From contig JAHLLG010000001.1 in the NCBI GenBank assembly GCA_020444275.1, positions 1,143,773-1,207,772 on the forward strand: DNA of 64,000 bases, given 5' to 3'. This document shows positions 1 to 64,000 of the stretch, in pieces (positions within the stretch are counted from its first letter, which is position 1; each line of letters opens with the position of its first letter). Below the pieces are notes generated by a model. That model was not told the DNA's origin, searched no databases, and was given only the letters and a program-made list of their open reading frames with translations. The translations under genes and the position numbers were made by a program. Origin of the DNA: Bacteroidota bacterium. Lineage in GTDB: Bacteria > Bacteroidota > Bacteroidia > Bacteroidales > UBA12077.

Positions 1-75
1 AAGAATGCTCCGGATTATGTACAGTCGTTGCGTTATAATCCAAAATCTGTTGAATATATTATTGAAAAGAAATAA
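1..75 (+). CDS. C-terminal tail of an upstream protein (possibly YbbR-like)
   Basis: Frame 1 is open from the left edge to a TAA at 73-75 and encodes 24 residues ending in SVEYIIEKK. The stop overlaps the coaE start (TAATG), which suggests translational coupling and one operon. In many Bacteroidota the gene directly before coaE encodes a YbbR-domain protein, and the tail is compatible with that, but this rests on synteny and memory. The fragment is too short to identify on its own. Confidence 0.45.
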   Translation, partial: KNAPDYVQSLRYNPKSVEYIIEKK

Positions 76-662
76 TGATTAAGGTTGGATTAACGGGTGG
101 TATAGGTAGTGGAAAAACCTTGGTAAGCAAAGTTTTTATTCGGTTGGGAATTCCTGTTTTTAATGCCGATTACGAAGCTAAGGTTATTCTAAATAGCGAT
201 AAAGAAACCATTAAACAGGTAAAAAAAGAATTTGGCAGTGAAATTTATACCGATCAGGGTATTGATAGAAAGAAACTTGCTGAGATTATCTTCAACAATA
301 TAACTGCTTTACAGAAAATAAATGCAATCATTCACCCTCGTGTACGTCAATATTTTTATGAATGGTTGAAAAAGCAAAAGGTACCATATGTGATCGAGGA
401 GGCAGCAATTCTTTTCGAGAGTGGTGCAAATCAGGAGCTCGATTTAACAATAAATGTACATGCCGATGAGTTAGTTAGGGTTAGGCGTGTAATGTTGCGA
501 GATAATACAACCGAGGAGACAGTTAAAAGTCGAATGAAAAATCAAATGAGCGATAGGCAAAGAGAAAAACTTGCCGATTATACAATTCATAATAATGGTG
601 ATAGAATGCTATTACCGCAAATTTTAGAAATACATCAACATATTTTAAGTAAGAGTAAATAA
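75..662 (+). CDS. coaE: dephospho-CoA kinase
   Basis: Cytosolic enzyme for the last step of coenzyme A synthesis: ATP-dependent phosphorylation of the 3'-hydroxyl of dephospho-CoA. The 195-residue length is normal for the family. The Walker A loop GGIGSGKT is at residues 8-15, followed by the family's NADYEAK segment, where the aspartate after the first helix is usually catalytic. The middle [10 protein letters not shown] stretch and a basic lid region ([10 protein letters not shown]) also match CoaE. The ATG overlaps the stop of the upstream gene by one base, and the next gene begins one base after the coaE stop. The three genes therefore look co-transcribed. Identification is firm. Confidence 0.96.
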
Positions 663-663
663 C

Positions 664-1383
664 ATGGGAAAATTTGGTAAATGGATAGCCGGTGGATTAG
701 GTTGGGCAGTGTTTGGACCCATAGGAGGAATCTTAGGTTTTGCGCTGGGAGCAATGTTCGAATCTCCGGAAGTTAGCCAAAAAAGAGGATATTCTGCTAC
801 CACAACAGGTAGCTTTGCAATGACACTTTTAGTTTTAGTCGCTGCTGTGATGAAAGCCGATGGACGAGTATTAAAATCGGAACTGAATTATGTAAAAAAA
901 TATTTTGTACAGGCTTTTGGTGAAGATTCCGCTGCAGAGGCCATTAAGATGCTACGGGACATTTTACAACAGAATATTCCAACACAATCAATTGGAATGC
1001 AAATTAAACAAAACATGGATTACGCATCGCGGTTACAGTTGCTCCATCTATTATTCGGAGTTGCGCAGGCCGACGGGAAAGTAGATATTTCTGAACTAAA
1101 TACAATTGCCTCCATAGCAGGTTATATGGGAATCGGATCAAAAGATTTTGAGTCGATAAAATCCATGTTTGTTGAAGATGTAAACTCAGCATATAAAATT
1201 CTGGAGGTTGATCAGCATGCTAGTGATGAGGAGATTAAGAAGGCTTACCGTAAAATGGCTGTTAAATATCATCCTGATAAAGTGAGTCATTTGGGTGAAG
1301 ATTTTCAGATAAAAGCCAAAGAGAAGTTTCAGAAAGTGAACGAAGCGTACGAAAAAATTAAAAAGGAGAGAGGAATAGCATAA
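664..1383 (+). CDS. TerB-like / DnaJ-domain co-chaperone (DjlA-like)
   Basis: A 239-residue protein with three parts. Residues 1-35 are glycine-rich and hydrophobic ([16 protein letters not shown]), probably a membrane-associating segment. Residues about 45-160 form an all-helical TerB-like domain with two acidic D-G-[RK]-V motifs (ADGRV and ADGKV). Residues about 176-239 form a J domain with the diagnostic HPD tripeptide at 203-205. J domains stimulate the ATPase of DnaK/Hsp70. The arrangement matches DjlA-type membrane co-chaperones, although E. coli DjlA has a clearer N-terminal anchor. The gene starts one base after coaE, so the two are probably co-transcribed. The client or partner is unknown. 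Confidence 0.85.
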
Positions 1384-1420
1384 AATTATGATGAATAAGC
1401 AACAAATTTTATAAAAACTA

Positions 1421-1451
1421 TTTCCGTTTATTAAATTGAATATTAATTTTG
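1421..1451 (+). promoter_or_regulatory. candidate Bacteroidota-type promoter upstream of the DUF5606 gene
   Basis: TTTC at 1421-1424, a 19-nt spacer, then TAATTTTG at 1444-1451. This is one mismatch from the Bacteroidota sigma-A pattern TTTG-N19-TAnnTTTG. It lies 28 nt before the ATG at 1480. It is a pattern match only, with no mapped transcription start. Confidence 0.5.
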
Positions 1452-1479
1452 CAAGGCAATAAAAACAAAAATCAAATTT

Positions 1480-1959
1480 ATGTTAAAAGATATTTTATCA
1501 ATTTCAGGGTACGGTGGTTTATTTAAATTTATTTCGCAAGGAAGAAATGGTATAATTGTAGAATCGCTAGAAGATAAAAAAAGAATGAATGCCAGTGCAA
1601 CAGCAAAAATTAGTGCATTGGAAGATATAGCCATTTTTACCGAAACCGAAGATATTCCGTTAAAAGATGTTTTTAAAGCCATTTCGGAAAAGGAAAACGG
1701 AGGCGAGGCGATTAAGCATAAATCATCTGCCGACGAACTAAAAAGCTACTTTGAAGAGGTATTGCCAGACTATGATCGAGACAGAGTATATGTTTCGGAT
1801 ATTAAAAAGGTTGTACAGTGGTATAATATTTTGCATAAGTTCGATATGTTAAACTTTGATGAGGAAGAAGAAACAGAAGAGAAACAGGAAGAGGTAAATG
1901 CTGAAGAGAAGAAGGAAGAAAAGAAAGAGGACAAAACAAAAAAGGAAGACAAAGAATAA
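1480..1959 (+). CDS. DUF5606 family protein, function unknown
   Basis: A 159-residue soluble protein. The first about 125 residues match the Bacteroidota-specific DUF5606 family: an MLKDILSISG start, a LFKFISQGRNGIIVESLEDK segment, and the later pattern around SYFEEVLPDYDRDRVYVSDIKKVVQWYNIL. The last about 35 residues are a low-complexity Glu/Lys tail. The N-terminal part may be a small beta-rich fold, but no catalytic motif is visible and the role is not known. The gene has its own likely promoter and is followed by a strong terminator, so it appears monocistronic. Confidence 0.8.
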   Translation: MLKDILSISGYGGLFKFISQGRNGIIVESLEDKKRMNASATAKISALEDIAIFTETEDIPLKDVFKAISEKENGGEAIKHKSSADELKSYFEEVLPDYDRDRVYVSDIKKVVQWYNILHKFDMLNFDEEEETEEKQEEVNAEEKKEEKKEDKTKKEDKE

Positions 1960-1980
1960 TTATCAAATAGTTTCCAAAAG

Positions 1981-2008
1981 AAAATCCGCCCGAAAGGCGG
2001 ATTTTTTG
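1981..2008 (+). terminator. Rho-independent terminator after the DUF5606 gene
   Basis: Perfect 10-bp stem: AAAATCCGCC at 1981-1990 pairs with GGCGGATTTT at 1996-2005 around the loop CGAAA, followed by T-rich sequence. The minus-strand gene ending at 2022 is convergent, so the hairpin may work in both directions. Confidence 0.85.
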
Positions 2009-2021
2009 TTTAAGCAATACG

Positions 2022-2708
2022 TTAAATATTTCTAGTAGCACCAAAAACATTTAATTTATCTATTTCAACATGAATTTTGATTTTTTGATTCTTCGTTAGT
2101 TCAAGACCTTTTATAAAGTCTTTCATGAGTTCTTTCATACCTTCTTCTGCACTACGAATAAGTTCTTGCTCATCTAAACGATCAGGATTTTTAAGAATAT
2201 CCTTTATGGAGCTTTTTTTCCATTTATCAATATCTAAATTCTCTACATTAAAATCGGTATACTCTGCTTTTTTTACGGCTTTGGCCATATCTGGAATATG
2301 ATCTAAAAGATAGGAGTTTGCATGATTTGCCTTTTCGTTCCATCCTCCTCCGCTACTAACTTTTTTATCAATAAATCTTTCGTTTTCGATGGCATCGGCA
2401 GTTAGTTCTTTTATAACCACGGTTATGGTTGAGTCTGATATGTTTTTAAATACGAGGTCCTTGCAATCAACATAAAACGGTACTTCAAAATAATATTCTG
2501 TTTGTACTTTTAACCATGTAAAATACGGACCATCATGATATCTTTCAAAGTGGTATTCCGATTCATCCTTGGCCACTTCAAGTTTTTCCTCAATTACAAT
2601 TTCTTCAAAATCAATTGATCCTAGTCCTTTATTAAATTTTTCCTGATAAAATTTGTAAGCAAAATAACCTACAACAACAATAACAATTACAAATAATACT
2701 TTTTTCAT
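2022..2708 (-). CDS. hypothetical membrane-anchored protein
   Basis: A 228-residue protein I do not recognise with certainty. Residues 3-19 (KVLFVIVIVVVGYFAYK) form a single N-terminal transmembrane or signal-anchor helix with a following basic face. The rest is a charged, mixed alpha/beta domain, presumably periplasmic. The overall look (short anchor plus a beta-rich region containing short hydrophobic strands) recalls DUF4230-like Bacteroidota proteins, but I could not confirm this. The last 50 residues are Lys/Glu-rich and helical. It is convergent with the DUF5606 gene, and its upstream region (353 bp) is non-coding. Confidence 0.6.
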   Translation of the reverse strand: MKKVLFVIVIVVVGYFAYKFYQEKFNKGLGSIDFEEIVIEEKLEVAKDESEYHFERYHDGPYFTWLKVQTEYYFEVPFYVDCKDLVFKNISDSTITVVIKELTADAIENERFIDKKVSSGGGWNEKANHANSYLLDHIPDMAKAVKKAEYTDFNVENLDIDKWKKSSIKDILKNPDRLDEQELIRSAEEGMKELMKDFIKGLELTKNQKIKIHVEIDKLNVFGATRNI

Positions 2709-3061
2709 TTTAAATTGGTTTTAGTTAAAAATTAATATTTAAAGTGTTCATAAAAGTTTTAACATAAGTATTGCTATCGGGAATTTTCTCCCGGTTTAAA
2801 AGCACTGAAATAATCCTTGAAAAAAACAGGATATAATTTACTTCAATAAGTAGCTTTAAACCATTACAATACTTGTCTTACTTCCTTTCGTATTCGTAAT
2901 TGTTCTTAAGGTGGTCTTAATTGAAGAACGAATTTAATGAAAAAATGAGAAAAACCAAGAGGAATACTAAAATTCTTATGATAAGCAGTTGTTATACTCA
3001 CATACGCAGCTACGCTTATTTGATCGGAATAAAAAAGAAATCCGCCTCAAGGGCGGATTGT
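2709..3061. other. 353-bp intergenic region
   Basis: No convincing gene on either strand. The right end holds the terminator of the lipoprotein gene (3033-3059). The left part must carry the promoter of the minus-strand gene that starts at 2708. I see no long repeat, tRNA or recognised riboswitch. Confidence 0.5.
3033..3059 (-). terminator. Rho-independent terminator of the lipoprotein gene
   Basis: On the minus strand, AATCCGCC pairs with GGCGGATT (plus-strand 3052-3059 and 3039-3046, loop 3047-3051), followed by a T-rich run (complement of 3033-3038). It lies directly after the stop codon at 3062-3064. The stem is nearly the same as that of the terminator at 1981-2008. Confidence 0.8.
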
Positions 3062-3502
3062 TTATTTCTTAACTGTCGAATGCAGAAAATCTAATTTCCA
3101 GGTTCCGTCTACTTTTTCAAATGTCGCACTTTCAAGCCAGTCAAAGGCTATTGTAATTGTATCATTCGTATATACATCACCATGGTTTGAATAATACATA
3201 TTGCCAGTTTGCTGATCAATGTTGATAGTAAAGTTATCCAATGTAAATTCTATAATTGATTCTGGCATAGAGTTCATAAGTTGTATTAAGCTATCGTTAT
3301 TCCAGATTTTTCCATCTTCGTAAATGATAAAATCTGTAGTGCTAATCTCTTTCATCTGGTCAAAATCTCGAGCTTCCATAGCATCGTAATAACTTATTAG
3401 AACATTTTTAAGAGTTTCAGGAGGATCCGTTTTTGGTGTGGTTTGGCAGCTAACAAGAAGCCCAAGCAGTACAATAATTGATACAGAACTTAGTGTTTTC
3501 AT
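3062..3502 (-). CDS. NTF2-like (SnoaL/DUF4440-type) lipoprotein
   Basis: A 146-residue exported lipoprotein. Residues 1-18 are a signal peptide ending LLVSC, with Cys19 as the likely lipidated residue. The mature part, about 120 residues, has the SnoaL/DUF4440 cone-fold pattern: a helix ending LISYYDAMEARDFDQMKEI, then a strand rich in aromatic residues and a final WKLDFLHSTVKK. Members of this superfamily bind small ligands or act in varied reactions. No catalytic residue set is evident, so function is open. It is transcribed alone, with a terminator immediately downstream. Confidence 0.75.
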   Translation of the reverse strand: MKTLSSVSIIVLLGLLVSCQTTPKTDPPETLKNVLISYYDAMEARDFDQMKEISTTDFIIYEDGKIWNNDSLIQLMNSMPESIIEFTLDNFTINIDQQTGNMYYSNHGDVYTNDTITIAFDWLESATFEKVDGTWKLDFLHSTVKK

Positions 3503-3634
3503 AATAAGCGGGTTTAATGGTTAATATGTAATTGAAGTATGAAATATTGAAATAAAACCCTAAAAATAAATTAATTACAAATTTACAATGAATATGTAAT
3601 TATGTCAACTCAATATAGAAAAGATAAGATGCGC

Positions 3635-4357
3635 TTATATAAACCCAAAGCAAATAGCTATAAAACTCGGACCGTTTAATCCTCCGTGAAGAATAACACC
3701 TAACCAGGAATTTTTGGTTTTTTGTACAATGTAGGGTTGAATAAAAAGTATTGGAAGTAAAGTAAGCATGAGTTGCCAACCAAAGGCTATATGAAAAAGA
3801 CTCCATCCAAAACCATGAATTAACCATGTATACTTACCAAAAACTAGTTCTTGTCTGGGAAGCATAACACCTCTCCAAAGAAACTCTTCACCAAGAATAT
3901 TTAAAATCCAGTATGGTAGCCATATTAAAAGCAACCAATAGCGACCTTTATTAAGTGGTTCAAATGACATGAAAGCAGGAGAGTGATCAAACTCACCAAT
4001 GATGAGTACCAGGATCTTCATCACTAATCCACTTAAAGCGCCAATTGCAATTAAACCAACAATGGCCCAGATTGCATCTCGTTTGGTAATTTTTCGAAAT
4101 CTTAAACGATGAACCCATGTTTCTTTCGAGAGTTTATAACCCTCCGATTTTAAAATGAATATTCCTGCAACAATTAACGGAGTAAATATTCCCAGTCCGC
4201 CCACAACAAACCAGAAGAAAACAGTTTCAATTCCTGTAAGTTTAGTCAAGTACGGAATCATATATTGTGTAAGTACATACATCAAAATTGCTGCCGGAAT
4301 ATAAATCGAAAATGATTTTATAAACCCTAACTTTTTAAGCTTCTTATTTTCATGCAT
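3635..4357 (-). CDS. CPBP family intramembrane metalloprotease
   Basis: A 240-residue multi-pass membrane protein with about six hydrophobic helices. It carries the CPBP (CAAX protease/Abi) signature: EE-x3-R as GEEFLWRG (Glu157, Glu158, Arg162), then a conserved His in SLFHIAFG (His189) and a third motif ILHGGLNG (His224). In the family these residues coordinate the metal and form the intramembrane active site, so the enzyme is probably active. Substrates of bacterial members are mostly unknown; some process bacteriocin-related or prenylated peptides. It is followed closely upstream by mazG on the same strand (25 nt gap), so the two could be co-transcribed. Confidence 0.85.
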   Translation of the reverse strand: MHENKKLKKLGFIKSFSIYIPAAILMYVLTQYMIPYLTKLTGIETVFFWFVVGGLGIFTPLIVAGIFILKSEGYKLSKETWVHRLRFRKITKRDAIWAIVGLIAIGALSGLVMKILVLIIGEFDHSPAFMSFEPLNKGRYWLLLIWLPYWILNILGEEFLWRGVMLPRQELVFGKYTWLIHGFGWSLFHIAFGWQLMLTLLPILFIQPYIVQKTKNSWLGVILHGGLNGPSFIAICFGFI

Positions 4358-4382
4358 AAAGTAAGATAATTAGATTGAAATA

Positions 4383-5156
4383 TTAATCAAATTTTTTAGC
4401 AGCTTCCCACACCTTATTCATTTCGTCCAGGTTCATTTTTTTGAGCGATCGGCCTTTTTTTATGGTTTGCTCTTCGAGATAGTTAAAACGCTTAATAAAC
4501 TTTTTATTGGTTCGTTCCAGGGCTGTTTCCGGATCAATATCGTATAAACGGGCAGCATTGATTAATGAGAAAAAAAGATCGCCAAATTCCGCCTCAATTT
4601 TCTCCTTATTTTCTGTTTCAATCTCATGCTGTAATTCGCTTAGTTCTTCTTTTACCTTATCCCAAATTTGATGGCGTTCATCCCAATCGAATCCAACTCC
4701 ACGAACTTTTTGCTGTACCCGGTTGGCTTTTACCAAAGCTGGAAGCGAATCAGGAACACCCGAAAGAACTGAATTGTTTCGATCTTTTTCCTGCATCTTG
4801 ATCTCTTCCCAGTTTTCTTCCACTTCCTTAGGATTTTTAACCTTTACATTGCTAAAAACATGCGGATGTCTTCGAATAAGTTTTTCATTAATACCTTGAA
4901 GTACATCAGTAATATCAAAAGCATTTTTTTCAGAACCGATTTTAGCATAAAATACGATGTGAAGCATTAAGTCGCCAAGTTCTTTTTTAAGCTCGTTCAA
5001 ATCATTTTTTATGATCGCATCAGCTAATTCATATGTTTCTTCTATAGTAAGGGTTCTGAGAGATTCCAGTGTTTGTTTCCTGTCCCAAGGGCATTTTACT
5101 CTCAGTTCGTTCATAATCTCTAATAGTCGTTCAAATGCTTCCAGTTCTTTTTTCAT
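4383..5156 (-). CDS. mazG: nucleoside triphosphate pyrophosphohydrolase MazG
   Basis: A 257-residue cytosolic enzyme that hydrolyses (d)NTPs to NMP and pyrophosphate, a housecleaning and alarmone-modulating role. The start shows the classic KCPWDRKQTLESL motif (residues about 21-33) and the EExxE metal site (Glu39, Glu40, Glu43). The second MazG repeat, with EFGDLFFSLINAARL near residue 195, completes the tandem-domain form typical of full-length MazG. Length is normal. It sits between the CPBP protease gene and a DUF62 gene on the same strand with short spacers, which suggests a small operon without an obvious shared pathway. Confidence 0.95.
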   Translation of the reverse strand: MKKELEAFERLLEIMNELRVKCPWDRKQTLESLRTLTIEETYELADAIIKNDLNELKKELGDLMLHIVFYAKIGSEKNAFDITDVLQGINEKLIRRHPHVFSNVKVKNPKEVEENWEEIKMQEKDRNNSVLSGVPDSLPALVKANRVQQKVRGVGFDWDERHQIWDKVKEELSELQHEIETENKEKIEAEFGDLFFSLINAARLYDIDPETALERTNKKFIKRFNYLEEQTIKKGRSLKKMNLDEMNKVWEAAKKFD

Positions 5157-5220
5157 CAGGTTTTATTTAAATATCTTTCAGTTTAGATCAACACGTTCAA
5201 CACCATGTTTATATTTTAAA

Positions 5221-5991
5221 TTATTGAAACTTTATACGTATACTCGAATTGGTATCCAGGTTTAGTAATTCAGCAGCATTTCCTCCATTAATTGCTATTT
5301 CGAGTAAGTTTAACGAGTTAAATATAGCCAGTAGTTCACCAACCGAAGTCTCCTGGTAGGCTTCATTAATTTTTGAAATGACATAATGGTTACTCTGTAC
5401 GTATATTTTAAATGGTCGTCCTTTTCCAATTCGATCAAATAGGGTTTTTGTAACATTGGTAATTGCATTCTGGAATGAATCAATATAAACAATACTTCCT
5501 GAAATTGCAGATTCATCAATGGTAGCTCTAAGCGGAACAATTCTTTCAACTTGTTCCACTTTATTTCCTAAACCATGAAAGCGTTCACCTTCTATTAATC
5601 TGCATGCTATTTTGGAAAAAACATCCAATACCGGAAAACTTGATTTTTCTGCTTCTATGGAAATAAAATCAATCTGATCATCATCTTTAAAAAGTAAACT
5701 AAATATACCGTTATCTGTACCTAAAAAGTATTGATCATCTACTTTTGCAGCAATGTATTTTTGATTTTTGTATGCTTCGGTTTTAACTCCAATAATATGG
5801 ACACTGCCTTTTGGGTAGAATTTATACGTATTCTTTAAAATAAAAGCAGCCTGATAAATATTAAATGGCTTAATGTTATGTGTAATATCAACAATATTGA
5901 CATTAGTACAGTTGCTAAATATTGCTCCCTTTACAGCCCCAATATAAAAATCATTGTTGTACCAGTCTGTTGTTAAGGTTATTACAGGCAT
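5221..5991 (-). CDS. DUF62 family protein, SAM hydroxide adenosyltransferase-like
   Basis: A 256-residue protein of the DUF62 family, related to the fluorinase/chlorinase fold, whose characterised bacterial and archaeal members split S-adenosylmethionine to adenosine and methionine. The N-terminal LTTDWYNNDFYIGAVKG and the QAAFILKNTYKFYPKGSVHI stretch are family hallmarks, as is the GTDNGIFSLLF strand. The usual DPGVG-x-R loop that supplies the arginine of the Asp-Arg-His triad is replaced by GVKTEAYKNQ. I believe this is common in Bacteroidota homologues, so the exact reaction is uncertain. It is probably the first gene of the minus-strand group with mazG. Confidence 0.8.
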   Translation of the reverse strand: MPVITLTTDWYNNDFYIGAVKGAIFSNCTNVNIVDITHNIKPFNIYQAAFILKNTYKFYPKGSVHIIGVKTEAYKNQKYIAAKVDDQYFLGTDNGIFSLLFKDDDQIDFISIEAEKSSFPVLDVFSKIACRLIEGERFHGLGNKVEQVERIVPLRATIDESAISGSIVYIDSFQNAITNVTKTLFDRIGKGRPFKIYVQSNHYVISKINEAYQETSVGELLAIFNSLNLLEIAINGGNAAELLNLDTNSSIRIKFQ

Positions 5992-6208
5992 ATAACAAAT
6001 ATCATTATTTAAGCTTTTTAAACATACAAACTTACATAATGTTTTTTATGATTTTAATGAACAGATGCAGTTATTTATTGTAAGAATTAGGTGTTGTAAT
6101 TCGGTACGCTTTTTTAGTATGTTAAAAACTTTTGGTAAATGCAGTAAAAAACTAAAATAGGAGCTGATATTTTTTTGTTATTTTCGATGATTCTAATATT
6201 AGATGCAG

Positions 6209-6216
6209 TACCTTTG
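6209..6216 (+). promoter_or_regulatory. candidate -7 element upstream of phoH
   Basis: TACCTTTG matches the Bacteroidota -7 consensus TAnnTTTG exactly and lies 52 nt before the phoH ATG. A convincing TTTG at the expected 19-20 nt spacing is not present, so support is partial. Confidence 0.35.
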
Positions 6217-6268
6217 TAATCTGATAATTAGTTAAATAGGATATAAAAGAAAGGATTTTAGAGCGTTT

Positions 6269-7264
6269 ATGATCGAAAAGGTAATTTATTTGGAAGGAAT
6301 AGAGCCTGTTAATATCTGTGGTGTAAAAAATTCCAGGATAGAAATATTAAGAAATCAATATCCAAAATTAAAAATAATTGCTCGTGGAGATGAGATTAAA
6401 GTAAAAGGAGAGGAGCAATTAATCAACGAATTTGAAGAGAAGCTGCAGCTTATTATTGAGTACTTTTTAAAATTTAAAAAGCTTGATGATAGCGAGTTTA
6501 AAACTATTCTGAAAGGTGAAGGGGCGCATTTGTTAAAAAGAAAAGAGGCAAACGATGATGCGTTAATTTATAGCAATAGTGGCAGACCGATTAAAGCCCG
6601 TACAGTTAATCAGCAAAAACTGGCCGACGATTATGACACCAATGATCTGTTATTTGCCATTGGTCCGGCCGGATCAGGAAAAACATACACGGCCATAGCT
6701 TTGGCTGTAAAAGCGTTTAAAAATAAAGAGGTTAAGCGAATTATATTAACGCGTCCGGCTGTTGAGGCGGGAGAAAACCTTGGTTTTTTACCCGGAGATT
6801 TAAAGGAAAAACTCGATCCGTATTTACGCCCACTTTACGATGCTTTAATGGATATGATACATCCGCGTAAACTGGCTGAACTAATTGAAGATGGAATTAT
6901 TGAAATTGCTCCATTGGCCTATATGCGCGGTAGAACGCTTGATAATGCATTTGTTATTTTGGATGAAGCACAAAATACAACAATTAATCAGTTAAAAATG
7001 TTTCTTACTCGTATGGGTAAAAATGCTAAGTTTATTGTAACTGGTGATACTACCCAAATTGATTTGCGTCCTAAAAATAAATCAGGGTTAATTCAAGCAA
7101 TGAGAATCCTGAAAGGAATTAAAGGAATATCAATTGTTCAGTTTGATGAACGGGATATTATCAGGCATCATTTGGTAAAATACATTGTTGATGCCTATAA
7201 AAAGCTAGATGTAGAAAACAACGGCGAAAATAATGAAGATAATAAAAAAGAGAGCAAAGATTAA
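6269..7264 (+). CDS. PhoH family ATPase (PhoH/PhoL type)
   Basis: A 331-residue cytosolic P-loop ATPase. Residues 1-80 form a small KH-like alpha/beta region typical of the PhoH/PhoL group, which is linked to RNA metabolism and ribosome-associated functions. The PhoH core begins near residue 108 with the Walker A motif GPAGSGKT at 132-139. It continues with LTRPAVEAGENLGFLPG, the Walker B motif FVILDEAQN and TGDTTQIDL. The last about 20 residues are an acidic, Asn/Glu-rich tail. The next gene, purC, starts 41 nt later on the same strand. The exact biochemical role of bacterial PhoH is still unsettled. Family identification is firm. Confidence 0.93.
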   Translation: MIEKVIYLEGIEPVNICGVKNSRIEILRNQYPKLKIIARGDEIKVKGEEQLINEFEEKLQLIIEYFLKFKKLDDSEFKTILKGEGAHLLKRKEANDDALIYSNSGRPIKARTVNQQKLADDYDTNDLLFAIGPAGSGKTYTAIALAVKAFKNKEVKRIILTRPAVEAGENLGFLPGDLKEKLDPYLRPLYDALMDMIHPRKLAELIEDGIIEIAPLAYMRGRTLDNAFVILDEAQNTTINQLKMFLTRMGKNAKFIVTGDTTQIDLRPKNKSGLIQAMRILKGIKGISIVQFDERDIIRHHLVKYIVDAYKKLDVENNGENNEDNKKESKD

Positions 7265-7305
7265 TTATATACATAAATCCTTAAACTTTTAACTAGTAGA
7301 AAATT

Positions 7306-8256
7306 ATGGCTGAAGCAGTAGTAAAAACCAATTTTAATTTTCCAAAGCAGAAAAGTGTATACAATGGTAAAGTTCGCGATGTATACAATATCAACGATGA
7401 ATATCTTGTTATGGTGGTTAGCGACCGAATTTCTGCGTTTGATGTAGTGTTACCTAAAGGAATACCTTTTAAAGGACAGGTATTAAATCAAATTGCAGAT
7501 AAGTTTTTAGATGCAACTGCTGATATTGTACCCAATTGGAAAATTGCTGTGCCGGATCCAATGGTAACTATTGGACATTATGTTGATCCATTTCCTGTTG
7601 AAATGATTGTGCGTGGCTATTTAACCGGCAGTTCGTGGCGTTTATATAAAAAAGGCGGTCGTGAAATATGCGGAGTGCCATTGCCTGAAGGTTTAGTCGA
7701 GCACCAGAAATTTCCGGAACCCATTTTAACACCTACAACTAAGGCCGATGTTGGCCATGATGAAAACATCTCAAGAGAGGAAATCATTAAACAGGGGTTA
7801 GTTTCTGAAGAAGATTATAAAATGCTGGAAAAGTATTCTTTGGAGCTATTTAAGCGAGGTAGTGAGATAGCAGAAGAAATGGGATTAATTTTAGTTGATA
7901 CCAAATATGAGTTTGGTAAAAAAGATGGTAAAATCTATCTAATTGATGAAATTCATACTCCCGACTCTTCCCGATATTTTTATTTAGATGGTTACGAAGA
8001 GCGACAGGCAAAAGGAGAAAACCAAAAGCAGTTATCTAAAGAGTTTGTAAGAGAGTGGTTAATGGATCAGGGTTTTAAAGGTGAAGAAGGACAAAAAGTT
8101 CCTGAGATGCCTGAAAAATTTGTTGACCAGGTTTCAGAAAGATACATTGAACTTTATGAAAGTATTACGGGTGATAAATTTGAAAAAGCGGAAGCTAGTG
8201 AGGTTGCTTCCAGAATTGAAAAAAATGTAACAGCTAAGCTGAACGAGTTATTATAA
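7306..8256 (+). CDS. purC: phosphoribosylaminoimidazole-succinocarboxamide synthase
   Basis: Cytosolic purine-synthesis enzyme (SAICAR synthetase) joining CAIR and aspartate with ATP. The 316-residue length is the longer form seen in many Bacteroidota. Recognisable blocks are [19 protein letters not shown] and [20 protein letters not shown] near the start, [14 protein letters not shown] in the middle, and [29 protein letters not shown], the signature block around the ATP-binding and substrate sites. It follows phoH and ends just before a strong bidirectional hairpin. No other purine genes are in the window. Confidence 0.96.
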
Positions 8257-8280
8257 GACTTACGTAGAATTAAAATAAGA

Positions 8281-8311
8281 AGGCTGTCTTTATTTGTAGA
8301 CAGCCTTTTAT
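8281..8311. terminator. bidirectional hairpin terminator between purC and the convergent regulator gene
   Basis: AGGCTGTCT (8281-8289) and AGACAGCCT (8298-8306) form a perfect 9-bp stem with an 8-nt loop. T-rich sequence follows on the plus strand, and the A-rich flank gives a T run on the minus strand. It lies between two convergent stop codons. Confidence 0.8.
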
Positions 8312-8321
8312 AATTTATAGA

Positions 8322-8606
8322 TCATAAGTTCAGATAACCTTTTAAATCATTGACATATTTTTCAAAAGCTTCAGTCCCCTTTTTAGTAATGGAACAGACT
8401 GTTTGTGGCATTTTGCCTTTGAACCCTTTTTTTACTATAATGTATCCTGCTTCCTCAAGTTTGGTGAGCTGAACGCTTAAATTACCTGCAGTAGATTCAG
8501 TCTCTTCTTTTAAGTACTTAAAATCAGCTCTGTTTACCGAAATTAAAAGAGACATAATTGCCAAACGCAATTCGGAGTGTAATAAAGGATCTAACTTTTT
8601 AAGCAT
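8322..8606 (-). CDS. small winged-helix transcriptional regulator (MarR/ArsR-like)
   Basis: A 94-residue DNA-binding protein consisting of a single winged helix-turn-helix. The pattern LLHSELRLAIMSLLISVNRADFKYLKEE, then TAGNLSVQLTKLEEAGYIIVKKG (recognition helix and turn), then PQTVCSITKKGTEAFEKY (wing and last helix) is that of the DUF/HTH_34-type regulators common in Bacteroidota. It overlaps the upstream membrane-protein gene by 8 nt on the same strand, so the two are translationally coupled. Such pairs often form an autoregulated unit. Ligand and targets are unknown. Confidence 0.85.
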   Translation of the reverse strand: MLKKLDPLLHSELRLAIMSLLISVNRADFKYLKEETESTAGNLSVQLTKLEEAGYIIVKKGFKGKMPQTVCSITKKGTEAFEKYVNDLKGYLNL

Positions 8607-9180
8607 TTTTCTTATTTTGAGCTTTTAATAGATATCCTGGGATTAGATATCCTAAGATAATTACAATAGGGGAAATAAACTGAAAATATTCTCCGGGTAA
8701 TAAGAAATAGGAGAATACACCAACTAAAAATACCATTCCGCCCCAAATTAGTGGTTTAAATTTTATTACTATACCAGTAAGAAAAGTGGCATTTCCTGCT
8801 AAAAGAAAAATAAGGGGTGCAATTTGATAATCTAAATTCTTCATAAATATAATGACCGTAAAATAACAAACTAAAAAAGCCATCCAGATCATAAAGTTTA
8901 TTCTATCTAAATGAGTAGATGCTTTAGCTTTTTTACCATGGCGAGATCCATAAATTGCACTTGCAATAATGCCTGGAATGATTAAAAGCCAAATGAAATA
9001 TGGTTTATCATATTCGATATAACTTAATATAATCTGACCAACATTTGCCAGTAAGATGATCCAGCCCCAAAGCAAAAAGTAAAAGCTGCTGTCATGCAAA
9101 TTACTTTTGGTGCGCTGTATCATACTTTCAATAATCTGAATACTCTTTTCAGGATGCAGTTCTTTTTCATTTGTTTCCAT
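8599..9180 (-). CDS. hypothetical multi-pass membrane protein
   Basis: A 193-residue integral membrane protein. After a charged N-terminal 35 residues there are about five to six hydrophobic helices (for example FYFLLWGWIILLANVGQIIL, then FIWLLIIPGIIASAIYG and IMWMAFLVCYFTVIIFM), and it ends KAQNKKNA. I recognise no enzymatic motif. Its stop overlaps the start of the winged-helix regulator gene, so the pair is an operon and the membrane protein may be a sensor or the regulated target. The role remains inferred from context only. Confidence 0.75.
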   Translation of the reverse strand: METNEKELHPEKSIQIIESMIQRTKSNLHDSSFYFLLWGWIILLANVGQIILSYIEYDKPYFIWLLIIPGIIASAIYGSRHGKKAKASTHLDRINFMIWMAFLVCYFTVIIFMKNLDYQIAPLIFLLAGNATFLTGIVIKFKPLIWGGMVFLVGVFSYFLLPGEYFQFISPIVIILGYLIPGYLLKAQNKKNA

Positions 9181-9297
9181 AATTATTAATTTTTAGTTGT
9201 AAATATATTGCAAATATAAAGTAGTTTATAATATAAACCAAAATTATTCCAGAAAAATATGTTTTGATCAATTCTCAAGCTTTTAAAATAATCTTAG

Positions 9298-9305
9298 TAT
9301 TTTTG
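9298..9305 (+). promoter_or_regulatory. candidate -7 element upstream of adenosine kinase
   Basis: TATTTTTG is an exact match to the Bacteroidota -7 consensus TAnnTTTG, 29 nt before the ATG. A TTTG occurs further upstream (9263-9266), but at 31 nt the spacing is too long for a standard -33 box. Confidence 0.35.
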
Positions 9306-9334
9306 CAGCTCATTAAGAATTAAATTATTAAACA

Positions 9335-10300
9335 ATGGATAAAGTATTAGGAATAGGAAATGCATTGGTAGATATCATGACCAAGCTCCCAGATGATAAA
9401 GTCTTGGAAAAATTTTCATTAAGAAAAGGAAGTATGCAATTATCGGAACGTGATTTTGCAGAAGAGATAAATCAGGAAACTTTTAGTTTCGAGAAATCAG
9501 AGTCATCAGGAGGGTCTGCTGCAAATACTATTCACGGTTTAGCAAATTTAGGAGCACCAGCGGGATATATTGGAAAAATTGGTAACGATACTTATGGAGA
9601 GTTTTTTAACAATGATATGAAAGCAAAAGGAATTCAGCCATTCATGTTAAAAACAACTACAGATACAGGAAGAGCAATTGCCTTAGTGTCGACCGATTCA
9701 GAGCGAACTTTTGCTACTTATCTAGGTGCGGCTATTGAACTTTCAGATATTGATTTAACCGCAGAGCAATTTGCTGATTATAAATATTTACATATTGAAG
9801 GATATTTGGTACAAAATCATACTTTAATGTTAAAAGCAGCAGAACTGGCAAAGGCTAACAATATGAAAATATCTATCGATATGGCCAGCTTTAATGTAGT
9901 GGAAGATAATCTTGACTTTTTAAAAGATTACGTAAAAAACTATGTCGATATTATCTTTGCTAATGAAGAAGAATCAAAAGCTTTTACAGGTAAAGAGCCA
10001 GAGGAAGCTTTAAACGAGTTGGCTGAGCAATGCGAGATTGCTATTGTTAAAGTTGGAAGTAAAGGTTCTATGGTTAAGAGTAATGATAAGATGTATCGTA
10101 TTGAAGCTTTTAAAGCAACTCCAATAGATACAACAGGAGCCGGAGACTTATATGCATCGGGCTTTTTATACGGATTAGTTAATCACATGCCATTAAACGA
10201 ATGTGGCAGAATTGGTTCGTTATGTGCAAGTAAAGTAATTGAAGTAATCGGTTCAAAAATGTCGGAAGACACCTGGACAGAAATAAAATCTCAAATATAA
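9335..10300 (+). CDS. adenosine kinase (PfkB family)
   Basis: A 321-residue cytosolic sugar/nucleoside kinase of the PfkB (ribokinase) family, phosphorylating adenosine to AMP in purine salvage. The opening GIGNALVDIMTKLPDD, the SGGSAANTIHGLANLGAPAG block (PfkB signature 1), and DTTGAGD near residues 265-271 (signature 2, with the catalytic Asp at its end) are all present. Bacteroidota members of this subgroup are annotated as adenosine kinase, and I follow that. Substrate specificity toward other nucleosides or fructose cannot be excluded from sequence. It is monocistronic, with its own terminator. Confidence 0.85.
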   Translation: MDKVLGIGNALVDIMTKLPDDKVLEKFSLRKGSMQLSERDFAEEINQETFSFEKSESSGGSAANTIHGLANLGAPAGYIGKIGNDTYGEFFNNDMKAKGIQPFMLKTTTDTGRAIALVSTDSERTFATYLGAAIELSDIDLTAEQFADYKYLHIEGYLVQNHTLMLKAAELAKANNMKISIDMASFNVVEDNLDFLKDYVKNYVDIIFANEEESKAFTGKEPEEALNELAEQCEIAIVKVGSKGSMVKSNDKMYRIEAFKATPIDTTGAGDLYASGFLYGLVNHMPLNECGRIGSLCASKVIEVIGSKMSEDTWTEIKSQI

Positions 10301-10320
10301 ATTCACATATTGAATTAGAA

Positions 10321-10354
10321 AAAGGGTAATTGGTTTTCAATTACCCTTTCTTTA
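10321..10354 (+). terminator. Rho-independent terminator after adenosine kinase
   Basis: AAAGGGTAATTG (10321-10332) pairs perfectly with CAATTACCCTTT (10338-10349) around the loop GTTTT, followed by CTTT. A 12-bp stem just 20 nt after the stop. Confidence 0.85.
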
Positions 10355-10442
10355 TGATAAAAAAAGAGTTACTTAAATTAAATGAGTTTGGATTAAAATA
10401 AAACATTAACTAAATTTAGATTATTGAATATTAAATGTACGT

Positions 10443-13100
10443 ATGCTGCAATTAAAAAAACGAATAACAAGTAGCTATAAATTTGTATTGGCTTTTATTG
10501 AAAGTCAGTTAAAGCATTACAAATATTCCGATTTTGCCACCCAACAAAAAGCGAAAGTATATTATCCAATTCTACTTGTTGCATTCATAAGTGTAGTGCT
10601 TATCATTATCACCTCAGCCTATGTTCAGCTTATAAGAGGTACTGAAAATCTTAATATGCCAGTTCTGTTGTCAGAATTAATGTTGCTTTTTGTTTTATTG
10701 ATTTCTATCAGACTTCTAACCAAAGGAAAATATAATCTTTCTGCACATATATTCATTTTAGCATCAACCTTATGCGGATGGACCGTTATGTTTATTGCAA
10801 ACAGCGATCCAATCTTTAGAATAAATACGGTTGTTTTTATTTTGGTCATTTTAAATGTAATTCCGTTACTAATAACAAAAAAGGCCTGGACCATCTATTT
10901 GTATGTAGGTTTTAATATCTGTGTTACGTTCCTATTCGTATATAAACTCTGGCTGGAATATAATCTGTCCGATGCAATTATTATTGATTCTTTAGTAGAT
11001 ATACTATTAGCCTTGCTTTTTACGGGTACTGTAGGATATCAAATTCTTAAACTGCACTCAAAAATACTGCAAAGAGTAGAAAATGATTATGAGCAAATTA
11101 TAAAGGCCGAACATGAATTAGTAAAAAGCGAATTAAAGTATCGAAATATATTTGAACATGCCCAGGTGGGTATTTATCAAACAACACCGGAAGGTGAAAT
11201 TTTACAAGCTAATCCCGCTCTGCTGGAAATGTTAGGATACAACTCGATAGAAGAGCTTAATAAAAGAAATCTCGAAAAAGAAGATGTTTTTATAGAATCA
11301 ACAAGAAGCGATTTTAAAAAAGCTATCGAGAAGAAAGGTTTTGTTAAAGATTACGAATCGGTATGGAAAACAAAAGATAATACCAGTCTTGTTGTGCGAG
11401 AAAATGCCCGAATTGTTAAAAACCAGAAACACGAAATAAGTTATTACGAGGGCTTTGTTGTAAATATTACTCAAAGAAAAAAAGCAGAAAAAGCATTACA
11501 GGAGAGCGAAGAAAAATACCGAACATTGGTAGAGGGAATGAATGAAGTATTAATGTTAGTTGATAATGACGACCGCGTGTTATATGTGAATAAAAGATTT
11601 ACCGATATTTTAGGGTATAGCAAAGAAGAAATTATTGGCAAAATAGGATATGAGGTTTTATTGGATCCCAAAGATCACAATATCATCAGAAAAGAAAACA
11701 GCGAACGTACAAAAGATGTTTTTAATCAGTACGAAATGACCTTTATTTCCAAAAGTAGAAAGAGAGTTCATTTTCTAATAAGTGGTTCACCGGTTAAAAA
11801 TTCAAAAGGAGTTACCATTGGATCTATGGGAGCTATGACTGATATTACCGAGCGCAAAAAGAACTTGGCTGCGCTGCGCGAAAGCGAAGAAAAATATCGC
11901 ACAATTATCGATGCATTTCCAGATATTATTATGTTGTCTGATTTGAATCGGAATATAATTTTTGCCAACCATATGCTTGAAAAGGTTACCGGAATAAAGC
12001 CGGAAGATTATAACAACCCTAATCGCAAGGCAAGAATTCATCCTGATGATGAACCTTTAATAGAGAAAGCTATTAAAGACCTTTTAAATGCAGAAAACAA
12101 GCATACTCCCAATATCGAAAATCGATTTATCGATACAGATGGAAATGTACATTGGTTTAGTGGAACCATTTCTAAAGTAACATTCAATGGCCAGCTTGCC
12201 TTACAAACAATATCGAGAGATATTACAGAAAAAAAGAACACAGAAAGAGAGCTTGAAAAATATCGGAATCACCTGGAATTTCTTGTAAAAGAGAGAACCG
12301 AAGAGTTAGAAACCACAAACGAGGAGTTAACTTCAACCAACGAGGAACTGCACAATCAGCGAGAAGAACTGGAAACAGTTCTTGCTAACTTGAAAAAAAC
12401 ACAAAAACAGTTAATACATTCTGAGAAAATGGCCTCACTCGGAGTACTTGCCGCTGGTGTAGCACATGAAATCAATAATCCACTCAATTTTATAAAAGGC
12501 GGAGCAGTTGGGCTGGAAGATTATTTTAACGAGAATCTGACAGATCATAAAGAAGAAATTTCACCTTTGATTGAAGGTATTAATATTGGTATTGACAGGG
12601 CTGCAAATATAGTTAAAAGCCTTAACCACTATAGTCGCAAAAACGATACGAAATTAGTTGATTGTGACATGCATATGATTATTGATAATTGTATTGTCAT
12701 GCTTCAGAATCAAACCAAAAATAGGATTGAGGTGCAAAAAGTATATACCGAAAAAGACCATGTCATTACAGGCAACGAAGGTAAATTACACCAGGTAATA
12801 ATTAATGTGCTAACAAATGCAATTCAGTCAATTGAAGGTAAAGGAACCATTAATATCAGAACACAAACGTCAAATGAAAAAGTACTTATTAGTATAAAAG
12901 ATACCGGACAAGGTATTCCTAAAGATATTATCTCCAAAATATTCGATCCCTTTTTTACAACCAAAGATCCGGGAAAAGGAACCGGTTTGGGATTATCAAT
13001 TAGTTATAGTATTTTAGAAGAACACAACGGAACAATAGATATTAAATCGAAAGTAGGAAAAGGAACAGAAGCTGTTATTAAGCTACCACTAAAAAAGTAA
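10443..13100 (+). CDS. membrane-bound multi-PAS sensor histidine kinase
   Basis: An 885-residue inner-membrane kinase. Residues about 40-205 hold six predicted transmembrane helices. Three PAS domains follow (about 228-345, 351-475, 478-600), the first two closing with ITQRKKAE and ITERKK. A heptad-repeat coiled coil rich in TNEEL and NQREEL spans about 600-655. The HisKA helix [19 protein letters not shown] has the phospho-accepting His675, and the ATPase domain has the N box [10 protein letters not shown] and G boxes DTGQGI and GTGLGLSIS. The stop lies 4 nt before a single-domain receiver gene, its likely partner. The signal is unknown. A full set of catalytic motifs indicates an active kinase. 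Confidence 0.93.
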
Positions 13101-13104
13101 AACA

Positions 13105-13479
13105 ATGGAAAATAAATTTACCCTGCTTTATGTCGATGATGAGGTTTTAAATCTAACACTTTTCGAACATAATTTTAAAAAAGATTATACTATACTAACT
13201 GCTGAATCAGGTGATGAAGGTTTAAAAATCTTAAAAGATAATAGTAAAATATCTGCAGTAATTAGTGATATGAAAATGCCCGGCATGAACGGTGTTGAAT
13301 TTATTCGAACGGCAAAAAATATGTTTCCGGAGATTTCCTATTTTATTCTGACCGGATTTGATATAACAGAAGAAATAGCCGATGCTCTGAACGATAAGGT
13401 AATAGAAAAATATTTTCGTAAGCCTTTTAGTAAAGTAGAGATAAAAAGTGCACTGAAAGAGGTTCTTGAAAAAGAATAA
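13105..13479 (+). CDS. single-domain response regulator (CheY-like receiver)
   Basis: A 124-residue receiver with no output domain. It has the acidic pair YVDDE (Asp11, Asp12), the phospho-acceptor Asp55 in ISDMKMPGMNG, a Thr in the FILTGFD strand and Lys in YFRKPFS. It lies 4 nt after the PAS kinase and 33 nt before the hybrid kinase, so it probably carries phosphate between these proteins or acts through protein contacts. The operon order kinase, receiver, hybrid kinase suggests a local phosphorelay, although no HPt protein is encoded next to them. Confidence 0.9.
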   Translation: MENKFTLLYVDDEVLNLTLFEHNFKKDYTILTAESGDEGLKILKDNSKISAVISDMKMPGMNGVEFIRTAKNMFPEISYFILTGFDITEEIADALNDKVIEKYFRKPFSKVEIKSALKEVLEKE

Positions 13480-13512
13480 ATACACTTCATTTTATTTAAA
13501 ATACGGATTAAT

Positions 13513-15687
13513 ATGGCTTTCAATAAACTGCGTTTTCGTTCTAAACTGCTTTTTAGTTATATAATATTAATTGTATTTAGTGTTACTCTCAGTGTAATTT
13601 TCTTGATACAAATAAACAAGCTGGAAAAAAACGTAGAGGATATATATGATCATCCACTGGCTGTTAGTAATGCAGTTCGCGATATTAATACATGCATTAA
13701 CGGAATGCATCGTTCAATGAAAGATGTTGTATTGGCACAAAACAGTCAAGAATTAGATAGTGCTGTTCATATTGTCAATACATTAAATAGTAAAGCCCTT
13801 AATTCTTTTCAAGTTGTTTTTAAACGCTTTTTAGGCGATATGAAAGATGCTAAAAATGCTCATAAAGCTTTTGTTGATTGGGAAGAAATCAGAAATGAAG
13901 TAATAGCATTAAAAAAAGACGGTAAGGATTATGAAGCCGCTGAAATAACAAAAGGAAAGGGAGCAAAACATGTGCAGAGTTTATTGGATAAAACAAAAGT
14001 GATGATCGATTTTGCTCAATCGAAAGCCGACGAGTTTAAATTAAATACTGAAAACGCATATAACAGAACATTTGCTGCATTTTTATTATTAATTATTTTA
14101 ATCATCGCTTTTAGTATTGTAATGGTAATTATCATATCTGACAGTTTGCTAAAGCCATTGCAACAATTTATTGATAAAATGCGAGCAATATATCTAAAAG
14201 AGGGAAGCGTTTCTGATAACCAGGCATATGTTACCGAGGTTGAACTTTTGGAGATAACTGTTAATGAACTGGAAAATGCTTACAAAAAAATAGAAGAGAG
14301 AAATCAGGAGTTAAAAGGTCTGAATGAAGATTTGGATGAGAAAGTTCGTCTTCGAACTATTGAGCTGGAAACTAAACAACTACAGTTAAAAGACAAAAAT
14401 GAAGAATATGCTGTGATTAACGAAGAGTTAAGACAAACCAATGAGGAGTTAATCAATGCAAAAGATCATGCGGAAAAAAATGAATCTATTGCAAAAGAAA
14501 AAACAGAGGAGTATGAGGCTATTAATGAAGAGTTAAGACAAACCAATGAGGAATTAATGGAAGCTAAGCAGCGTGCAGAAGAATCGGATCAACTAAAATC
14601 GGCATTTTTAGCAAATATGTCGCATGAAATACGCACACCAATGAATGGTATTGTTGGGTTTGCTAAAATGTTACAAAAGGAGGGGCTATCAGAAGATAAA
14701 TTAAAGCACTACACAAATATTATTGTTGAAAGTAGTAAACAACTTCTGAGTATTGTAAATGATATTCTGGATATCTCAAAAATTGAAACCGGCCAGATAG
14801 AAATATTCAAGGAGAAAACCAATATTGAAAATATATTAGATGAAACAACACAATTATTTCAATTAAAGGCTCAGGAGAAACAATTGTTGTTGGATTGGAC
14901 ATGTCTGGTCCCGGATAAGCAAAAAGAAGTATTAACCGATAGAGCGAAACTAAAGCAGGTGCTTTATAATTTAATCAGTAATGCAGTTAAGTATACTGAA
15001 TCTGGATTTGTTAAGGTTAATTGTAAAATACAAAATAAAGATTTACTTTTTACGGTAAGCGATTCAGGAATTGGGATTCCAAAAAACGAGCATCATAAAA
15101 TATTTGATCGATTTATCAAAATTGAATACTCTACCACTAAACTTTATGGAGGCACAGGGTTGGGGCTCTCCATATGTAAAGGGTATGTTGAATCGTTAGG
15201 AGGGAGAATATGGTTTGAGTCGGAAGAGAATAAGGGAACCACGTTCTTTTTTACTTTACCTTACGAGATAGCGACAATATCAACTGATAATGTTGTTGTA
15301 CATAGTCAGAATGAAAAGGAGTTTGCCAATTCAAATGTTATGATTGTTGAGGATGAAGATTTTAATTTCAATTATTTAGAAGAGCTCTTGCAACGAAAAA
15401 AAATAAACTACATCAGGGCAAAAACCGGAAGAGAGGCTTTATCACTATTTAAGAATAATCCTAATATTGATCTAATACTTATGGATATTAGGTTGCCTGA
15501 AATGGACGGCTTTACGGTTACTCAGGAAATCCGAAAAGTGAATTCTAAGATTCCTATTATTGCTCAAACTGCTTATGCATTGCCAGGCGATAAACAAAAA
15601 GCAATAGATGCAGGTTGTAACGATTATATTCCTAAGCCAATTATTGAAGAGCGTTTTAATTCGTTAATAGACAAGTATTTAAACTAG
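13513..15687 (+). CDS. hybrid histidine kinase with 4-helix-bundle sensor and C-terminal receiver
   Basis: A 724-residue membrane protein. TM1 is at about 13-32 and a 4HB_MCP-like helical periplasmic domain at about 35-185. TM2 is at about 190-212, followed by a short HAMP-like segment and a long coiled coil (about 250-355). The HisKA domain has LANMSHEIRTPMNGI (His371), and the HATPase domain has NLISNAVKYTE, DSGIGIP and GGTGLGLSI. The C-terminal receiver has the phospho-acceptor Asp658 in LMDIRLPEMDG. The coiled coil contains two near-identical 35-residue copies centred on INEELRQTNEEL. It is third in the kinase-receiver-kinase group. The signal is not known. Confidence 0.93.
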   Translation: MAFNKLRFRSKLLFSYIILIVFSVTLSVIFLIQINKLEKNVEDIYDHPLAVSNAVRDINTCINGMHRSMKDVVLAQNSQELDSAVHIVNTLNSKALNSFQVVFKRFLGDMKDAKNAHKAFVDWEEIRNEVIALKKDGKDYEAAEITKGKGAKHVQSLLDKTKVMIDFAQSKADEFKLNTENAYNRTFAAFLLLIILIIAFSIVMVIIISDSLLKPLQQFIDKMRAIYLKEGSVSDNQAYVTEVELLEITVNELENAYKKIEERNQELKGLNEDLDEKVRLRTIELETKQLQLKDKNEEYAVINEELRQTNEELINAKDHAEKNESIAKEKTEEYEAINEELRQTNEELMEAKQRAEESDQLKSAFLANMSHEIRTPMNGIVGFAKMLQKEGLSEDKLKHYTNIIVESSKQLLSIVNDILDISKIETGQIEIFKEKTNIENILDETTQLFQLKAQEKQLLLDWTCLVPDKQKEVLTDRAKLKQVLYNLISNAVKYTESGFVKVNCKIQNKDLLFTVSDSGIGIPKNEHHKIFDRFIKIEYSTTKLYGGTGLGLSICKGYVESLGGRIWFESEENKGTTFFFTLPYEIATISTDNVVVHSQNEKEFANSNVMIVEDEDFNFNYLEELLQRKKINYIRAKTGREALSLFKNNPNIDLILMDIRLPEMDGFTVTQEIRKVNSKIPIIAQTAYALPGDKQKAIDAGCNDYIPKPIIEERFNSLIDKYLN

Positions 15688-15700
15688 TTCAAAATTTTCT

Positions 15701-16588
15701 ATGTTTTTTACACCAATCCAGTACGATGAACCTGTTTTTCGGCCTCCGGCCGAGTCGCGTTCCGCTATTGTGCAGGCAACTATAGGATGTTCATGGAATA
15801 AGTGTGCTTTTTGCGAAATGTACACCTCAAAAAAGTTTCGGGTACGACCTTTTAACGATGTCAAATCAGATATCGTTCAGTTGGCAAAAGTATATAAAGG
15901 AGTGCGCAAAGTTTTTCTAGCCGATGGTGATGCTTTTGTGTTATCGGCTTCCAAACTTATTCCTCTTTTGGATGAGATCAATAATCAGTTTGGAAAAATA
16001 CAACGTATTTCGTCCTATGCCTTACCCAAAGATATTTTGAATAAAACCGATGAGGAACTACTGCAATTGAAAAAAGGAGGATTAAAGCTACTTTATATTG
16101 GTATTGAAACCGGCGATGATGAATTACTTAAGTTGATCAATAAAGGAGAAACATCTAAATCAACGGTAGAAGGAATTCAAAAGGCGCATAGGGCAGGTAT
16201 GGATACTTCAATAATGATCATTAATGGACTAGGAGGTAAAAACTACGCAAAACAACATGCTGTTGCTTCAGCAGAAATTATAAATCAGCTTAATCCAAAG
16301 TTTTTATCGACCTTAACCTTAAGCATGCCATATGGTGAGGAGCACTTTCAAAAACGCTTTCATGGTGAATATAAACAGCAAACTATTGTTGAGTTGTACG
16401 ATGAGTTGAAATTATTTATTGAGAAACTTGATGTAAAAAACGTAATTTATCGCAGCAATCATGTTTCTAATAATTTACCACTTCAAGGTACTTTATCAAG
16501 GGATAAAGAAAAGTTGCTTTCCGAAATTCAGGAAGCGATAAAGCAAACTCCTGAAAATAAATATCCTTCATGTTCTTCTGTTTTATAA
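15701..16588 (+). CDS. radical SAM protein of unknown function
   Basis: A 295-residue radical S-adenosylmethionine enzyme. The cluster-binding motif ATIGCSWNKCAFCEMY has cysteines 30, 35 and 38, spacing C-x4-C-x2-C instead of the common C-x3-C-x2-C. To my recollection this spacing is usual for this COG1032-like group. SAM-binding features follow: FLADGDAF, a GGLKLLYIGIETGDDELLKLINKG strand-loop region, and a late GLGGKNY. Substrate unknown. The gene starts 13 nt after the hybrid kinase but has no obvious functional link with it. The first 60 nt are noticeably GC-richer than their surroundings. Confidence 0.85.
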   Translation: MFFTPIQYDEPVFRPPAESRSAIVQATIGCSWNKCAFCEMYTSKKFRVRPFNDVKSDIVQLAKVYKGVRKVFLADGDAFVLSASKLIPLLDEINNQFGKIQRISSYALPKDILNKTDEELLQLKKGGLKLLYIGIETGDDELLKLINKGETSKSTVEGIQKAHRAGMDTSIMIINGLGGKNYAKQHAVASAEIINQLNPKFLSTLTLSMPYGEEHFQKRFHGEYKQQTIVELYDELKLFIEKLDVKNVIYRSNHVSNNLPLQGTLSRDKEKLLSEIQEAIKQTPENKYPSCSSVL

Positions 16589-16647
16589 GAATTTGTATAT
16601 TGGATGTCGCAAAAAAAGTATAACATTGAATATATAAATTGCAAACC

Positions 16648-17481
16648 ATGAAAAAAGAACACGTTAAAATCATTACCATTTTAAGCATCTTGCTGGCAGT
16701 TTCTTTGGCTATAGTTTCTTACTTTGGAGCTTTTGTTTCATCAACTTATGCACGCGATTCGGCATCGATGGGAGCACAAGGAATCGGTCAGGATATTGTA
16801 GATCTCTTTTTTGTTGTTCCATTGCTTCTGGTATCACTTTATTTTGCACGGAAGAATAACAGGGCAGGAATTCTGATTCTGGCAGGTACGTTGTTTTACA
16901 TTATGTATTCGTTTATAATTTATGCTTTTGGTGTTCATTTTAATCAGTTGTTTTTGCTGTACTGTTCAACATTAGGGTTGTCACTTTTTGCTTTTCTGGT
17001 TTTGGTGTCCGGCCTGCAAAACCAAAATGTACAGTTATGGTTTAAGAAAAGTAAGTTGGACAATATAATAGGGATATACTTTATTGTTATTGCTGTTATG
17101 TTTTATATGCTTTGGTTAAAAGATGTTGTTCCGTCAATAATACACAATACTGTTCCCGAAACAGTAAGCAATTATAACCTTTTGGTAAACCCGGTTCATG
17201 TTATTGATATGGCATTTGCTCTGCCCGGATTAATAATAACAGCGTTTCTTTTATTTAAGAGACAACACCTGGGATATATCTTAGCTGCTGTAGGATTGGT
17301 ATTTACAATTATTCTTACAGTTGCCCTTGCAGGAATGGTAATTATGCTAAAAGTGAAAGAAGTTAGTGACGATGTTTCCGTTGCAGGAATTTTTATTGTT
17401 TTATCAATAATAAGTACAGTCTTATTAGTATTATTTTTAATGCATTTAAGAAAAGAAAGAGACTGTCCAAAAAGTCTTTGA
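16648..17481 (+). CDS. hypothetical multi-pass membrane protein
   Basis: A 277-residue integral membrane protein starting at the ATG at 16648; a TTG three codons upstream (16639) is in frame but less likely. It has about seven to eight hydrophobic helices, among them IITILSILLAVSLAIVSYFG, then IVDLFFVVPLLLVSLYFA and GILILAGTLFYIMYSFIIYAFG. No enzymatic motif is visible. The last eight codons (RDCPKSL and stop) lie inside an inverted-repeat element (17456-17624), so the native C-terminus was probably altered by insertion of that element. Function unknown. Confidence 0.75.
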   Translation: MKKEHVKIITILSILLAVSLAIVSYFGAFVSSTYARDSASMGAQGIGQDIVDLFFVVPLLLVSLYFARKNNRAGILILAGTLFYIMYSFIIYAFGVHFNQLFLLYCSTLGLSLFAFLVLVSGLQNQNVQLWFKKSKLDNIIGIYFIVIAVMFYMLWLKDVVPSIIHNTVPETVSNYNLLVNPVHVIDMAFALPGLIITAFLLFKRQHLGYILAAVGLVFTIILTVALAGMVIMLKVKEVSDDVSVAGIFIVLSIISTVLLVLFLMHLRKERDCPKSL

Positions 17482-17624
17482 GTAACTTTGTGAGTTCTTT
17501 GTGTGACTTGGTGGTACAATTACAAAATACTGTTACACAAAGTTTCACGAAGAAGACGCAGAGTTTCACAAAGTAAATGGACCTAAATAATTAGCAATGT
17601 TCTCACTTTTTGGACAGCCTCTTT
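17456..17624. repeat. MITE-like inverted-repeat element (169 bp) with internal palindromic repeats
   Basis: The ends form a 20-bp terminal inverted repeat with one mismatch: left 17456-17475 (core CTGTCCAAAAAGT) and right 17605-17624 (core ACTTTTTGGACAG). Inside, ACTTTGTGA (17485-17493) is mirrored by TCACAAAGT (17566-17574), and several further CACAAAG/CTTTGTG units occur on both arms. No coding capacity. GGCTGTCCAAAAAGT-like ends are typical of Bacteroidota mobile-element termini as I recall them. Alternatively the whole structure is a long bidirectional terminator between convergent genes. Confidence 0.65.
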
Positions 17625-18209
17625 TTATAAGTCGTTTTCCATTTTAAAGTTTTCAAGATTTTCTTTCGCATCTTCAAGGGCTTGCTGATATTCTTTTAGC
17701 TTTGGTTTATATTGTTTAAGTTTATCTTTTCCTTTTTGGTCATTACGTTTCGCTTTTTCGATCTTCTTATATTCGGTACTATATCTTTTTTCGAATTTTT
17801 TCGTTTCTGTTCTATAGTTTGATTCAAGCTCTTTTAACTCGGCTTCATATTTATCCTTGTCTTCATCATCTCTTGCCTTTTTAATGAGTTTTTTCAGGTT
17901 TTTTCGTTCCGCATTTGCATTTTTAACATACATTTTTTCTTCCTGCCCAATTATTTTAAGTTCACTGTTCGCTTCGGTAGCCATATCAAATCCTGCTTGT
18001 ATTAAACTATCAGCATACGCTAATTTATCTTCGGTTGCTAAAACTTTTTCTTCATAGCGTTTTACCTTTTCTTCAAGTTTCATCAACTTCAGTTCATCTT
18101 TACTTAAATTCTCGGTGTTAGGGTCTTGAGCAAATAAAAAACTAGCAGTTGATATAAATACGATTGTGAAAGACAGGGCAAGTAGTTTGTGTAAAGATTT
18201 TTTCATCAT
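17625..18209 (-). CDS. secreted coiled-coil protein, function unknown
   Basis: A 194-residue exported protein. Residues 1-27 form a signal peptide ending SFLFAQ; the mature chain starts near DPNTENLSK. The remainder is almost entirely Lys/Glu-rich alpha helix with heptad character (LMKLEEKVKRYEEKVLATED and further stretches such as RKNLKKLIKKARDDEDKDKY). It resembles periplasmic helical proteins of the OmpH/Skp kind in composition only; I see no signature that fixes the family. It is convergent with the membrane-protein gene across the inverted-repeat element. Confidence 0.7.
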   Translation of the reverse strand: MMKKSLHKLLALSFTIVFISTASFLFAQDPNTENLSKDELKLMKLEEKVKRYEEKVLATEDKLAYADSLIQAGFDMATEANSELKIIGQEEKMYVKNANAERKNLKKLIKKARDDEDKDKYEAELKELESNYRTETKKFEKRYSTEYKKIEKAKRNDQKGKDKLKQYKPKLKEYQQALEDAKENLENFKMENDL

Positions 18210-18315
18210 GAGTAAGATTAGATTTTAATCATTTTTACTTCGTTTTAACATCAAAAGTTACGAAACCTTGCTATCATAATCAATATGAATATTCAATTCA
18301 TTTGAATTTGTTTAT

Positions 18316-20106
18316 TCAAGATGTTATGAATGGGATAGTTATGATAAATTCAGTTCCAATTCCTACTTGCGATTTAACTTCAATGTTGCCATTGTGTTCA
18401 TCAATAATATTTTTGCTAATGGCAAGTCCTAATCCCGTGCCTTGATCAACCGGTTTAGTTGTATAGAACGAATCAAATATCTTTTTTAGTTTGTCGGCTT
18501 CAATGCCACATCCACTGTCTCGTATGGATATTTTCACCATATTGTTTTCGTAAGTTGTTGAAATCCAAATGGTACCTGTATCATCTATCGACTGTATGGC
18601 ATTGGCAATAATATTAACAAATACCTGGTTGAGTTTACCTGGAAAGCATTTAATCTTTGGTAATTTATTGAGGTTTTTAATTATCTCGATATCATATTTG
18701 TACTGATTTTTGAGTAAAATAAGTGATAGTTCTATTCCCTCGTTTATGTCGGCCAAAGTTTTTTCATTGTTAGAGATGCGAGAAAAAGAATTCAAACTTT
18801 GAGTAATTTCGTTAATTCTATCCACTCCTTCTTGCATGTGTTTTAAAATAATTGGCGATTCTTTTTTAAAGTAATTATAATCTAATTCTTTTTTTAGTTT
18901 TTCAATTTCAGCAATATCTTTTTTCGCACCTTCCGAAAGATATTCTTCATATTTATCAGCAACTGCAATGATCGTTTCAACAGCATCTGTAATACCCATA
19001 GCACCTAATGTAATAAAGTTTAAGGGGTTTTTAATCTCATGTGCAATCCCTGCTGTTAGTAATCCAACTGAAGCCATTTTCTCAGTCTGAACTAGATGTG
19101 TTTGAGTTTCCTTGAGCTTTTTAAATGCTTTATTTAGTTCATTTTGAGCCTTCTTTCTTTTTTGTATTTCTACTGATAACTTTCTGTTCCAGTAAATAGT
19201 AATAACCAAAATTAGAAGCAATGGTGTTATAATTTTCCATAAAATAGAGTAATCAAACTTCTTTGTCTTAAGTGCTATCCAGTTATTATAGATATTGTTT
19301 TTTTCTGATTCTGAAATTGAATCAATCGATTTTTGTAAAATATTTAACAATATTGTCCAATCTTTTCGAACGCCCATGCTTAACCTAAACTGGTAAGGAG
19401 TTTCTCCAATTATTCTTATTGATTTATAACCTTTTTCGTAGATGTAGTAAGTTGCAGTCACCATTCCGCCAACAAATGCTTCTACATTTTTTTTGTGCAC
19501 CTTTTTGAGTCCTTCCTGAATATTTTTTACCGGAACAATAATAATTTCAGGATAATCCTTTTTTAGATTTTCATGGGTAATGTAAGATGAAACTACAGCA
19601 ACTTTTTTTCCCTTTAATTCGGATAGATTTTGAATATATGCTTTATCGTCCATAGCAAATACACTAACAGGTAATTGTATGTAAGGTGTTGTAAAGTTTA
19701 ATGATTCAGATCTTTCAGGAGTTTGTGTAATATTGCTAATAATATCTAAATCTTTATTTTTTGCTTTGATAAACATCTCCTCCCAGGTTTCATCCTGAGC
19801 AAAATCAAATTCTACGTGCAAATTTTTTTCAATAATTTTTAAATAATCAATAATCATTCCATGAAAGTTTCCCTTTTTATCGCGAAATTCAAACGGAGCC
19901 CAGTTAGGATCGCTACCAACTTTAATTACCGGATGTTGTTTTAACCAGTTTTTTTCTTCTTCGGTTAGCTCTATATTGAAATGAGGTGTGTTATTTTCTG
20001 AAGTTAAAGTGCCATCGGTTAATTTTTCAGTTGAGACTATTTTAAAAGGATAAATAAAGAATAGAATATGAATACATATGATAATATATTTATCCTTATT
20101 TTGCAT
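18316..20106 (-). CDS. sensor histidine kinase with periplasmic solute-binding (SBP_bac_3) domain
   Basis: A 596-residue membrane kinase, taking the ATG at 20106, which gives a clean signal anchor (MQNKDKYIIICIHILFFIYP). An upstream in-frame start at 20163 would add 19 poorly hydrophobic residues. A type-3 solute-binding domain (about 45-275) begins HPVIKVGSDPNWAPFEF and binds small polar ligands in relatives. One transmembrane helix (about 295-315) leads into a short coiled coil. HisKA has AGIAHEIKNPLNFI (His356). HATPase has NIIANAIQSID, DSGCGIE and GTGLGLAIS. There is no receiver domain and no adjacent regulator gene, so its partner is elsewhere. The ligand is not predictable. Confidence 0.9.
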   Translation of the reverse strand: MQNKDKYIIICIHILFFIYPFKIVSTEKLTDGTLTSENNTPHFNIELTEEEKNWLKQHPVIKVGSDPNWAPFEFRDKKGNFHGMIIDYLKIIEKNLHVEFDFAQDETWEEMFIKAKNKDLDIISNITQTPERSESLNFTTPYIQLPVSVFAMDDKAYIQNLSELKGKKVAVVSSYITHENLKKDYPEIIIVPVKNIQEGLKKVHKKNVEAFVGGMVTATYYIYEKGYKSIRIIGETPYQFRLSMGVRKDWTILLNILQKSIDSISESEKNNIYNNWIALKTKKFDYSILWKIITPLLLILVITIYWNRKLSVEIQKRKKAQNELNKAFKKLKETQTHLVQTEKMASVGLLTAGIAHEIKNPLNFITLGAMGITDAVETIIAVADKYEEYLSEGAKKDIAEIEKLKKELDYNYFKKESPIILKHMQEGVDRINEITQSLNSFSRISNNEKTLADINEGIELSLILLKNQYKYDIEIIKNLNKLPKIKCFPGKLNQVFVNIIANAIQSIDDTGTIWISTTYENNMVKISIRDSGCGIEADKLKKIFDSFYTTKPVDQGTGLGLAISKNIIDEHNGNIEVKSQVGIGTEFIITIPFITS

Positions 20107-20272
20107 AATATGAATTGGTATGTTCGTTCTTATTGTCAGACGTTCAGGATGAACAAGATACAAAAAATCTTTTGTAGAGTAAAATAAAAAGACTTGTATA
20201 ATCCAGAAAACTAAGGCGTAAAGAACAATTCCTTTCTAAAATCCTTCAGTTTATGATTTGTAATTGCTTTTT

Positions 20273-23224
20273 TTAATTTAAAAACTCCAGTATTCTTTCA
20301 AGATTCATCTTCTGAACAGCCTGTTCTGTATTAATAAATGAATCTGCAAGCTTCGATTTCTTAGCCTTTAGTTGCTGTATTTTTTCTTCTACAGTATCCG
20401 AAGAAATAAAGCGATATACCATTACTTTTTTATCCTGCCCTATACGGTGTGTCCTGTTTATTGCTTGTTCTTCAACAGCAGGGTTCCACCACGGATCAAT
20501 AATAAAAACATAATCTGCAGCAGTTAAATTAAGCCCTACGCCACCAGCTTTGATCTGGATTAAGAACACAAAATTATCCTCGGCATCCTGAAAATCATGA
20601 ATTACCTGCTCACGGTTTTGAGTACTTCCGGTGAGCATTGAGAAAGTGTGATTATTTATTTGAAGGTAATCAGAAAACAAGTTGAGATGTTTAACATAAG
20701 CTGAAAAGATTAATACTTTATGTTTTTCTGCAATCAAACTTTCAATATTCCGGGTGATTTCATCGAATTTACCGGATTCATCAATATATTTCTCATCAAT
20801 TAATACAGGATGATTTGCAATCTGACGCAATCTGTTTAGTCCTTCAATGGCAAGAATTGTAGGCTTTTCATCTGAACTTTCAATGGTTTCCATGATCGAA
20901 TTCCTGATTTTCGATTTCTCCTCTTCGTAAATCGACTTTTGTTCATCGGTCATATCGCAATAGATAACCGATTCAGATTTATCGGGTAAATCTTTTGCTA
21001 CCTGGTTTTTTGTTCGGCGAAGAACAAAAGGTTGAATAAACTGCTGTAATTTTTCTTTCTTTTCAGGATCGGTATTTTTCTCAATGGGTTGAACAAATTC
21101 ACGCTTAAAAAAGCGCAGGTTCCCTAATAATCCCTTGTTTAGGAAGTTAAGCTGAGACCATAGATCGGTTAGTGAGTTTTCAATTGGTGTTCCGGTTAAA
21201 ACCAATCGGTGTTTAGATTTTAGCTGATTTACGGCTTTGTAAATTTTAGAGTCGGGATTTTTGATGTACTGACTTTCATCAAGAATTACATAATAAAACT
21301 TAAATGATGTAAGTAAATCTATCTCGTTCCTAACAATTCCATAGGTTGTTAATATGATATCAAAATCTTTAAATAGCCTGATATCTTTTGGCCTGTTTTG
21401 CCCAATAAACTTAAAGCAACTTAAATCAGGTGTAAACTTCTTGATTTCTTCTTCCCAGTTATGGATAAGTGATGTGGGCATTACAATTAATGATGTTGCT
21501 GAGGTTGGAGTATTTTTCAGACTAACCTGGTCGAAAATGCTTAGTTGTGCCAGCGAGGATTTTTGTTCAGGTTCATAGTTTTCTCCATTAACTTTACCTT
21601 TTGCGTTAAGCAGCAGGGTAAGCGTTTGAATGGTTTTTCCAAGTCCCATATCGTCGGCCAGGCAACCACCAAACTGGTTTTCCTGTATTAGTTGCATCCA
21701 ACTATATCCTTCTTGCTGATAAGGCCTTAATTGAGCATTTAATCCTTTCGGAATTTCAGGAGTGTTTTTATTAAAATCAGATAATAGAGTTTGATACTTT
21801 TCTATAATCGATTTACCTTTTTCAGGCGCACTGGTTTCGAGTAATCCAAAATGATGCTTATCTAACTGAAGGTGCTGATCAACATCTCGTCCAAACTGGA
21901 AAAGCTCTGTATATTGCTCGAACCATTCTTTGGGTAGAATCGTAATTTCACCATTGGGTAATTTATACTCTCTGTTTCCGTTTAAAATATTTTTTCTGAA
22001 CTTAGTAAAGGGAATCTCATATTCACCAATAATCACTTTTATATGCAAATCAAACCAATCATTATCTTCTTTAATGTCAGAATTAATTTCCGGGGTAAAC
22101 AGTGCATACTGATTCTCTAATTTTTTCTGTATAAGGGTAATACTCAGATTTCGAATAACTAATTTCGCAGTGCTTAACCAATGAATGAATTCATGCAGTC
22201 GTTCTTCTTTATCAAGTTTTTCTATTGATTCAGGAACAAAAAGTGCTTCGTTATAGTTTTTTAATCCAAGAGATTCAAGCTGATTGATTATACCATTCTC
22301 CCAGGTAAAATCTCTTTCAACTTTAATGAAATCATAGTTTTTCTGGTTTTCGTCCAAACGCACCGAGGAGTTTGCACCCTTATTAGCTAAAAATTTAATT
22401 TTATCATTATACCAAAATGAAAGAATTAAGGTTGCCTTGCCTTCCAAATCATTTTCAAAACTTAATTCGGCTCTTTTAGTTGATATTTCCTTGTTAATAC
22501 TAAAACCAAATGGCTTTACATTATATTGCTTGATAGTTTCAAGTGCAAAAGTTTCGAACCACTTTTTTTCCGATGATTTGGGAATATGAATACAATCCTT
22601 CTGAAAAAACGGCAGTAATTTTTTGGCATTAATATCATTAAAAATAAAGAGCTTATTCTCAATAATAATTCGACAAGGATCTTCAGTTACTATAAAATGA
22701 GGTTTCTCGAGTAGGTTTAGTTCTTTGTTGTTATGGCGGATACTCAAAAAATATTGACTTTCATTTTCAAGTTTACTGATATTAAAGATGGCCTGAGCGT
22801 ATCCCTTCTTTACTTCAATTTTTTCATCAGAATTAATATATTTTGGTTTTTCTTTAAAGTACAGGTCAATGTCCATTTTCTGAAGTAAATCAGTACATTT
22901 TACTAATCTTTTCTCAATGAATGGTCGGATATGTTCATCGACAAAATCCTTTTTTAATTTATGGATGAAATCAACCGTGGTTTGCCCTCTTTTTTTTGAG
23001 AAAATCTTATGTAAGTTTTGATCGCTGTATTCATCAATCCATTGAATAAGTTGCTTTTCGTTCTCTGAGAAACTGTCAAGGTATTTGTTAATATTGAGTT
23101 TAGATAGTTTAGCTTCAATATGATAAAATCCATGATTGGGTTTTATAATAATAATATATGGAACCATTATTAAACCAAACAATGGATGATCAACTATACC
23201 TATTACAAATTCTTTTCGTTGCAT
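20273..23224 (-). CDS. SNF2 family DNA-dependent ATPase/helicase
   Basis: A 983-residue Swi2/Snf2-type ATPase. The N-terminal half (to about 480) is poorly conserved and lacks a recognisable SWIM zinc motif. The motor has Walker A DDMGLGKT (about 525), the DESQ box in VILDESQYIKN (about 650), LTGTPIENSLTDLWSQL, and the C-terminal helicase lobe with QIKAGGVGLNLTAADYV and the arginine-finger motif NRTHRIGQ. Bacterial members translocate on double-stranded DNA and relate to RapA and other transcription or repair remodellers. It is not next to restriction or defence genes here, so a housekeeping role is more likely. The ATG at 23224 fits the first recognisable residues. Confidence 0.92.
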   Translation of the reverse strand: MQRKEFVIGIVDHPLFGLIMVPYIIIIKPNHGFYHIEAKLSKLNINKYLDSFSENEKQLIQWIDEYSDQNLHKIFSKKRGQTTVDFIHKLKKDFVDEHIRPFIEKRLVKCTDLLQKMDIDLYFKEKPKYINSDEKIEVKKGYAQAIFNISKLENESQYFLSIRHNNKELNLLEKPHFIVTEDPCRIIIENKLFIFNDINAKKLLPFFQKDCIHIPKSSEKKWFETFALETIKQYNVKPFGFSINKEISTKRAELSFENDLEGKATLILSFWYNDKIKFLANKGANSSVRLDENQKNYDFIKVERDFTWENGIINQLESLGLKNYNEALFVPESIEKLDKEERLHEFIHWLSTAKLVIRNLSITLIQKKLENQYALFTPEINSDIKEDNDWFDLHIKVIIGEYEIPFTKFRKNILNGNREYKLPNGEITILPKEWFEQYTELFQFGRDVDQHLQLDKHHFGLLETSAPEKGKSIIEKYQTLLSDFNKNTPEIPKGLNAQLRPYQQEGYSWMQLIQENQFGGCLADDMGLGKTIQTLTLLLNAKGKVNGENYEPEQKSSLAQLSIFDQVSLKNTPTSATSLIVMPTSLIHNWEEEIKKFTPDLSCFKFIGQNRPKDIRLFKDFDIILTTYGIVRNEIDLLTSFKFYYVILDESQYIKNPDSKIYKAVNQLKSKHRLVLTGTPIENSLTDLWSQLNFLNKGLLGNLRFFKREFVQPIEKNTDPEKKEKLQQFIQPFVLRRTKNQVAKDLPDKSESVIYCDMTDEQKSIYEEEKSKIRNSIMETIESSDEKPTILAIEGLNRLRQIANHPVLIDEKYIDESGKFDEITRNIESLIAEKHKVLIFSAYVKHLNLFSDYLQINNHTFSMLTGSTQNREQVIHDFQDAEDNFVFLIQIKAGGVGLNLTAADYVFIIDPWWNPAVEEQAINRTHRIGQDKKVMVYRFISSDTVEEKIQQLKAKKSKLADSFINTEQAVQKMNLERILEFLN

Positions 23225-23714
23225 TAAATTCAGAATCTACTTTTTCAAAAATCTTGTAAAAGTATGAATTATTGTTGATCTGGTGATGAGTAGAATCTTC
23301 TTTTTTTTTATAAATATAGTATAGTAAACTTAACCAGTGAATTAAAATATGGTTAAGTTCAGTTATGAAATTAAAAGAATGTTTGTCGGCAGTTTTGGTG
23401 ACCACAGAGTTTAGTATGAAGTTATTTTACATGTTATAGAATAGTTTTTTAATTGACATTTGTTCATAGCATCGCATAAGATAATTTATAAATTTGTCGA
23501 GAATTAAAATATATAAATATAAAGATAATTAAATATAAACAATTGGGTTTAATAATTAGAATTATTTTAAATAGGTATTATAAAAGCCAATTAATACAAG
23601 TTTTGGTATAAAACTATTATAGGACATATAATAAGGTTTGCTATTAAGGAATCAAAATTTTATTATTGGTTATTATTTTCGAAACCATTAATTATAAACT
23701 AAGCGTTTTTAGCT
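23225..23714. other. 490-bp AT-rich intergenic region between divergent genes
   Basis: Very AT-rich, no convincing gene on either strand. It must hold the promoters for the SNF2 gene (minus) and the redox operon (plus); a good candidate for the latter is at 23637-23668. No terminator, tRNA or riboswitch was recognised. Confidence 0.5.
23637..23668 (+). promoter_or_regulatory. candidate promoter of the redox operon
   Basis: TTTG at 23637-23640, a 20-nt spacer, then TATTATTG at 23661-23668, one mismatch from TAnnTTTG. It is 46 nt before the first ATG of the operon. This is the best-spaced Bacteroidota-type promoter match I found in the window. Confidence 0.55.
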
Positions 23715-24233
23715 ATGCGAGTAAAACGAATACTACAGGAAAAGGAGACTGCACTGCAGGATTCCGTGGATCTTACCTTAATTGATCCCTTAATTGAAAA
23801 ATATAAAAGCAAGAAAGGTAGCATGATTCCTATTTTACAAGGAACACAAAATATGTATGGTTATCTGCCCGAAGAAGCTTTTATAAAAATTGCTGAACTA
23901 ACAGGTTTAAAGTTAAGTGAAATGTATGGAGTGGCTACATTTTACACCCAGTTCAGATTAAATCCGGTTGGAAAACATATTATTAAAGTTTGCCATGGTA
24001 CCGCTTGCCATGTGCAAAATGCCACAGCAATTTCCGAAGCAATTGAAGATGCTTTAGATATTAAAGATGGCGAAACTACCGAAGACAGATTATTCACATT
24101 AGAATCTGTTGCTTGTCTTGGTTGTTGCTCGTTAGCTCCGGTAATGATGATCGGAGATGAAACCTACGGAAAACTTACTGGAAAGCAAGCAGTAAAAATC
24201 GTAAAGGAGATCAAGATTAAAGAAAGTAATTAA
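23715..24233 (+). CDS. NuoE-like [2Fe-2S] thioredoxin-fold subunit (HydC/HndA/StnA type)
   Basis: A 172-residue electron-transfer subunit, likely cytosolic, with a helical N-terminal part and a thioredoxin-like [2Fe-2S] domain. The ligands are Cys93 and Cys98 (VCHGTACHV) and Cys134 and Cys138 (ACLGCCSLAP), the standard C-x4-C...C-x3-C spacing. The family is found in complex I (NuoE), bifurcating hydrogenases and transhydrogenases. It is first of an operon with a NuoF-like protein (32 nt downstream) and the large fusion subunit, so it is the small subunit of a heterotrimer. The absence of membrane subunits argues against complex I. Confidence 0.9.
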   Translation: MRVKRILQEKETALQDSVDLTLIDPLIEKYKSKKGSMIPILQGTQNMYGYLPEEAFIKIAELTGLKLSEMYGVATFYTQFRLNPVGKHIIKVCHGTACHVQNATAISEAIEDALDIKDGETTEDRLFTLESVACLGCCSLAPVMMIGDETYGKLTGKQAVKIVKEIKIKESN

Positions 24234-24265
24234 TTCATTCCAACAGGACCACAAAAAAAGTAATC

Positions 24266-26044
24266 ATGGAAAAAACGAAAGTTTTAGTAGGACTAGCAAG
24301 CTGTGGAATTGCGGCTGGTGCCAATAAAGTATATAATAAGCTATTAGCTTTACAAGAAACAGATAAATTAGATATTGAATTAAAGAAAACAGGTTGTATC
24401 GGAATGTGCTACCGCGAGCCTTTGGTTGAAATAATCGACGAAACAGGTTCGTATTTATATGGTGAAATAGATGAAGAAAAGGCAGTTGAGATTTTCGATA
24501 AACATCTAAAGCAAAGCGAGCCGGTTAAAGATTATGTTGTAAAAAGTGATCTTTTTAAGGCAAAAGATGATTCATTTTGGGAAGGACAGGTTAAGATTGC
24601 ACTCAGAAATTGCGGAGTAATCGATCCTGAAAACATTGAAGAATATGAGGAACAAGGTGGATATAAAGCATTGGAGAAAATCCTGAAAGAAAAGATTAGT
24701 CAGGAAGATGTTATCCAAACCGTTTTAGATTCAGGTATTCGCGGACGTGGTGGTGGAGGGTTTCCCACCGGTTTAAAATGGAGATTTGCCTATAAATATA
24801 AATCAGATCAGAAATATGTGATTTGTAATGCCGATGAAGGTGATCCAGGAGCATTCATGGATCGATCATTACTGGAAGGTGATCCACATGCAGTGCTTGA
24901 GGGATTGGCTATTGGAGGTTACGCTATTGGGGCTAGTGAAGGTGTAATCTATTGTAGAGCAGAATATCCATTGGCTATAAAACGATTAAATATTGCCATT
25001 GAGCAAGCGCGCGAAAAAGGATATCTTGGCAAAAATATTATGGGAGTTAAAGGTTTCGATTTTGACTTATATGTTAAAGAGGGTGCAGGAGCATTTGTTT
25101 GTGGCGAAGAAACAGCACTTATTGCTTCCATTGAAGGTGAACGCGGAATGCCACGAAAACGTCCTCCGTTTCCTGCCGAAGCAGGTCTTTGGGCAAAACC
25201 AACTAACAATAATAATGTAGAAACTTACGCAAATATTCCATACATATTTTTAAACGGACCAGAATCGTATTCAAAATATGGAACCGAAAAAAGTAAGGGA
25301 ACTAAAGTATTTGCGTTAACAGGTAAAATTAATCATGGTGGGTCGGTTGAAGTTCCCATGGGAGTTTCCATACGAGATATTATTTTTAAGCTGGGCGGAG
25401 GAATTACCGATGGTAAAAAGTTTAAAGCTGTTCAGCTTGGAGGTCCTTCGGGAGGATGTATTCCTGAATATCTTGCCGACACAATTGTTGATTATGATTC
25501 TGTTACAGCTACCGGAGCAATTATGGGATCCGGAGGTATGGTTGTAATGGACGAAACAACATGTATGGTTGATATAGCTAGATTTTTCCTCGATTTTACT
25601 GTTAAAGAATCATGCGGAAAGTGTACTTTCTGTCGCATGGGAACCAAAAGAATGTTAGAAATACTTGAAAGAATTACGCAAGGCGAAGGTAAAGAAGGTG
25701 ATATTGAAAAACTGCAGGAGCTAGCTTATCAAATTAAAGATAGCTCACTTTGTGGTTTAGGTCAAACTGCTCCAAATCCTGTACTTACAACTATAAAGTA
25801 TTTTAGACACGAGTATGAAGCTCATATTAAGGATAAGAAATGTCCTGCTAAGAATTGTAAAAAACTACTTACATATACTGTCGATCCTGAAAAATGTACC
25901 GGTTGTACAGTTTGTGCTAAAAATTGCCCAACCAATGCCATTGATGGTGAACGAAAAGAGGTACATACAATTAGGCAGGATGCATGCATTCAGTGTGGTA
26001 TGTGTTATAGTAAATGTAAGTTTGATGCTATTATTTTATCATAA
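24266..26044 (+). CDS. NuoF-like NADH/FMN/Fe-S subunit (HydB/StnB type)
   Basis: A 592-residue flavoprotein subunit that binds NAD(H) and FMN. Three parts are visible. Residues 1-100 form a [2Fe-2S] thioredoxin-like domain with Cys13, Cys44 and Cys48. The NuoF core has GIRGRGGGGFPTGLKWRF, NADEGDPGAFMDR, EGAGAFVCGEETALIASIEG and the [4Fe-4S] ligands in SCGKCTFCRMG. The C-terminus has two ferredoxin [4Fe-4S] motifs, CTGCTVCAKNCPTNAI and CIQCGMCYSKCKFDAI. This N- and C-terminally extended form is the one found in electron-bifurcating HydABC-type enzymes, where it oxidises or reduces NADH and ferredoxin. It precedes the fusion subunit by 48 nt. Confidence 0.92.
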   Translation: MEKTKVLVGLASCGIAAGANKVYNKLLALQETDKLDIELKKTGCIGMCYREPLVEIIDETGSYLYGEIDEEKAVEIFDKHLKQSEPVKDYVVKSDLFKAKDDSFWEGQVKIALRNCGVIDPENIEEYEEQGGYKALEKILKEKISQEDVIQTVLDSGIRGRGGGGFPTGLKWRFAYKYKSDQKYVICNADEGDPGAFMDRSLLEGDPHAVLEGLAIGGYAIGASEGVIYCRAEYPLAIKRLNIAIEQAREKGYLGKNIMGVKGFDFDLYVKEGAGAFVCGEETALIASIEGERGMPRKRPPFPAEAGLWAKPTNNNNVETYANIPYIFLNGPESYSKYGTEKSKGTKVFALTGKINHGGSVEVPMGVSIRDIIFKLGGGITDGKKFKAVQLGGPSGGCIPEYLADTIVDYDSVTATGAIMGSGGMVVMDETTCMVDIARFFLDFTVKESCGKCTFCRMGTKRMLEILERITQGEGKEGDIEKLQELAYQIKDSSLCGLGQTAPNPVLTTIKYFRHEYEAHIKDKKCPAKNCKKLLTYTVDPEKCTGCTVCAKNCPTNAIDGERKEVHTIRQDACIQCGMCYSKCKFDAIILS

Positions 26045-26092
26045 TTTCAAACTTAAAATGATAAATGAAACATTAACTAAAGTAGAAATAAA

Positions 26093-29000
26093 ATGAGCGA
26101 TCAACTAAATATAATTCTAAACGGAAAAAATATAAAAGGAAACCAGGGAGATACAATCCTTGAATTAGCAAAAAGAACTGGAATAGAAATTCCAACATTG
26201 TGTAACGACCCCAGGTTAAAACCATTCTCATCTTGCTTTGTGTGCGTTGTTGAAATTGAAGGAATGAAAGGAATGCAACCGTCCTGTTCAACAGTAATTC
26301 AGGAAGGAATGAAGATCGAAACAGAAAACGAAAAGGTAAAAGCAGCAAGAAAGACAGCGCTGGATTTAATGCTAAGTAATCACTACGCTGATTGCGAAGC
26401 ACCTTGTAAGCAAACTTGTCCTGCAGGTGTTGATGTGCAAGGATACATATCATTAATTGAAAAGGGTTTATACAGCGAGGCAATTGAATTAATAAAACAA
26501 ACGAATCCTTTACCTGCAATTTGTGGTAGAGTATGTGTGCGTCCTTGTGAGGTAGCTTGTCGTCGTAATTATTTAGACGAAGGTGCTGCAGTTGGAATCG
26601 ATTACATGAAGCGATTTGCTGCCGATATGGATCTGCTTTCGGAAACAAGATATGTTCCTAAAGTGGCCCCTTCAACAGGGAAAAAAGTGGCCATAATTGG
26701 TGCTGGACCTGGAGGATTATCATCAGCCTATTTCTTACAACAAAAAGGTCATCAGTGCGATATTTTTGAGGCAAGTCCGAATCCTGGAGGTTGGTTAAGA
26801 TACGGGATTCCGGAATACCGATTACCTAACGATATTTTAGATAAAGAAGTAGCTGCAGTTACAGAACTGGGAGCAAATATTCACTATAATAAAAAACTAG
26901 GAGATAATCTAAGTTATAAAGAACTTCAGAAAGATTATGATTCGGTAATTCTTACCATTGGTTCACAACGTGGAACATTAATTGGTTGCGAAGGAGACGA
27001 TGCAGAGAATGTATTTTCTGGTATCGATTTTCTTCGAAACATGGAAATGACAGGTCAGAAATACGACTTTTCAGGAAAGACAGTAGCTGTAGTTGGTGGT
27101 GGAAATACTGCAATGGATTGTTGTCGAACATCACTTCGTTGTGGTGCAGAAAAAGTATATGTTATTTACCGACGTACAGAAAAAGAGATGCCTGCAAATC
27201 CAATAGAAATTCACGAGTCTAAGATAGAAGGTGTTGAGTATCTTTTCTTAACAAATCCTGCTAAGGTTAATAAGGATAAGGATGGTAAATTAAAATCGAT
27301 GACCTGCCTGAAGATGGAATTAGGCGAACCTGATGCTTCTGGTCGTCGTCGTCCGGTGCCTATTGAAGGTTCAGAATTTGATATCGAATTGGATTATGCA
27401 CTTGCTGCTATTGGTCAGAAGACTGATGTTAATTTCTTGGACGATATTAATAAAAACGCTAAAGATGGTAAGTTAGAAATTAATCGTTGGGGTGATATTG
27501 ATGCAGATCAAAACACATTACAAACGGGAATCAAATCGATGTTTGCTGCCGGTGATGGTGTTACAGGACCTGCTACGATTATAGAAGCTATTCAGCAAGC
27601 GCAGGTTGCTACACGAAGTTGTGATCAATATCTAAAAGGCGAAGAGCTAAAAGCCGAACCTAAAGAGTTTATAAGTAAAAGAGAAAACTTTAAAGAGTTA
27701 AGCGCTGATGATTTCTTAGGTAGATATCAAAAGCAGATTCGTGAAGAAATGCCGGTTCTTCCAGCAGAAGATCGTGTGAACTTTAAAGAGGTAGAGTTGG
27801 GTTATGAAGATGATAAAGTAGCCAAACATGAAGCTGAACGTTGTCTGGAATGTGGCTGTACTGAGTTTTTTACTTGTGACTTGAAAAAGTTTGCAACCCA
27901 ATACGATGCCGATCAAAAACATTTTGAAGGAGATTATCACGCACATGAATTGGATTTTTCACATCCATACATCGAGATTGATAATAACAAATGTATTTTA
28001 TGTGCGCGTTGTGTAAGAATTTGTAAAGAGGTTGTTGGCGCTAATGCATTGGGGTTAGTAAATAGAGGTTTTGATACGATTATTGCTCCAAGTATGGGAA
28101 ATTCATTAACAGAAACAGATTGTGAATCATGCGGAATGTGTATTTCAACATGTCCGACAGGTGCAATAACAGAAAATGTTGCATTTAAACCAGGTCCGGT
28201 TAAGCTTGACAAGGTAAATACGCTGTGCCATTATTGTTCGGTTGGTTGTGAGGTTGAGTATCATCACAAGTCTGAATTTGTATGGCGTGTAACGGGTAAA
28301 GAAGGCCAGGTGAATAAAGATGGAAATATTTGTCGATATCCTAAGTTTGGATATGGAGTAATGAATGATCCGGCAAGAATTACACAACCATTATTAAAAG
28401 TTGATGGAAATTTCGAAGTCATTAGCTGGCAAAAAGCATTTGATGTTATTGCCGATGAAATAAAAGGTGTTGATCCTGACGAAAATGGTTTCTTCGCTGG
28501 CGCCCGGTTAAGTAACGAAGAGATGTATATGATCCAGAAACTGGCAAGAGCAGGAGCTAAAACGAATAATGTTACCAGTTTCCATTATGTTGGTCAGGGT
28601 AGATGGTATGGTAATAATTCTATTGCAAATGTTCCGTTTGATCAAATTAAAGATGCAAGTAAAATTTACATCTTAGGATCAGAGGTGAATATGGATAATG
28701 CCGTAGTAAGCTTTATGATCAATAATGCAAGGGAAATGAATAACATACCTGTTGAATTGATTACAGATAAAGACTTAAGCGCACTCGAACACAAAGTAGA
28801 TGAGGTTGTTAAAATAAAATCTTACTACCATTTTATTAAGGCTGTTAATTATAAGTTAATTGAGAACGGATTACAGAACGATCTATTTATAAAAGATAAC
28901 TGCGAAGGATTCAGTGAGTATAAAAAGAACCTGGCGAATGAAAATTATGAACAATTGGTAAAAGAAGCAGGTGTTTGCTGTCAGGGAGTTATAGAGGAGT

Positions 29001-29827
29001 TTGCAGAAAAGTACAATAAAGAGATCAATGCAGTTCTTGTATTTTCTGAAAAAGAGGTGTCATCTAATGTTAGTCGCGAGTTGTATAACCTGGCTATGAT
29101 TACAGGTAAATTAGGTAAAACAGCGAACGGATTAATTCCATTGAAAGAAAAGAATAATTCACAGGGGTTATTTGATATGGGAGTTTCTTCGAAGAATGGA
29201 GTTGGAAACATCGATTTATCAGATAAGAAGTATGCTAAAAAGCTTATTAAAAAGTGGAAAATTGATGCATTACCGGAACAGGGAGAAAAATGCACGAAAG
29301 ATCTATTAAACGAAGGATTAATCAAGAAATTCTATATTTTTGGTGAAGACCCTGTTGGTTGCAGTGTGGATAAATCAAAAATCCAGAAGTGGTTTGCCGA
29401 CGCAGAATTTGTTATGGTTCAGGACTATTTTATGACCGAAACAGCGCAAAAGGCAAACTTAGTACTTCCAGCAACTTTCCCTGTAGAAACATCTGGTAGT
29501 TTTACAAATACACAGAAAAATATCCAGACGTTCGAAAAGCAGTTTAAAGGAAAAGTTGAGATGGAAAATTATATGCAACTTGTGAACATTTATAACAAAT
29601 TTGCTGATATGAAGGCACATTCGGTTGATGACATTAGCAAGGAAATCTTTGAATTGTTATCTGATGTGAAGAAGAATGAAAAGTTCGAGTTTGTATTTAC
29701 AGAAAAGGATAATAAGAATAAGCTCTTTAAACATGGTTGCGATTTTGTTGTGAAATATTTCGACAATCATTTTAAGGAATCATTCGATACAGCAAAAGAG
29801 CATATAAAAGTTGCAGTTAAAAACTAA
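26093..29827 (+). CDS. fusion subunit: 2Fe-2S + GltD/NfnB-like NAD(P)H-FAD module + ferredoxin + degenerate molybdopterin oxidoreductase domain
   Basis: A 1244-residue modular redox protein. Residues 1-85 form a NuoG-type [2Fe-2S] domain (Cys37, 48, 51, 65). Residues 95-160 form a GltD-type [4Fe-4S] region (Cys101, 105, 109, 144, 148, 152, 156). FAD binding is at 200-210 (IIGAGPGGLS) and NAD(P) binding at 332-361, with GGGNTAMD and YRR, the latter pointing to NADPH. Two ferredoxin clusters use Cys634/637/640/644 and 677/680/683/687. A molybdopterin-oxidoreductase domain starts with C-x2-C-x3-C-x27-C (Cys712, 715, 719, 747) and ends with VLPATFPVETSGSF. The Cys or Sec that ligates Mo in formate dehydrogenases is absent: the region after TNNV reads TSFHYVGQGRWYGNN. 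No H-cluster motif is present. Inference: the Nfn-like subunit of a bifurcating transhydrogenase (Stn/Bfu type). Confidence 0.85.
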   Translation: MSDQLNIILNGKNIKGNQGDTILELAKRTGIEIPTLCNDPRLKPFSSCFVCVVEIEGMKGMQPSCSTVIQEGMKIETENEKVKAARKTALDLMLSNHYADCEAPCKQTCPAGVDVQGYISLIEKGLYSEAIELIKQTNPLPAICGRVCVRPCEVACRRNYLDEGAAVGIDYMKRFAADMDLLSETRYVPKVAPSTGKKVAIIGAGPGGLSSAYFLQQKGHQCDIFEASPNPGGWLRYGIPEYRLPNDILDKEVAAVTELGANIHYNKKLGDNLSYKELQKDYDSVILTIGSQRGTLIGCEGDDAENVFSGIDFLRNMEMTGQKYDFSGKTVAVVGGGNTAMDCCRTSLRCGAEKVYVIYRRTEKEMPANPIEIHESKIEGVEYLFLTNPAKVNKDKDGKLKSMTCLKMELGEPDASGRRRPVPIEGSEFDIELDYALAAIGQKTDVNFLDDINKNAKDGKLEINRWGDIDADQNTLQTGIKSMFAAGDGVTGPATIIEAIQQAQVATRSCDQYLKGEELKAEPKEFISKRENFKELSADDFLGRYQKQIREEMPVLPAEDRVNFKEVELGYEDDKVAKHEAERCLECGCTEFFTCDLKKFATQYDADQKHFEGDYHAHELDFSHPYIEIDNNKCILCARCVRICKEVVGANALGLVNRGFDTIIAPSMGNSLTETDCESCGMCISTCPTGAITENVAFKPGPVKLDKVNTLCHYCSVGCEVEYHHKSEFVWRVTGKEGQVNKDGNICRYPKFGYGVMNDPARITQPLLKVDGNFEVISWQKAFDVIADEIKGVDPDENGFFAGARLSNEEMYMIQKLARAGAKTNNVTSFHYVGQGRWYGNNSIANVPFDQIKDASKIYILGSEVNMDNAVVSFMINNAREMNNIPVELITDKDLSALEHKVDEVVKIKSYYHFIKAVNYKLIENGLQNDLFIKDNCEGFSEYKKNLANENYEQLVKEAGVCCQGVIEEFAEKYNKEINAVLVFSEKEVSSNVSRELYNLAMITGKLGKTANGLIPLKEKNNSQGLFDMGVSSKNGVGNIDLSDKKYAKKLIKKWKIDALPEQGEKCTKDLLNEGLIKKFYIFGEDPVGCSVDKSKIQKWFADAEFVMVQDYFMTETAQKANLVLPATFPVETSGSFTNTQKNIQTFEKQFKGKVEMENYMQLVNIYNKFADMKAHSVDDISKEIFELLSDVKKNEKFEFVFTEKDNKNKLFKHGCDFVVKYFDNHFKESFDTAKEHIKVAVKN

Positions 29828-29851
29828 ACGAAAAAAATAAAACGAATCAAC

Positions 29852-30307
29852 ATGGAAAAATTTAGTTCAATTGATGAGATTCTTGATTTTGCAATTAATG
29901 CAGAACAAGAGGCTGTTGATTTTTATAATCAGTTAGCAGAAAACTCTAAAACAGAAGATATGCGACTCGTATTTACCTCTTTTGCACAAGAAGAGATAAG
30001 TCATAAGGCTCGCCTTACAACAATAAAAAAGGAGGGATCGTATAAAGCTGAACCGAAGCATATTGCCGATTTAAAAATCAGCAATTATATGGTTGATGTT
30101 ACACCAACTCCGGATATGACCTATCAGGAAGCTTTGGTTTTAGCTATGAATAAAGAAAAAGCTGCATTTAAGTTGTATTACGATTTAGCGAAAGTGGCCA
30201 GCAATACAGAAATGCGTGATATATTCTTATCACTTGCTCAGGAGGAATCAAAACATAAGCTGAGATTCGAAATTGAGTACGATGAATATGTTTTAAGAGA
30301 AAATTAA
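29852..30307 (+). CDS. rubrerythrin-like ferritin-superfamily diiron protein (no rubredoxin domain)
   Basis: A 151-residue four-helix bundle with two EExxH-type metal motifs, QEEISHK (about 50) and QEESKHK (about 132), and paired glutamates in AEQEAVDFYNQLAE and NKEKAAFKLYYDLAK. These supply a di-iron site as in rubrerythrin/YciF-like proteins, which reduce hydrogen peroxide in anaerobes. There is no rubredoxin Cys4 domain. It lies 24 nt after the fusion subunit and ends at a terminator, so it is probably the last gene of the redox operon, perhaps protecting oxygen-sensitive clusters. Confidence 0.85.
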   Translation: MEKFSSIDEILDFAINAEQEAVDFYNQLAENSKTEDMRLVFTSFAQEEISHKARLTTIKKEGSYKAEPKHIADLKISNYMVDVTPTPDMTYQEALVLAMNKEKAAFKLYYDLAKVASNTEMRDIFLSLAQEESKHKLRFEIEYDEYVLREN

Positions 30308-30328
30308 AATTAACTACTATCTATTAAT

Positions 30329-30362
30329 TAAGCATGACTTTATTTGTCATGCTTATTTTTTT
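30329..30362 (+). terminator. Rho-independent terminator of the redox operon
   Basis: TAAGCATGAC (30329-30338) pairs perfectly with GTCATGCTTA (30346-30355) around TTTATTT, followed by seven Ts. A textbook terminator 21 nt after the rubrerythrin stop. Confidence 0.9.
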
Positions 30363-30457
30363 ATTCAAAAGGTTCATGTAATTTTGTGAATGAATTTTTT
30401 ATTCAGAATACAATTTTTACTTGATAAATAGGTTATTAACCTGAAAAACGATTTAAG

Positions 30458-32452
30458 GTGAAAAGAACTACAATATTATTACTGATCTTTATTGCAACAC
30501 TTGGCCACTCTATAGCTCAACCCGATTCTCTTATCATTGAAAAGTCTAAGAACAAGGTGATTATTGGTGGGCAAATGTATTATGTCCATATTGTTAAGAA
30601 AGGTGAAACACTATTTTCTTTAAGTAAAGTGTATAATGTTTCGCAAAAAGAAATAGCTAAGGAAAATCCGGACATTTTTCTTGGATTACAAGTTGGACAG
30701 GCGTTAAAAATTCCGGTAACTGATAAAAAGGAAAGTGGCGATAAGTTATTAAGTAATGATTTTAATTATCATAGGGTTAAAAAAGGTCAAACATTGTACT
30801 TCTTGTCCAGAAAGTATAATGTATCACAAGAAGATATTATTGCCTGTAATCCAGATGTGCGATACGGAATAAGAGAAAACCAAATAGTTAAAATTCCAAA
30901 ATCAAAAAAAGTTGTAGATGAATTTAAAACACCCGTAAATAAGTCTATTGAGGATACCATAAAGCTTGAAGATGAGTTTATTTATCATAAGGTTGAACCT
31001 AAAGAAACCATCTATTCGCTTACTCGATTTTACGACATAGATGAAGATTTACTTTTGGAGTATAATCCATATTTAAGCGAAGGACTTAAAGTCGGGCAGG
31101 TTTTAAAAATTCCTAAAGTTGTCGAAGATGTGGAAGAGGCTACTGTATTATTAAAAACGGAAGAAACCGGAGATGATACCACATTATATAAGCAAAGAAA
31201 ATGGTTAGCCTATTCAGATTCAGTTCATTGGTCTGACTGCAGAGAATTAAGAAGATCGCAGACAGAACCTTACCAGGTAGCCGTTATGTTACCTCTTTAT
31301 TTAGAAAAGAATGATGAGGAGTTTTATATCGACTCAACCGAATTTGATGATGACGGGAATAGAATTTATGAAAAAATATATTACGATCCATTTTATGTAT
31401 ATCCCAAATCAGCACCGTTTGTTGAGTTTTATGAAGGTTTTTTATTAGCAGTTGATTCGCTGAAAAAACAAGGATTATCTATAAACCTTCATGTTTATGA
31501 TACTGAAAACGATACTGCACGAATACAAGAGATATTAAGTTTTCCTGAGCTAACAGGTATGGATTTAATTATTGGACCAATATATAATCATGAATTAAAG
31601 CTGGTTTCCGAATTTTCAGCTCAACATCAAATAAAAATGGTTTCTCCATTTACAGATAATTTAAAATTGGTTGATAAAAATCCTTATCTGTTCCAGGTGA
31701 ATCCCTCGTACACTTCCCAGATTGATGAGTTTGCCCGGTATGTTTCCGGATTTGGAGATAAAAATATTGTGCTGGTTCACAACGGAGATAGCCTGGCATA
31801 TAGTAATGTGCAAATGGTTAAGGATAAGATTTTTAACAACTTATCAGTAGATACCATGGTCAATAATATCCAGTTTAAGGAAGTCGTATTCCGTGATAGT
31901 ATTTTTGTTCTGGAGCATGCTTTAAGCGACGAAATTGAGAATGTAATTATAATACCTTCAAACGAAGAAGCATTTGTAACAAATGTGGTTACCAAATTAA
32001 ATACGCTTAAAGCTTTTGGTAATCAGATTAAAGTAGTGGGTTTATCCAGATGGCAGCGATTTAGAAATATCGATCCAGAATACTTTTTTAATCTTGAGTT
32101 ATGTATTGCTTCTCCATTTTTCGTCGACTATCATCACCAGGATGTTAAAGATTTTATACTAAAGTACAGAAAAATTTATCATACCGAACCCGACCAAATG
32201 GCAATACATGCTTATGATATAGGCACCTATTTTTTATCAGCTTTGAGAAAATATGGTGAGAACTTTGATCACTGTATATATAATTATCGGGTTGATTTAT
32301 TGCAGGCTGATTATAGATTTGTGAAATGGTACGAAGATTCCGGATTCGAAAATGTTCATGTCGATATTATTAAATATTATAATGGATACAATATTTTTAG
32401 AATAAGCGAAATGAAAGATAAGCTATCCGTTTCACAGACACGAACAAAGTAG
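30458..32452 (+). CDS. exported protein with three LysM repeats and a periplasmic-binding-like domain
   Basis: A 664-residue secreted protein with a GTG start at 30458, chosen because the codons that follow encode a signal peptide (residues 1-20, ending GHSIAQ). Three LysM peptidoglycan-binding repeats start near residues 41, 108 and 180 with YYVHIVKKGETLFSLSK, YHRVKKGQTLYFLSRKYN and YHKVEPKETIYSLTRFYD. The C-terminal about 390 residues (from PYQVAVMLPLYLE) form a type-1 periplasmic-binding fold, seen as QVAVMLPLYLE, GMDLIIGPIYN, KMVSPFTDN and FLFQVNP-like strands. Similar Bacteroidota proteins are annotated as LysM peptidoglycan-binding proteins and may work like LpoA-type activators; the role is inferred. 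Confidence 0.85.
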   Translation: MKRTTILLLIFIATLGHSIAQPDSLIIEKSKNKVIIGGQMYYVHIVKKGETLFSLSKVYNVSQKEIAKENPDIFLGLQVGQALKIPVTDKKESGDKLLSNDFNYHRVKKGQTLYFLSRKYNVSQEDIIACNPDVRYGIRENQIVKIPKSKKVVDEFKTPVNKSIEDTIKLEDEFIYHKVEPKETIYSLTRFYDIDEDLLLEYNPYLSEGLKVGQVLKIPKVVEDVEEATVLLKTEETGDDTTLYKQRKWLAYSDSVHWSDCRELRRSQTEPYQVAVMLPLYLEKNDEEFYIDSTEFDDDGNRIYEKIYYDPFYVYPKSAPFVEFYEGFLLAVDSLKKQGLSINLHVYDTENDTARIQEILSFPELTGMDLIIGPIYNHELKLVSEFSAQHQIKMVSPFTDNLKLVDKNPYLFQVNPSYTSQIDEFARYVSGFGDKNIVLVHNGDSLAYSNVQMVKDKIFNNLSVDTMVNNIQFKEVVFRDSIFVLEHALSDEIENVIIIPSNEEAFVTNVVTKLNTLKAFGNQIKVVGLSRWQRFRNIDPEYFFNLELCIASPFFVDYHHQDVKDFILKYRKIYHTEPDQMAIHAYDIGTYFLSALRKYGENFDHCIYNYRVDLLQADYRFVKWYEDSGFENVHVDIIKYYNGYNIFRISEMKDKLSVSQTRTK

Positions 32453-32472
32453 TATTGTTATAAATAACAACC

Positions 32473-32506
32473 AAGTGCTCTTTTAGTTAGAAGAGCACTT
32501 TTTTTT
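32473..32506 (+). terminator. Rho-independent terminator after the LysM protein gene
   Basis: AAGTGCTCTT (32473-32482) pairs with AAGAGCACTT (32491-32500), loop TTAGTTAG, followed by a run of Ts. Directly downstream of the stop codon. Confidence 0.9.
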
Positions 32507-32577
32507 ATAAAAAAGATTTTGATTTTATAATATTTACTTCTATCTTACTCTGAAATTTACCTTACTTTTTAAAATTT

Positions 32578-32856
32578 ATGGCAAGTTGCAGAGATATAAA
32601 AAAGGATATCAACTTTTTGGCAAATCAGATGTTGACTGAATGTTTTTCATTTATGGAATATTCACCGGTAAATAATCAGGAAAATGTACTGGATATTCTG
32701 CATGATGTTGAACAACTGCGACGGAATTTATTATATAAGGTAAATAACCCACCCGAAAATGGCAGTTTGAAAGAATATTACCGGATTATTATTGAGGAGA
32801 TGTATGATACGAATATGAAACTGCTCGAAGAACTAAATAGTTTAAATGAGAAATAG
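32578..32856 (+). CDS. small helical protein, function unknown
   Basis: A 92-residue soluble protein predicted to be mostly alpha-helical (KDINFLANQMLTECFSFMEY, then DILHDVEQLRRNLLYKV and IIIEEMYDTNMKLLEELN). I do not recognise a family; small helical proteins of this length are common next to Bacteroidota LysM genes, but that is only an impression. ATG with an AT-rich upstream region. It follows the terminator of the LysM gene and is convergent with the receiver gene on the minus strand. The coding potential looks real from amino-acid composition and length, with moderate confidence. Confidence 0.6.
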   Translation: MASCRDIKKDINFLANQMLTECFSFMEYSPVNNQENVLDILHDVEQLRRNLLYKVNNPPENGSLKEYYRIIIEEMYDTNMKLLEELNSLNEK

Positions 32857-32890
32857 CATTATTACTTCTAAAAACTAGATATCCCATAGC

Positions 32891-33271
32891 TTAATCCTCA
32901 TTAGTTAAAGATGTGATTGCATTCTTAATTTTTTCAAAAGAATAAGGTTTAGTAATAATATCATTAAAACCAGCCGTTGAATAATCTTCAAAGAAGTCTA
33001 ATGGATTATGCGCGGTTAATGCAATTATAGGAATAGAATTAATAGGTGAAGGCATTTTATTTCTGATATATTGCGTAGTTTCTAATCCATTCATTTTTGG
33101 CATCTCTATATCCATAAAAACAACATCAATATCTCCTTGTTTAATTTTTTCAATAGCTTCCAAACCATTCTCGGCTTCTTTAATTTCTTTTGCAATCTCA
33201 GACAAAACTTCCTTTAATAAGATGCGGTTCATTAATATGTCATCAACAATTAAAACAGTAAACTTTTTCAT
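32891..33271 (-). CDS. single-domain response regulator
   Basis: A 126-residue receiver, taking the ATG at 33271; a TTG three codons upstream at 33280 is possible but would overlap the crp-like gene. It has the acidic pair in LIVDDILMNR, the phospho-acceptor Asp54 in VVFMDIEMPKMNG, a Thr in IALTAHN and Lys in ITKPYSFE. Its start lies one base after the stop of the Crp/Fnr-family gene, so the two are co-transcribed. The MDIEMPxMNG class receivers often accept phosphate from hybrid kinases. No output domain; the partner is probably encoded in the nearby chemosensory or kinase genes. Confidence 0.88.
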   Translation of the reverse strand: MKKFTVLIVDDILMNRILLKEVLSEIAKEIKEAENGLEAIEKIKQGDIDVVFMDIEMPKMNGLETTQYIRNKMPSPINSIPIIALTAHNPLDFFEDYSTAGFNDIITKPYSFEKIKNAITSLTNED

Positions 33272-33272
33272 A

Positions 33273-33956
33273 TTAACCAAGCCTGCTTAAGGTTTTTACA
33301 ATATCGATACTTTTAATTCTAATTTGTTTTCCATCTATTTCAATAATCTTGTCGTTTTTGAATTCGGTAAGTGTGCGAATGAAACTTTCTTTAGTTGTTC
33401 CGGCTAATTCAGCAAGCTCATTTCTTGTTATTGGAAATTCAAATTCTTCGGAATTATAAATATGGTTGGAGAAATATAAGATAATATCTGCGATTTTTCC
33501 TGGTAATTGTTTTTGGTATTGTGATATTATTCTGTCGAAGATATTTAAATTGTCTTGTGATACATTTTTTAGTAAGTGTATGGCATATTTACCATTTTCC
33601 AGAAGAATTGAATTAAAAACGTTAAAATCAATAAAAAAAACACTTGAGTTTTCTATTGCACTCGCTGAGTATTGATAAATATTATTCCCAAATACGGATA
33701 CAAGTCCAATAAATTCGCCTGGTTTAGCAATTTTCAGAATTAAAGAGCGATTGTTTCTACCTTCTCGGTATAGCTTAATAAGACCTGTCTCCAGAAATAT
33801 AACATGAGATGTGGGAGTGCCTTCTCTGAAAATAACTTCTTTTTTCTTAAACGTAATAAAACGACCGTTAGATTTTATTTTTTCAGTTTGTTCCTCAGTT
33901 AATATGTTCCCTTTTGGTAATAAAGTATCTAAAATATTTATGTGGGGAGTGTTCAT
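33273..33956 (-). CDS. Crp/Fnr family transcriptional regulator, cysteine-free
   Basis: A 227-residue regulator. Residues about 30-135 form a cyclic-nucleotide-binding-like beta roll (FITFKKKEVIFREGTPTSHVIFLETG). Residues about 165-215 form the Crp-type HTH (ITRNELAELAGTTKESFIRTLTEF); the recognition helix keeps the Glu and Arg that in CRP/FNR contact TGA half-sites. The protein contains no cysteine at all, so it cannot carry an FNR-style [4Fe-4S] cluster, and the signal must be a ligand or another mechanism. It is divergent from the chemosensory operon, with a 24-bp palindrome in the 175-bp gap. It probably controls both directions. Confidence 0.9.
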   Translation of the reverse strand: MNTPHINILDTLLPKGNILTEEQTEKIKSNGRFITFKKKEVIFREGTPTSHVIFLETGLIKLYREGRNNRSLILKIAKPGEFIGLVSVFGNNIYQYSASAIENSSVFFIDFNVFNSILLENGKYAIHLLKNVSQDNLNIFDRIISQYQKQLPGKIADIILYFSNHIYNSEEFEFPITRNELAELAGTTKESFIRTLTEFKNDKIIEIDGKQIRIKSIDIVKTLSRLG

Positions 33957-34018
33957 ATATATCGACTGTTTCTGTAAATGTATTAAAATCTTTGTAAATA
34001 TTTTAATATTAGAATGAG

Positions 34019-34042
34019 ATTTGATGATTTAAATCATCAAAT
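34019..34042. promoter_or_regulatory. 24-bp perfect palindrome with CRP/FNR-type core, candidate operator
   Basis: The sequence is a perfect inverted repeat centred between 34030 and 34031, with the core TGATTTAAATCA and outer extensions. The core fits the CRP/FNR pattern TGAT-N4-ATCA. It lies between the divergent Crp/Fnr-family gene (start 33956) and the chemosensory operon (start 34132). The centre is about 74 bp from the regulator's start codon and about 101 bp from the operon's. A natural target for the adjacent regulator. Confidence 0.7.
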
Positions 34043-34131
34043 TGAGGTAACTTATCTCACCTCTTTTCTCTTGCATGCCATAGTGTTGATAACGTACTTT
34101 TACATTAACTTATAATGTAAGATTTAAACAC

Positions 34132-34533
34132 ATGATTATGATAAAAGGAAGTAATATATTAATTGTGGATGATTCTGAAACCAATCTGGTTTTATTAGAA
34201 GCAATTTTAGAGGATGCAGGATGCAATGTAGAAAAGGCATTTAGTGCAAAAGAAGCTTTGCTATCGCTAACAAAGAATATTCCAGACTTAATTTTGTTGG
34301 ATTTACTTATGCCAAATGAAAATGGATTCGATTTATTAAAAAAATTAAAAGCGAACAACATTTTTAAAACTATCCCCATTATAATAGTTACAGCTTTTGC
34401 AAATAATGATAATAGGGTTATGGCTAAGGAACTTGGCGCGGTAAATGTTATTGAAAAACCAATTAATATTAAAGAGTTCTTAGATGTTATTGGCGAGGCG
34501 TTAAATGATAGCATTGAAATACAAAAAAACTAA
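34132..34533 (+). CDS. single-domain response regulator, first gene of the chemosensory operon
   Basis: A 133-residue receiver. It has the acidic pair in NILIVDDSETN (Asp13, Asp14), the phospho-acceptor Asp57 in LILLDLLMPNENG, Thr in IIIVTAFAN and Lys in IEKPINIKE. The ATG at 34132 is used; a second ATG at 34138 is equally possible. It lies 3 nt before the long coiled-coil gene with CheZ-like motifs, so the pair may function together (receiver and phosphatase or scaffold). It is a second CheY-type protein, distinct from the CheY next to cheA, which suggests a branched output or phosphate sink. Confidence 0.88.
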   Translation: MIMIKGSNILIVDDSETNLVLLEAILEDAGCNVEKAFSAKEALLSLTKNIPDLILLDLLMPNENGFDLLKKLKANNIFKTIPIIIVTAFANNDNRVMAKELGAVNVIEKPINIKEFLDVIGEALNDSIEIQKN

Positions 34534-34536
34534 AAA

Positions 34537-36336
34537 ATGGGTGATCTTAATAAGAACGAAGAAATTAAAATTAAAGCATTACTTGAGGCTTATTCTATTA
34601 CTGATATATCAAATACATTTACGCAAATTGACAATAAATTATTAGCATTACATAAATGTTCTGCAGATGATTTTCTTCAGTTAAATAACGATTTCAAAAA
34701 GTTATTTGCCCAATCAAAGCTTATATCAGACAATGTTGATATTATTGTTAATACGATTAACAATAAAGATACCAAAGAAATACAAAAAGAAGTTTATTCT
34801 TTTTATGAAAGACTAAGAGAACAGGTAATTATTGTTGATGAGAAATTAGCATTAACTATGAGCTTCTTAGAAGATCTGGTTGATAAGTTAAGGTATACAT
34901 TTTTCCCCATTAGAAATTATAACCAAAATTTAACAAGTCTTAAATACTTAATTACCAATTTAGACTTGGCACTAAATATCTCAGACAATCCGAATAATAA
35001 AACACATTGGATTAAGACCATAATTGAAAACATTGATCATACAAAGCATTTAACAGAGAAAATAACAAAGAGCTTAAATAACTTGCGTAAGCTATGTAAA
35101 TCCATTTATTCAGATTTTCAGCACTTTAAAAATCAACATGAGGATAATATAGAAACGCTGTTATCAAGTGTAAAGGAAAGAATTAACCGCATAAACCTGA
35201 AATATCAGAAGAACCAGCAATGCATACCTCAAATTCGTAAGAAAACAGACAAATCATCCGAAAGCATTAATGATATCATAAAAAAACTTCAGTATCAGGA
35301 TATCATTCAGCAGAAGATGGAGCATATACAAAAGACACACAAAGATTTAATTCAAGAGATTATTGATTTAGACAAGTCGTCGAAAGGAGAACAACACTTA
35401 AATGATAAAGCAAAGTTTTTTCTACGTATAAGGGATATAGCTGGTTTGCAGGCAGCACAACTAATCCATGCTAACAAGGAATACCAGTCTGCTATCCAGA
35501 TTATCGTTAATAATTTTATTCAGGTTGGTGATAATATGAAGTCGATATCCGAAATGTGCGAAGATATTCATAGTGAAGATGAGAATGATGAGGTAAAATT
35601 AGTAGACGAGATTATTGAGCAAATAACTATTACAGAAGGTAATTTTAAAAAGAGAATTGATAAAAATAAAAAATTAAAAAATGATCTTTTATTAGTTGAT
35701 AGAAAACTTGAGCAGTCAGAAAATTATGTTAAAGTGCTAAGAAAGAACTCTTTAATGCTTGATGAAAATCTTGAAAAATCTTTATACGAGGTAAAAAACC
35801 AATCTGGGAAAGAATCTAAAATATCTGATTCTATCAAGCAGATTAAAAATCTTCATAATGAAATTAAAAAGAACTCTTCCGGTTTAGATAATATATTAAT
35901 TGATTTAACTCCTATTAAGAAACGAATCCAACGATTTATGGATGAGTTTAATTCATTAACTATTAATGAGGATTTTAATAGAATAAAACAAAATGTATCC
36001 TTATTTAATAATGTAAGGAAACATATAGATACCAAACTTGACGAGAACCGTGAGATTAGTAACTCAGCATTAAAAAGTATAAAGAAATCAATTTCTGAAA
36101 TAAAATATTACGATTTCTTCGAAAACACCATAGAGCAAATAATTAAAGAACTAAATACGATTAATTATAACTTAAAAGTAGATGAAAATGAGGATTTGGG
36201 TTCTGTGGAAGAAAACCTGGCAAAAATCAAGCAATATTATACCATGGAAACAGAACACCAAATTCATGATCAGGTATCTGCTGGCGAAGAAATAGATGTT
36301 GATAGTGAGGAAGATGGAGATATTGAATTTTTCTAG
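34537..36336 (+). CDS. long coiled-coil protein with CheZ-like phosphatase motifs
   Basis: A 599-residue, mostly alpha-helical cytosolic protein with no transmembrane segment. I do not recognise a named family. The segment INDIIKKLQYQDIIQQKMEH (244-263) resembles the CheZ catalytic helix, where FQDLTGQ supplies Asp and Gln spaced D-x3-Q; here they are Asp255 and Gln259. A second, weaker copy, IKYYDFFENTIEQI (522-535), has Asp526 and Asn530 at the same spacing. Between them is RIRDIAGLQAAQL, and the last 30 residues are acidic and end DIEFF. The position between a receiver and STAS/cheY fits a receiver-phosphatase or scaffold. This is an inference from motif and context. Confidence 0.7.
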   Translation: MGDLNKNEEIKIKALLEAYSITDISNTFTQIDNKLLALHKCSADDFLQLNNDFKKLFAQSKLISDNVDIIVNTINNKDTKEIQKEVYSFYERLREQVIIVDEKLALTMSFLEDLVDKLRYTFFPIRNYNQNLTSLKYLITNLDLALNISDNPNNKTHWIKTIIENIDHTKHLTEKITKSLNNLRKLCKSIYSDFQHFKNQHEDNIETLLSSVKERINRINLKYQKNQQCIPQIRKKTDKSSESINDIIKKLQYQDIIQQKMEHIQKTHKDLIQEIIDLDKSSKGEQHLNDKAKFFLRIRDIAGLQAAQLIHANKEYQSAIQIIVNNFIQVGDNMKSISEMCEDIHSEDENDEVKLVDEIIEQITITEGNFKKRIDKNKKLKNDLLLVDRKLEQSENYVKVLRKNSLMLDENLEKSLYEVKNQSGKESKISDSIKQIKNLHNEIKKNSSGLDNILIDLTPIKKRIQRFMDEFNSLTINEDFNRIKQNVSLFNNVRKHIDTKLDENREISNSALKSIKKSISEIKYYDFFENTIEQIIKELNTINYNLKVDENEDLGSVEENLAKIKQYYTMETEHQIHDQVSAGEEIDVDSEEDGDIEFF

Positions 36337-36356
36337 TAAACGTTAAAAAAATATAT

Positions 36357-36680
36357 ATGAAATCGAATGAAAAAAACATGCTGATAGCACCTTCTAAAAA
36401 GAAAGGTGAGAAAAAAGTCAAAATTACATTTAAAAACGATCTTACTATTTTTTCGATAGAAAGTATTAAGGATCAGTTTATAAATGCTGTTCAGAAAAAT
36501 GATGTAATACAGCTTGAGTTAAAAGATGTAAAGAATATTGATCTAACGTTTATGCAATTAATCTATTCTTTAAAAATTTCTTCAGCTAGCTTAAAAAAAG
36601 AAGTTTCTGTAAATGCTAATTTATCTGAAGATATAAAGTCTTTATTTAGTAATTCTGGTATAAGTAAAATATTAAAATAA
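36357..36680 (+). CDS. STAS-domain protein (anti-sigma antagonist-like)
   Basis: A 107-residue protein. After a basic N-terminal 20 residues, a STAS fold is recognisable: VKITFKNDLTIFSIESIKDQF, then VIQLELKDVKNIDLTFMQLI, then the ending SLFSNSGISKIL. The position of the phosphorylated serine of SpoIIAA-type proteins (DSSG) reads DLTF, so Thr64 could be the phospho-acceptor, but the loop lacks the usual Ser-Ser-Gly. STAS proteins occur in alternative, non-flagellar chemosensory clusters, for example in vibrios as I recall. It is 19 nt before cheY, inside the operon. Confidence 0.8.
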   Translation: MKSNEKNMLIAPSKKKGEKKVKITFKNDLTIFSIESIKDQFINAVQKNDVIQLELKDVKNIDLTFMQLIYSLKISSASLKKEVSVNANLSEDIKSLFSNSGISKILK

Positions 36681-36699
36681 TAGTATAAAATTTAGTGTT

Positions 36700-37065
36700 A
36701 TGAGCAAAAATATCTTAATTGTCGACGACTCTGAAAGTATCCGGGAGGTAGTTAGCTTTACGCTTAAGAATGAAGGCTATGAAGTTAAGGTTGGTGTAGA
36801 TGGGAAAGATGCTTTAAAGTTTCTTGATGGATCAGCTATTGATCTGATCATAACGGATTTGCATATGCCCGTAATGGATGGGATAGAATTTATTAAAGAA
36901 GTGCGAAAAACAGATCAGTACAAAAGAGTGCCAATTCTTTTTTTAACCACAGAATCACAAGCCGCAAAAAAAATGGAAGCTAAAGAAGCTGGCGCTACTG
37001 GTTGGATTATTAAACCATTTGTTCCTGCAAAACTGATAGGAGCACTAAAAAAAGTTCTACGATAA
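36700..37065 (+). CDS. cheY: chemotaxis response regulator CheY
   Basis: A 121-residue receiver of the CheY type: acidic pair Asp9-Asp10 in ILIVDDSESIRE, phospho-acceptor Asp53 in ITDLHMPVMDGIEF, Thr in FLTTESQ and Lys in WIIKPFVPAKLIGAL. The PFVPAKL ending is typical of genuine CheY partners of CheA. Its stop overlaps the cheA start (TAATG), so the two are translationally coupled. What it controls is unknown because no flagellar motor genes are seen here; gliding, adhesion or another output is possible. Confidence 0.9.
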   Translation: MSKNILIVDDSESIREVVSFTLKNEGYEVKVGVDGKDALKFLDGSAIDLIITDLHMPVMDGIEFIKEVRKTDQYKRVPILFLTTESQAAKKMEAKEAGATGWIIKPFVPAKLIGALKKVLR

Positions 37066-39122
37066 TGGATAAATTCAAAAATAAGTTCAGAGAAGAAGCT
37101 GCAGACCATATTAATGATTTGGAAGATGCTTTGTTGCTTATCGAGAAAGATAAAGGCAACAAGGAACTGGTTGAAAGAATATTTCGATCAATGCATTCAT
37201 TAAAGGGTGGTGGAGCAATGTTTGGCTTTACTATGCTTAGTGAATTTACTCACAATCTCGAAAATCTCTATGATCGGGTGCGATCGGGCAAAATGAAAGT
37301 CACAAGAGATTTATTGGATATGACTCTTGCTTCAGTAGATCATATGAAACTTTTACTTGCTGACGAAGGTCTTGATGAACCTGACTTTAAATCAAGACAC
37401 CTCAATTTATCCTTGCAAATTAAAAAGTATGTCGAGAACGACGGCGAAGATACTGAGCTGAGAGAAAAAAACGACGATGCTGATTTAGCTAAAGATAATT
37501 CAAAAACATTCTATATATATTTCGAACCCAATCAGGATATTTTTAATGATGGAACAAACCCTTTGTTTTTAGTCGACGAATTACACTCACTGGGCGAGTG
37601 TAAAGTTTTTGCTCATTTTAATAAAGTTCCAGAATTAAAGAATATTGATGTAACCAAGTGTTATACTTATTGGGAAATGCTTGTGGTAACTCAAGAGAAT
37701 GTAAATGCTATCTCTGATGTATTTATCTTCGTTGAAGATCAGTGCGAACTTGAAATTATGGAAGTTTCCGATAAAAACATACTAACTAATGAACAAATTG
37801 TTAGTGAAATTGAGAAACTGGCCGAAGAAAGGAAAGATGTTGGAATTAATGAAATACAGCAAATAATTAAGAAGTATTCAATTAAAGAGAAAAAAGAGGA
37901 AAAGTTAGAGCATATAATATCGAAAAAAGAAAAGTTACCGTCGGTTAAGGAAAACGTAATATCAAGTATTAGAGTTTCTTCTAATAAATTAGATCAACTA
38001 ATGAATCTGGTTAGTGAGTTAGTTACTACTCAGGCCAGATTAAGTTTATATGCAGAAGAATCAGGACAACCAGAATTAGTAACCATTGCAGAAAATGTTC
38101 AAAAACTATCAAGGCAGTTAAGAGATAATGCATTTGATATTGTTTTGGTGCCTATTGAAACAATGCTAACACGATTCCAACGACTAGTTCGTGATCTATC
38201 TAAGGAATTGAATAAAGTTGTTGTTTTTACAGCCGAAGGTGCCGATACAGAACTGGATAAAACCATAATAGAAACACTAACAGACCCATTGCTTCATATC
38301 CTTAGAAACTGTATTGATCATGGAATTGAAAATCCCGAAACCAGGAAAAAACTGAATAAACCTGAAGAGGGAAAAATATTACTCAAAGCATTTTACTCTG
38401 GAGCCAATGTACATATTCAAATTCATGATGATGGAGCAGGTATGGATGTAGAAAAGATTAAAGCAAAAGCAATTGAAAAAGAGTTAATTAGTCCGGATGC
38501 GAATTTAACAAAAAAGGAGATATTAGATCTAGTTTTCTTACCCGGCTTCTCTACCGCAACGAATGTTACTGACGTTTCAGGAAGAGGTGTGGGTATGGAT
38601 GTTGTGAAAAGAAAACTTACCGAAATCAGGGGAGAGGTTGAGTTGGATTCAGAATTAAATGTTGGAACAACGTTAACCATTAAACTACCATTAACGCTAT
38701 CCATTATTGATGGTTTGTTGGTTAAAATAGCTCATAATCACTATATTTTACCTTTATCGTCAGTTAATAAAATATATGCAACAGAGCATGAGAAAGTGGT
38801 AAACACCTATAACAATTTAATTGTGTTAGATGGAGATCAAATACCTTTCTATTATCTGCGTGAAGAATTTGGTTTACCTGAAGGTGAGCAGGATATAGAA
38901 CAAGTAATAATAGTAAGTTACGAAGATCGAAGTATTGGGTTGGTTGTTGATGAGGTAATTGGTGAATATCAGGCTGTGCTAAAGTCTTTGGGTAAAATGT
39001 ATAAAAAGCAGGAAATTATTTCCGGAGCAACAATACTTGGAGACGGAACTGTAGCATTGGTTGTAGATACCAACAAGATAATTAGTCAGTTTTCAGAAGT
39101 AAAAATCAAAAAAGAAAATTAA
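37065..39122 (+). CDS. cheA: chemotaxis histidine kinase CheA
   Basis: A 685-residue cytosolic kinase with the full CheA architecture. The HPt domain (1-110) has the phospho-accepting His44 in IFRSMHSLKGGGAMFGF. A P2-like or linker region (about 140-285) follows. The dimerisation domain opens with SSIRVSSNKLDQLMNLVSEL. The HATPase domain has HILRNCIDHGIE (N box), DDGAGMD (G1) and FLPGFST...GRGVGMDVVK (F and G2). The C-terminal CheW-like domain begins ISIDGLLVKIAH and runs to the end. It phosphorylates CheY and CheB in response to MCP signals. Coupled to cheY; cheW starts 17 nt downstream. Confidence 0.96.
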   Translation: MDKFKNKFREEAADHINDLEDALLLIEKDKGNKELVERIFRSMHSLKGGGAMFGFTMLSEFTHNLENLYDRVRSGKMKVTRDLLDMTLASVDHMKLLLADEGLDEPDFKSRHLNLSLQIKKYVENDGEDTELREKNDDADLAKDNSKTFYIYFEPNQDIFNDGTNPLFLVDELHSLGECKVFAHFNKVPELKNIDVTKCYTYWEMLVVTQENVNAISDVFIFVEDQCELEIMEVSDKNILTNEQIVSEIEKLAEERKDVGINEIQQIIKKYSIKEKKEEKLEHIISKKEKLPSVKENVISSIRVSSNKLDQLMNLVSELVTTQARLSLYAEESGQPELVTIAENVQKLSRQLRDNAFDIVLVPIETMLTRFQRLVRDLSKELNKVVVFTAEGADTELDKTIIETLTDPLLHILRNCIDHGIENPETRKKLNKPEEGKILLKAFYSGANVHIQIHDDGAGMDVEKIKAKAIEKELISPDANLTKKEILDLVFLPGFSTATNVTDVSGRGVGMDVVKRKLTEIRGEVELDSELNVGTTLTIKLPLTLSIIDGLLVKIAHNHYILPLSSVNKIYATEHEKVVNTYNNLIVLDGDQIPFYYLREEFGLPEGEQDIEQVIIVSYEDRSIGLVVDEVIGEYQAVLKSLGKMYKKQEIISGATILGDGTVALVVDTNKIISQFSEVKIKKEN

Positions 39123-39139
39123 ATATAGGAGAACGTATT

Positions 39140-39679
39140 ATGGATAAAGAAATTACACCAGAATTAAATTCGTATCTTTCTTTTAATCTTGGGCAAGAGC
39201 AGTTCGCTGCAAATGTTGGGAAGGTTTTAAATATTTTGGAAATGACCAAAATAACAGAAGTTCCAAAAGCTCCGGATTATATGAAAGGTGTAATTAATTT
39301 GAGAGGAACTGTTTTACCTGTTGTAGATACCAGAATTAAATTTGGAATGACTGCAACAGAATATACAACAAACACATGCATCATTGTTATGGAGGTTGAG
39401 ATGGAAGGAGAGCAGGTGCAGGTAGGTGCGCTGGTTGATTCTGTACAGGCTGTTGTTGAAATTGAAAATGAGGATATTCAGCCACCGCCAAGTATTGGTA
39501 GTAAATTTAAATCAGAATTTATTGAAGGTATGGCAAAAGTTGATGATAAGTTTATCATGATTCTAAATATGGAAAAAGTTTTTTCAACTGATGAAATAGT
39601 TACCATAAAAGAGAAAACGGATGAAGGAGAAACTAAGATAGAAAAATCAGAGAAATCAACTAAGAAAAAAGCAAAATAA
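39140..39679 (+). CDS. cheW: chemotaxis coupling protein CheW
   Basis: A 179-residue adaptor linking CheA to the receptor. The CheW fold is clear: SFNLGQEQFAANVGKVLNIL, then VPKAPDYMKGVINLRGTVLP with the conserved Arg of NLRG that contacts receptors, then LVDSVQAVVEIENEDIQPPP. The last about 20 residues are a Lys/Glu tail not needed for the fold. A single copy lies directly between cheA and the MCP gene in the operon. Nothing unusual apart from the charged tail. Confidence 0.95.
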   Translation: MDKEITPELNSYLSFNLGQEQFAANVGKVLNILEMTKITEVPKAPDYMKGVINLRGTVLPVVDTRIKFGMTATEYTTNTCIIVMEVEMEGEQVQVGALVDSVQAVVEIENEDIQPPPSIGSKFKSEFIEGMAKVDDKFIMILNMEKVFSTDEIVTIKEKTDEGETKIEKSEKSTKKKAK

Positions 39680-39722
39680 TGAATTCATTGTATAAGAAAT
39701 AATAAACAACTAACAACAACTA

Positions 39723-41807
39723 ATGAGTAAAGCTATGAAAATAAATAATTTAAAAATCGGATTTAGGCTCAATTTATTTCTGAGTATAGTAATTGTGTTG
39801 ATTCTGACAACATTAGGAATATATAATTACAGTACAAATAAAAACAGAATTATAGAAGATGCAGATGTTAGAATGTATGAGCAACTCGAAGATTTAGTTA
39901 AAATAATTGAAGTTCAGTTAGACGAAAGCCAAAATAGAGTAAATTATGCACTGAGCGCTGCCAGTGAAGTGTTTAGTGTTTCAGGAGAAGTTTCATTAAG
40001 TGAGGAAGAGATTACTGTTAAAGTAGTAAATCAGGTTAGTTTAGCAAGTACTAGTGTTTCTATAAATCAATTAATGGTTAATGGACAGGGAATTTATGAA
40101 AACTACAATTTAGTTGATAAAATTCAGGAAATTACTGGAGCAACTGCAACCATTTTTCAAAAAATTCCGGAAGGATATTTAAGAATATCAACCAATGTAA
40201 GAAAAGAAGATGGATCACGGGCAGTTGGAACATTTATACCAAACAGCTCTCCGGTTGTTAGGACAATAGAGAACGGGCAGACTTATAAAGGAAGGGCATT
40301 TGTAGTTGATGATTACTATCTTACAGCTTATAAACCGATCTGGATAGATGGATCTGTTCAGGGTATTTTGTATGTTGGGGTTAAAGAAAAAGATCTGGGT
40401 TCACTTAAGAAGATTTTTGATGAAAAAGAATATTTTGAGACAGGATATCCATTTATTGTTAGTTCAGATGGAGAGTTTATTATTCATCCAACAAATGAGG
40501 GTCAGGATGCATCAGATTTTACGTTTTTCAAGCAAATGAAAGATGATGCAGATGGATATGGTAAATCAGAATATAAATGGCCAGAGAGCAAGGAAGGGAA
40601 GTGGAAATTCCAGTATTTCAAATATATTCCACAAATAGATTCGTATGTTGCAGCTTCATTTTACCAGGATGTTTTATTTAAATATTTGAAAGAAGTTAGA
40701 AATTCGGTGTTGATATCTGTCTTGCTTTCTGTGGTTATATTTATCATTATTGTTACTCTGTTTTCCAAAAACATTTCTAATGCACTCAATAAAGGTGTTG
40801 AGTTTACAAAGAAAGTAGCTGGTGGTGATCTTACAGCTACATTGGAGATAGATCAAAAAGATGAAGTAGGAATGCTTGCACAAGCTTTAAATAAAATGGT
40901 TCTTCAGCTTAGAGAAATAGTAGAAAGTGTTGACCTGGGAGCAGATAATATTGCATCAGCAAGTCTACAGGTAAGTTCAGGTTCACAGCAGTTATCGCAA
41001 GGTGCTAGTGAACAAGCTTCCTCAGCAGAAGAAGTATCATCATCAATGGAAGAAATGGCGTCTAATATTCAACAAAACACAGATAATGCGCAGCAAACAG
41101 AGAAAATCTCTATTGAAGCTTCTGAAGGAATTGAACAGGTTGCACAAGCTGCACAGGAAAGTTTAGCTTCGATACGCCAAATTGCAGATAAAATTTCTGT
41201 TGTAAACGATATTGCTTTTCAAACAAATATTCTAGCCTTAAATGCTGCAGTTGAAGCTGCTCGTGCCGGAGAGCATGGTAAAGGATTTGCGGTTGTAGCA
41301 GGCGAAGTTAGAAAACTGGCCGAAAGAAGTAAACAGGCAGCTGATGAAATAGTAGGTTTATCTGATCATAGTTTGAAGGTTACAGAAGAATCAGGGGAAC
41401 TTATGCAAAAAATCATTCCTGAGATAGGAAAAACTGCCAAATTAGTGCAGGAAATTTCTGCAGCTAGTTTGGAACAAAACTCTGGTGCAGATCAGGTGAA
41501 TAGCGCTATACAGCAATTAAACCAGGTTACGCAGCAAAACGCTGCAGCATCCGAAGAATTAGCTACTAGTTCAGAAGAACTTGCAAGCCAGGCAGAACAG
41601 CTGAAAGATAATATTTCTTATTTTTCAACGGGCAAAAGCAATGCTGGAAGTAAACTGAAAAAAGCAACCAAAAAAGTTACATCGAATAAAAGTAAAGACA
41701 ACAAAGAAACAGCTTCAAAAAATAAAAATCTGAATCAACAATCAGGTGGCGTGGATTTGAATTTATATGACAAAAAAGATTCAGATGACGATTATGAAAA
41801 ATTTTAA
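39723..41807 (+). CDS. methyl-accepting chemotaxis protein with Cache sensor and CheR-tether pentapeptide
   Basis: A 694-residue inner-membrane chemoreceptor. TM1 is at about 15-36 and TM2 at about 326-348. The periplasmic region between them is a Cache_3/Cache_2-type domain (including [14 protein letters not shown] and ILYVGVKE). HAMP is at about 349-402. The signalling domain (about 420-650) has the canonical tip [20 protein letters not shown] and the [18 protein letters not shown] stretch. A Lys/Asn/Ser-rich flexible tail follows, ending DYEKF, which fits the x-aromatic-x2-aromatic pattern of CheR/CheB tether pentapeptides. It is the only MCP in the window. The ligand is not predictable. 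Confidence 0.94.
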
Positions 41808-41863
41808 CATGAATTAAATAAATATTAGACTAGGGTTAATATTTTAGGATTCTTTGGGTAACT

Positions 41864-41890
41864 TGAGGAGGAGAACTCTACTCCTCCTCA
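41864..41890 (+). other. strong intercistronic hairpin without a T tract
   Basis: TGAGGAGGAG (41864-41873) pairs perfectly with CTCCTCCTCA (41881-41890) around AACTCTA. It lies between the MCP stop (41807) and the cheR ATG (41908). No run of Ts follows, so this is not a standard terminator. It could protect or process mRNA, or hide the region before cheR. Confidence 0.6.
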
Positions 41891-41907
41891 TTCAAACGTA
41901 AAGCACA

Positions 41908-42765
41908 ATGGTTGATGAAACATTAAATAGAATCTTTGCTGCAAAGATGACTGATGAGGAATTTGGTCTCTTAAGCGAATTTGTTTATAAAAATTCGGGT
42001 ATAAAAATGCCACCTGCAAAAAAGATAATGCTGCAAAGTCGTTTGCAGAAAAGATTAAGAGAACTTAAAATAACTTCGTTTAAAGATTATGCGGATTACG
42101 TTTTTAGCGACGAAGGTCAGAAGAAAGAGATTGTGCATATGCTTGATGTGGTGAGTACAAATAAAACGGATTTTTTTAGAGAACCTGTTCACTTCGATTT
42201 TCTGAATTCTAATGTTTTACCAGAATTTGTTCAAAACCATAGAGTAAAAAATAATTTTAAAGTTTGGAGTGCCGGATGTTCTAGTGGTGAAGAACCTTAT
42301 ACCGTTGCCATTACGCTGAATGAATTTAAAAAGCAAAATCCGGATTTTGATTATTCAATCTTAGGGACAGATATTTCATCGGATATTTTACAAAAAGCTG
42401 TAGCTGCTATTTACAAAGAAGAAAGAATAGCAAATATTCCTCTTGAACTAAAAAAGAAATATTTTTTGAAAAGCAAGGATCGTATTAATAAAACAGTACG
42501 TGTGGTTCAGGATTTAAGAAAAAAAACCAGATATCAACGGTTAAATTTTATGGATATAACATATAATTTGCCTGATGTTTACGATATCGTTTTTTGTAGG
42601 AATGTACTTATATATTTCAATAGAGATATTCAAGAGCAGGTTATTAATAGACTCTGTACAAAGATTAAAAGTGGAGGATATTTATTTATAGGCCATTCGG
42701 AGTCTATACTTGGAATGACTGTTCCTCTTGAACAAATAAAACCAACAATATTTAGACGAATTTAA
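41908..42765 (+). CDS. cheR: chemotaxis protein methyltransferase CheR
   Basis: A 285-residue SAM-dependent methyltransferase that methylates glutamates on the receptor. The N-terminal helical domain (DEEFGLLSEFVYKNSGIKM, RLQKRLRELKITSFKDY) is followed by the catalytic domain with WSAGCSSGEEPYTVAI (SAM motif I at 121-131), ILGTDISSDIL and YDIVFCRNVLIYFNRD. The ending GGYLFIGHSESI is also typical. The receptor's C-terminal aromatic pentapeptide suggests this CheR is of the tethered type; I did not verify the beta-subdomain binding residues. It follows the MCP gene after a 100-nt spacer holding a hairpin. Confidence 0.95.
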   Translation: MVDETLNRIFAAKMTDEEFGLLSEFVYKNSGIKMPPAKKIMLQSRLQKRLRELKITSFKDYADYVFSDEGQKKEIVHMLDVVSTNKTDFFREPVHFDFLNSNVLPEFVQNHRVKNNFKVWSAGCSSGEEPYTVAITLNEFKKQNPDFDYSILGTDISSDILQKAVAAIYKEERIANIPLELKKKYFLKSKDRINKTVRVVQDLRKKTRYQRLNFMDITYNLPDVYDIVFCRNVLIYFNRDIQEQVINRLCTKIKSGGYLFIGHSESILGMTVPLEQIKPTIFRRI

Positions 42766-42776
42766 CATATGATATT

Positions 42777-43694
42777 ATGAGCGAATTATCTGATAAAGAA
42801 TTGATTGATGAACTTAAAAAGCGTTTCGAAACGAACAAATCAGCACTGGCTGAAGTTCAGAAACTTAATAAAGAACTTCAAAAGGTGAACAAAAAACTTG
42901 AAGATTCCGAATCGCTTAAGAGTCATTTTATCTCAAATATTACGAACGAGATTATCAATCCATTTGCTTCTATTTTAGCACTCTCAAAAAATATTTTATC
43001 CGTTGAGAAAGAAAATTGGAAAAAGGTCTTCTCCATGGTTTCTTTGATATATTCAGAAGCTTTTAATCTCGATTTTCAACTAAGAAATATTTTTGTTGCT
43101 GCAAAACTTGAAGCAGGAGAAATTTTCCCGGAAATTGTCAACGTAGATATTAAGCATTTAATAGAAAATGTAATCGAATCGTTTAAATACGAAACGAAAA
43201 AGAAGAAGTTAAATGTTAAATTAAAATTTGATATCAAAACAGAAGGTAATAAACCTTTCTTCTTTAAAACAGATTCTGAAAAATTTAGACTAATAATTTC
43301 CAATCTTTTAAGTAATGCAGTAAAATATAGTTATGAGGGTAATGATGTAATAATAACTGTAAATCAAGAAAATAAAGATTTAACACTGTCGATTAAAGAT
43401 TTTGGTACTGGGATTTCAGAAGAAAATCAAAAAATAATTTTCGACCGGTTTAAGCGTATCGATTCAGGTATTAATTCGGTTCACCGCGGACATGGCCTAG
43501 GTTTATCCATTAATAAAGCACTTTTAGACCTATTAAGTGGAAGCATCAAAATTGAAAGTGAAGTGGAAAAAGGAGCTTGTTTTACCATAAACTTGCCAGA
43601 AAATGTTTCACAGGCTAGTGGCTTTGCATTTGATGGAAACGACATGTTTTTCGACGATGATAAGTTTTTAAACGGAGAAGGCGAAAGTTTTTGA
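42777..43694 (+). CDS. histidine kinase homologue lacking the phospho-accepting His
   Basis: A 305-residue cytosolic protein. A coiled coil (about 20-45) leads into a DHp-like helix pair, where the usual F-x2-N-x2-HE-x2-[TN]-P reads FISNITNEIINPFASI, with Asn57 at the position of the His. The HATPase_c domain is intact: ISNLLSNAVKYSYEG (N box), DFGTGISEEN (G1), RFKRIDSG and HGLGLSINKALLDLLSG (G2). It ends with an acidic, aromatic tail. It is embedded between cheR and cheD, an unusual place. Possible roles are a phosphatase-only or allosteric partner of a receiver, or an ATP-binding regulator of CheA; all are inference. Confidence 0.8.
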   Translation: MSELSDKELIDELKKRFETNKSALAEVQKLNKELQKVNKKLEDSESLKSHFISNITNEIINPFASILALSKNILSVEKENWKKVFSMVSLIYSEAFNLDFQLRNIFVAAKLEAGEIFPEIVNVDIKHLIENVIESFKYETKKKKLNVKLKFDIKTEGNKPFFFKTDSEKFRLIISNLLSNAVKYSYEGNDVIITVNQENKDLTLSIKDFGTGISEENQKIIFDRFKRIDSGINSVHRGHGLGLSINKALLDLLSGSIKIESEVEKGACFTINLPENVSQASGFAFDGNDMFFDDDKFLNGEGESF

Positions 43695-43710
43695 TTAAAA
43701 AAAGAATGAT

Positions 43711-44175
43711 TTGAACTCACATTTTTTATACCCTTCAGCAATTTTTGCAAGTAAAGAACCTTATCAAATTAATACGATTCTAGGTTCATGTGTAGCAGTA
43801 TGCTTTTGGGATCCTACAATTCGAGTGGGTGGTATGTGTCATTATATGCTTCCGTTCTGGAATGGTGAAGGATTAGCATCTCCAAAATACGGAAATATTG
43901 CCATTGAAAAGCTTCTGGAGAAAATGTATGATATGGGAGCTAAGAAATTAAATATTGTAGCTAAAGTATTTGGAGGGGGTGATGTTCTTGAAACAAAAAA
44001 CCCTCAGTTTTTTATTGGACAAAGAAATATTAAATTAGCTAATGAAATGCTTGAGGAGCTGAAAATTAAAATTGTAAGCTCTAGTGTTGGAGGAAAGTTA
44101 GGAAGAAAAATTATTTTTCACACACATACAGGTGAAGTAAAGCAACGATATGTGAATAGGCAGGGAGAAAAATAA
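43711..44175 (+). CDS. cheD: chemoreceptor glutamine deamidase CheD
   Basis: A 154-residue CheD-family protein that deamidates receptor glutamines and can bind CheC-type phosphatases. The catalytic pattern is present: Cys27 in ILGSCVAVC, His44 in GGMCHYMLPFW, and the KVFGGGDVL strand with the following threonine/asparagine region. The best start is TTG at 43711, 16 nt after the previous stop, because the nearest upstream ATG (43706) is out of frame and hits a stop at once. It is 33 nt before cheB. Length is normal for the family. Confidence 0.9.
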   Translation: MNSHFLYPSAIFASKEPYQINTILGSCVAVCFWDPTIRVGGMCHYMLPFWNGEGLASPKYGNIAIEKLLEKMYDMGAKKLNIVAKVFGGGDVLETKNPQFFIGQRNIKLANEMLEELKIKIVSSSVGGKLGRKIIFHTHTGEVKQRYVNRQGEK

Positions 44176-44208
44176 GAGCAAATAATAGGTTATTAAAATG
44201 GTTTGTAC

Positions 44209-45282
44209 ATGCCCAAAAAAAAGATTAAAGTTTTAATTGTTGACGATTCTGCAGTAGTTAGGCAAAGCTTAGCAGAAATTGTTAAATCTGATCCGGACCT
44301 CGATGTAATGGGCACAGCATCAGACCCATACATGGCTGCCAAAAAAATTAGAAATGAAGTTCCTGATGTAATAACGCTCGATATAGAGATGCCTCGTATG
44401 GATGGATTGACTTTCTTACGGAAAATAATGTCGCAACATCCAATTCCTGTAGTTATTATTTCCAGTTTAACTTCCGAAGGAACCGAAACAGGTATTAGGG
44501 CCCTGGAATATGGTGCTCTTGAGATAATTACAAAACCTCAAATGTCATCAAAGGAGTTTATCCATGAATCAAAAATAAGAATATGTGAAGCAATAAAAGG
44601 AGCTGCTCATGCAACTGTAAAAAGAAAAGTAGCTTCTCCTTCAATACACGTTGAGCCTAAATATACAGCCGATGCTATTATACCTCTTGCTGCCAAACAC
44701 AGTATGATTAAAACCACTGAACTGGTCGTTTCAGTTGGTGCTTCAACAGGTGGTACTGAAGCTTTAAGGGAATTTTTGGTAGCTCTGCCTCCCGATTCTC
44801 CTGGAATTGTTATTGTTCAGCATATGCCGGAGAAATTTACAACCTCTTTTGCAGAAAGGTTAAATGAACTTTGTAAAATTACAGTTAAAGAGGCTGTAAA
44901 TGGCGATACGGTAATTCGTGGAAGAGCTTTGATTGCACCTGGAAATTATCATACCTTGTTAAAAAGAAGTGGTGCAAGATATTATGTAGAAGTTAAAGAG
45001 GGACCACTGGTAAACCGACACAGACCTTCGGTAGATGTGCTTTTTAGGTCTACTGCACGTTATGCAGGTGCCAATGCCATAGGAATTATTATGACCGGTA
45101 TGGGCGATGATGGTGCAAAAGGATTACTGGAAATGAAGGAAGCCGGAGCCAGAACAATTGCTCAGGATGAACAAAGTTGCGTAGTGTTTGGTATGCCTAA
45201 AGAAGCAATCAAGTTGAATGCCGTAGACAAAATTATGCATCTTAATAAAATGGCACCGTATATTATTGGTGTTAATCATTAA
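44209..45282 (+). CDS. cheB: protein-glutamate methylesterase/response regulator CheB
   Basis: A 357-residue enzyme, starting at ATG 44209; a TTG two codons upstream is less likely. The receiver has the acidic pair [11 protein letters not shown] and the phospho-acceptor Asp58 in [15 protein letters not shown]. The methylesterase domain has the triad Ser179 in [16 protein letters not shown], His205 in VQHMPEKFT and Asp301 in [10 protein letters not shown]. CheA-phosphorylated CheB removes methyl groups from the receptor, completing the adaptation system with CheR and CheD. It is the last gene of the operon; no clear Rho-independent terminator was found before the next start. Confidence 0.95.
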
Positions 45283-45426
45283 GATTGGTATATTTAGTAC
45301 TGTTAAGAGTCTAAGATATTCTAATATAAAGAATCTGAAAAGCTGTTGGAATTGTTTATCTTCCATATAATGCAGTTTAACAAAAAAGAATATCTTAATT
45401 TAAATAAATACAGTATACTTAAATTG

Positions 45427-45434
45427 TATATTTG
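45427..45434 (+). promoter_or_regulatory. candidate -7 element upstream of the GAF/PAS kinase
   Basis: TATATTTG matches TAnnTTTG exactly and lies 23 nt before the ATG at 45458. A -33 box with standard spacing is not evident. It supports a separate transcription unit from the che operon. Confidence 0.35.
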
Positions 45435-45457
45435 AGTTTAATAGTATTAATTAGTAT

Positions 45458-48400
45458 ATGTCTGAATCGAACCTTTCTAAAAAAGAGTTGCTTTTGCGCG
45501 TTAAAGTGCTAGAAGAAGAGGTTGCGTTGTTAAAAAAGGAACAGGCAAATAGTGATTGTACTAGTAAAGCTACATCATTAAAAGATCATGAAGAGATAAG
45601 GCTTTTTAAATTATTACTTGATAGTTCAAAAGACATTACTCATTTTAAGAACTTTAAAGATTCAGCACAAAATATCTTTAAACAATTAAAAAAGTTAATT
45701 CATGCCGATGGTGGTTATATTGCTTTATTAGATAAGACTTCATTAAATAACAAGGTTGTATACCTGGATAAAGGGGAAGAAACATGCAATGTTGATCCAA
45801 AGCTTGCAATGCCCGTAAGGGGTTATAGAAAAATGGTCTATCAGTCTAAAAAAGTTATGTATCATAACGATTTTGGCAATTCGAAATGGATAAAATTATT
45901 GCCTGAAGGTCATTCAAAACTGAACAATATTTTGTTTGCACCAATGCTTATTAATGATGAGGTTATTGGTTTAATCGGCATGTCTAATAAACAAGGAGGA
46001 TTTAACGATCAGGATGCCAAAATTATTGAAGAATTTACCAAGTTAGCAGTTATTGCACTCCAATATTCAGAGAGTGTAGAGGAATCAAATCGTTTAAAAA
46101 AGCAATTGAAAAGTGACGAGGAACGATTTCGGTTAATGTCTGAAAATTCACCAGTAATGATTTGGGAAAGTGGTGTCGATGCTAAATGCACTTATTTTAA
46201 TAAGAATTGGTTAAACTTCAGGGGCAGAAAAATGGAGGAGGAAATTGGAGACGGATGGACCGATGGTCTGCATCCTGATGATTATGATTCTTGCATATAC
46301 AGTTACCTGGATGCATTTAAAAATCGAAGAAAGTTTGAAATACAATATCGATTAAAAAACCATAAGGGAGAATACAGATGGATATTAGATTATGGAGTCC
46401 CACAATATGATAATTCAAACAAGTTTACAGGCTACATTGGATCTTGCATCGATATAACAGATCAAAAAGAAATTGAACAAATACAAAAAGAGAAAGAAGA
46501 GTTTTACCATGCTTTATTCGAGAAAAACAGAGCGGTTAAATTGTTAATTGATCCGGCTAGCGGAAAAATTATCGATGCAAATACTGCTGCCGCTAATTAC
46601 TATGGTTACCAACTGCACGTTTTAAAAAAAATGAAAATAACCGAAATAAATCAACTCTCAGAAAGTGAAGTGCATAATGAAATGAAGAAAGCAAACGCTG
46701 AAGCAAGAATGTTTTTTGAGTTTGTACATAAACTGGCAGATGGAAGTTTGAGAGATGTTGCTGTTTATTCGGGGCCAATTAAATTTAAAGGAAAAAAACT
46801 ACTTTATTCAATAATACTGGATATTACAGATCAGAAAAAGGCACAAAAAGAACTGCAGCAAAGTGAAGAAAAATATAGGAATTTATATGAAAACACTCCG
46901 GTAATGCTTCATTCGATTGATAAAGAAGGCAAACTGATAAGTGTGAGTAATTATTGGCTTACTAATTTGGGGTATTCTAAACAGGAAGTTATTGGAAGAA
47001 AATCACTGGAGTTCTTAACGCCGGAATCTCAGGAAAAATTTTATAAATATTTTCCTGCGTTTAAAGAAAAAGGTAAGATTAATAACATGGCTTACCAGAT
47101 GGTCAAGAAAAACGGTGAAATTATAGATGTTCTCCTTTCGGCCATTTCAGAAAAAAAAGCTGATGGTACCTTGAAGAGAACATTAGCGGTAATTATTGAT
47201 GTCACTGAACAAAAAAAGGCACAAGAAGCTTTGCGGAAGAGTGAAGAAAAATTTAAAATAATAGTAAACTCTTTGCCACAACTGGTATCTTATTGCAGCA
47301 CTGATCTAAAATATTTGTATGTCAATAAAACGTATGAGAAAGAGTTCGGGATTAAACAAGAGGATATAAAGAATCAAAAAATTATTGATTTAATTGGTGA
47401 AAAAGCTTATGAAAAGGCAAAAAAATATTTGCAAAGAGTTCTGAAAGGGGAGTTTGTAAGATATTACGAAAAATTCCAATACAAGAATGGAAGTATTAAA
47501 CATATTGATGGACAGTTAATACCGCATTTGAATAATGGTAAAGTTTTAGGTTATTATGGAGTGCTTACAGATATTTCGACTTACATGGAAGCTCGAGAAG
47601 ACCTGGAAAAATCAGAAAAAGAAAAGAATATAATACTCGAATCAACAGACGAGATGATTGCATATTATGATCAAAGTTTAAATGTTATTTGGGCAAACAA
47701 AGCAGCAAAAGATCTTAACCAACTCGATGATAGAAAAATTATTAATAAAAAATGTTACCACGTATGGCATAACCGCGAAGAACCATGCAATAATTGTCCT
47801 GTACTTAAAACAATAAAAACAGGCGAATATGCTGAGTCAGAAATGCCGGTTAATGATCGTGTATATAAATTGCATGCTTACCCGGTTAAAACTAAAAATG
47901 GAGAGGTTGAGGGTGTGGTTGAGTTGGGTTACGATATTACAAAAGAAAAAAAGATAGAAGCAGAGTTAAGAAAAACAATGCATCTTTATAGAACTTTAGC
48001 CTCTAATTTACCAAATACAAACATTTTTTTATTTGATCAGGATAAACGAATTTTAATTGCAGAAGGTTCATTGTTTAGAGCCGGTATTATAAAAAAAATC
48101 GAGTTTGAAGATAAATATATTAACGAATTACCAATTGAAAACAAAGTTGCTAAATATTTTGATAAGATTTGCACCGAAGCGCTTAAGGGTAAAAAGAAAA
48201 CCGATGAGATGTATTATAAGAATAGTTGGTATAAAATCAGTGCTTTACCTATTCTTAGTATTACAAATAAGGTTATCGGTTGTATCGTTCTCGGTCAAGA
48301 TATCACGCAGCAGAAGAAGGCAAGCCTTAAGATTAATAATTATAAAAACAGATTGCAGAAATTAACGCGTCATTTACAACAGGTTACTGAGAGCGAAAAA

Positions 48401-48997
48401 AGTGCACTGGCCCGAGAAATTCACGATGATTTGGGGCAAAACCTAACTTTTGTTAAACTTAATTTAGCGCTACTACAGAATAAACTGGCTAATAAATACG
48501 ATAGCGATGATAGTATACAATTAGCCAATGCTTACGACATGGTTAATAAATTGATAGCTAAAGTTAAGAAAGTATCCGGAGAACTCAGACCTACATTGAT
48601 AGATGATTTGGGTATTATACCTGCATTTGAGTGGCAGTTGTCTCAATTTTCGGAGTTAACAGGTGTAAAATATACGTTTAATTATAATCATGAAGATATC
48701 GTTTTAGATAACAAATTATCAATTAATTTATTTAGAATATTGCAAGAAGCGTTAACCAACTGTGCTAAATACGCTAAAGCTTCTAAATTGGAAGTTAAAT
48801 TAGATCAGTCAGATGCTGAATTAACATTCAGTATTTCTAATAATGGAGTGGGGATTAAAAAATCAGAAATTGAGCAGATTAATAGTTACGGAATACATGG
48901 TATGAGAGAGAGAGTTGAACTTTTTGATGGAAGTTTCGAAATTTCAGGAAATAAAAAAGGTACATTTATAAACATTAAAATTCCATTAAATAAATAG
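45458..48997 (+). CDS. GAF/multi-PAS sensor kinase of the NarX/HisKA_3 class
   Basis: A 1179-residue soluble kinase. After an N-terminal coiled coil there is a GAF domain (about 60-205) and about six PAS domains (about 220-345, 350-465, 466-590, 590-715, 720-840, 845-955). The fifth PAS has a Cys-rich loop KKCYHVWHNREEPCNNC. The C-terminus is HisKA_3 with ALAREIHDDLGQNL (His989), then a HATPase domain with ALTNCAKYAKAS and SNNGVGIKK and the NarX-family ending GIHGMRERVELFDGSFEIS. No transmembrane helix is seen, so it senses cytosolic signals. The gene ends 2 nt before a LuxR-type response regulator, its cognate partner. Confidence 0.93.
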   Translation: MSESNLSKKELLLRVKVLEEEVALLKKEQANSDCTSKATSLKDHEEIRLFKLLLDSSKDITHFKNFKDSAQNIFKQLKKLIHADGGYIALLDKTSLNNKVVYLDKGEETCNVDPKLAMPVRGYRKMVYQSKKVMYHNDFGNSKWIKLLPEGHSKLNNILFAPMLINDEVIGLIGMSNKQGGFNDQDAKIIEEFTKLAVIALQYSESVEESNRLKKQLKSDEERFRLMSENSPVMIWESGVDAKCTYFNKNWLNFRGRKMEEEIGDGWTDGLHPDDYDSCIYSYLDAFKNRRKFEIQYRLKNHKGEYRWILDYGVPQYDNSNKFTGYIGSCIDITDQKEIEQIQKEKEEFYHALFEKNRAVKLLIDPASGKIIDANTAAANYYGYQLHVLKKMKITEINQLSESEVHNEMKKANAEARMFFEFVHKLADGSLRDVAVYSGPIKFKGKKLLYSIILDITDQKKAQKELQQSEEKYRNLYENTPVMLHSIDKEGKLISVSNYWLTNLGYSKQEVIGRKSLEFLTPESQEKFYKYFPAFKEKGKINNMAYQMVKKNGEIIDVLLSAISEKKADGTLKRTLAVIIDVTEQKKAQEALRKSEEKFKIIVNSLPQLVSYCSTDLKYLYVNKTYEKEFGIKQEDIKNQKIIDLIGEKAYEKAKKYLQRVLKGEFVRYYEKFQYKNGSIKHIDGQLIPHLNNGKVLGYYGVLTDISTYMEAREDLEKSEKEKNIILESTDEMIAYYDQSLNVIWANKAAKDLNQLDDRKIINKKCYHVWHNREEPCNNCPVLKTIKTGEYAESEMPVNDRVYKLHAYPVKTKNGEVEGVVELGYDITKEKKIEAELRKTMHLYRTLASNLPNTNIFLFDQDKRILIAEGSLFRAGIIKKIEFEDKYINELPIENKVAKYFDKICTEALKGKKKTDEMYYKNSWYKISALPILSITNKVIGCIVLGQDITQQKKASLKINNYKNRLQKLTRHLQQVTESEKSALAREIHDDLGQNLTFVKLNLALLQNKLANKYDSDDSIQLANAYDMVNKLIAKVKKVSGELRPTLIDDLGIIPAFEWQLSQFSELTGVKYTFNYNHEDIVLDNKLSINLFRILQEALTNCAKYAKASKLEVKLDQSDAELTFSISNNGVGIKKSEIEQINSYGIHGMRERVELFDGSFEISGNKKGTFINIKIPLNK

Positions 48998-48999
48998 CA

Positions 49000-49635
49000 A
49001 TGAATATACTAATTGCAGATGATCACACAATTGTTCGAAAAGGATTGATAGAGTTAATTAAAGAAGCTCCTGAGTTTAAGGTGATAGCTGAAGCTTCCAA
49101 TTCTGCCGAATTAATAAATAAACTCCACGATCACAATTATGATGTTATAATTCTCGATATTAGCATGCCTGGTAGAAGCGGTCTGGAAACATTAAAAGAA
49201 ATTAAAGTATTAAAACCAACACTGCCGGTTTTAATATTAAGCATGCACCCCGAAGAACAATATGCTGTTCGAGCCATAAAAGCCGGTGCAGCAGGTTACC
49301 TGAATAAAGATAGCGCCCCGGAAGAATTAATCAATGCCTTAAAAACCATCTCGAAAGGAAGAAAATTTATAAGCCCCACGCTGGCTGAACAATTAGCTAA
49401 TTATTTTGAGCAAAATACCGAATTAAAAGATCATCAAAAACTTTCTGATCGAGAATTTGAAGTGATGTTAAAGATTGCCAATGGCGATTCTTTAACCGAT
49501 ATTGCAAATGAATTATCACTCAGTGTAAAAACAATAAGTACCTATAAATCAAGAATTTTAAATAAATTACATTTAAAAAACAGCAGTGAACTTACCATAT
49601 ATGTTGTTTCCAATAAACTTAACACACGCTTGTAG
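49000..49635 (+). CDS. NarL/FixJ-family (LuxR-type HTH) response regulator
   Basis: A 211-residue two-domain regulator. The receiver has ILIADDHTIVRKGL and the phospho-acceptor Asp53 in ILDISMPGRSG, with Lys in YLNKDSAPEEL. The DNA-binding part (about 145-208) is a LuxR HTH: LSDREFEVMLKIANGDSLTD, then IANELSLSVKTISTYKSRIL. It is 2 nt after the kinase and is its cognate output. Targets are unknown; an 18-bp near-palindrome at 49631-49648, overlapping its own stop codon, could be an operator for this or a neighbouring regulator. Confidence 0.95.
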   Translation: MNILIADDHTIVRKGLIELIKEAPEFKVIAEASNSAELINKLHDHNYDVIILDISMPGRSGLETLKEIKVLKPTLPVLILSMHPEEQYAVRAIKAGAAGYLNKDSAPEELINALKTISKGRKFISPTLAEQLANYFEQNTELKDHQKLSDREFEVMLKIANGDSLTDIANELSLSVKTISTYKSRILNKLHLKNSSELTIYVVSNKLNTRL

Positions 49636-49648
49636 GAATATTCTTACA
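49631..49648. promoter_or_regulatory. 18-bp near-perfect dyad after the LuxR regulator gene
   Basis: TGTAGGAATATTCTTACA is an inverted repeat with one mismatched pair and lies at the stop codon of the NarL-type gene, upstream of the CheB-CheR-PAS gene. It is too short and lacks a T tract for a terminator. A possible binding site, low confidence. Confidence 0.35.
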
Positions 49649-49922
49649 GGAATTCCCTTGCTTTTCTTATATTCTATTCAGAGCTAATTAACTGGAAAAT
49701 ATATTATAATTCAGTAATTTTTAGGTATGAATTTTAACATTCATATCTTATGGTTTTAACAATTTTTCGCACACATTCATTAACTTCCATCTTTTTCTCT
49801 GCTCAAGGTATCAGAGAAAAACTGAGTGCTTCGACTAATTTAAGATTAATTCTGCATTTTGAAATGATTTCCCATGCACTAGAATACACTTTGAATATAT
49901 TCTTCACATTAAACACAAAACG

Positions 49923-52799
49923 ATGCATAAAGAGAGTTTAAATATTGTTGGTATAGGAGCTTCGGCCGGTGGCTTAGAAGCAATCCAGGAATTTTTTAGT
50001 AAAATGCCATCAGATACTGGTTTAGCATTTGTAGTCGTGCAGCACCTATCGCCCGATCATAAAAGTATGATGAACGAGCTATTGGCAAAATATAGTCGAA
50101 TGGAGATTTCTGTAGCATCAGATGGAATGGAAGTAAAGGCGAATCACATCTATTTAATACCGCCCGGAAAAAACTTAACCATTTTTCATCAAAAACTTTT
50201 TCTAACGAAAATAATAAAGGAACGAAGAATAAATCTTCCAATCGACATATTTTTTAGGTCTTTAGCTGAAGATCAGGGAAAAAACTCTATTGGTATTATT
50301 CTTTCTGGTACAGGTAGCGACGGGACATTGGGAATAAGAGCCATAAAAGAAGCAGGAGGTATGGTTATGGTGCAGGACGACCAATCGGCCAAATTTGATG
50401 GTATGCCACGAAGCTCAATAGCAACTGGCATTGTTGATTATGTGCTGAAACCAAAAGAAATGCCCAAAAGATTACTTGGTTATGTAAAACATCCATTTAT
50501 TAATAAAACCAAAGATTTTAAAGAAGAGCTGGAGCAAACCGAAGATGCATTGCTAAAAATTATAATGCTAATTAAAGAGGAGTGTGGTGTCGATTTTTCT
50601 TTTTACAAACCCAATACATTGATTCGCAGAATAGAAAAACGGGTTGGTATTAATCAAATTAATAAAATTGAAGAATACATATCGTTACTGGAACATAATC
50701 CGGATGAAATAGAAATTCTGTACAAAGATCTATTAATTGGCGTAACAAGTTTTTTTAGAGATAAAGAAGCTTTTGATGAGCTGAAAAAGAACATCATTCC
50801 CGAAATTTTTAAGATTAAATCAGAAAGTAAGGAGATTAGGGTATGGACAGTTGCCTGCTCAACCGGAGAGGAAGCATATTCCCTTGCCATACTATTTAAT
50901 GAATATATGGAAGAAAACAGGATAACCGCTGATGTGAAAATATTCGCTACTGATTTAGATAAAAACTCCATTGAATATGCAGGAATAGGGAATTATCCGG
51001 AAAATATCTACTCTGATATACCACCAAAATTGTTAGATAAGTATTTTGTAAAACAATCGAATAGCTACCAGGTTAAAGAAATCATTCGAAGAATGGTAGT
51101 ATTCGCTAAACAGAATATTACCAAAGATCCTCCTTTTTCAAAAATAGATTTAATTACCTGTCGTAACCTGTTGATTTATTTAAAGCCCGAAACCCAGCAG
51201 AAAATTTTGGGTATGTTTTATTTTGCTATAAATCCAACAGGGTATCTGTTTTTGGGAAGCAGTGAATCTATAAGCGATTTTGCAGGTTTTAAATCCATTC
51301 ATAATAAATGGAAATTATTTAAATGTGTGGAAGGTTATCAACCAGAAATAACCGGAGGTTATACTGTACCTTTAAAATCCAATAAGGATCATGCTGCACC
51401 GGATAGGTTTAAGAACTATACACATATATACGAAAAAATATTTTCCAACGGTTTTGTGAATCAGGTCTTGGAAAAATACCTGGAACCTTCAGTCATATTA
51501 GATGAAAATTACAATATTATTCAAACCGTACACGATGTAAATAAATTTTTGCGAATACCTCGTGGAAGGATAAGTTATAGTATATTAAAATTGGCACACG
51601 AAGATTTAACAGTTGTTATTAATAGTGTTTTGCGTAAAACAAAGCAGGAAAATCGGGAAGTTCTATTCGAAAATGTATTTCTCGAGCTAGAGCCGGATAA
51701 GAAGCTAATATTTGATATTAAAGCAAACGTAATTAAGGACTTAAAATTAAAACAAACCTATTACATAGTTAGTTTTATCGAAAAGAGTGATGTTTCAGCT
51801 CAAGAACCGAGTAAACTTAAGATCGATATTAAAAGCGAATATCACCAGCGTTTAAATGAGCTTGAAAAGGAACTGCAATTTACAAAAGAGAACTTACAGG
51901 CCACAGTAGAAGAGTTGGAAACATCTAATGAGGAGCTGCAATCATCTAACGAAGAGTTAATAGCCTCCAACGAAGAATTGCAGAGCACTAACGAGGAATT
52001 ACAGTCGGTAAACGAAGAGCTATATACAGTTAATGCTGAGCACCAGGATAAAATCTCACAATTAACCGAGTTAAATAACGACATAGATAATTTGTTAACA
52101 AGTACCGATATTGGAACTATATTTCTTGATAAGGATTTGAGCATAAGAAAAATAACTCCTAAAGTACAAGATATACTTCCCATAAAAGATTTCGATGTAG
52201 GCCGTTCTATTAAAGATTTAGCTGTTGGAGATATATATAATCAGTTTATTAGTCACATTCAGAAAGTGCTTAGTACCTTGAAAATAGTGGAAAAAGAGAT
52301 AAAAATTAAACGCGAGTATTGGTTGGTTAGAATATTGCCTTACAGGACACAAAACAGAGCCATTGAGGGAGTAGTTATAAATTTTATTGAAATCACTAAG
52401 CTAAAACAATCACAAAAAGAACATGAACAAGAGCGGAAGCTTTTAATGCGTATTTTGAATAATAGTCCGGTGGCGAAGACAATGGTTGATAAAAACGGAC
52501 AGATTGTTTTTGCCAATAAGCAAGCCGAAAAAGTATTTGGATTATCAGTTAAAGATATTACAACTCGAAAGTTTAGCGATCATGACTGGAAAATTAGGAG
52601 CATGGATAACAAGGAGATCCCTGAAGAAGAGTTGCCCTTTTCGTTAATTATGAAATCTAAAGATAGCATACATAAGTATAAACATTATATAACACGGCCT
52701 GATAATAAAAAGGTTCTGCTTACAATTAATGGTGCGCCTATGTTCGATACCAGTAAAAAAGTATCAGGTGCAATTTTTACAATAGAGCTAATACCATAA
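49923..52799 (+). CDS. CheB-CheR-PAS fusion protein without a kinase domain
   Basis: A 958-residue cytosolic protein. A CheB methylesterase domain without receiver (1-185) has GIGASAGGLEAIQEFF (Ser14), VVQHLSPDHKS (His41) and SGTGSDGTLG. The CheR domain (about 205-480) has VDFSFYKPNTLIRRIEKRV, WTVACSTGEEAYSLAI and LITCRNLLIYLKPETQQK. A middle PAS-like region leads to a coiled coil of TSNEELQSSNEEL heptads (about 640-715), then two PAS domains. Unlike many relatives, there is no HisKA/HATPase at the C-terminus. The next gene, 19 nt downstream, encodes the giant hybrid kinase, so the kinase function may be supplied in trans. Confidence 0.92.
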   Translation: MHKESLNIVGIGASAGGLEAIQEFFSKMPSDTGLAFVVVQHLSPDHKSMMNELLAKYSRMEISVASDGMEVKANHIYLIPPGKNLTIFHQKLFLTKIIKERRINLPIDIFFRSLAEDQGKNSIGIILSGTGSDGTLGIRAIKEAGGMVMVQDDQSAKFDGMPRSSIATGIVDYVLKPKEMPKRLLGYVKHPFINKTKDFKEELEQTEDALLKIIMLIKEECGVDFSFYKPNTLIRRIEKRVGINQINKIEEYISLLEHNPDEIEILYKDLLIGVTSFFRDKEAFDELKKNIIPEIFKIKSESKEIRVWTVACSTGEEAYSLAILFNEYMEENRITADVKIFATDLDKNSIEYAGIGNYPENIYSDIPPKLLDKYFVKQSNSYQVKEIIRRMVVFAKQNITKDPPFSKIDLITCRNLLIYLKPETQQKILGMFYFAINPTGYLFLGSSESISDFAGFKSIHNKWKLFKCVEGYQPEITGGYTVPLKSNKDHAAPDRFKNYTHIYEKIFSNGFVNQVLEKYLEPSVILDENYNIIQTVHDVNKFLRIPRGRISYSILKLAHEDLTVVINSVLRKTKQENREVLFENVFLELEPDKKLIFDIKANVIKDLKLKQTYYIVSFIEKSDVSAQEPSKLKIDIKSEYHQRLNELEKELQFTKENLQATVEELETSNEELQSSNEELIASNEELQSTNEELQSVNEELYTVNAEHQDKISQLTELNNDIDNLLTSTDIGTIFLDKDLSIRKITPKVQDILPIKDFDVGRSIKDLAVGDIYNQFISHIQKVLSTLKIVEKEIKIKREYWLVRILPYRTQNRAIEGVVINFIEITKLKQSQKEHEQERKLLMRILNNSPVAKTMVDKNGQIVFANKQAEKVFGLSVKDITTRKFSDHDWKIRSMDNKEIPEEELPFSLIMKSKDSIHKYKHYITRPDNKKVLLTINGAPMFDTSKKVSGAIFTIELIP

Positions 52800-52818
52800 A
52801 CTACAAAATAATATACCA

Positions 52819-55800
52819 ATGGAAGAAAGTAAAAAAAATGACTTAAGGGTTAAAGCAGAAAAAATTCTTCGTCAACGAGGTATAGATAATAGTGAATACA
52901 ACAAAGAAAGCCTGGAAAAGCTTATTGAAGAACTAAATATTTACCAGATTGAGCTGGAACATCAGAACGACGAACTAAAAAGAACGCAGCAAGATTTGGA
53001 AAGGAAAAATGAAAAATTTGCCGATTTGTACAATAATGCACCGGTCAGTTATTTTACAGTGGATCAAGACTATGTAATTGTTAATGTAAACCATAAAGGT
53101 GCAGAGCTATTCGGAATAGATTTCAAGAAGTTAATAAATACAAAATTTACTGATTATATTCATCACGAATTTCAGGATATCTACTATTATCACCATCGGA
53201 GGGTGCTAAACGAACAAAAGCCCGATTCATGCGAAATAAAGATAATTACCAAGAACGATCATGTATTTCATATCAGGCTGGAGAGCATTCCTACTAAAGA
53301 GTTTCAAACCAATAAAGTAGTCCTCCGAACAGCTATTATTGATATTACATCGGAGAAAAAGATTGAAGAGGAAAATCATAGGAGGTTACATATTCTAAAA
53401 AATATTTCCGATAGTGTTATTGTTACAAATTTGGAGGGTAAAATAACGTACTGGAACCAGGGAGCAAAGGAAATATTCGGTTATTCGGAAAAAGAAATGT
53501 TAGGTAAAACTCCGGCGAAATTATATCCTGATATGGACCCGAAAAAGCTGAATTATGATCTTGAAAAAATAAAGGCTGGGAACGATTATATAGGAGAGTG
53601 GAAGGGTAAAAAGAAAAATGGAGAAATGGTGTGGGTTAATATACGAACCTCAGCGCTTTTTGATCAAAATAATAAGTTGGTTGGTTTCTTGGGAGTAGCA
53701 AAAGATGTTACCAAAGAAAAATTACTTGCAGAGAAAATAAAAGTTGAAGCCGAAAGAACAAAGGCTTATTTTGAGTTATCCGGTTATATGATGCTAGTGC
53801 TTGATAACGAAGGAAATATAGCCGATATTAATAAAGCAGGCTGTAAAACGTTGGGATGCAAAGAAAAAGAATTTGTTGGGCAAAGTTGGGTGAAAAATTT
53901 TATTCCGGATTACTTGCAGGAAGATAATGAGCTGGGAATTAAGAAAATATTAAATGATCAGATTAAAGGTCCACAATATCACGAATCCTTTATAAGAGAT
54001 AAAAAAGGGGGTGAGAAATTAATGGCATGGAACTATACTACGCTTAAAGATGCAGGTGGAAAAGTAATAGGATTGTTAGCAGCAGGAGAAGATATTACAG
54101 ATCGAAAGCAAAAAGAGATCTATAAAACCCAACTGGCGTCTATTGTTGAATATTCTGAAGATGGTATAGAAAGCATGGATATTGATGGTTATATTTTAAG
54201 TTGGAATAAGGGTGCCGAGAAAATTTATGGCTATAAAGCTTCTGAAATAGTTGGTAAGAATGCAATTCAATTATATCCTGAAGATCAAAAAACTGAACTG
54301 AAGAGTGCTATTTCGAAGATAAAAAACGGAGAAAGTGTATCAATATTAGAAACCAAACGCCAAAGGAAAAATGGGAAAACTATAGATGTATCTATTTCTT
54401 TTTCACCATTAAAAAATTCAAAAGATAAGGTTATAGGTATATCAGTTATAACCCGGGATATTACTGAGCAGAAAAAAAATAAAAGAGTACTTCAGGAAAC
54501 CGAGCTAAAATATCAGACCATATTCGAGGAAAGTGGCAATGCTATTCTGATTATGTCAAAGAATAAAATCATATCTTGTAATAACACCTTAACACAACTA
54601 TTTGGCTATAATAAAAAAGAGATTATTGGAAAATCACCTATCTATTTTTCTCCTGAATATCAGTTCGAGGATGTTACATCTGAAAAGCTGGGGACAGAAT
54701 ATATTCAAAAAGCATTTAAAACAGGTTACGTTAGTTTTGAATGGAAACATATGAATAAAAATGGCAAAGTGCTTAATACATATATTAGCCTGAAAAAAGT
54801 TGAGATAAATGGAAAACCTTTTCTGATTTCCATTCTGCACGATTTAACCGAGATTCGCGAATATCAGTTCAAACTTAAAGAAAAAAACGAAGAATTTTTG
54901 GCTCAGAATGAAGAGTATCGGGTTTTAAACGAAGAACTGCACGAAAAAAACCAACAACTGTACGAAATAAATGCACAGTTAGAATACAGTGAGAAAAAAT
55001 TCAGATCTGCTTTTAAAACCAGTCCCGATGCAGTGAATATTAACCGAATGTCTGATGGATTATATATAGATATTAATAAAGGCTTTACAAAATTAACAGG
55101 TTTTACCGAAGAAGATGTAGAAGGAAAAACTTCCGAAGATATTGATATTTGGGTACATAAAGAAGACCGGGAAAAGCTTGTTAAGAGACTTAAAAAGGAT
55201 GGATATGTTGAAAATCTTGAGTCAGAATTTAGAACTAAAGATGGAAGAATTACTACAGCCTTAATGTCGGCAACTATTTTACAAATTGATGGTGAGCCCT
55301 GTATTCTTTCTATGACTCGGGATATTACCGAACTGAAAAAAGCCGAAGAAAAAATCAGAAAACTTTCAAAAGGAATTGATCAGAGCCCTGCTATATGTGT
55401 AATTACAGACATTGAAGGTAATATAGAATATGTAAACCCACGATTTACAGAACTTACAGGATATACGGCTAAAGAAGTGATTGGAGAAAATCCAAGAATA
55501 TTAAAATCAGATTATCATCCAAAGGAATTTTATACAGAACTTTGGAACACTATTACATCAGGGCGCGACTTTCGTTGTGAGATGTATAATAAAAAGAAAA
55601 ATGGTGAATTTTATTGGGAGTCGGCTTTAATTTCTCCGATTAAAGATAGCAAAGGTTTAATTACAAACTTTATAGCTATTAAAGAGGACATTTCTGAAAA
55701 GAAACGTACTGAGGAGCAGATCAGGGAGTTAAATTTCAGAAGCTCATTAGCTAACGATGCTGCTCAAATCGGAATTTGGGATCTTGATTTGGTTCAAGAT

Positions 55801-58800
55801 GAAATGGTATGGGATGCAAATATGTTTAAATTATATGGTGTTAATCCCGATAACTTCCAGGAAAGTTATGATGCATGGAAAAAGGCACTACATAAGGATG
55901 ATGCCCAAAGAGCTATTCAGGAATGTGAAGATGCTTTGAATAATAAAGGAGAATTTCACCCGATTTTTAGGATAGTAAGGCCAGATAAAACAGTGCGTTA
56001 TATCGAAGCACATGCCAAAGTAATTTACGATAAAGATGGTAACGCTTTACGGATGACGGGAGTTAACTGGGATGTTACCGAGAAAAGGCTTGCTTTAGAA
56101 CAAATTCAAAAAGAAGAACAACGACAACGAAGTATCTTAAATTTAATACAAAAAAATGTAGATAGTACCCAGGAGTTTTTGGACCTTGCATTAAATGAGG
56201 CAATTAATCTTACTGAAAGTAAGATAGGATATATTTATTTTTACAATGAAGAACTTAAGCAGTTCACTTTGAATTCATGGTCAAAAGAGGTAATGAAAGA
56301 GTGTTCGCTAACCGACCCTCAAACTTGCTATGAGCTCGATAAAACAGGGATTTGGGGTGAAGCGGTTCGTCAGAGAAAACCCATTGTTATTAACGATTAC
56401 AAAGCGAAAAACGATTTAAAGAAAGGATACCCAAAAGGTCACGTTAACCTGAAACGTTTTATGACGGTTCCTATTTTTGATGGGAAAAGAATAGTTGCCG
56501 CAGTGGGAGTGGGTAATAAAGGAACCGACTACACTAAAACAGACGAATTACAATTGAATTTATTAATGGATTCGGTTTGGAAATCAGCCGAAGCCAAAAG
56601 AGTGCAAGATGAGTTATTACGAAGTGAAAAGAAATACAGGCGTTTGGCAGAAAATATTTCAGATGTTATCTGGACTACCGATTTAGAATTCAATGTTACG
56701 TTTGTAACGCCATCAATTAGAAGATTAACGGGTGATACCGTTCAGCAACATACCAATAAACCTGTCGAAAAGAAAATTCCTGCAAAATATCTAAAAGAAA
56801 TAAAACAAATACTGAAAAAAGAGCTCGAAAAGGAAGGTAAAACAGGAGTAGATAAAAACAGATCGGTATTATTTGAAACCCCATATTATAAAGCCGATGG
56901 TTCAGAAATTTGGGTTACCATGAATGTGTCTTTTTTACGCGATGATAAAGGTAACGTGCGGGGATTACAAGGTGTTACGCATGATATTACTAAACGAAAA
57001 AAAGCTGAACAGGAAAATACAAATTTAGCTACCATGGTTGATATTGCCCCCAATGCAGTGTTAATTCACGATTTTAATGGTAATATATTATTTACAAACG
57101 AAAGGAATCTGGAACTGCATGGCTATACCAGAGAAGAATTTTATCAATTAAAGCTTAAAGACATTGATGTTCCGGAAAGTGCCGCTTTAATTAAAAACAG
57201 AATGGATAAAATTAGTAAGCATAGCGAAGCATCATTTGAGGTGGAACATATTAGAAAAGATGGAACAAAATTTCCGTTAATGATCTTTGCAAAAAAAGTG
57301 GACTGGTATGGAAGACCTGCGATGTTAAGTATTGGAACTGATATTACCGAACGAAGAAAGGCTGAAGCGAAATTAAAGGCGGAACACAGTAATTTGGAAT
57401 TTCTCATGCAAGCTACCGGTGCGCATTTTAATATTCTGGATATTGATTACAATATTGTGGATGTGGATTTAGCCTGGCAGAAAATATATGGAGATCCACA
57501 AGGACGTAAGTGCCACGAATATTTTATGGGGATAGAGAAGCCTTGCCACGGATGTGCTGTGCCAAAAGCCTTTGAAACAAAGGAAATTACTGTTTCTGAA
57601 GAATTTTTACCGGTCGAAAATAAATATTTTGAAGTACATACAATTCCTTTCCAAAACGAACAAGGTGAATGGTTATGCGCTGAGTTTAATATCGATATTA
57701 CCGAACGCAAAAAGGTAGCACTAGAATTACAGGCAAGTTTAGAGCGAAATAAAGCCATTCTGGAAGCCAACCCCGATTTAATGTTTGTATTTTCTGATAA
57801 AGGAGAAATTGTAGATTACAAAGCAGAAAAGGATACCGAATTATTAATACCACCCGAAGCATTTTTAGGCAAAAATGTTAAAGAAGTATTGCCTGATTAT
57901 CTGGCAGCTTTAACCTTTGAAAAAATAGAAGAGGTTAAACTAACCGGAAAAATGGAGTTATACAGTTATACTTTGGAAATAGATACAAAACCTAGATTTT
58001 ATGAAAGCCGTTTGGTACCCTATGGTAAAGATCATTTTTTGGCCATTGTGCGTGATATAACCCAAAAACAGCTCGATGAGATTAACCTGCGCGAAAGTAA
58101 GCAGAAATTGAAAGATGCCATGAAAACGGCTAGTCTGGGAAGTTGGGAGTTAGATTTAATACATAATAAATTGTATTGGTCCGAAGAAATGTTTACCCTG
58201 TTTGATGTTGATGAAACTAAAGTAAATCCAACATATGAATTATTTGTAGAGCATATACATTCCGATGATCAGAAGTTTGTAGAAAGGTCATATAAAGATT
58301 CATTAAAAGATAAAATGCCTTACGAGATAAAGTATCGTATAATTACTTCAAGAGGTAAACTAAAATATGTAAAAGAAAAACGAAGAAGCATATTTGATAA
58401 TAACGGAAGTCCTGTTAAAACGGTTGGTGTTATCCAGGATATAAGCGATTTAAAAAGAATTGAACTGGATTTAAGAAAGGCTAAAGACAGGGCCGAAGAA
58501 AGACAAAACTATTCGAAGATCATAGCTGAGTTATCTAAAAAGGTTATTGAACCTGAATTATCCGTTAAGGAAATTGGCGAAATAATATACAAACATGCAC
58601 TTAAGTTAACCTCAAGTACCGTTGGATATGTATCTACTATTGATACTGATTCTGAAGATCTCGTAAGTCATACACTAAGTGAGATGATGCCGGGTCAATG
58701 CAATGTCAAGGATAAGAAAATTGCATTTCCCAAAGGTAAAGATGGCTACAATGGTTTATATGGCCATGCATTAAATACTAAAGAGTCATTTTTTACAAAC

Positions 58801-60606
58801 AATCCTGATGATCATATAGCTTCAGAAGGATTACCAGAAGGGCATGTTCCATTACAAAATTTTCTTACTGTACCTGTTTTGGTTAAAAATAAGTTATTAG
58901 GTCAAATTGCATTAGCTAATAAGCCATCACCTTATGATATAAATGATTTGAGAAAAATAGAAGATTTGGCAAATATCTATGGTATGGCTATTTATAGGAA
59001 AAATACAGAAGATGAACTCATAAATGCTAAGGAACGAGCTGAATCTAGTGAAGAAAAATACCAGGCATTCATCACCCAAAGTTCTGAAGGAATTTGCAGA
59101 ATGGAACTGGAAAAGCCGCTGGATCCTAAAATGGATGTGGAAAAACAAATAGATTTCTTTTACGATTATTTATACCTGGCAGAATGCAATGAAACATTTG
59201 TAAAAATGTATAATGCAAAATCTAAAGATGAGCTTATAAATAAAAAACTTATTGTTTTTCATGGAGGAAGAAATAATAAAGTAAATCGAGATACAACCAG
59301 AAATGTAATACTCAACGGGTATAATATTATCGGTGCAATTTCAGAAGAAAAGACGCTCGATGGTAAGGATATTGTTTTCCGTACCAATGTAGTAGGCATA
59401 TTTGAAGAAGGGAAATTGGTTCGAATGTGGGAAACTCAAACTGACGTAACCGAAGAAATGAAACTGAAGAAAGAGCTTATTGAAGCGAAAGAAAAAGCTG
59501 AAGAAAGTGATAGATTGAAATCAGCATTCCTTGCGAATATGTCTCACGAAATAAGAACTCCGATGAATGCAATTCGGGGGTTCGCTCAGCTATTAGTAGA
59601 GGCGGATTTTCCTAAAGAAAAGCAACAAAACTTTTTAAACATTATCAATACACGAACACAGGATTTATTGGTATTAATTGACGATATTATTGATATTTCA
59701 AAAATTGAAGCCAATCAATTAACAATACAGGATGAAGAGTTTTTATTGGACAAGATGATGTCTGGCCTGTATTCGGAAAAAGAAGCTGAGGTTAAAAAAA
59801 ATCCTGAACTTGATTTTAAGCTGGAGTTAAATCCAGAAAATAATAAGCTCATTATTAGTGCTGATCGGTCAAGAATTAAACAGATTTTACAAAATCTGAT
59901 TAGTAATGCACTTAAATTTACCAAGAAAGGTAAAATTGCTTATGGTTATCAAGTAAAAGCTAATATGCTTGAATTCTATGTAAAAGATACCGGAATTGGT
60001 ATATCAAAAAAATCGCAGGAAATAATTTTTGAACGGTTCAGACAGGTTGATGGTTCCAGCACAAGAAAATTTGGAGGTACCGGTTTGGGACTAAATATTA
60101 GTAAGCATATTGTGAATTTAATGGGAGGAGAAATTTGGGTTGAATCGGAAGAAGGTAAAGGCTCGATATTCTATTTTACTGTACCTCTTAAACTTGCAAA
60201 AAAAGAAAGTAACGAACCAGAACAAAGCGAAAAGTACGATTGGAGTAGCAAAAACATATTAATTGTTGAAGATGATGAGGTTAACCTCTATTATTTATGT
60301 GAATTATTAGAGTTTACAAACGTTAATATTCTTACAGCAAGAAATGGGGAAGAATCATTAAAGTTAGTTAAAAGTAATGGAAAAATCGATTTGGTGCTAC
60401 TGGATATTAACTTACCCGATATAAGTGGTAATGATGTGGTTAAAGAAATCAGAACTTTTAATAAGAAATTAACTGTTATTGCTCAGTCAGCTTATTCAAT
60501 GAAAGAAGAAATCAAGAAGAGCATGGAATATGGCCTTACCGATTACGTAACCAAACCAATTGATTCAACATTACTACTAAGTATTATTGATAAATATCTT
60601 AAATAA
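52819..60606 (+). CDS. giant hybrid histidine kinase (about 14 PAS, 2 GAF, HisKA, HATPase, receiver)
   Basis: A 2595-residue soluble kinase. A short coiled coil (to about 70) is followed by eight PAS domains, a GAF (about 1105-1265), five PAS, a second GAF (about 1895-2055) and one more PAS (about 2075-2215). Most PAS units end with D[IV][TS]xxK(K/R). One (about 1520-1635) has the loop RKCHEYFMGIEKPCHGC. The HisKA domain has LANMSHEIRTPMNAI (His2243), and HATPase has LQNLISNALKFTKK and FGGTGLGLNISK. The receiver has the phospho-acceptor Asp2529 in LVLLDINLPDISG. It follows the CheB-CheR-PAS gene and precedes a REC-PAS-LuxR regulator. No membrane helix. Signals unknown; an unusually long sensor array. 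Confidence 0.93.
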   Translation: MEESKKNDLRVKAEKILRQRGIDNSEYNKESLEKLIEELNIYQIELEHQNDELKRTQQDLERKNEKFADLYNNAPVSYFTVDQDYVIVNVNHKGAELFGIDFKKLINTKFTDYIHHEFQDIYYYHHRRVLNEQKPDSCEIKIITKNDHVFHIRLESIPTKEFQTNKVVLRTAIIDITSEKKIEEENHRRLHILKNISDSVIVTNLEGKITYWNQGAKEIFGYSEKEMLGKTPAKLYPDMDPKKLNYDLEKIKAGNDYIGEWKGKKKNGEMVWVNIRTSALFDQNNKLVGFLGVAKDVTKEKLLAEKIKVEAERTKAYFELSGYMMLVLDNEGNIADINKAGCKTLGCKEKEFVGQSWVKNFIPDYLQEDNELGIKKILNDQIKGPQYHESFIRDKKGGEKLMAWNYTTLKDAGGKVIGLLAAGEDITDRKQKEIYKTQLASIVEYSEDGIESMDIDGYILSWNKGAEKIYGYKASEIVGKNAIQLYPEDQKTELKSAISKIKNGESVSILETKRQRKNGKTIDVSISFSPLKNSKDKVIGISVITRDITEQKKNKRVLQETELKYQTIFEESGNAILIMSKNKIISCNNTLTQLFGYNKKEIIGKSPIYFSPEYQFEDVTSEKLGTEYIQKAFKTGYVSFEWKHMNKNGKVLNTYISLKKVEINGKPFLISILHDLTEIREYQFKLKEKNEEFLAQNEEYRVLNEELHEKNQQLYEINAQLEYSEKKFRSAFKTSPDAVNINRMSDGLYIDINKGFTKLTGFTEEDVEGKTSEDIDIWVHKEDREKLVKRLKKDGYVENLESEFRTKDGRITTALMSATILQIDGEPCILSMTRDITELKKAEEKIRKLSKGIDQSPAICVITDIEGNIEYVNPRFTELTGYTAKEVIGENPRILKSDYHPKEFYTELWNTITSGRDFRCEMYNKKKNGEFYWESALISPIKDSKGLITNFIAIKEDISEKKRTEEQIRELNFRSSLANDAAQIGIWDLDLVQDEMVWDANMFKLYGVNPDNFQESYDAWKKALHKDDAQRAIQECEDALNNKGEFHPIFRIVRPDKTVRYIEAHAKVIYDKDGNALRMTGVNWDVTEKRLALEQIQKEEQRQRSILNLIQKNVDSTQEFLDLALNEAINLTESKIGYIYFYNEELKQFTLNSWSKEVMKECSLTDPQTCYELDKTGIWGEAVRQRKPIVINDYKAKNDLKKGYPKGHVNLKRFMTVPIFDGKRIVAAVGVGNKGTDYTKTDELQLNLLMDSVWKSAEAKRVQDELLRSEKKYRRLAENISDVIWTTDLEFNVTFVTPSIRRLTGDTVQQHTNKPVEKKIPAKYLKEIKQILKKELEKEGKTGVDKNRSVLFETPYYKADGSEIWVTMNVSFLRDDKGNVRGLQGVTHDITKRKKAEQENTNLATMVDIAPNAVLIHDFNGNILFTNERNLELHGYTREEFYQLKLKDIDVPESAALIKNRMDKISKHSEASFEVEHIRKDGTKFPLMIFAKKVDWYGRPAMLSIGTDITERRKAEAKLKAEHSNLEFLMQATGAHFNILDIDYNIVDVDLAWQKIYGDPQGRKCHEYFMGIEKPCHGCAVPKAFETKEITVSEEFLPVENKYFEVHTIPFQNEQGEWLCAEFNIDITERKKVALELQASLERNKAILEANPDLMFVFSDKGEIVDYKAEKDTELLIPPEAFLGKNVKEVLPDYLAALTFEKIEEVKLTGKMELYSYTLEIDTKPRFYESRLVPYGKDHFLAIVRDITQKQLDEINLRESKQKLKDAMKTASLGSWELDLIHNKLYWSEEMFTLFDVDETKVNPTYELFVEHIHSDDQKFVERSYKDSLKDKMPYEIKYRIITSRGKLKYVKEKRRSIFDNNGSPVKTVGVIQDISDLKRIELDLRKAKDRAEERQNYSKIIAELSKKVIEPELSVKEIGEIIYKHALKLTSSTVGYVSTIDTDSEDLVSHTLSEMMPGQCNVKDKKIAFPKGKDGYNGLYGHALNTKESFFTNNPDDHIASEGLPEGHVPLQNFLTVPVLVKNKLLGQIALANKPSPYDINDLRKIEDLANIYGMAIYRKNTEDELINAKERAESSEEKYQAFITQSSEGICRMELEKPLDPKMDVEKQIDFFYDYLYLAECNETFVKMYNAKSKDELINKKLIVFHGGRNNKVNRDTTRNVILNGYNIIGAISEEKTLDGKDIVFRTNVVGIFEEGKLVRMWETQTDVTEEMKLKKELIEAKEKAEESDRLKSAFLANMSHEIRTPMNAIRGFAQLLVEADFPKEKQQNFLNIINTRTQDLLVLIDDIIDISKIEANQLTIQDEEFLLDKMMSGLYSEKEAEVKKNPELDFKLELNPENNKLIISADRSRIKQILQNLISNALKFTKKGKIAYGYQVKANMLEFYVKDTGIGISKKSQEIIFERFRQVDGSSTRKFGGTGLGLNISKHIVNLMGGEIWVESEEGKGSIFYFTVPLKLAKKESNEPEQSEKYDWSSKNILIVEDDEVNLYYLCELLEFTNVNILTARNGEESLKLVKSNGKIDLVLLDINLPDISGNDVVKEIRTFNKKLTVIAQSAYSMKEEIKKSMEYGLTDYVTKPIDSTLLLSIIDKYLK

Positions 60607-60628
60607 GAATAATCTACAGTATAAAACT

Positions 60629-61597
60629 ATGAGAAAGGTATTAATTATTGAAAATGCGCGACGATTACTTCAGATTATTTCCGATTTTTTAAACAAAAAG
60701 GGGTTTGATGTTATTTCAGCTGACAATAGCTCTTCCGGAATTCAAAAGGCTTTAGAGTGTTTGCCTGATATTATTCTATGCGATAATGAGTTAACAAATC
60801 TAAATGCTTATGAGATATATAATACTTTACAGCAAATTAATTCAACCGCAGTAATACCATTTATATTTCTTATTGGAACAACAGAGAATGAGTACGTAAG
60901 ACTTGCGATGGATTTAGGTGCCGATGGATTTATAAAAAAACCTATTCAGCTAAATGAGTTATTAACTTTAATAAATGTAAGATTAGCAAAGCAGGATAAA
61001 ATAATGGGTGTTGCCGATCAGAAATTTAATACGTTAATGGATTATTCATCCAATGCAATTTTTATTTATTGCGATGCACAGCTCAACTATGTGAATAATA
61101 AATTTTGCGAGCTATTTATGTATAATAAAAGTCATTTATTGGGAATGAATCTTATCAATTTTGTATACAAGGATGATATAAGGCTTGTTGCAGAGAAAAT
61201 TGAAAAAGGGCTACACGGCATATTTAATGAACAGGAGATTCAATTCAGGATTATAACTAAAAATGATAACATCGTAAAATTAAATGTGCAATTATCTAGA
61301 GTTACTTTACGAGGTAAGAATAGTTTAATTGGAACAGTGCTCGCCAGTGGAAGTAAAAATGGAAATTCTGTTGTAGGACAATCCAAAACAATACAATATA
61401 AAATTACCAATAGAGAGAAAGAAATATTAAAGAACATTTGCGATGGAAAAACCAATAGAGAAATTGGTGAGCTGTTAGGTATTAGCGAGCGAACAGTAGA
61501 GGGGCACAGGATTAATCTATTAAAGAAAACAGAAAGTAGAAACTCGGCCACCCTTGCCATATTTGCGGTTAAAAATAATTTGTATCAAATAAAGTAA
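60629..61597 (+). CDS. response regulator with receiver-PAS-LuxR architecture
   Basis: A 322-residue regulator starting at ATG 60629; an in-frame TTG at 60587 would overlap the kinase stop and is unlikely. The receiver (1-120) has the phospho-acceptor Asp52 in IILCDNELTNLNAYE, Lys in FIKKPIQLNE, and an atypical Glu8-Asn9 in place of the usual acidic pair. A PAS domain (about 125-240) follows (NTLMDYSSNAIFIYCDAQLNYV). The LuxR HTH (about 255-320) has ITNREKEILKNICDGKTNREIGELLGISERTVEGHRINLL-type sequence. It begins 22 nt after the giant kinase stop and is its likely cognate output. Confidence 0.9.
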   Translation: MRKVLIIENARRLLQIISDFLNKKGFDVISADNSSSGIQKALECLPDIILCDNELTNLNAYEIYNTLQQINSTAVIPFIFLIGTTENEYVRLAMDLGADGFIKKPIQLNELLTLINVRLAKQDKIMGVADQKFNTLMDYSSNAIFIYCDAQLNYVNNKFCELFMYNKSHLLGMNLINFVYKDDIRLVAEKIEKGLHGIFNEQEIQFRIITKNDNIVKLNVQLSRVTLRGKNSLIGTVLASGSKNGNSVVGQSKTIQYKITNREKEILKNICDGKTNREIGELLGISERTVEGHRINLLKKTESRNSATLAIFAVKNNLYQIK

Positions 61598-61622
61598 CTT
61601 TTAATTAGGTATAAAGAGTAAA

Positions 61623-64000
61623 ATGGACTTATTTAAATTATTAACAAAAAACTCATTCGACATTATTAGTGTTCTGGCTGCTGATGGTACTGTTAAATTC
61701 GAAAGTGATGCAGCAGAAAAAATATTAGGTTATAAACCCGGAGAAAGAATCGGGAAAAGTGTCTTCGATTATTTGCATCCTGATGATAAGGATTACGTCT
61801 TCAAGGAATTTTCAACCAGAGAAAAAAAAGTTAAAAGACTCGAGTTCAGATTTGCGCACAAAAATGGAAGTTGGGTATGGATTGAAGCTATTGGGCAAGA
61901 TTTTTTAAACGATCCGGAAGTTAACGGAATAATTGTTAACTCCAGAGATATTACCGAATATAAAAAGGAGCAACAGAAATTAGCAAAGTCGGAAAAAGGA
62001 TATAAACGACTAATCGATAATTCTAATGCATTGATTATGGAGGTAGATGCCGACAACTATCAAATTATAAGTTGTAACCAGGCTATGGCGAAATCTTTAA
62101 ATCACAGTGTGCAAAACTTAATCGGTAAAAATATTAAAGATTTAATGCCGCCCGAGGTGTTAAAAAAACGTATTGAATATGGAAACAAGGCATTGGAACT
62201 AAATACCATTCAGCAATTTGAAGATGAACGCGATGGCCGACGTTTTATGAACCATTTTATACCGTACACCGATCAGGAGCGAAGGTATGTGCAAACCATA
62301 ACGTATGAAATAACCGAGCATTGGAAAACAGAAAAAGCACTTAGCGAAAGTGAAACCAAGTATAAAGAGCTGTTTCAGTTTCTTGAGGAAGGGTTTTTAA
62401 GGGCTGACAAGAATGGTATAATAACCATGGCAAATAATTCTATTGCTATACTGGCTGGGTATGAATCACCTGAAGAAATGATAGGCTTATCGATGAATAA
62501 GTTGTATGCTATACCTTCAGAACGCAGTAAAATGATTGCTGATTTAAAAGAAAAGGGTGTACTTAAGAATTATAAGGTGCGATTAACTACTAAAGATGGA
62601 GATATTCGCTGGACATCATGCAATATCAAGTTTTATAGAGATCAGAACAATGAGATTACAGGAACAGAAGGACTAATAAGAGATATAACCGAACAAAAAC
62701 GATTAGAAGAAAAATTACTGGAAAGCCAGCAACGCTTTAAAAACTTTATGGATCACATTCCGGGTGCAGCTTTCTTAAAGGATAAGGATAACAAACTGTT
62801 ATATTGTAATCAGGAGTATGCATCCATGTTGGGAACTACACCGGAAAACCTGCTCAATGAAGATCTGTCTGAAACTATTCCCGAAAATTTGCAAAGAATA
62901 TATTTTCAGGAAAATGAGGATATCATTAAAAAAGGAAAACTCATCGTTTCGGAAAGTGAGTTCACTGCAGAAAAAAGATTAAAAAACTGGTTAACCTATA
63001 AATTCCCGGTATCGGTTCAAAACGAAACGTTTATTGGTGCTATTAGTATCGATATTACCAGCCGAAGGCAAGCAGAACAAGCTTTGAAAGAAAGCGAAGA
63101 AAAGTTTAAAACCATATTTAATATGGCGCTTTCCATGATTTGTATTGCCGATATTAATACAGCAACATTTAAAGTAATTAATCCTTCATTTAGCAGAACT
63201 TTAGGATACACCGAACAAGAATTATTAAGTAAACCATTTCTCGATTTTGTGCATCCGGATGATAAGGAATCAACAATACAGATTATTGAAAAAGCATTAA
63301 AGGCTGGTAAAACAGTCATTCATTTCGAAAATAGATATCGGTGTAAAAATGGCACCTATCGATGGATCGAATGGAATTCTCATCCAGTAGTCGATAAAGG
63401 TATAACATACGCAATTGCATATGATATAACCGAACGTAAAGAAGCTGAATTAGCATTAAAAGAAATTAATACAAAACTTACTACTCAGAATATTGCTTTT
63501 GAATCTTCTATTGATGGAATAGCTATATTAAACGAAAAACAGGAATATACCTATCTTAACCAGGCACATGCTGAAATTTATGGTTATTCGGCACCAGAAG
63601 AACTAATGAATAAATCCTGGAAAGTGCTGTACGATAAAGATGAGTTAAAACGATTCGAAGATAAGATTATGCCAAAACTTATAGAGAAAGGATTCTGGAG
63701 TGGAGAGGCAATAGGATTAAAAAAACAAGGTAAAGAATTTTATCAAAACATATCCTTAACCAGGCTCGAAAATGGTGGTTTTATTTGTATCGTACGTGAT
63801 ATAACAGTGCAAAAACAGGTGGAAATTGCTTTACAAGAGAGCGAAGAGAGATATAGGACTTTAATTGACAGCATTACAGATAGTGTGTATGTTTTGGACA
63901 GAAATTGGAATCATGTTATTGTGAACGATGGTGCTGCTAAATTCACCGGTTTTTCTAAAAAGAATCTTTTAAATAATAATTTGCTGGAGCTATTTTCGGG
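61623..64000 (+). CDS. multi-PAS sensor protein, cut by the right edge
   Basis: The frame opens at ATG 61623, 25 nt after the REC-PAS-LuxR stop, and stays open to the end of the window (792 complete codons). Six full PAS domains and the start of a seventh are seen, at about 1-113, 120-235, 240-360, 365-480, 485-605, 610-735 and from 740. Linkers such as DITEYKKEQ, DITEQKRLEE, DITERKEAE and DITVQKQVE close each unit. No transmembrane helix. The C-terminus, probably a histidine kinase with or without receiver, lies outside the window. It continues the sensory hub on the same strand. Confidence 0.88.
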   Translation, partial: MDLFKLLTKNSFDIISVLAADGTVKFESDAAEKILGYKPGERIGKSVFDYLHPDDKDYVFKEFSTREKKVKRLEFRFAHKNGSWVWIEAIGQDFLNDPEVNGIIVNSRDITEYKKEQQKLAKSEKGYKRLIDNSNALIMEVDADNYQIISCNQAMAKSLNHSVQNLIGKNIKDLMPPEVLKKRIEYGNKALELNTIQQFEDERDGRRFMNHFIPYTDQERRYVQTITYEITEHWKTEKALSESETKYKELFQFLEEGFLRADKNGIITMANNSIAILAGYESPEEMIGLSMNKLYAIPSERSKMIADLKEKGVLKNYKVRLTTKDGDIRWTSCNIKFYRDQNNEITGTEGLIRDITEQKRLEEKLLESQQRFKNFMDHIPGAAFLKDKDNKLLYCNQEYASMLGTTPENLLNEDLSETIPENLQRIYFQENEDIIKKGKLIVSESEFTAEKRLKNWLTYKFPVSVQNETFIGAISIDITSRRQAEQALKESEEKFKTIFNMALSMICIADINTATFKVINPSFSRTLGYTEQELLSKPFLDFVHPDDKESTIQIIEKALKAGKTVIHFENRYRCKNGTYRWIEWNSHPVVDKGITYAIAYDITERKEAELALKEINTKLTTQNIAFESSIDGIAILNEKQEYTYLNQAHAEIYGYSAPEELMNKSWKVLYDKDELKRFEDKIMPKLIEKGFWSGEAIGLKKQGKEFYQNISLTRLENGGFICIVRDITVQKQVEIALQESEERYRTLIDSITDSVYVLDRNWNHVIVNDGAAKFTGFSKKNLLNNNLLELFS

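Follow-up and report, generated by a model that had tools for sequence, protein, structure and literature searches.

What does a bacterium make from a NuoE-like subunit, an extended NuoF-like subunit and a third protein in which a GltD-like module is joined to a molybdopterin-oxidoreductase domain? This question is raised by four genes that lie head to tail on the + strand of a Bacteroidota genome (Bacteroidales, UBA12077), within a window, meaning the whole 64,000-nucleotide stretch of DNA that was analysed, to which all positions given here refer. As judged from sequence comparisons, the first three genes very probably encode the Bacteroidales version of Stn (Nfn-Bfu), a flavin-based electron-bifurcating NADH-dependent ferredoxin:NADP+ oxidoreductase in which the molybdopterin-like domain would persist as a structural remnant without a Mo cofactor. 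We refer to these genes as stnA, stnB and stnC.

Layout of the operon

The four open reading frames are separated by gaps of 32, 48 and 24 bases and specify products of 172, 592, 1244 and 151 amino acids. The first of these, stnA (23715..24233, + strand), encodes a NuoE/HydC-like subunit with a thioredoxin-fold [2Fe-2S] domain (Pfam 2Fe-2S_thioredx), for which NF005722 (NuoE) is the sole NCBIfam match among those shown to exceed its cut-off. StnA matches (E <= 1e-8) are present in 59 of the 80 stn-type loci that we surveyed. The product of stnB (24266..26044, + strand) is a NuoF/HydB-like FMN and NADH subunit that matches Complex1_51K, NADH_4Fe-4S and two copies of Fer4, the latter making up a C-terminal ferredoxin domain with two [4Fe-4S] clusters, and it is the predicted site of bifurcation. 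Both subunits are of the kinds recognized in the preliminary description of this locus.

The third gene, stnC (26093..29827, + strand), encodes a chain with an N-terminal [2Fe-2S] domain, a GltD-like FAD/NADPH module, 4Fe-4S domains and an FdhF/NuoG-like domain that lacks the Mo ligand. Six Pfam domains (Fer2_4, Fer4_20, Pyr_redox_2, Fer4_Nqo3, Molybdop_Fe4S4 and Molybdopterin) fall within this single polypeptide, in agreement with the earlier proposal of a 1244-residue fusion of GltD-like, ferredoxin and molybdopterin-type parts. The Molybdop_Fe4S4 match is the weakest among the products of the three stn genes, and its E value of 2.3e-6 means that it is not a chance match.

A terminator-like hairpin followed by a run of T residues (30329..30355, + strand), which is a pattern match only, begins 22 bases 3' of the fourth gene. 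The region carries three terminator-like sites where 3.9 (s.d. 2.0) are expected from shuffled sequences, and 36 promoter-like sites compared with 28.8 (s.d. 6.4) in shuffles; both kinds of site were used for position only. A search of positions 22800-30700 for RNA families returned no matches.

StnB belongs to a clade of Stn subunits

Sequence searches of the PDB gave Stn-type chains as the best matches for both large subunits. StnC is most similar to 9bov_A (794 bits), 8oh5_C (769 bits) and 9n5u_A (616 bits), and StnB to 8oh5_B (881 bits), 9n5u_B (859 bits) and 9bov_B (851 bits), with the hydrogenase chains NiFe-HydB (771 bits) and FeFe-HydB (737 bits), and likewise the chains of complex I, scoring below them. 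The alignment with 8oh5_B extends over residues 5-591, and its start at residue 5 supports a thioredoxin-like N-terminus on StnB, for which the Pfam search gave no match of its own.

We then placed StnB in a tree of 60 NuoF-like sequences picked for spread, which comprised the window, 35 of the 80 surveyed stn-type loci, two further Stn loci, nine hydrogenase-context rows, one formate dehydrogenase (FDH), six rows of unknown context (from the ten loci L174-L183) and six complex I rows, including one from E. coli. Contexts were assigned from neighbouring genes within each locus, and the hydrogenase rows are hydrogenases by gene context, published HydB sequences being absent from the tree. StnB from the window and 36 of the 37 Stn-labelled relatives form one clade of 37 rows (support 96/92), inside which the window sits among Bacteroidota rows. 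The complex I rows are set apart (99/98), and the Stn clade is also distinct from the hydrogenase-context and FDH rows, so the phylogenetic check that the preliminary description had suggested for its NuoF-like protein came out in favor of the Stn assignment. The one Stn-labelled row outside the clade, L133, groups with hydrogenase-type rows. Long branches are carried by L012, L194, L011 and L180, and four rows deviate in composition.

All six matches of the genome to PF02906 (H-cluster) lie on contig C9, and none is in the stn operon or elsewhere on contig C7, where the window is located, which upholds the earlier statement that the operon has no H-cluster. Together with the tree, this finding eliminates a hydrogenase or a complex I as the product of the operon. 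Other NuoF-like genes in the genome are two of the HydB-like kind, a short one adjacent to a gene with an H-cluster, and an FDH-beta gene. Among its other GltD-like proteins, a YgfK-type exceeds its cut-off and a PRK13984-type falls just below its own, and one PF10418 protein is encoded elsewhere (C9:42413). None of seven TIGR01316 matches in the genome exceeds the cut-off for NfnB, and we consequently rejected NfnAB as an identity for this system. Such a lack of NfnB in an stn-bearing genome fits PMC7483475, according to which Stn and Nfn exclude each other almost completely in acetogens.

The molybdopterin-like domain of StnC lacks a Mo ligand

To evaluate individual residues we used an alignment of 87 StnC-like rows. 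To be included, an open reading frame had to exceed 850 aa, score above 450 bits and cover the GltD part. Row L016 is the window's own gene, retrieved again, and many rows are from the same genus. Two residues of the Sporomusa ovata enzyme, mapped through pairwise alignment, are almost invariant: Lys173 (S. ovata K170) is Lys in 86 rows with a gap in the other, and Arg243 (S. ovata R239) is Arg in all 87. According to PMC10482914, K170 coordinates a cluster beside the FAD. Val115 occupies the position of S. ovata Cys114, near cluster C7 of that enzyme, and this departure speaks against the assignment in that an Ala mutant of the cysteine is reported to have lost half of the activity (PMC10482914). 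Since Cys is found here in 22 of the 87 rows, and the same paper calls the residue not strictly conserved, we do not treat this cysteine as class-defining.

Codons 27992..28333 (+ strand) for residues 634-747 specify two sets of ferredoxin-type ligands (Cys634/637/640/644 and Cys677/680/683/687), followed by Cys712/715/719/747 in the Molybdop_Fe4S4 part, which are Cys in 79, 80, 80 and 80 of the 87 rows, respectively. The Mo-ligating residue is a different matter. Leu806 (28508..28510, + strand) aligns with the Cys of the genome's own FDH, and this position is Leu in 56 rows, Tyr in 11, Phe in six, Ala in three, Met, Thr, Ile or Cys in one each, and a gap in seven. The preliminary description, which had noted the four Fe-S ligands and the missing Cys or Sec, was accurate on both points. 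Furthermore, Tyr749 stands where the genome's own FDH has Lys, and StnC gives no match to PF01568, the MGD-binding domain, at E <= 0.001, whereas that FDH has one. This domain is also present in L133, L110 and L126 and was not found in L093 (Thermosediminibacter).

An AlphaFold model restricted to StnC residues 620-1244 (mean pLDDT 82, with the first 83 residues below 50) retrieved formate dehydrogenases at ranks 1-4 in a Foldseek search and 8oh5_C and 9bov_A at ranks 5-6. The FDH-like fold is thus retained, and by itself it is not diagnostic of a dead as opposed to a live Mo domain.

In six comparisons with relatives, the molybdopterin-like domain exceeds the GltD part in dN by a factor of 1.6-2.4, and yet its dN/dS stays at 0.05-0.08 in the four comparisons that have usable dS, which is near saturation. 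We found decay of the domain to be unsupported on these values; rather, it looks to be kept under purifying selection. This matches what would be expected from S. ovata, in which deletion of the FdhF-like domain is reported to have left no functional complex to purify (PMC10482914).

Might StnC nonetheless be a formate dehydrogenase, with a Mo- or W-bound pterin at its active site, that passes electrons to NAD(P)+ and ferredoxin? The FDH-like fold of its C-terminal domain would agree with this, as would an NCBIfam Fdh-alpha match (276 bits, under the cut-off of 666) and the existence of a GltD-fused relative, L133, that has both a Cys ligand and an MGD domain. We discard this reading as extremely improbable because StnC has Leu806 at the Mo ligand, Tyr749 in place of Lys and no PF01568 match, while the genome encodes a separate FDH that has all three features, and because formate oxidation is described as absent from S. 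ovata Stn in PMC7483475. It is also unlikely, if less so, that a complex built in this way does not bifurcate and instead serves, for example, as a simple transhydrogenase between NADPH and NAD+ or as a reductase that uses NADPH to reduce sulfur or oxygen, as Nso of Thermococcus litoralis does. Subunits of Nso are closely related according to PMC7483475, and S. ovata Stn itself is reported to have some uncoupled NADPH:NAD+ activity (PMC10482914). However, StnB aligns over its full length with S. ovata StnB and has the C-terminal dicluster domain, and the non-bifurcating BfuB homologues described in PMC9304861 lack extra clusters.

The assignment to Stn is thus based on homology, domain order, ligand conservation, tree position and the absence of both a Mo ligand and an MGD domain. 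With its NuoE-, NuoF- and GltD-NuoG-like subunits and the dicluster ferredoxin domain at the C-terminus of StnB, the operon has the make-up of the Stn/Nfn-Bfu group, and the class named in the preliminary description, Stn or the wider Bfu, was well chosen.

A rubrerythrin/ferritin-like gene accompanies stn in related bacteria

The fourth gene (29852..30307, + strand), although it lies within the coordinates given there, was left out of the discussion in the preliminary description. It encodes a rubrerythrin/ferritin-like protein of 151 aa (PF02915, 51 bits) in which Pfam found no rubredoxin domain. Two ExxH motifs, one per helical repeat, are present in 25 of 25 aligned copies, the window's own included. 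PDB sequence matches are 2fzf (a hypothetical protein), TM1526 (1vjx) and 5n5e (PFC_05175), the last of which we take to be an encapsulin-type ferritin. A model of the protein (pLDDT 88) has four long helices, and its best structural match is the putative ferritin-like TM1526 (E 4e-5), with rubrerythrin 1ryt at rank 6 (E 1.6e-3).

Using thresholds that differ between the two genes (E <= 1e-150 for stnC and E <= 1e-20 for the fourth gene), we found stnC in 63 of 147 related genomes, among them 20 of the 20 genomes of the genus (own included), and the fourth gene in 59. Both genes occur in 53 genomes, stnC only in 10, the fourth gene alone in six and neither in 78 (Fisher odds ratio 69, kinship ignored), such that the fourth gene is present in 53 of 63 stnC-positive but only six of 84 stnC-negative relatives. 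When the other genomes of the same genus and family are removed and the window's own is kept, the 123 that remain include 32 with both genes, nine with stnC only, five with the fourth gene alone and 77 with neither, again ignoring kinship. FeFe-hydrogenase served as a control and showed a looser link to stnC, with corresponding counts of 54, 9, 52 and 32 in the 147 genomes (odds ratio 3.7) and 33, 8, 50 and 32 in the 123 (odds ratio 2.6). In 38 of the 53 co-carriers the gene is directly downstream of stnC on the same strand (<= 1.1 kb), and in three it is on the same contig at 3.8-5.9 kb; the 12 copies on another contig are not necessarily distant, because many assemblies are fragmented.

The distribution is narrower beyond these relatives. 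Across the phylum, stnC (E <= 1e-150) is detected in 21 of 395 genomes, 11 of which match the first ~650 residues only, and the fourth gene in three, namely the window's own, G326 (where it adjoins stnC) and G432 (a weak match). Among the 80 surveyed stn-type loci it is present in three, all labelled Bacteroidota, and therefore the gene belongs to part of that branch and not to Stn at large. What is new here is this association of a small rubrerythrin/ferritin-like gene with stn in related bacteria; no printed link between stn and the fourth gene, or between Stn and rubrerythrin, was found in the open-licence literature searched.

Co-transcription of the fourth gene with stnABC and a functional link between them are probable, and a role for its product in the handling of peroxide or oxygen is possible. 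More speculatively, the protein could be a dedicated fourth partner of Stn in Bacteroidales, wherein a putative diiron protein without rubredoxin reduces peroxide or oxygen with electrons drawn from the complex or from its products, ferredoxin or NADPH. Its tracking of stnC, its position, its rarity phylum-wide and its invariant ExxH motifs all speak for such a partnership, and precedents exist in the predicted Rub-Bfu (PMC9304861) and in a chimera of hydrogenase and rubrerythrin in which H2 serves to reduce H2O2 (PMC11926857). We consider it unlikely, however. Lacking a rubredoxin domain, the protein has no evident site of electron entry, and with TM1526 as best fold match and rubrerythrin only at rank 6, iron storage or another role is equally possible. 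In addition, the gene is missing from nine of the 41 stnC genomes in the reduced set and from stn-type loci labelled other than Bacteroidota, and the association statistics ignore phylogeny and rest on unequal thresholds. The arrangement is also not a Rub-Bfu. This predicted type 4 Bfu shares a rubrerythrin-family gene beside its BfuB operon but, as published, has BfuB and rubrerythrin without BfuA (PMC9304861), whereas the window has the full StnABC; retention of StnC would likewise distinguish a Stn complex with a fourth partner.

Discussion

The preliminary description called the fusion in StnC striking, and its novelty was overstated: StnC is already described in print as a GltD and NuoG/FdhF-like fusion whose molybdopterin domain is dead (PMC10482914, PMC7483475), and structures have been solved (8oh5, 9bov). 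StnABC of S. ovata (PDB 8oh5, 8oh9) is described as having the same three subunits, with a StnC that combines 2Fe-2S, GltD and dead NuoG/FdhF-like domains (PMC7483475, PMC10482914). The two systems have in common the K170 and R239 equivalents and the C-terminal ferredoxin domain of StnB. They differ in that the window's StnC is 72 residues longer and has Val for Cys114, and in their neighbours, which are metVF and pabAB in S. ovata (PMC7483475) and the fourth gene here. Nfn-ABC of Caldicellulosiruptor saccharolyticus (PDB 9bov, 9bp5) provides the best PDB match of StnC, and the FdhF-like parts are 27% identical in a structure alignment. A further enzyme of the Nfn-Bfu kind, 9n5u (NfnA, NfnB), which we infer to be that of Thermococcus sibiricus, has a shorter StnC-like chain (963 aa); the T. 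sibiricus Nfn-Bfu is described as lacking the cysteines of one cluster (PMC9304861). NfnAB shares the GltD-like NADPH module but has two subunits and a bifurcating FAD in NfnB (PMC10482914), whereas the bifurcating core of the window's complex is expected in StnA/StnB.

In PMC10482914, S. ovata StnC is described as GltD and NuoG-type domains together with an FdhF domain that has no catalytic activity, and bifurcation is assigned to a core formed by StnAB; the iron content is put at about 42 Fe per StnABC. By analogy with the biochemistry of the S. ovata and T. sibiricus enzymes, from which the reaction, the electron path and the identity of the bifurcating flavin are taken, NADPH would pass a hydride to the FAD carried by the GltD-like part of StnC, and electrons would then travel along the Fe-S chain of StnC to StnB, the clusters beside the remnant molybdopterin-like domain forming a side branch. 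At the FMN of StnB, close to which the [2Fe-2S] cluster of StnA would lie, the flow would divide, one share going to NAD+ and the other to ferredoxin, whose presumed docking site is the dicluster domain at the StnB C-terminus. The useful direction in the cell is likely the reverse, in which NADH and reduced ferredoxin yield NADPH.

Bacteroidetes are already listed among the carriers of Nfn-type BfuB in PMC9304861, and no biochemistry of a Bacteroidota Stn was found in the open-licence literature searched. Our assignment places an odd fusion protein of Bacteroidales in a known enzyme class rather than in a new formate-linked complex. The tie of a diiron-type protein to stn offers a testable lead, since it may link redox balancing in anaerobes to oxygen or peroxide stress. 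If the fourth protein is truly a partner of Stn, then the balancing of NADPH, NADH and ferredoxin would be coupled to oxidative defence.

Related gene sets in the same genome and at homologous loci

The genome that carries the window also holds a separate NuoE-NuoF-formate dehydrogenase (FDH) alpha set on the same contig (C7, 768844-772675), and the FDH alpha subunit has both the Cys ligand and the MGD-binding domain. The aligned stretch from the NuoF search of this set starts inside the NuoE-like match and includes two TAA triplets. Matches to the FeFe-hydrogenase large domain number six in this genome, all on a single other contig (C9), where they fall in three places (approximately 24-28 kb, 51-59 kb and 70-77 kb), several of them adjoining NuoE/NuoF-like genes.

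At one homologous locus, a Bacteroidota protein of about 1052 residues (L180, 58-3216, minus strand) joins a NuoF-like subunit directly to a GltD-like module. Domain scans found no C-terminal ferredoxin domain in this fusion, nor in the NuoF-like protein of locus L174.

GltD-molybdopterin fusions are encoded in Shewanella (L110, 4983-9200; 1406 residues) and Vibrio tubiashii (L126, 4968-9206; 1413 residues). Both have the MGD domain, the Mo-ligand column holds Ala or Thr, and neither locus contains a match to StnA or StnB.

A Halanaerobiales MAG (L133, 2618-9086) encodes NuoE, NuoF and a 1363-residue GltD fusion, and its NuoF is placed outside the Stn clade in the NuoF-like tree. This fusion carries Cys at the Mo-ligand position and matches PF01568, and given these two sequence features its molybdopterin domain looks alive. 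The set is possibly a bifurcating enzyme linked to formate and NADPH.
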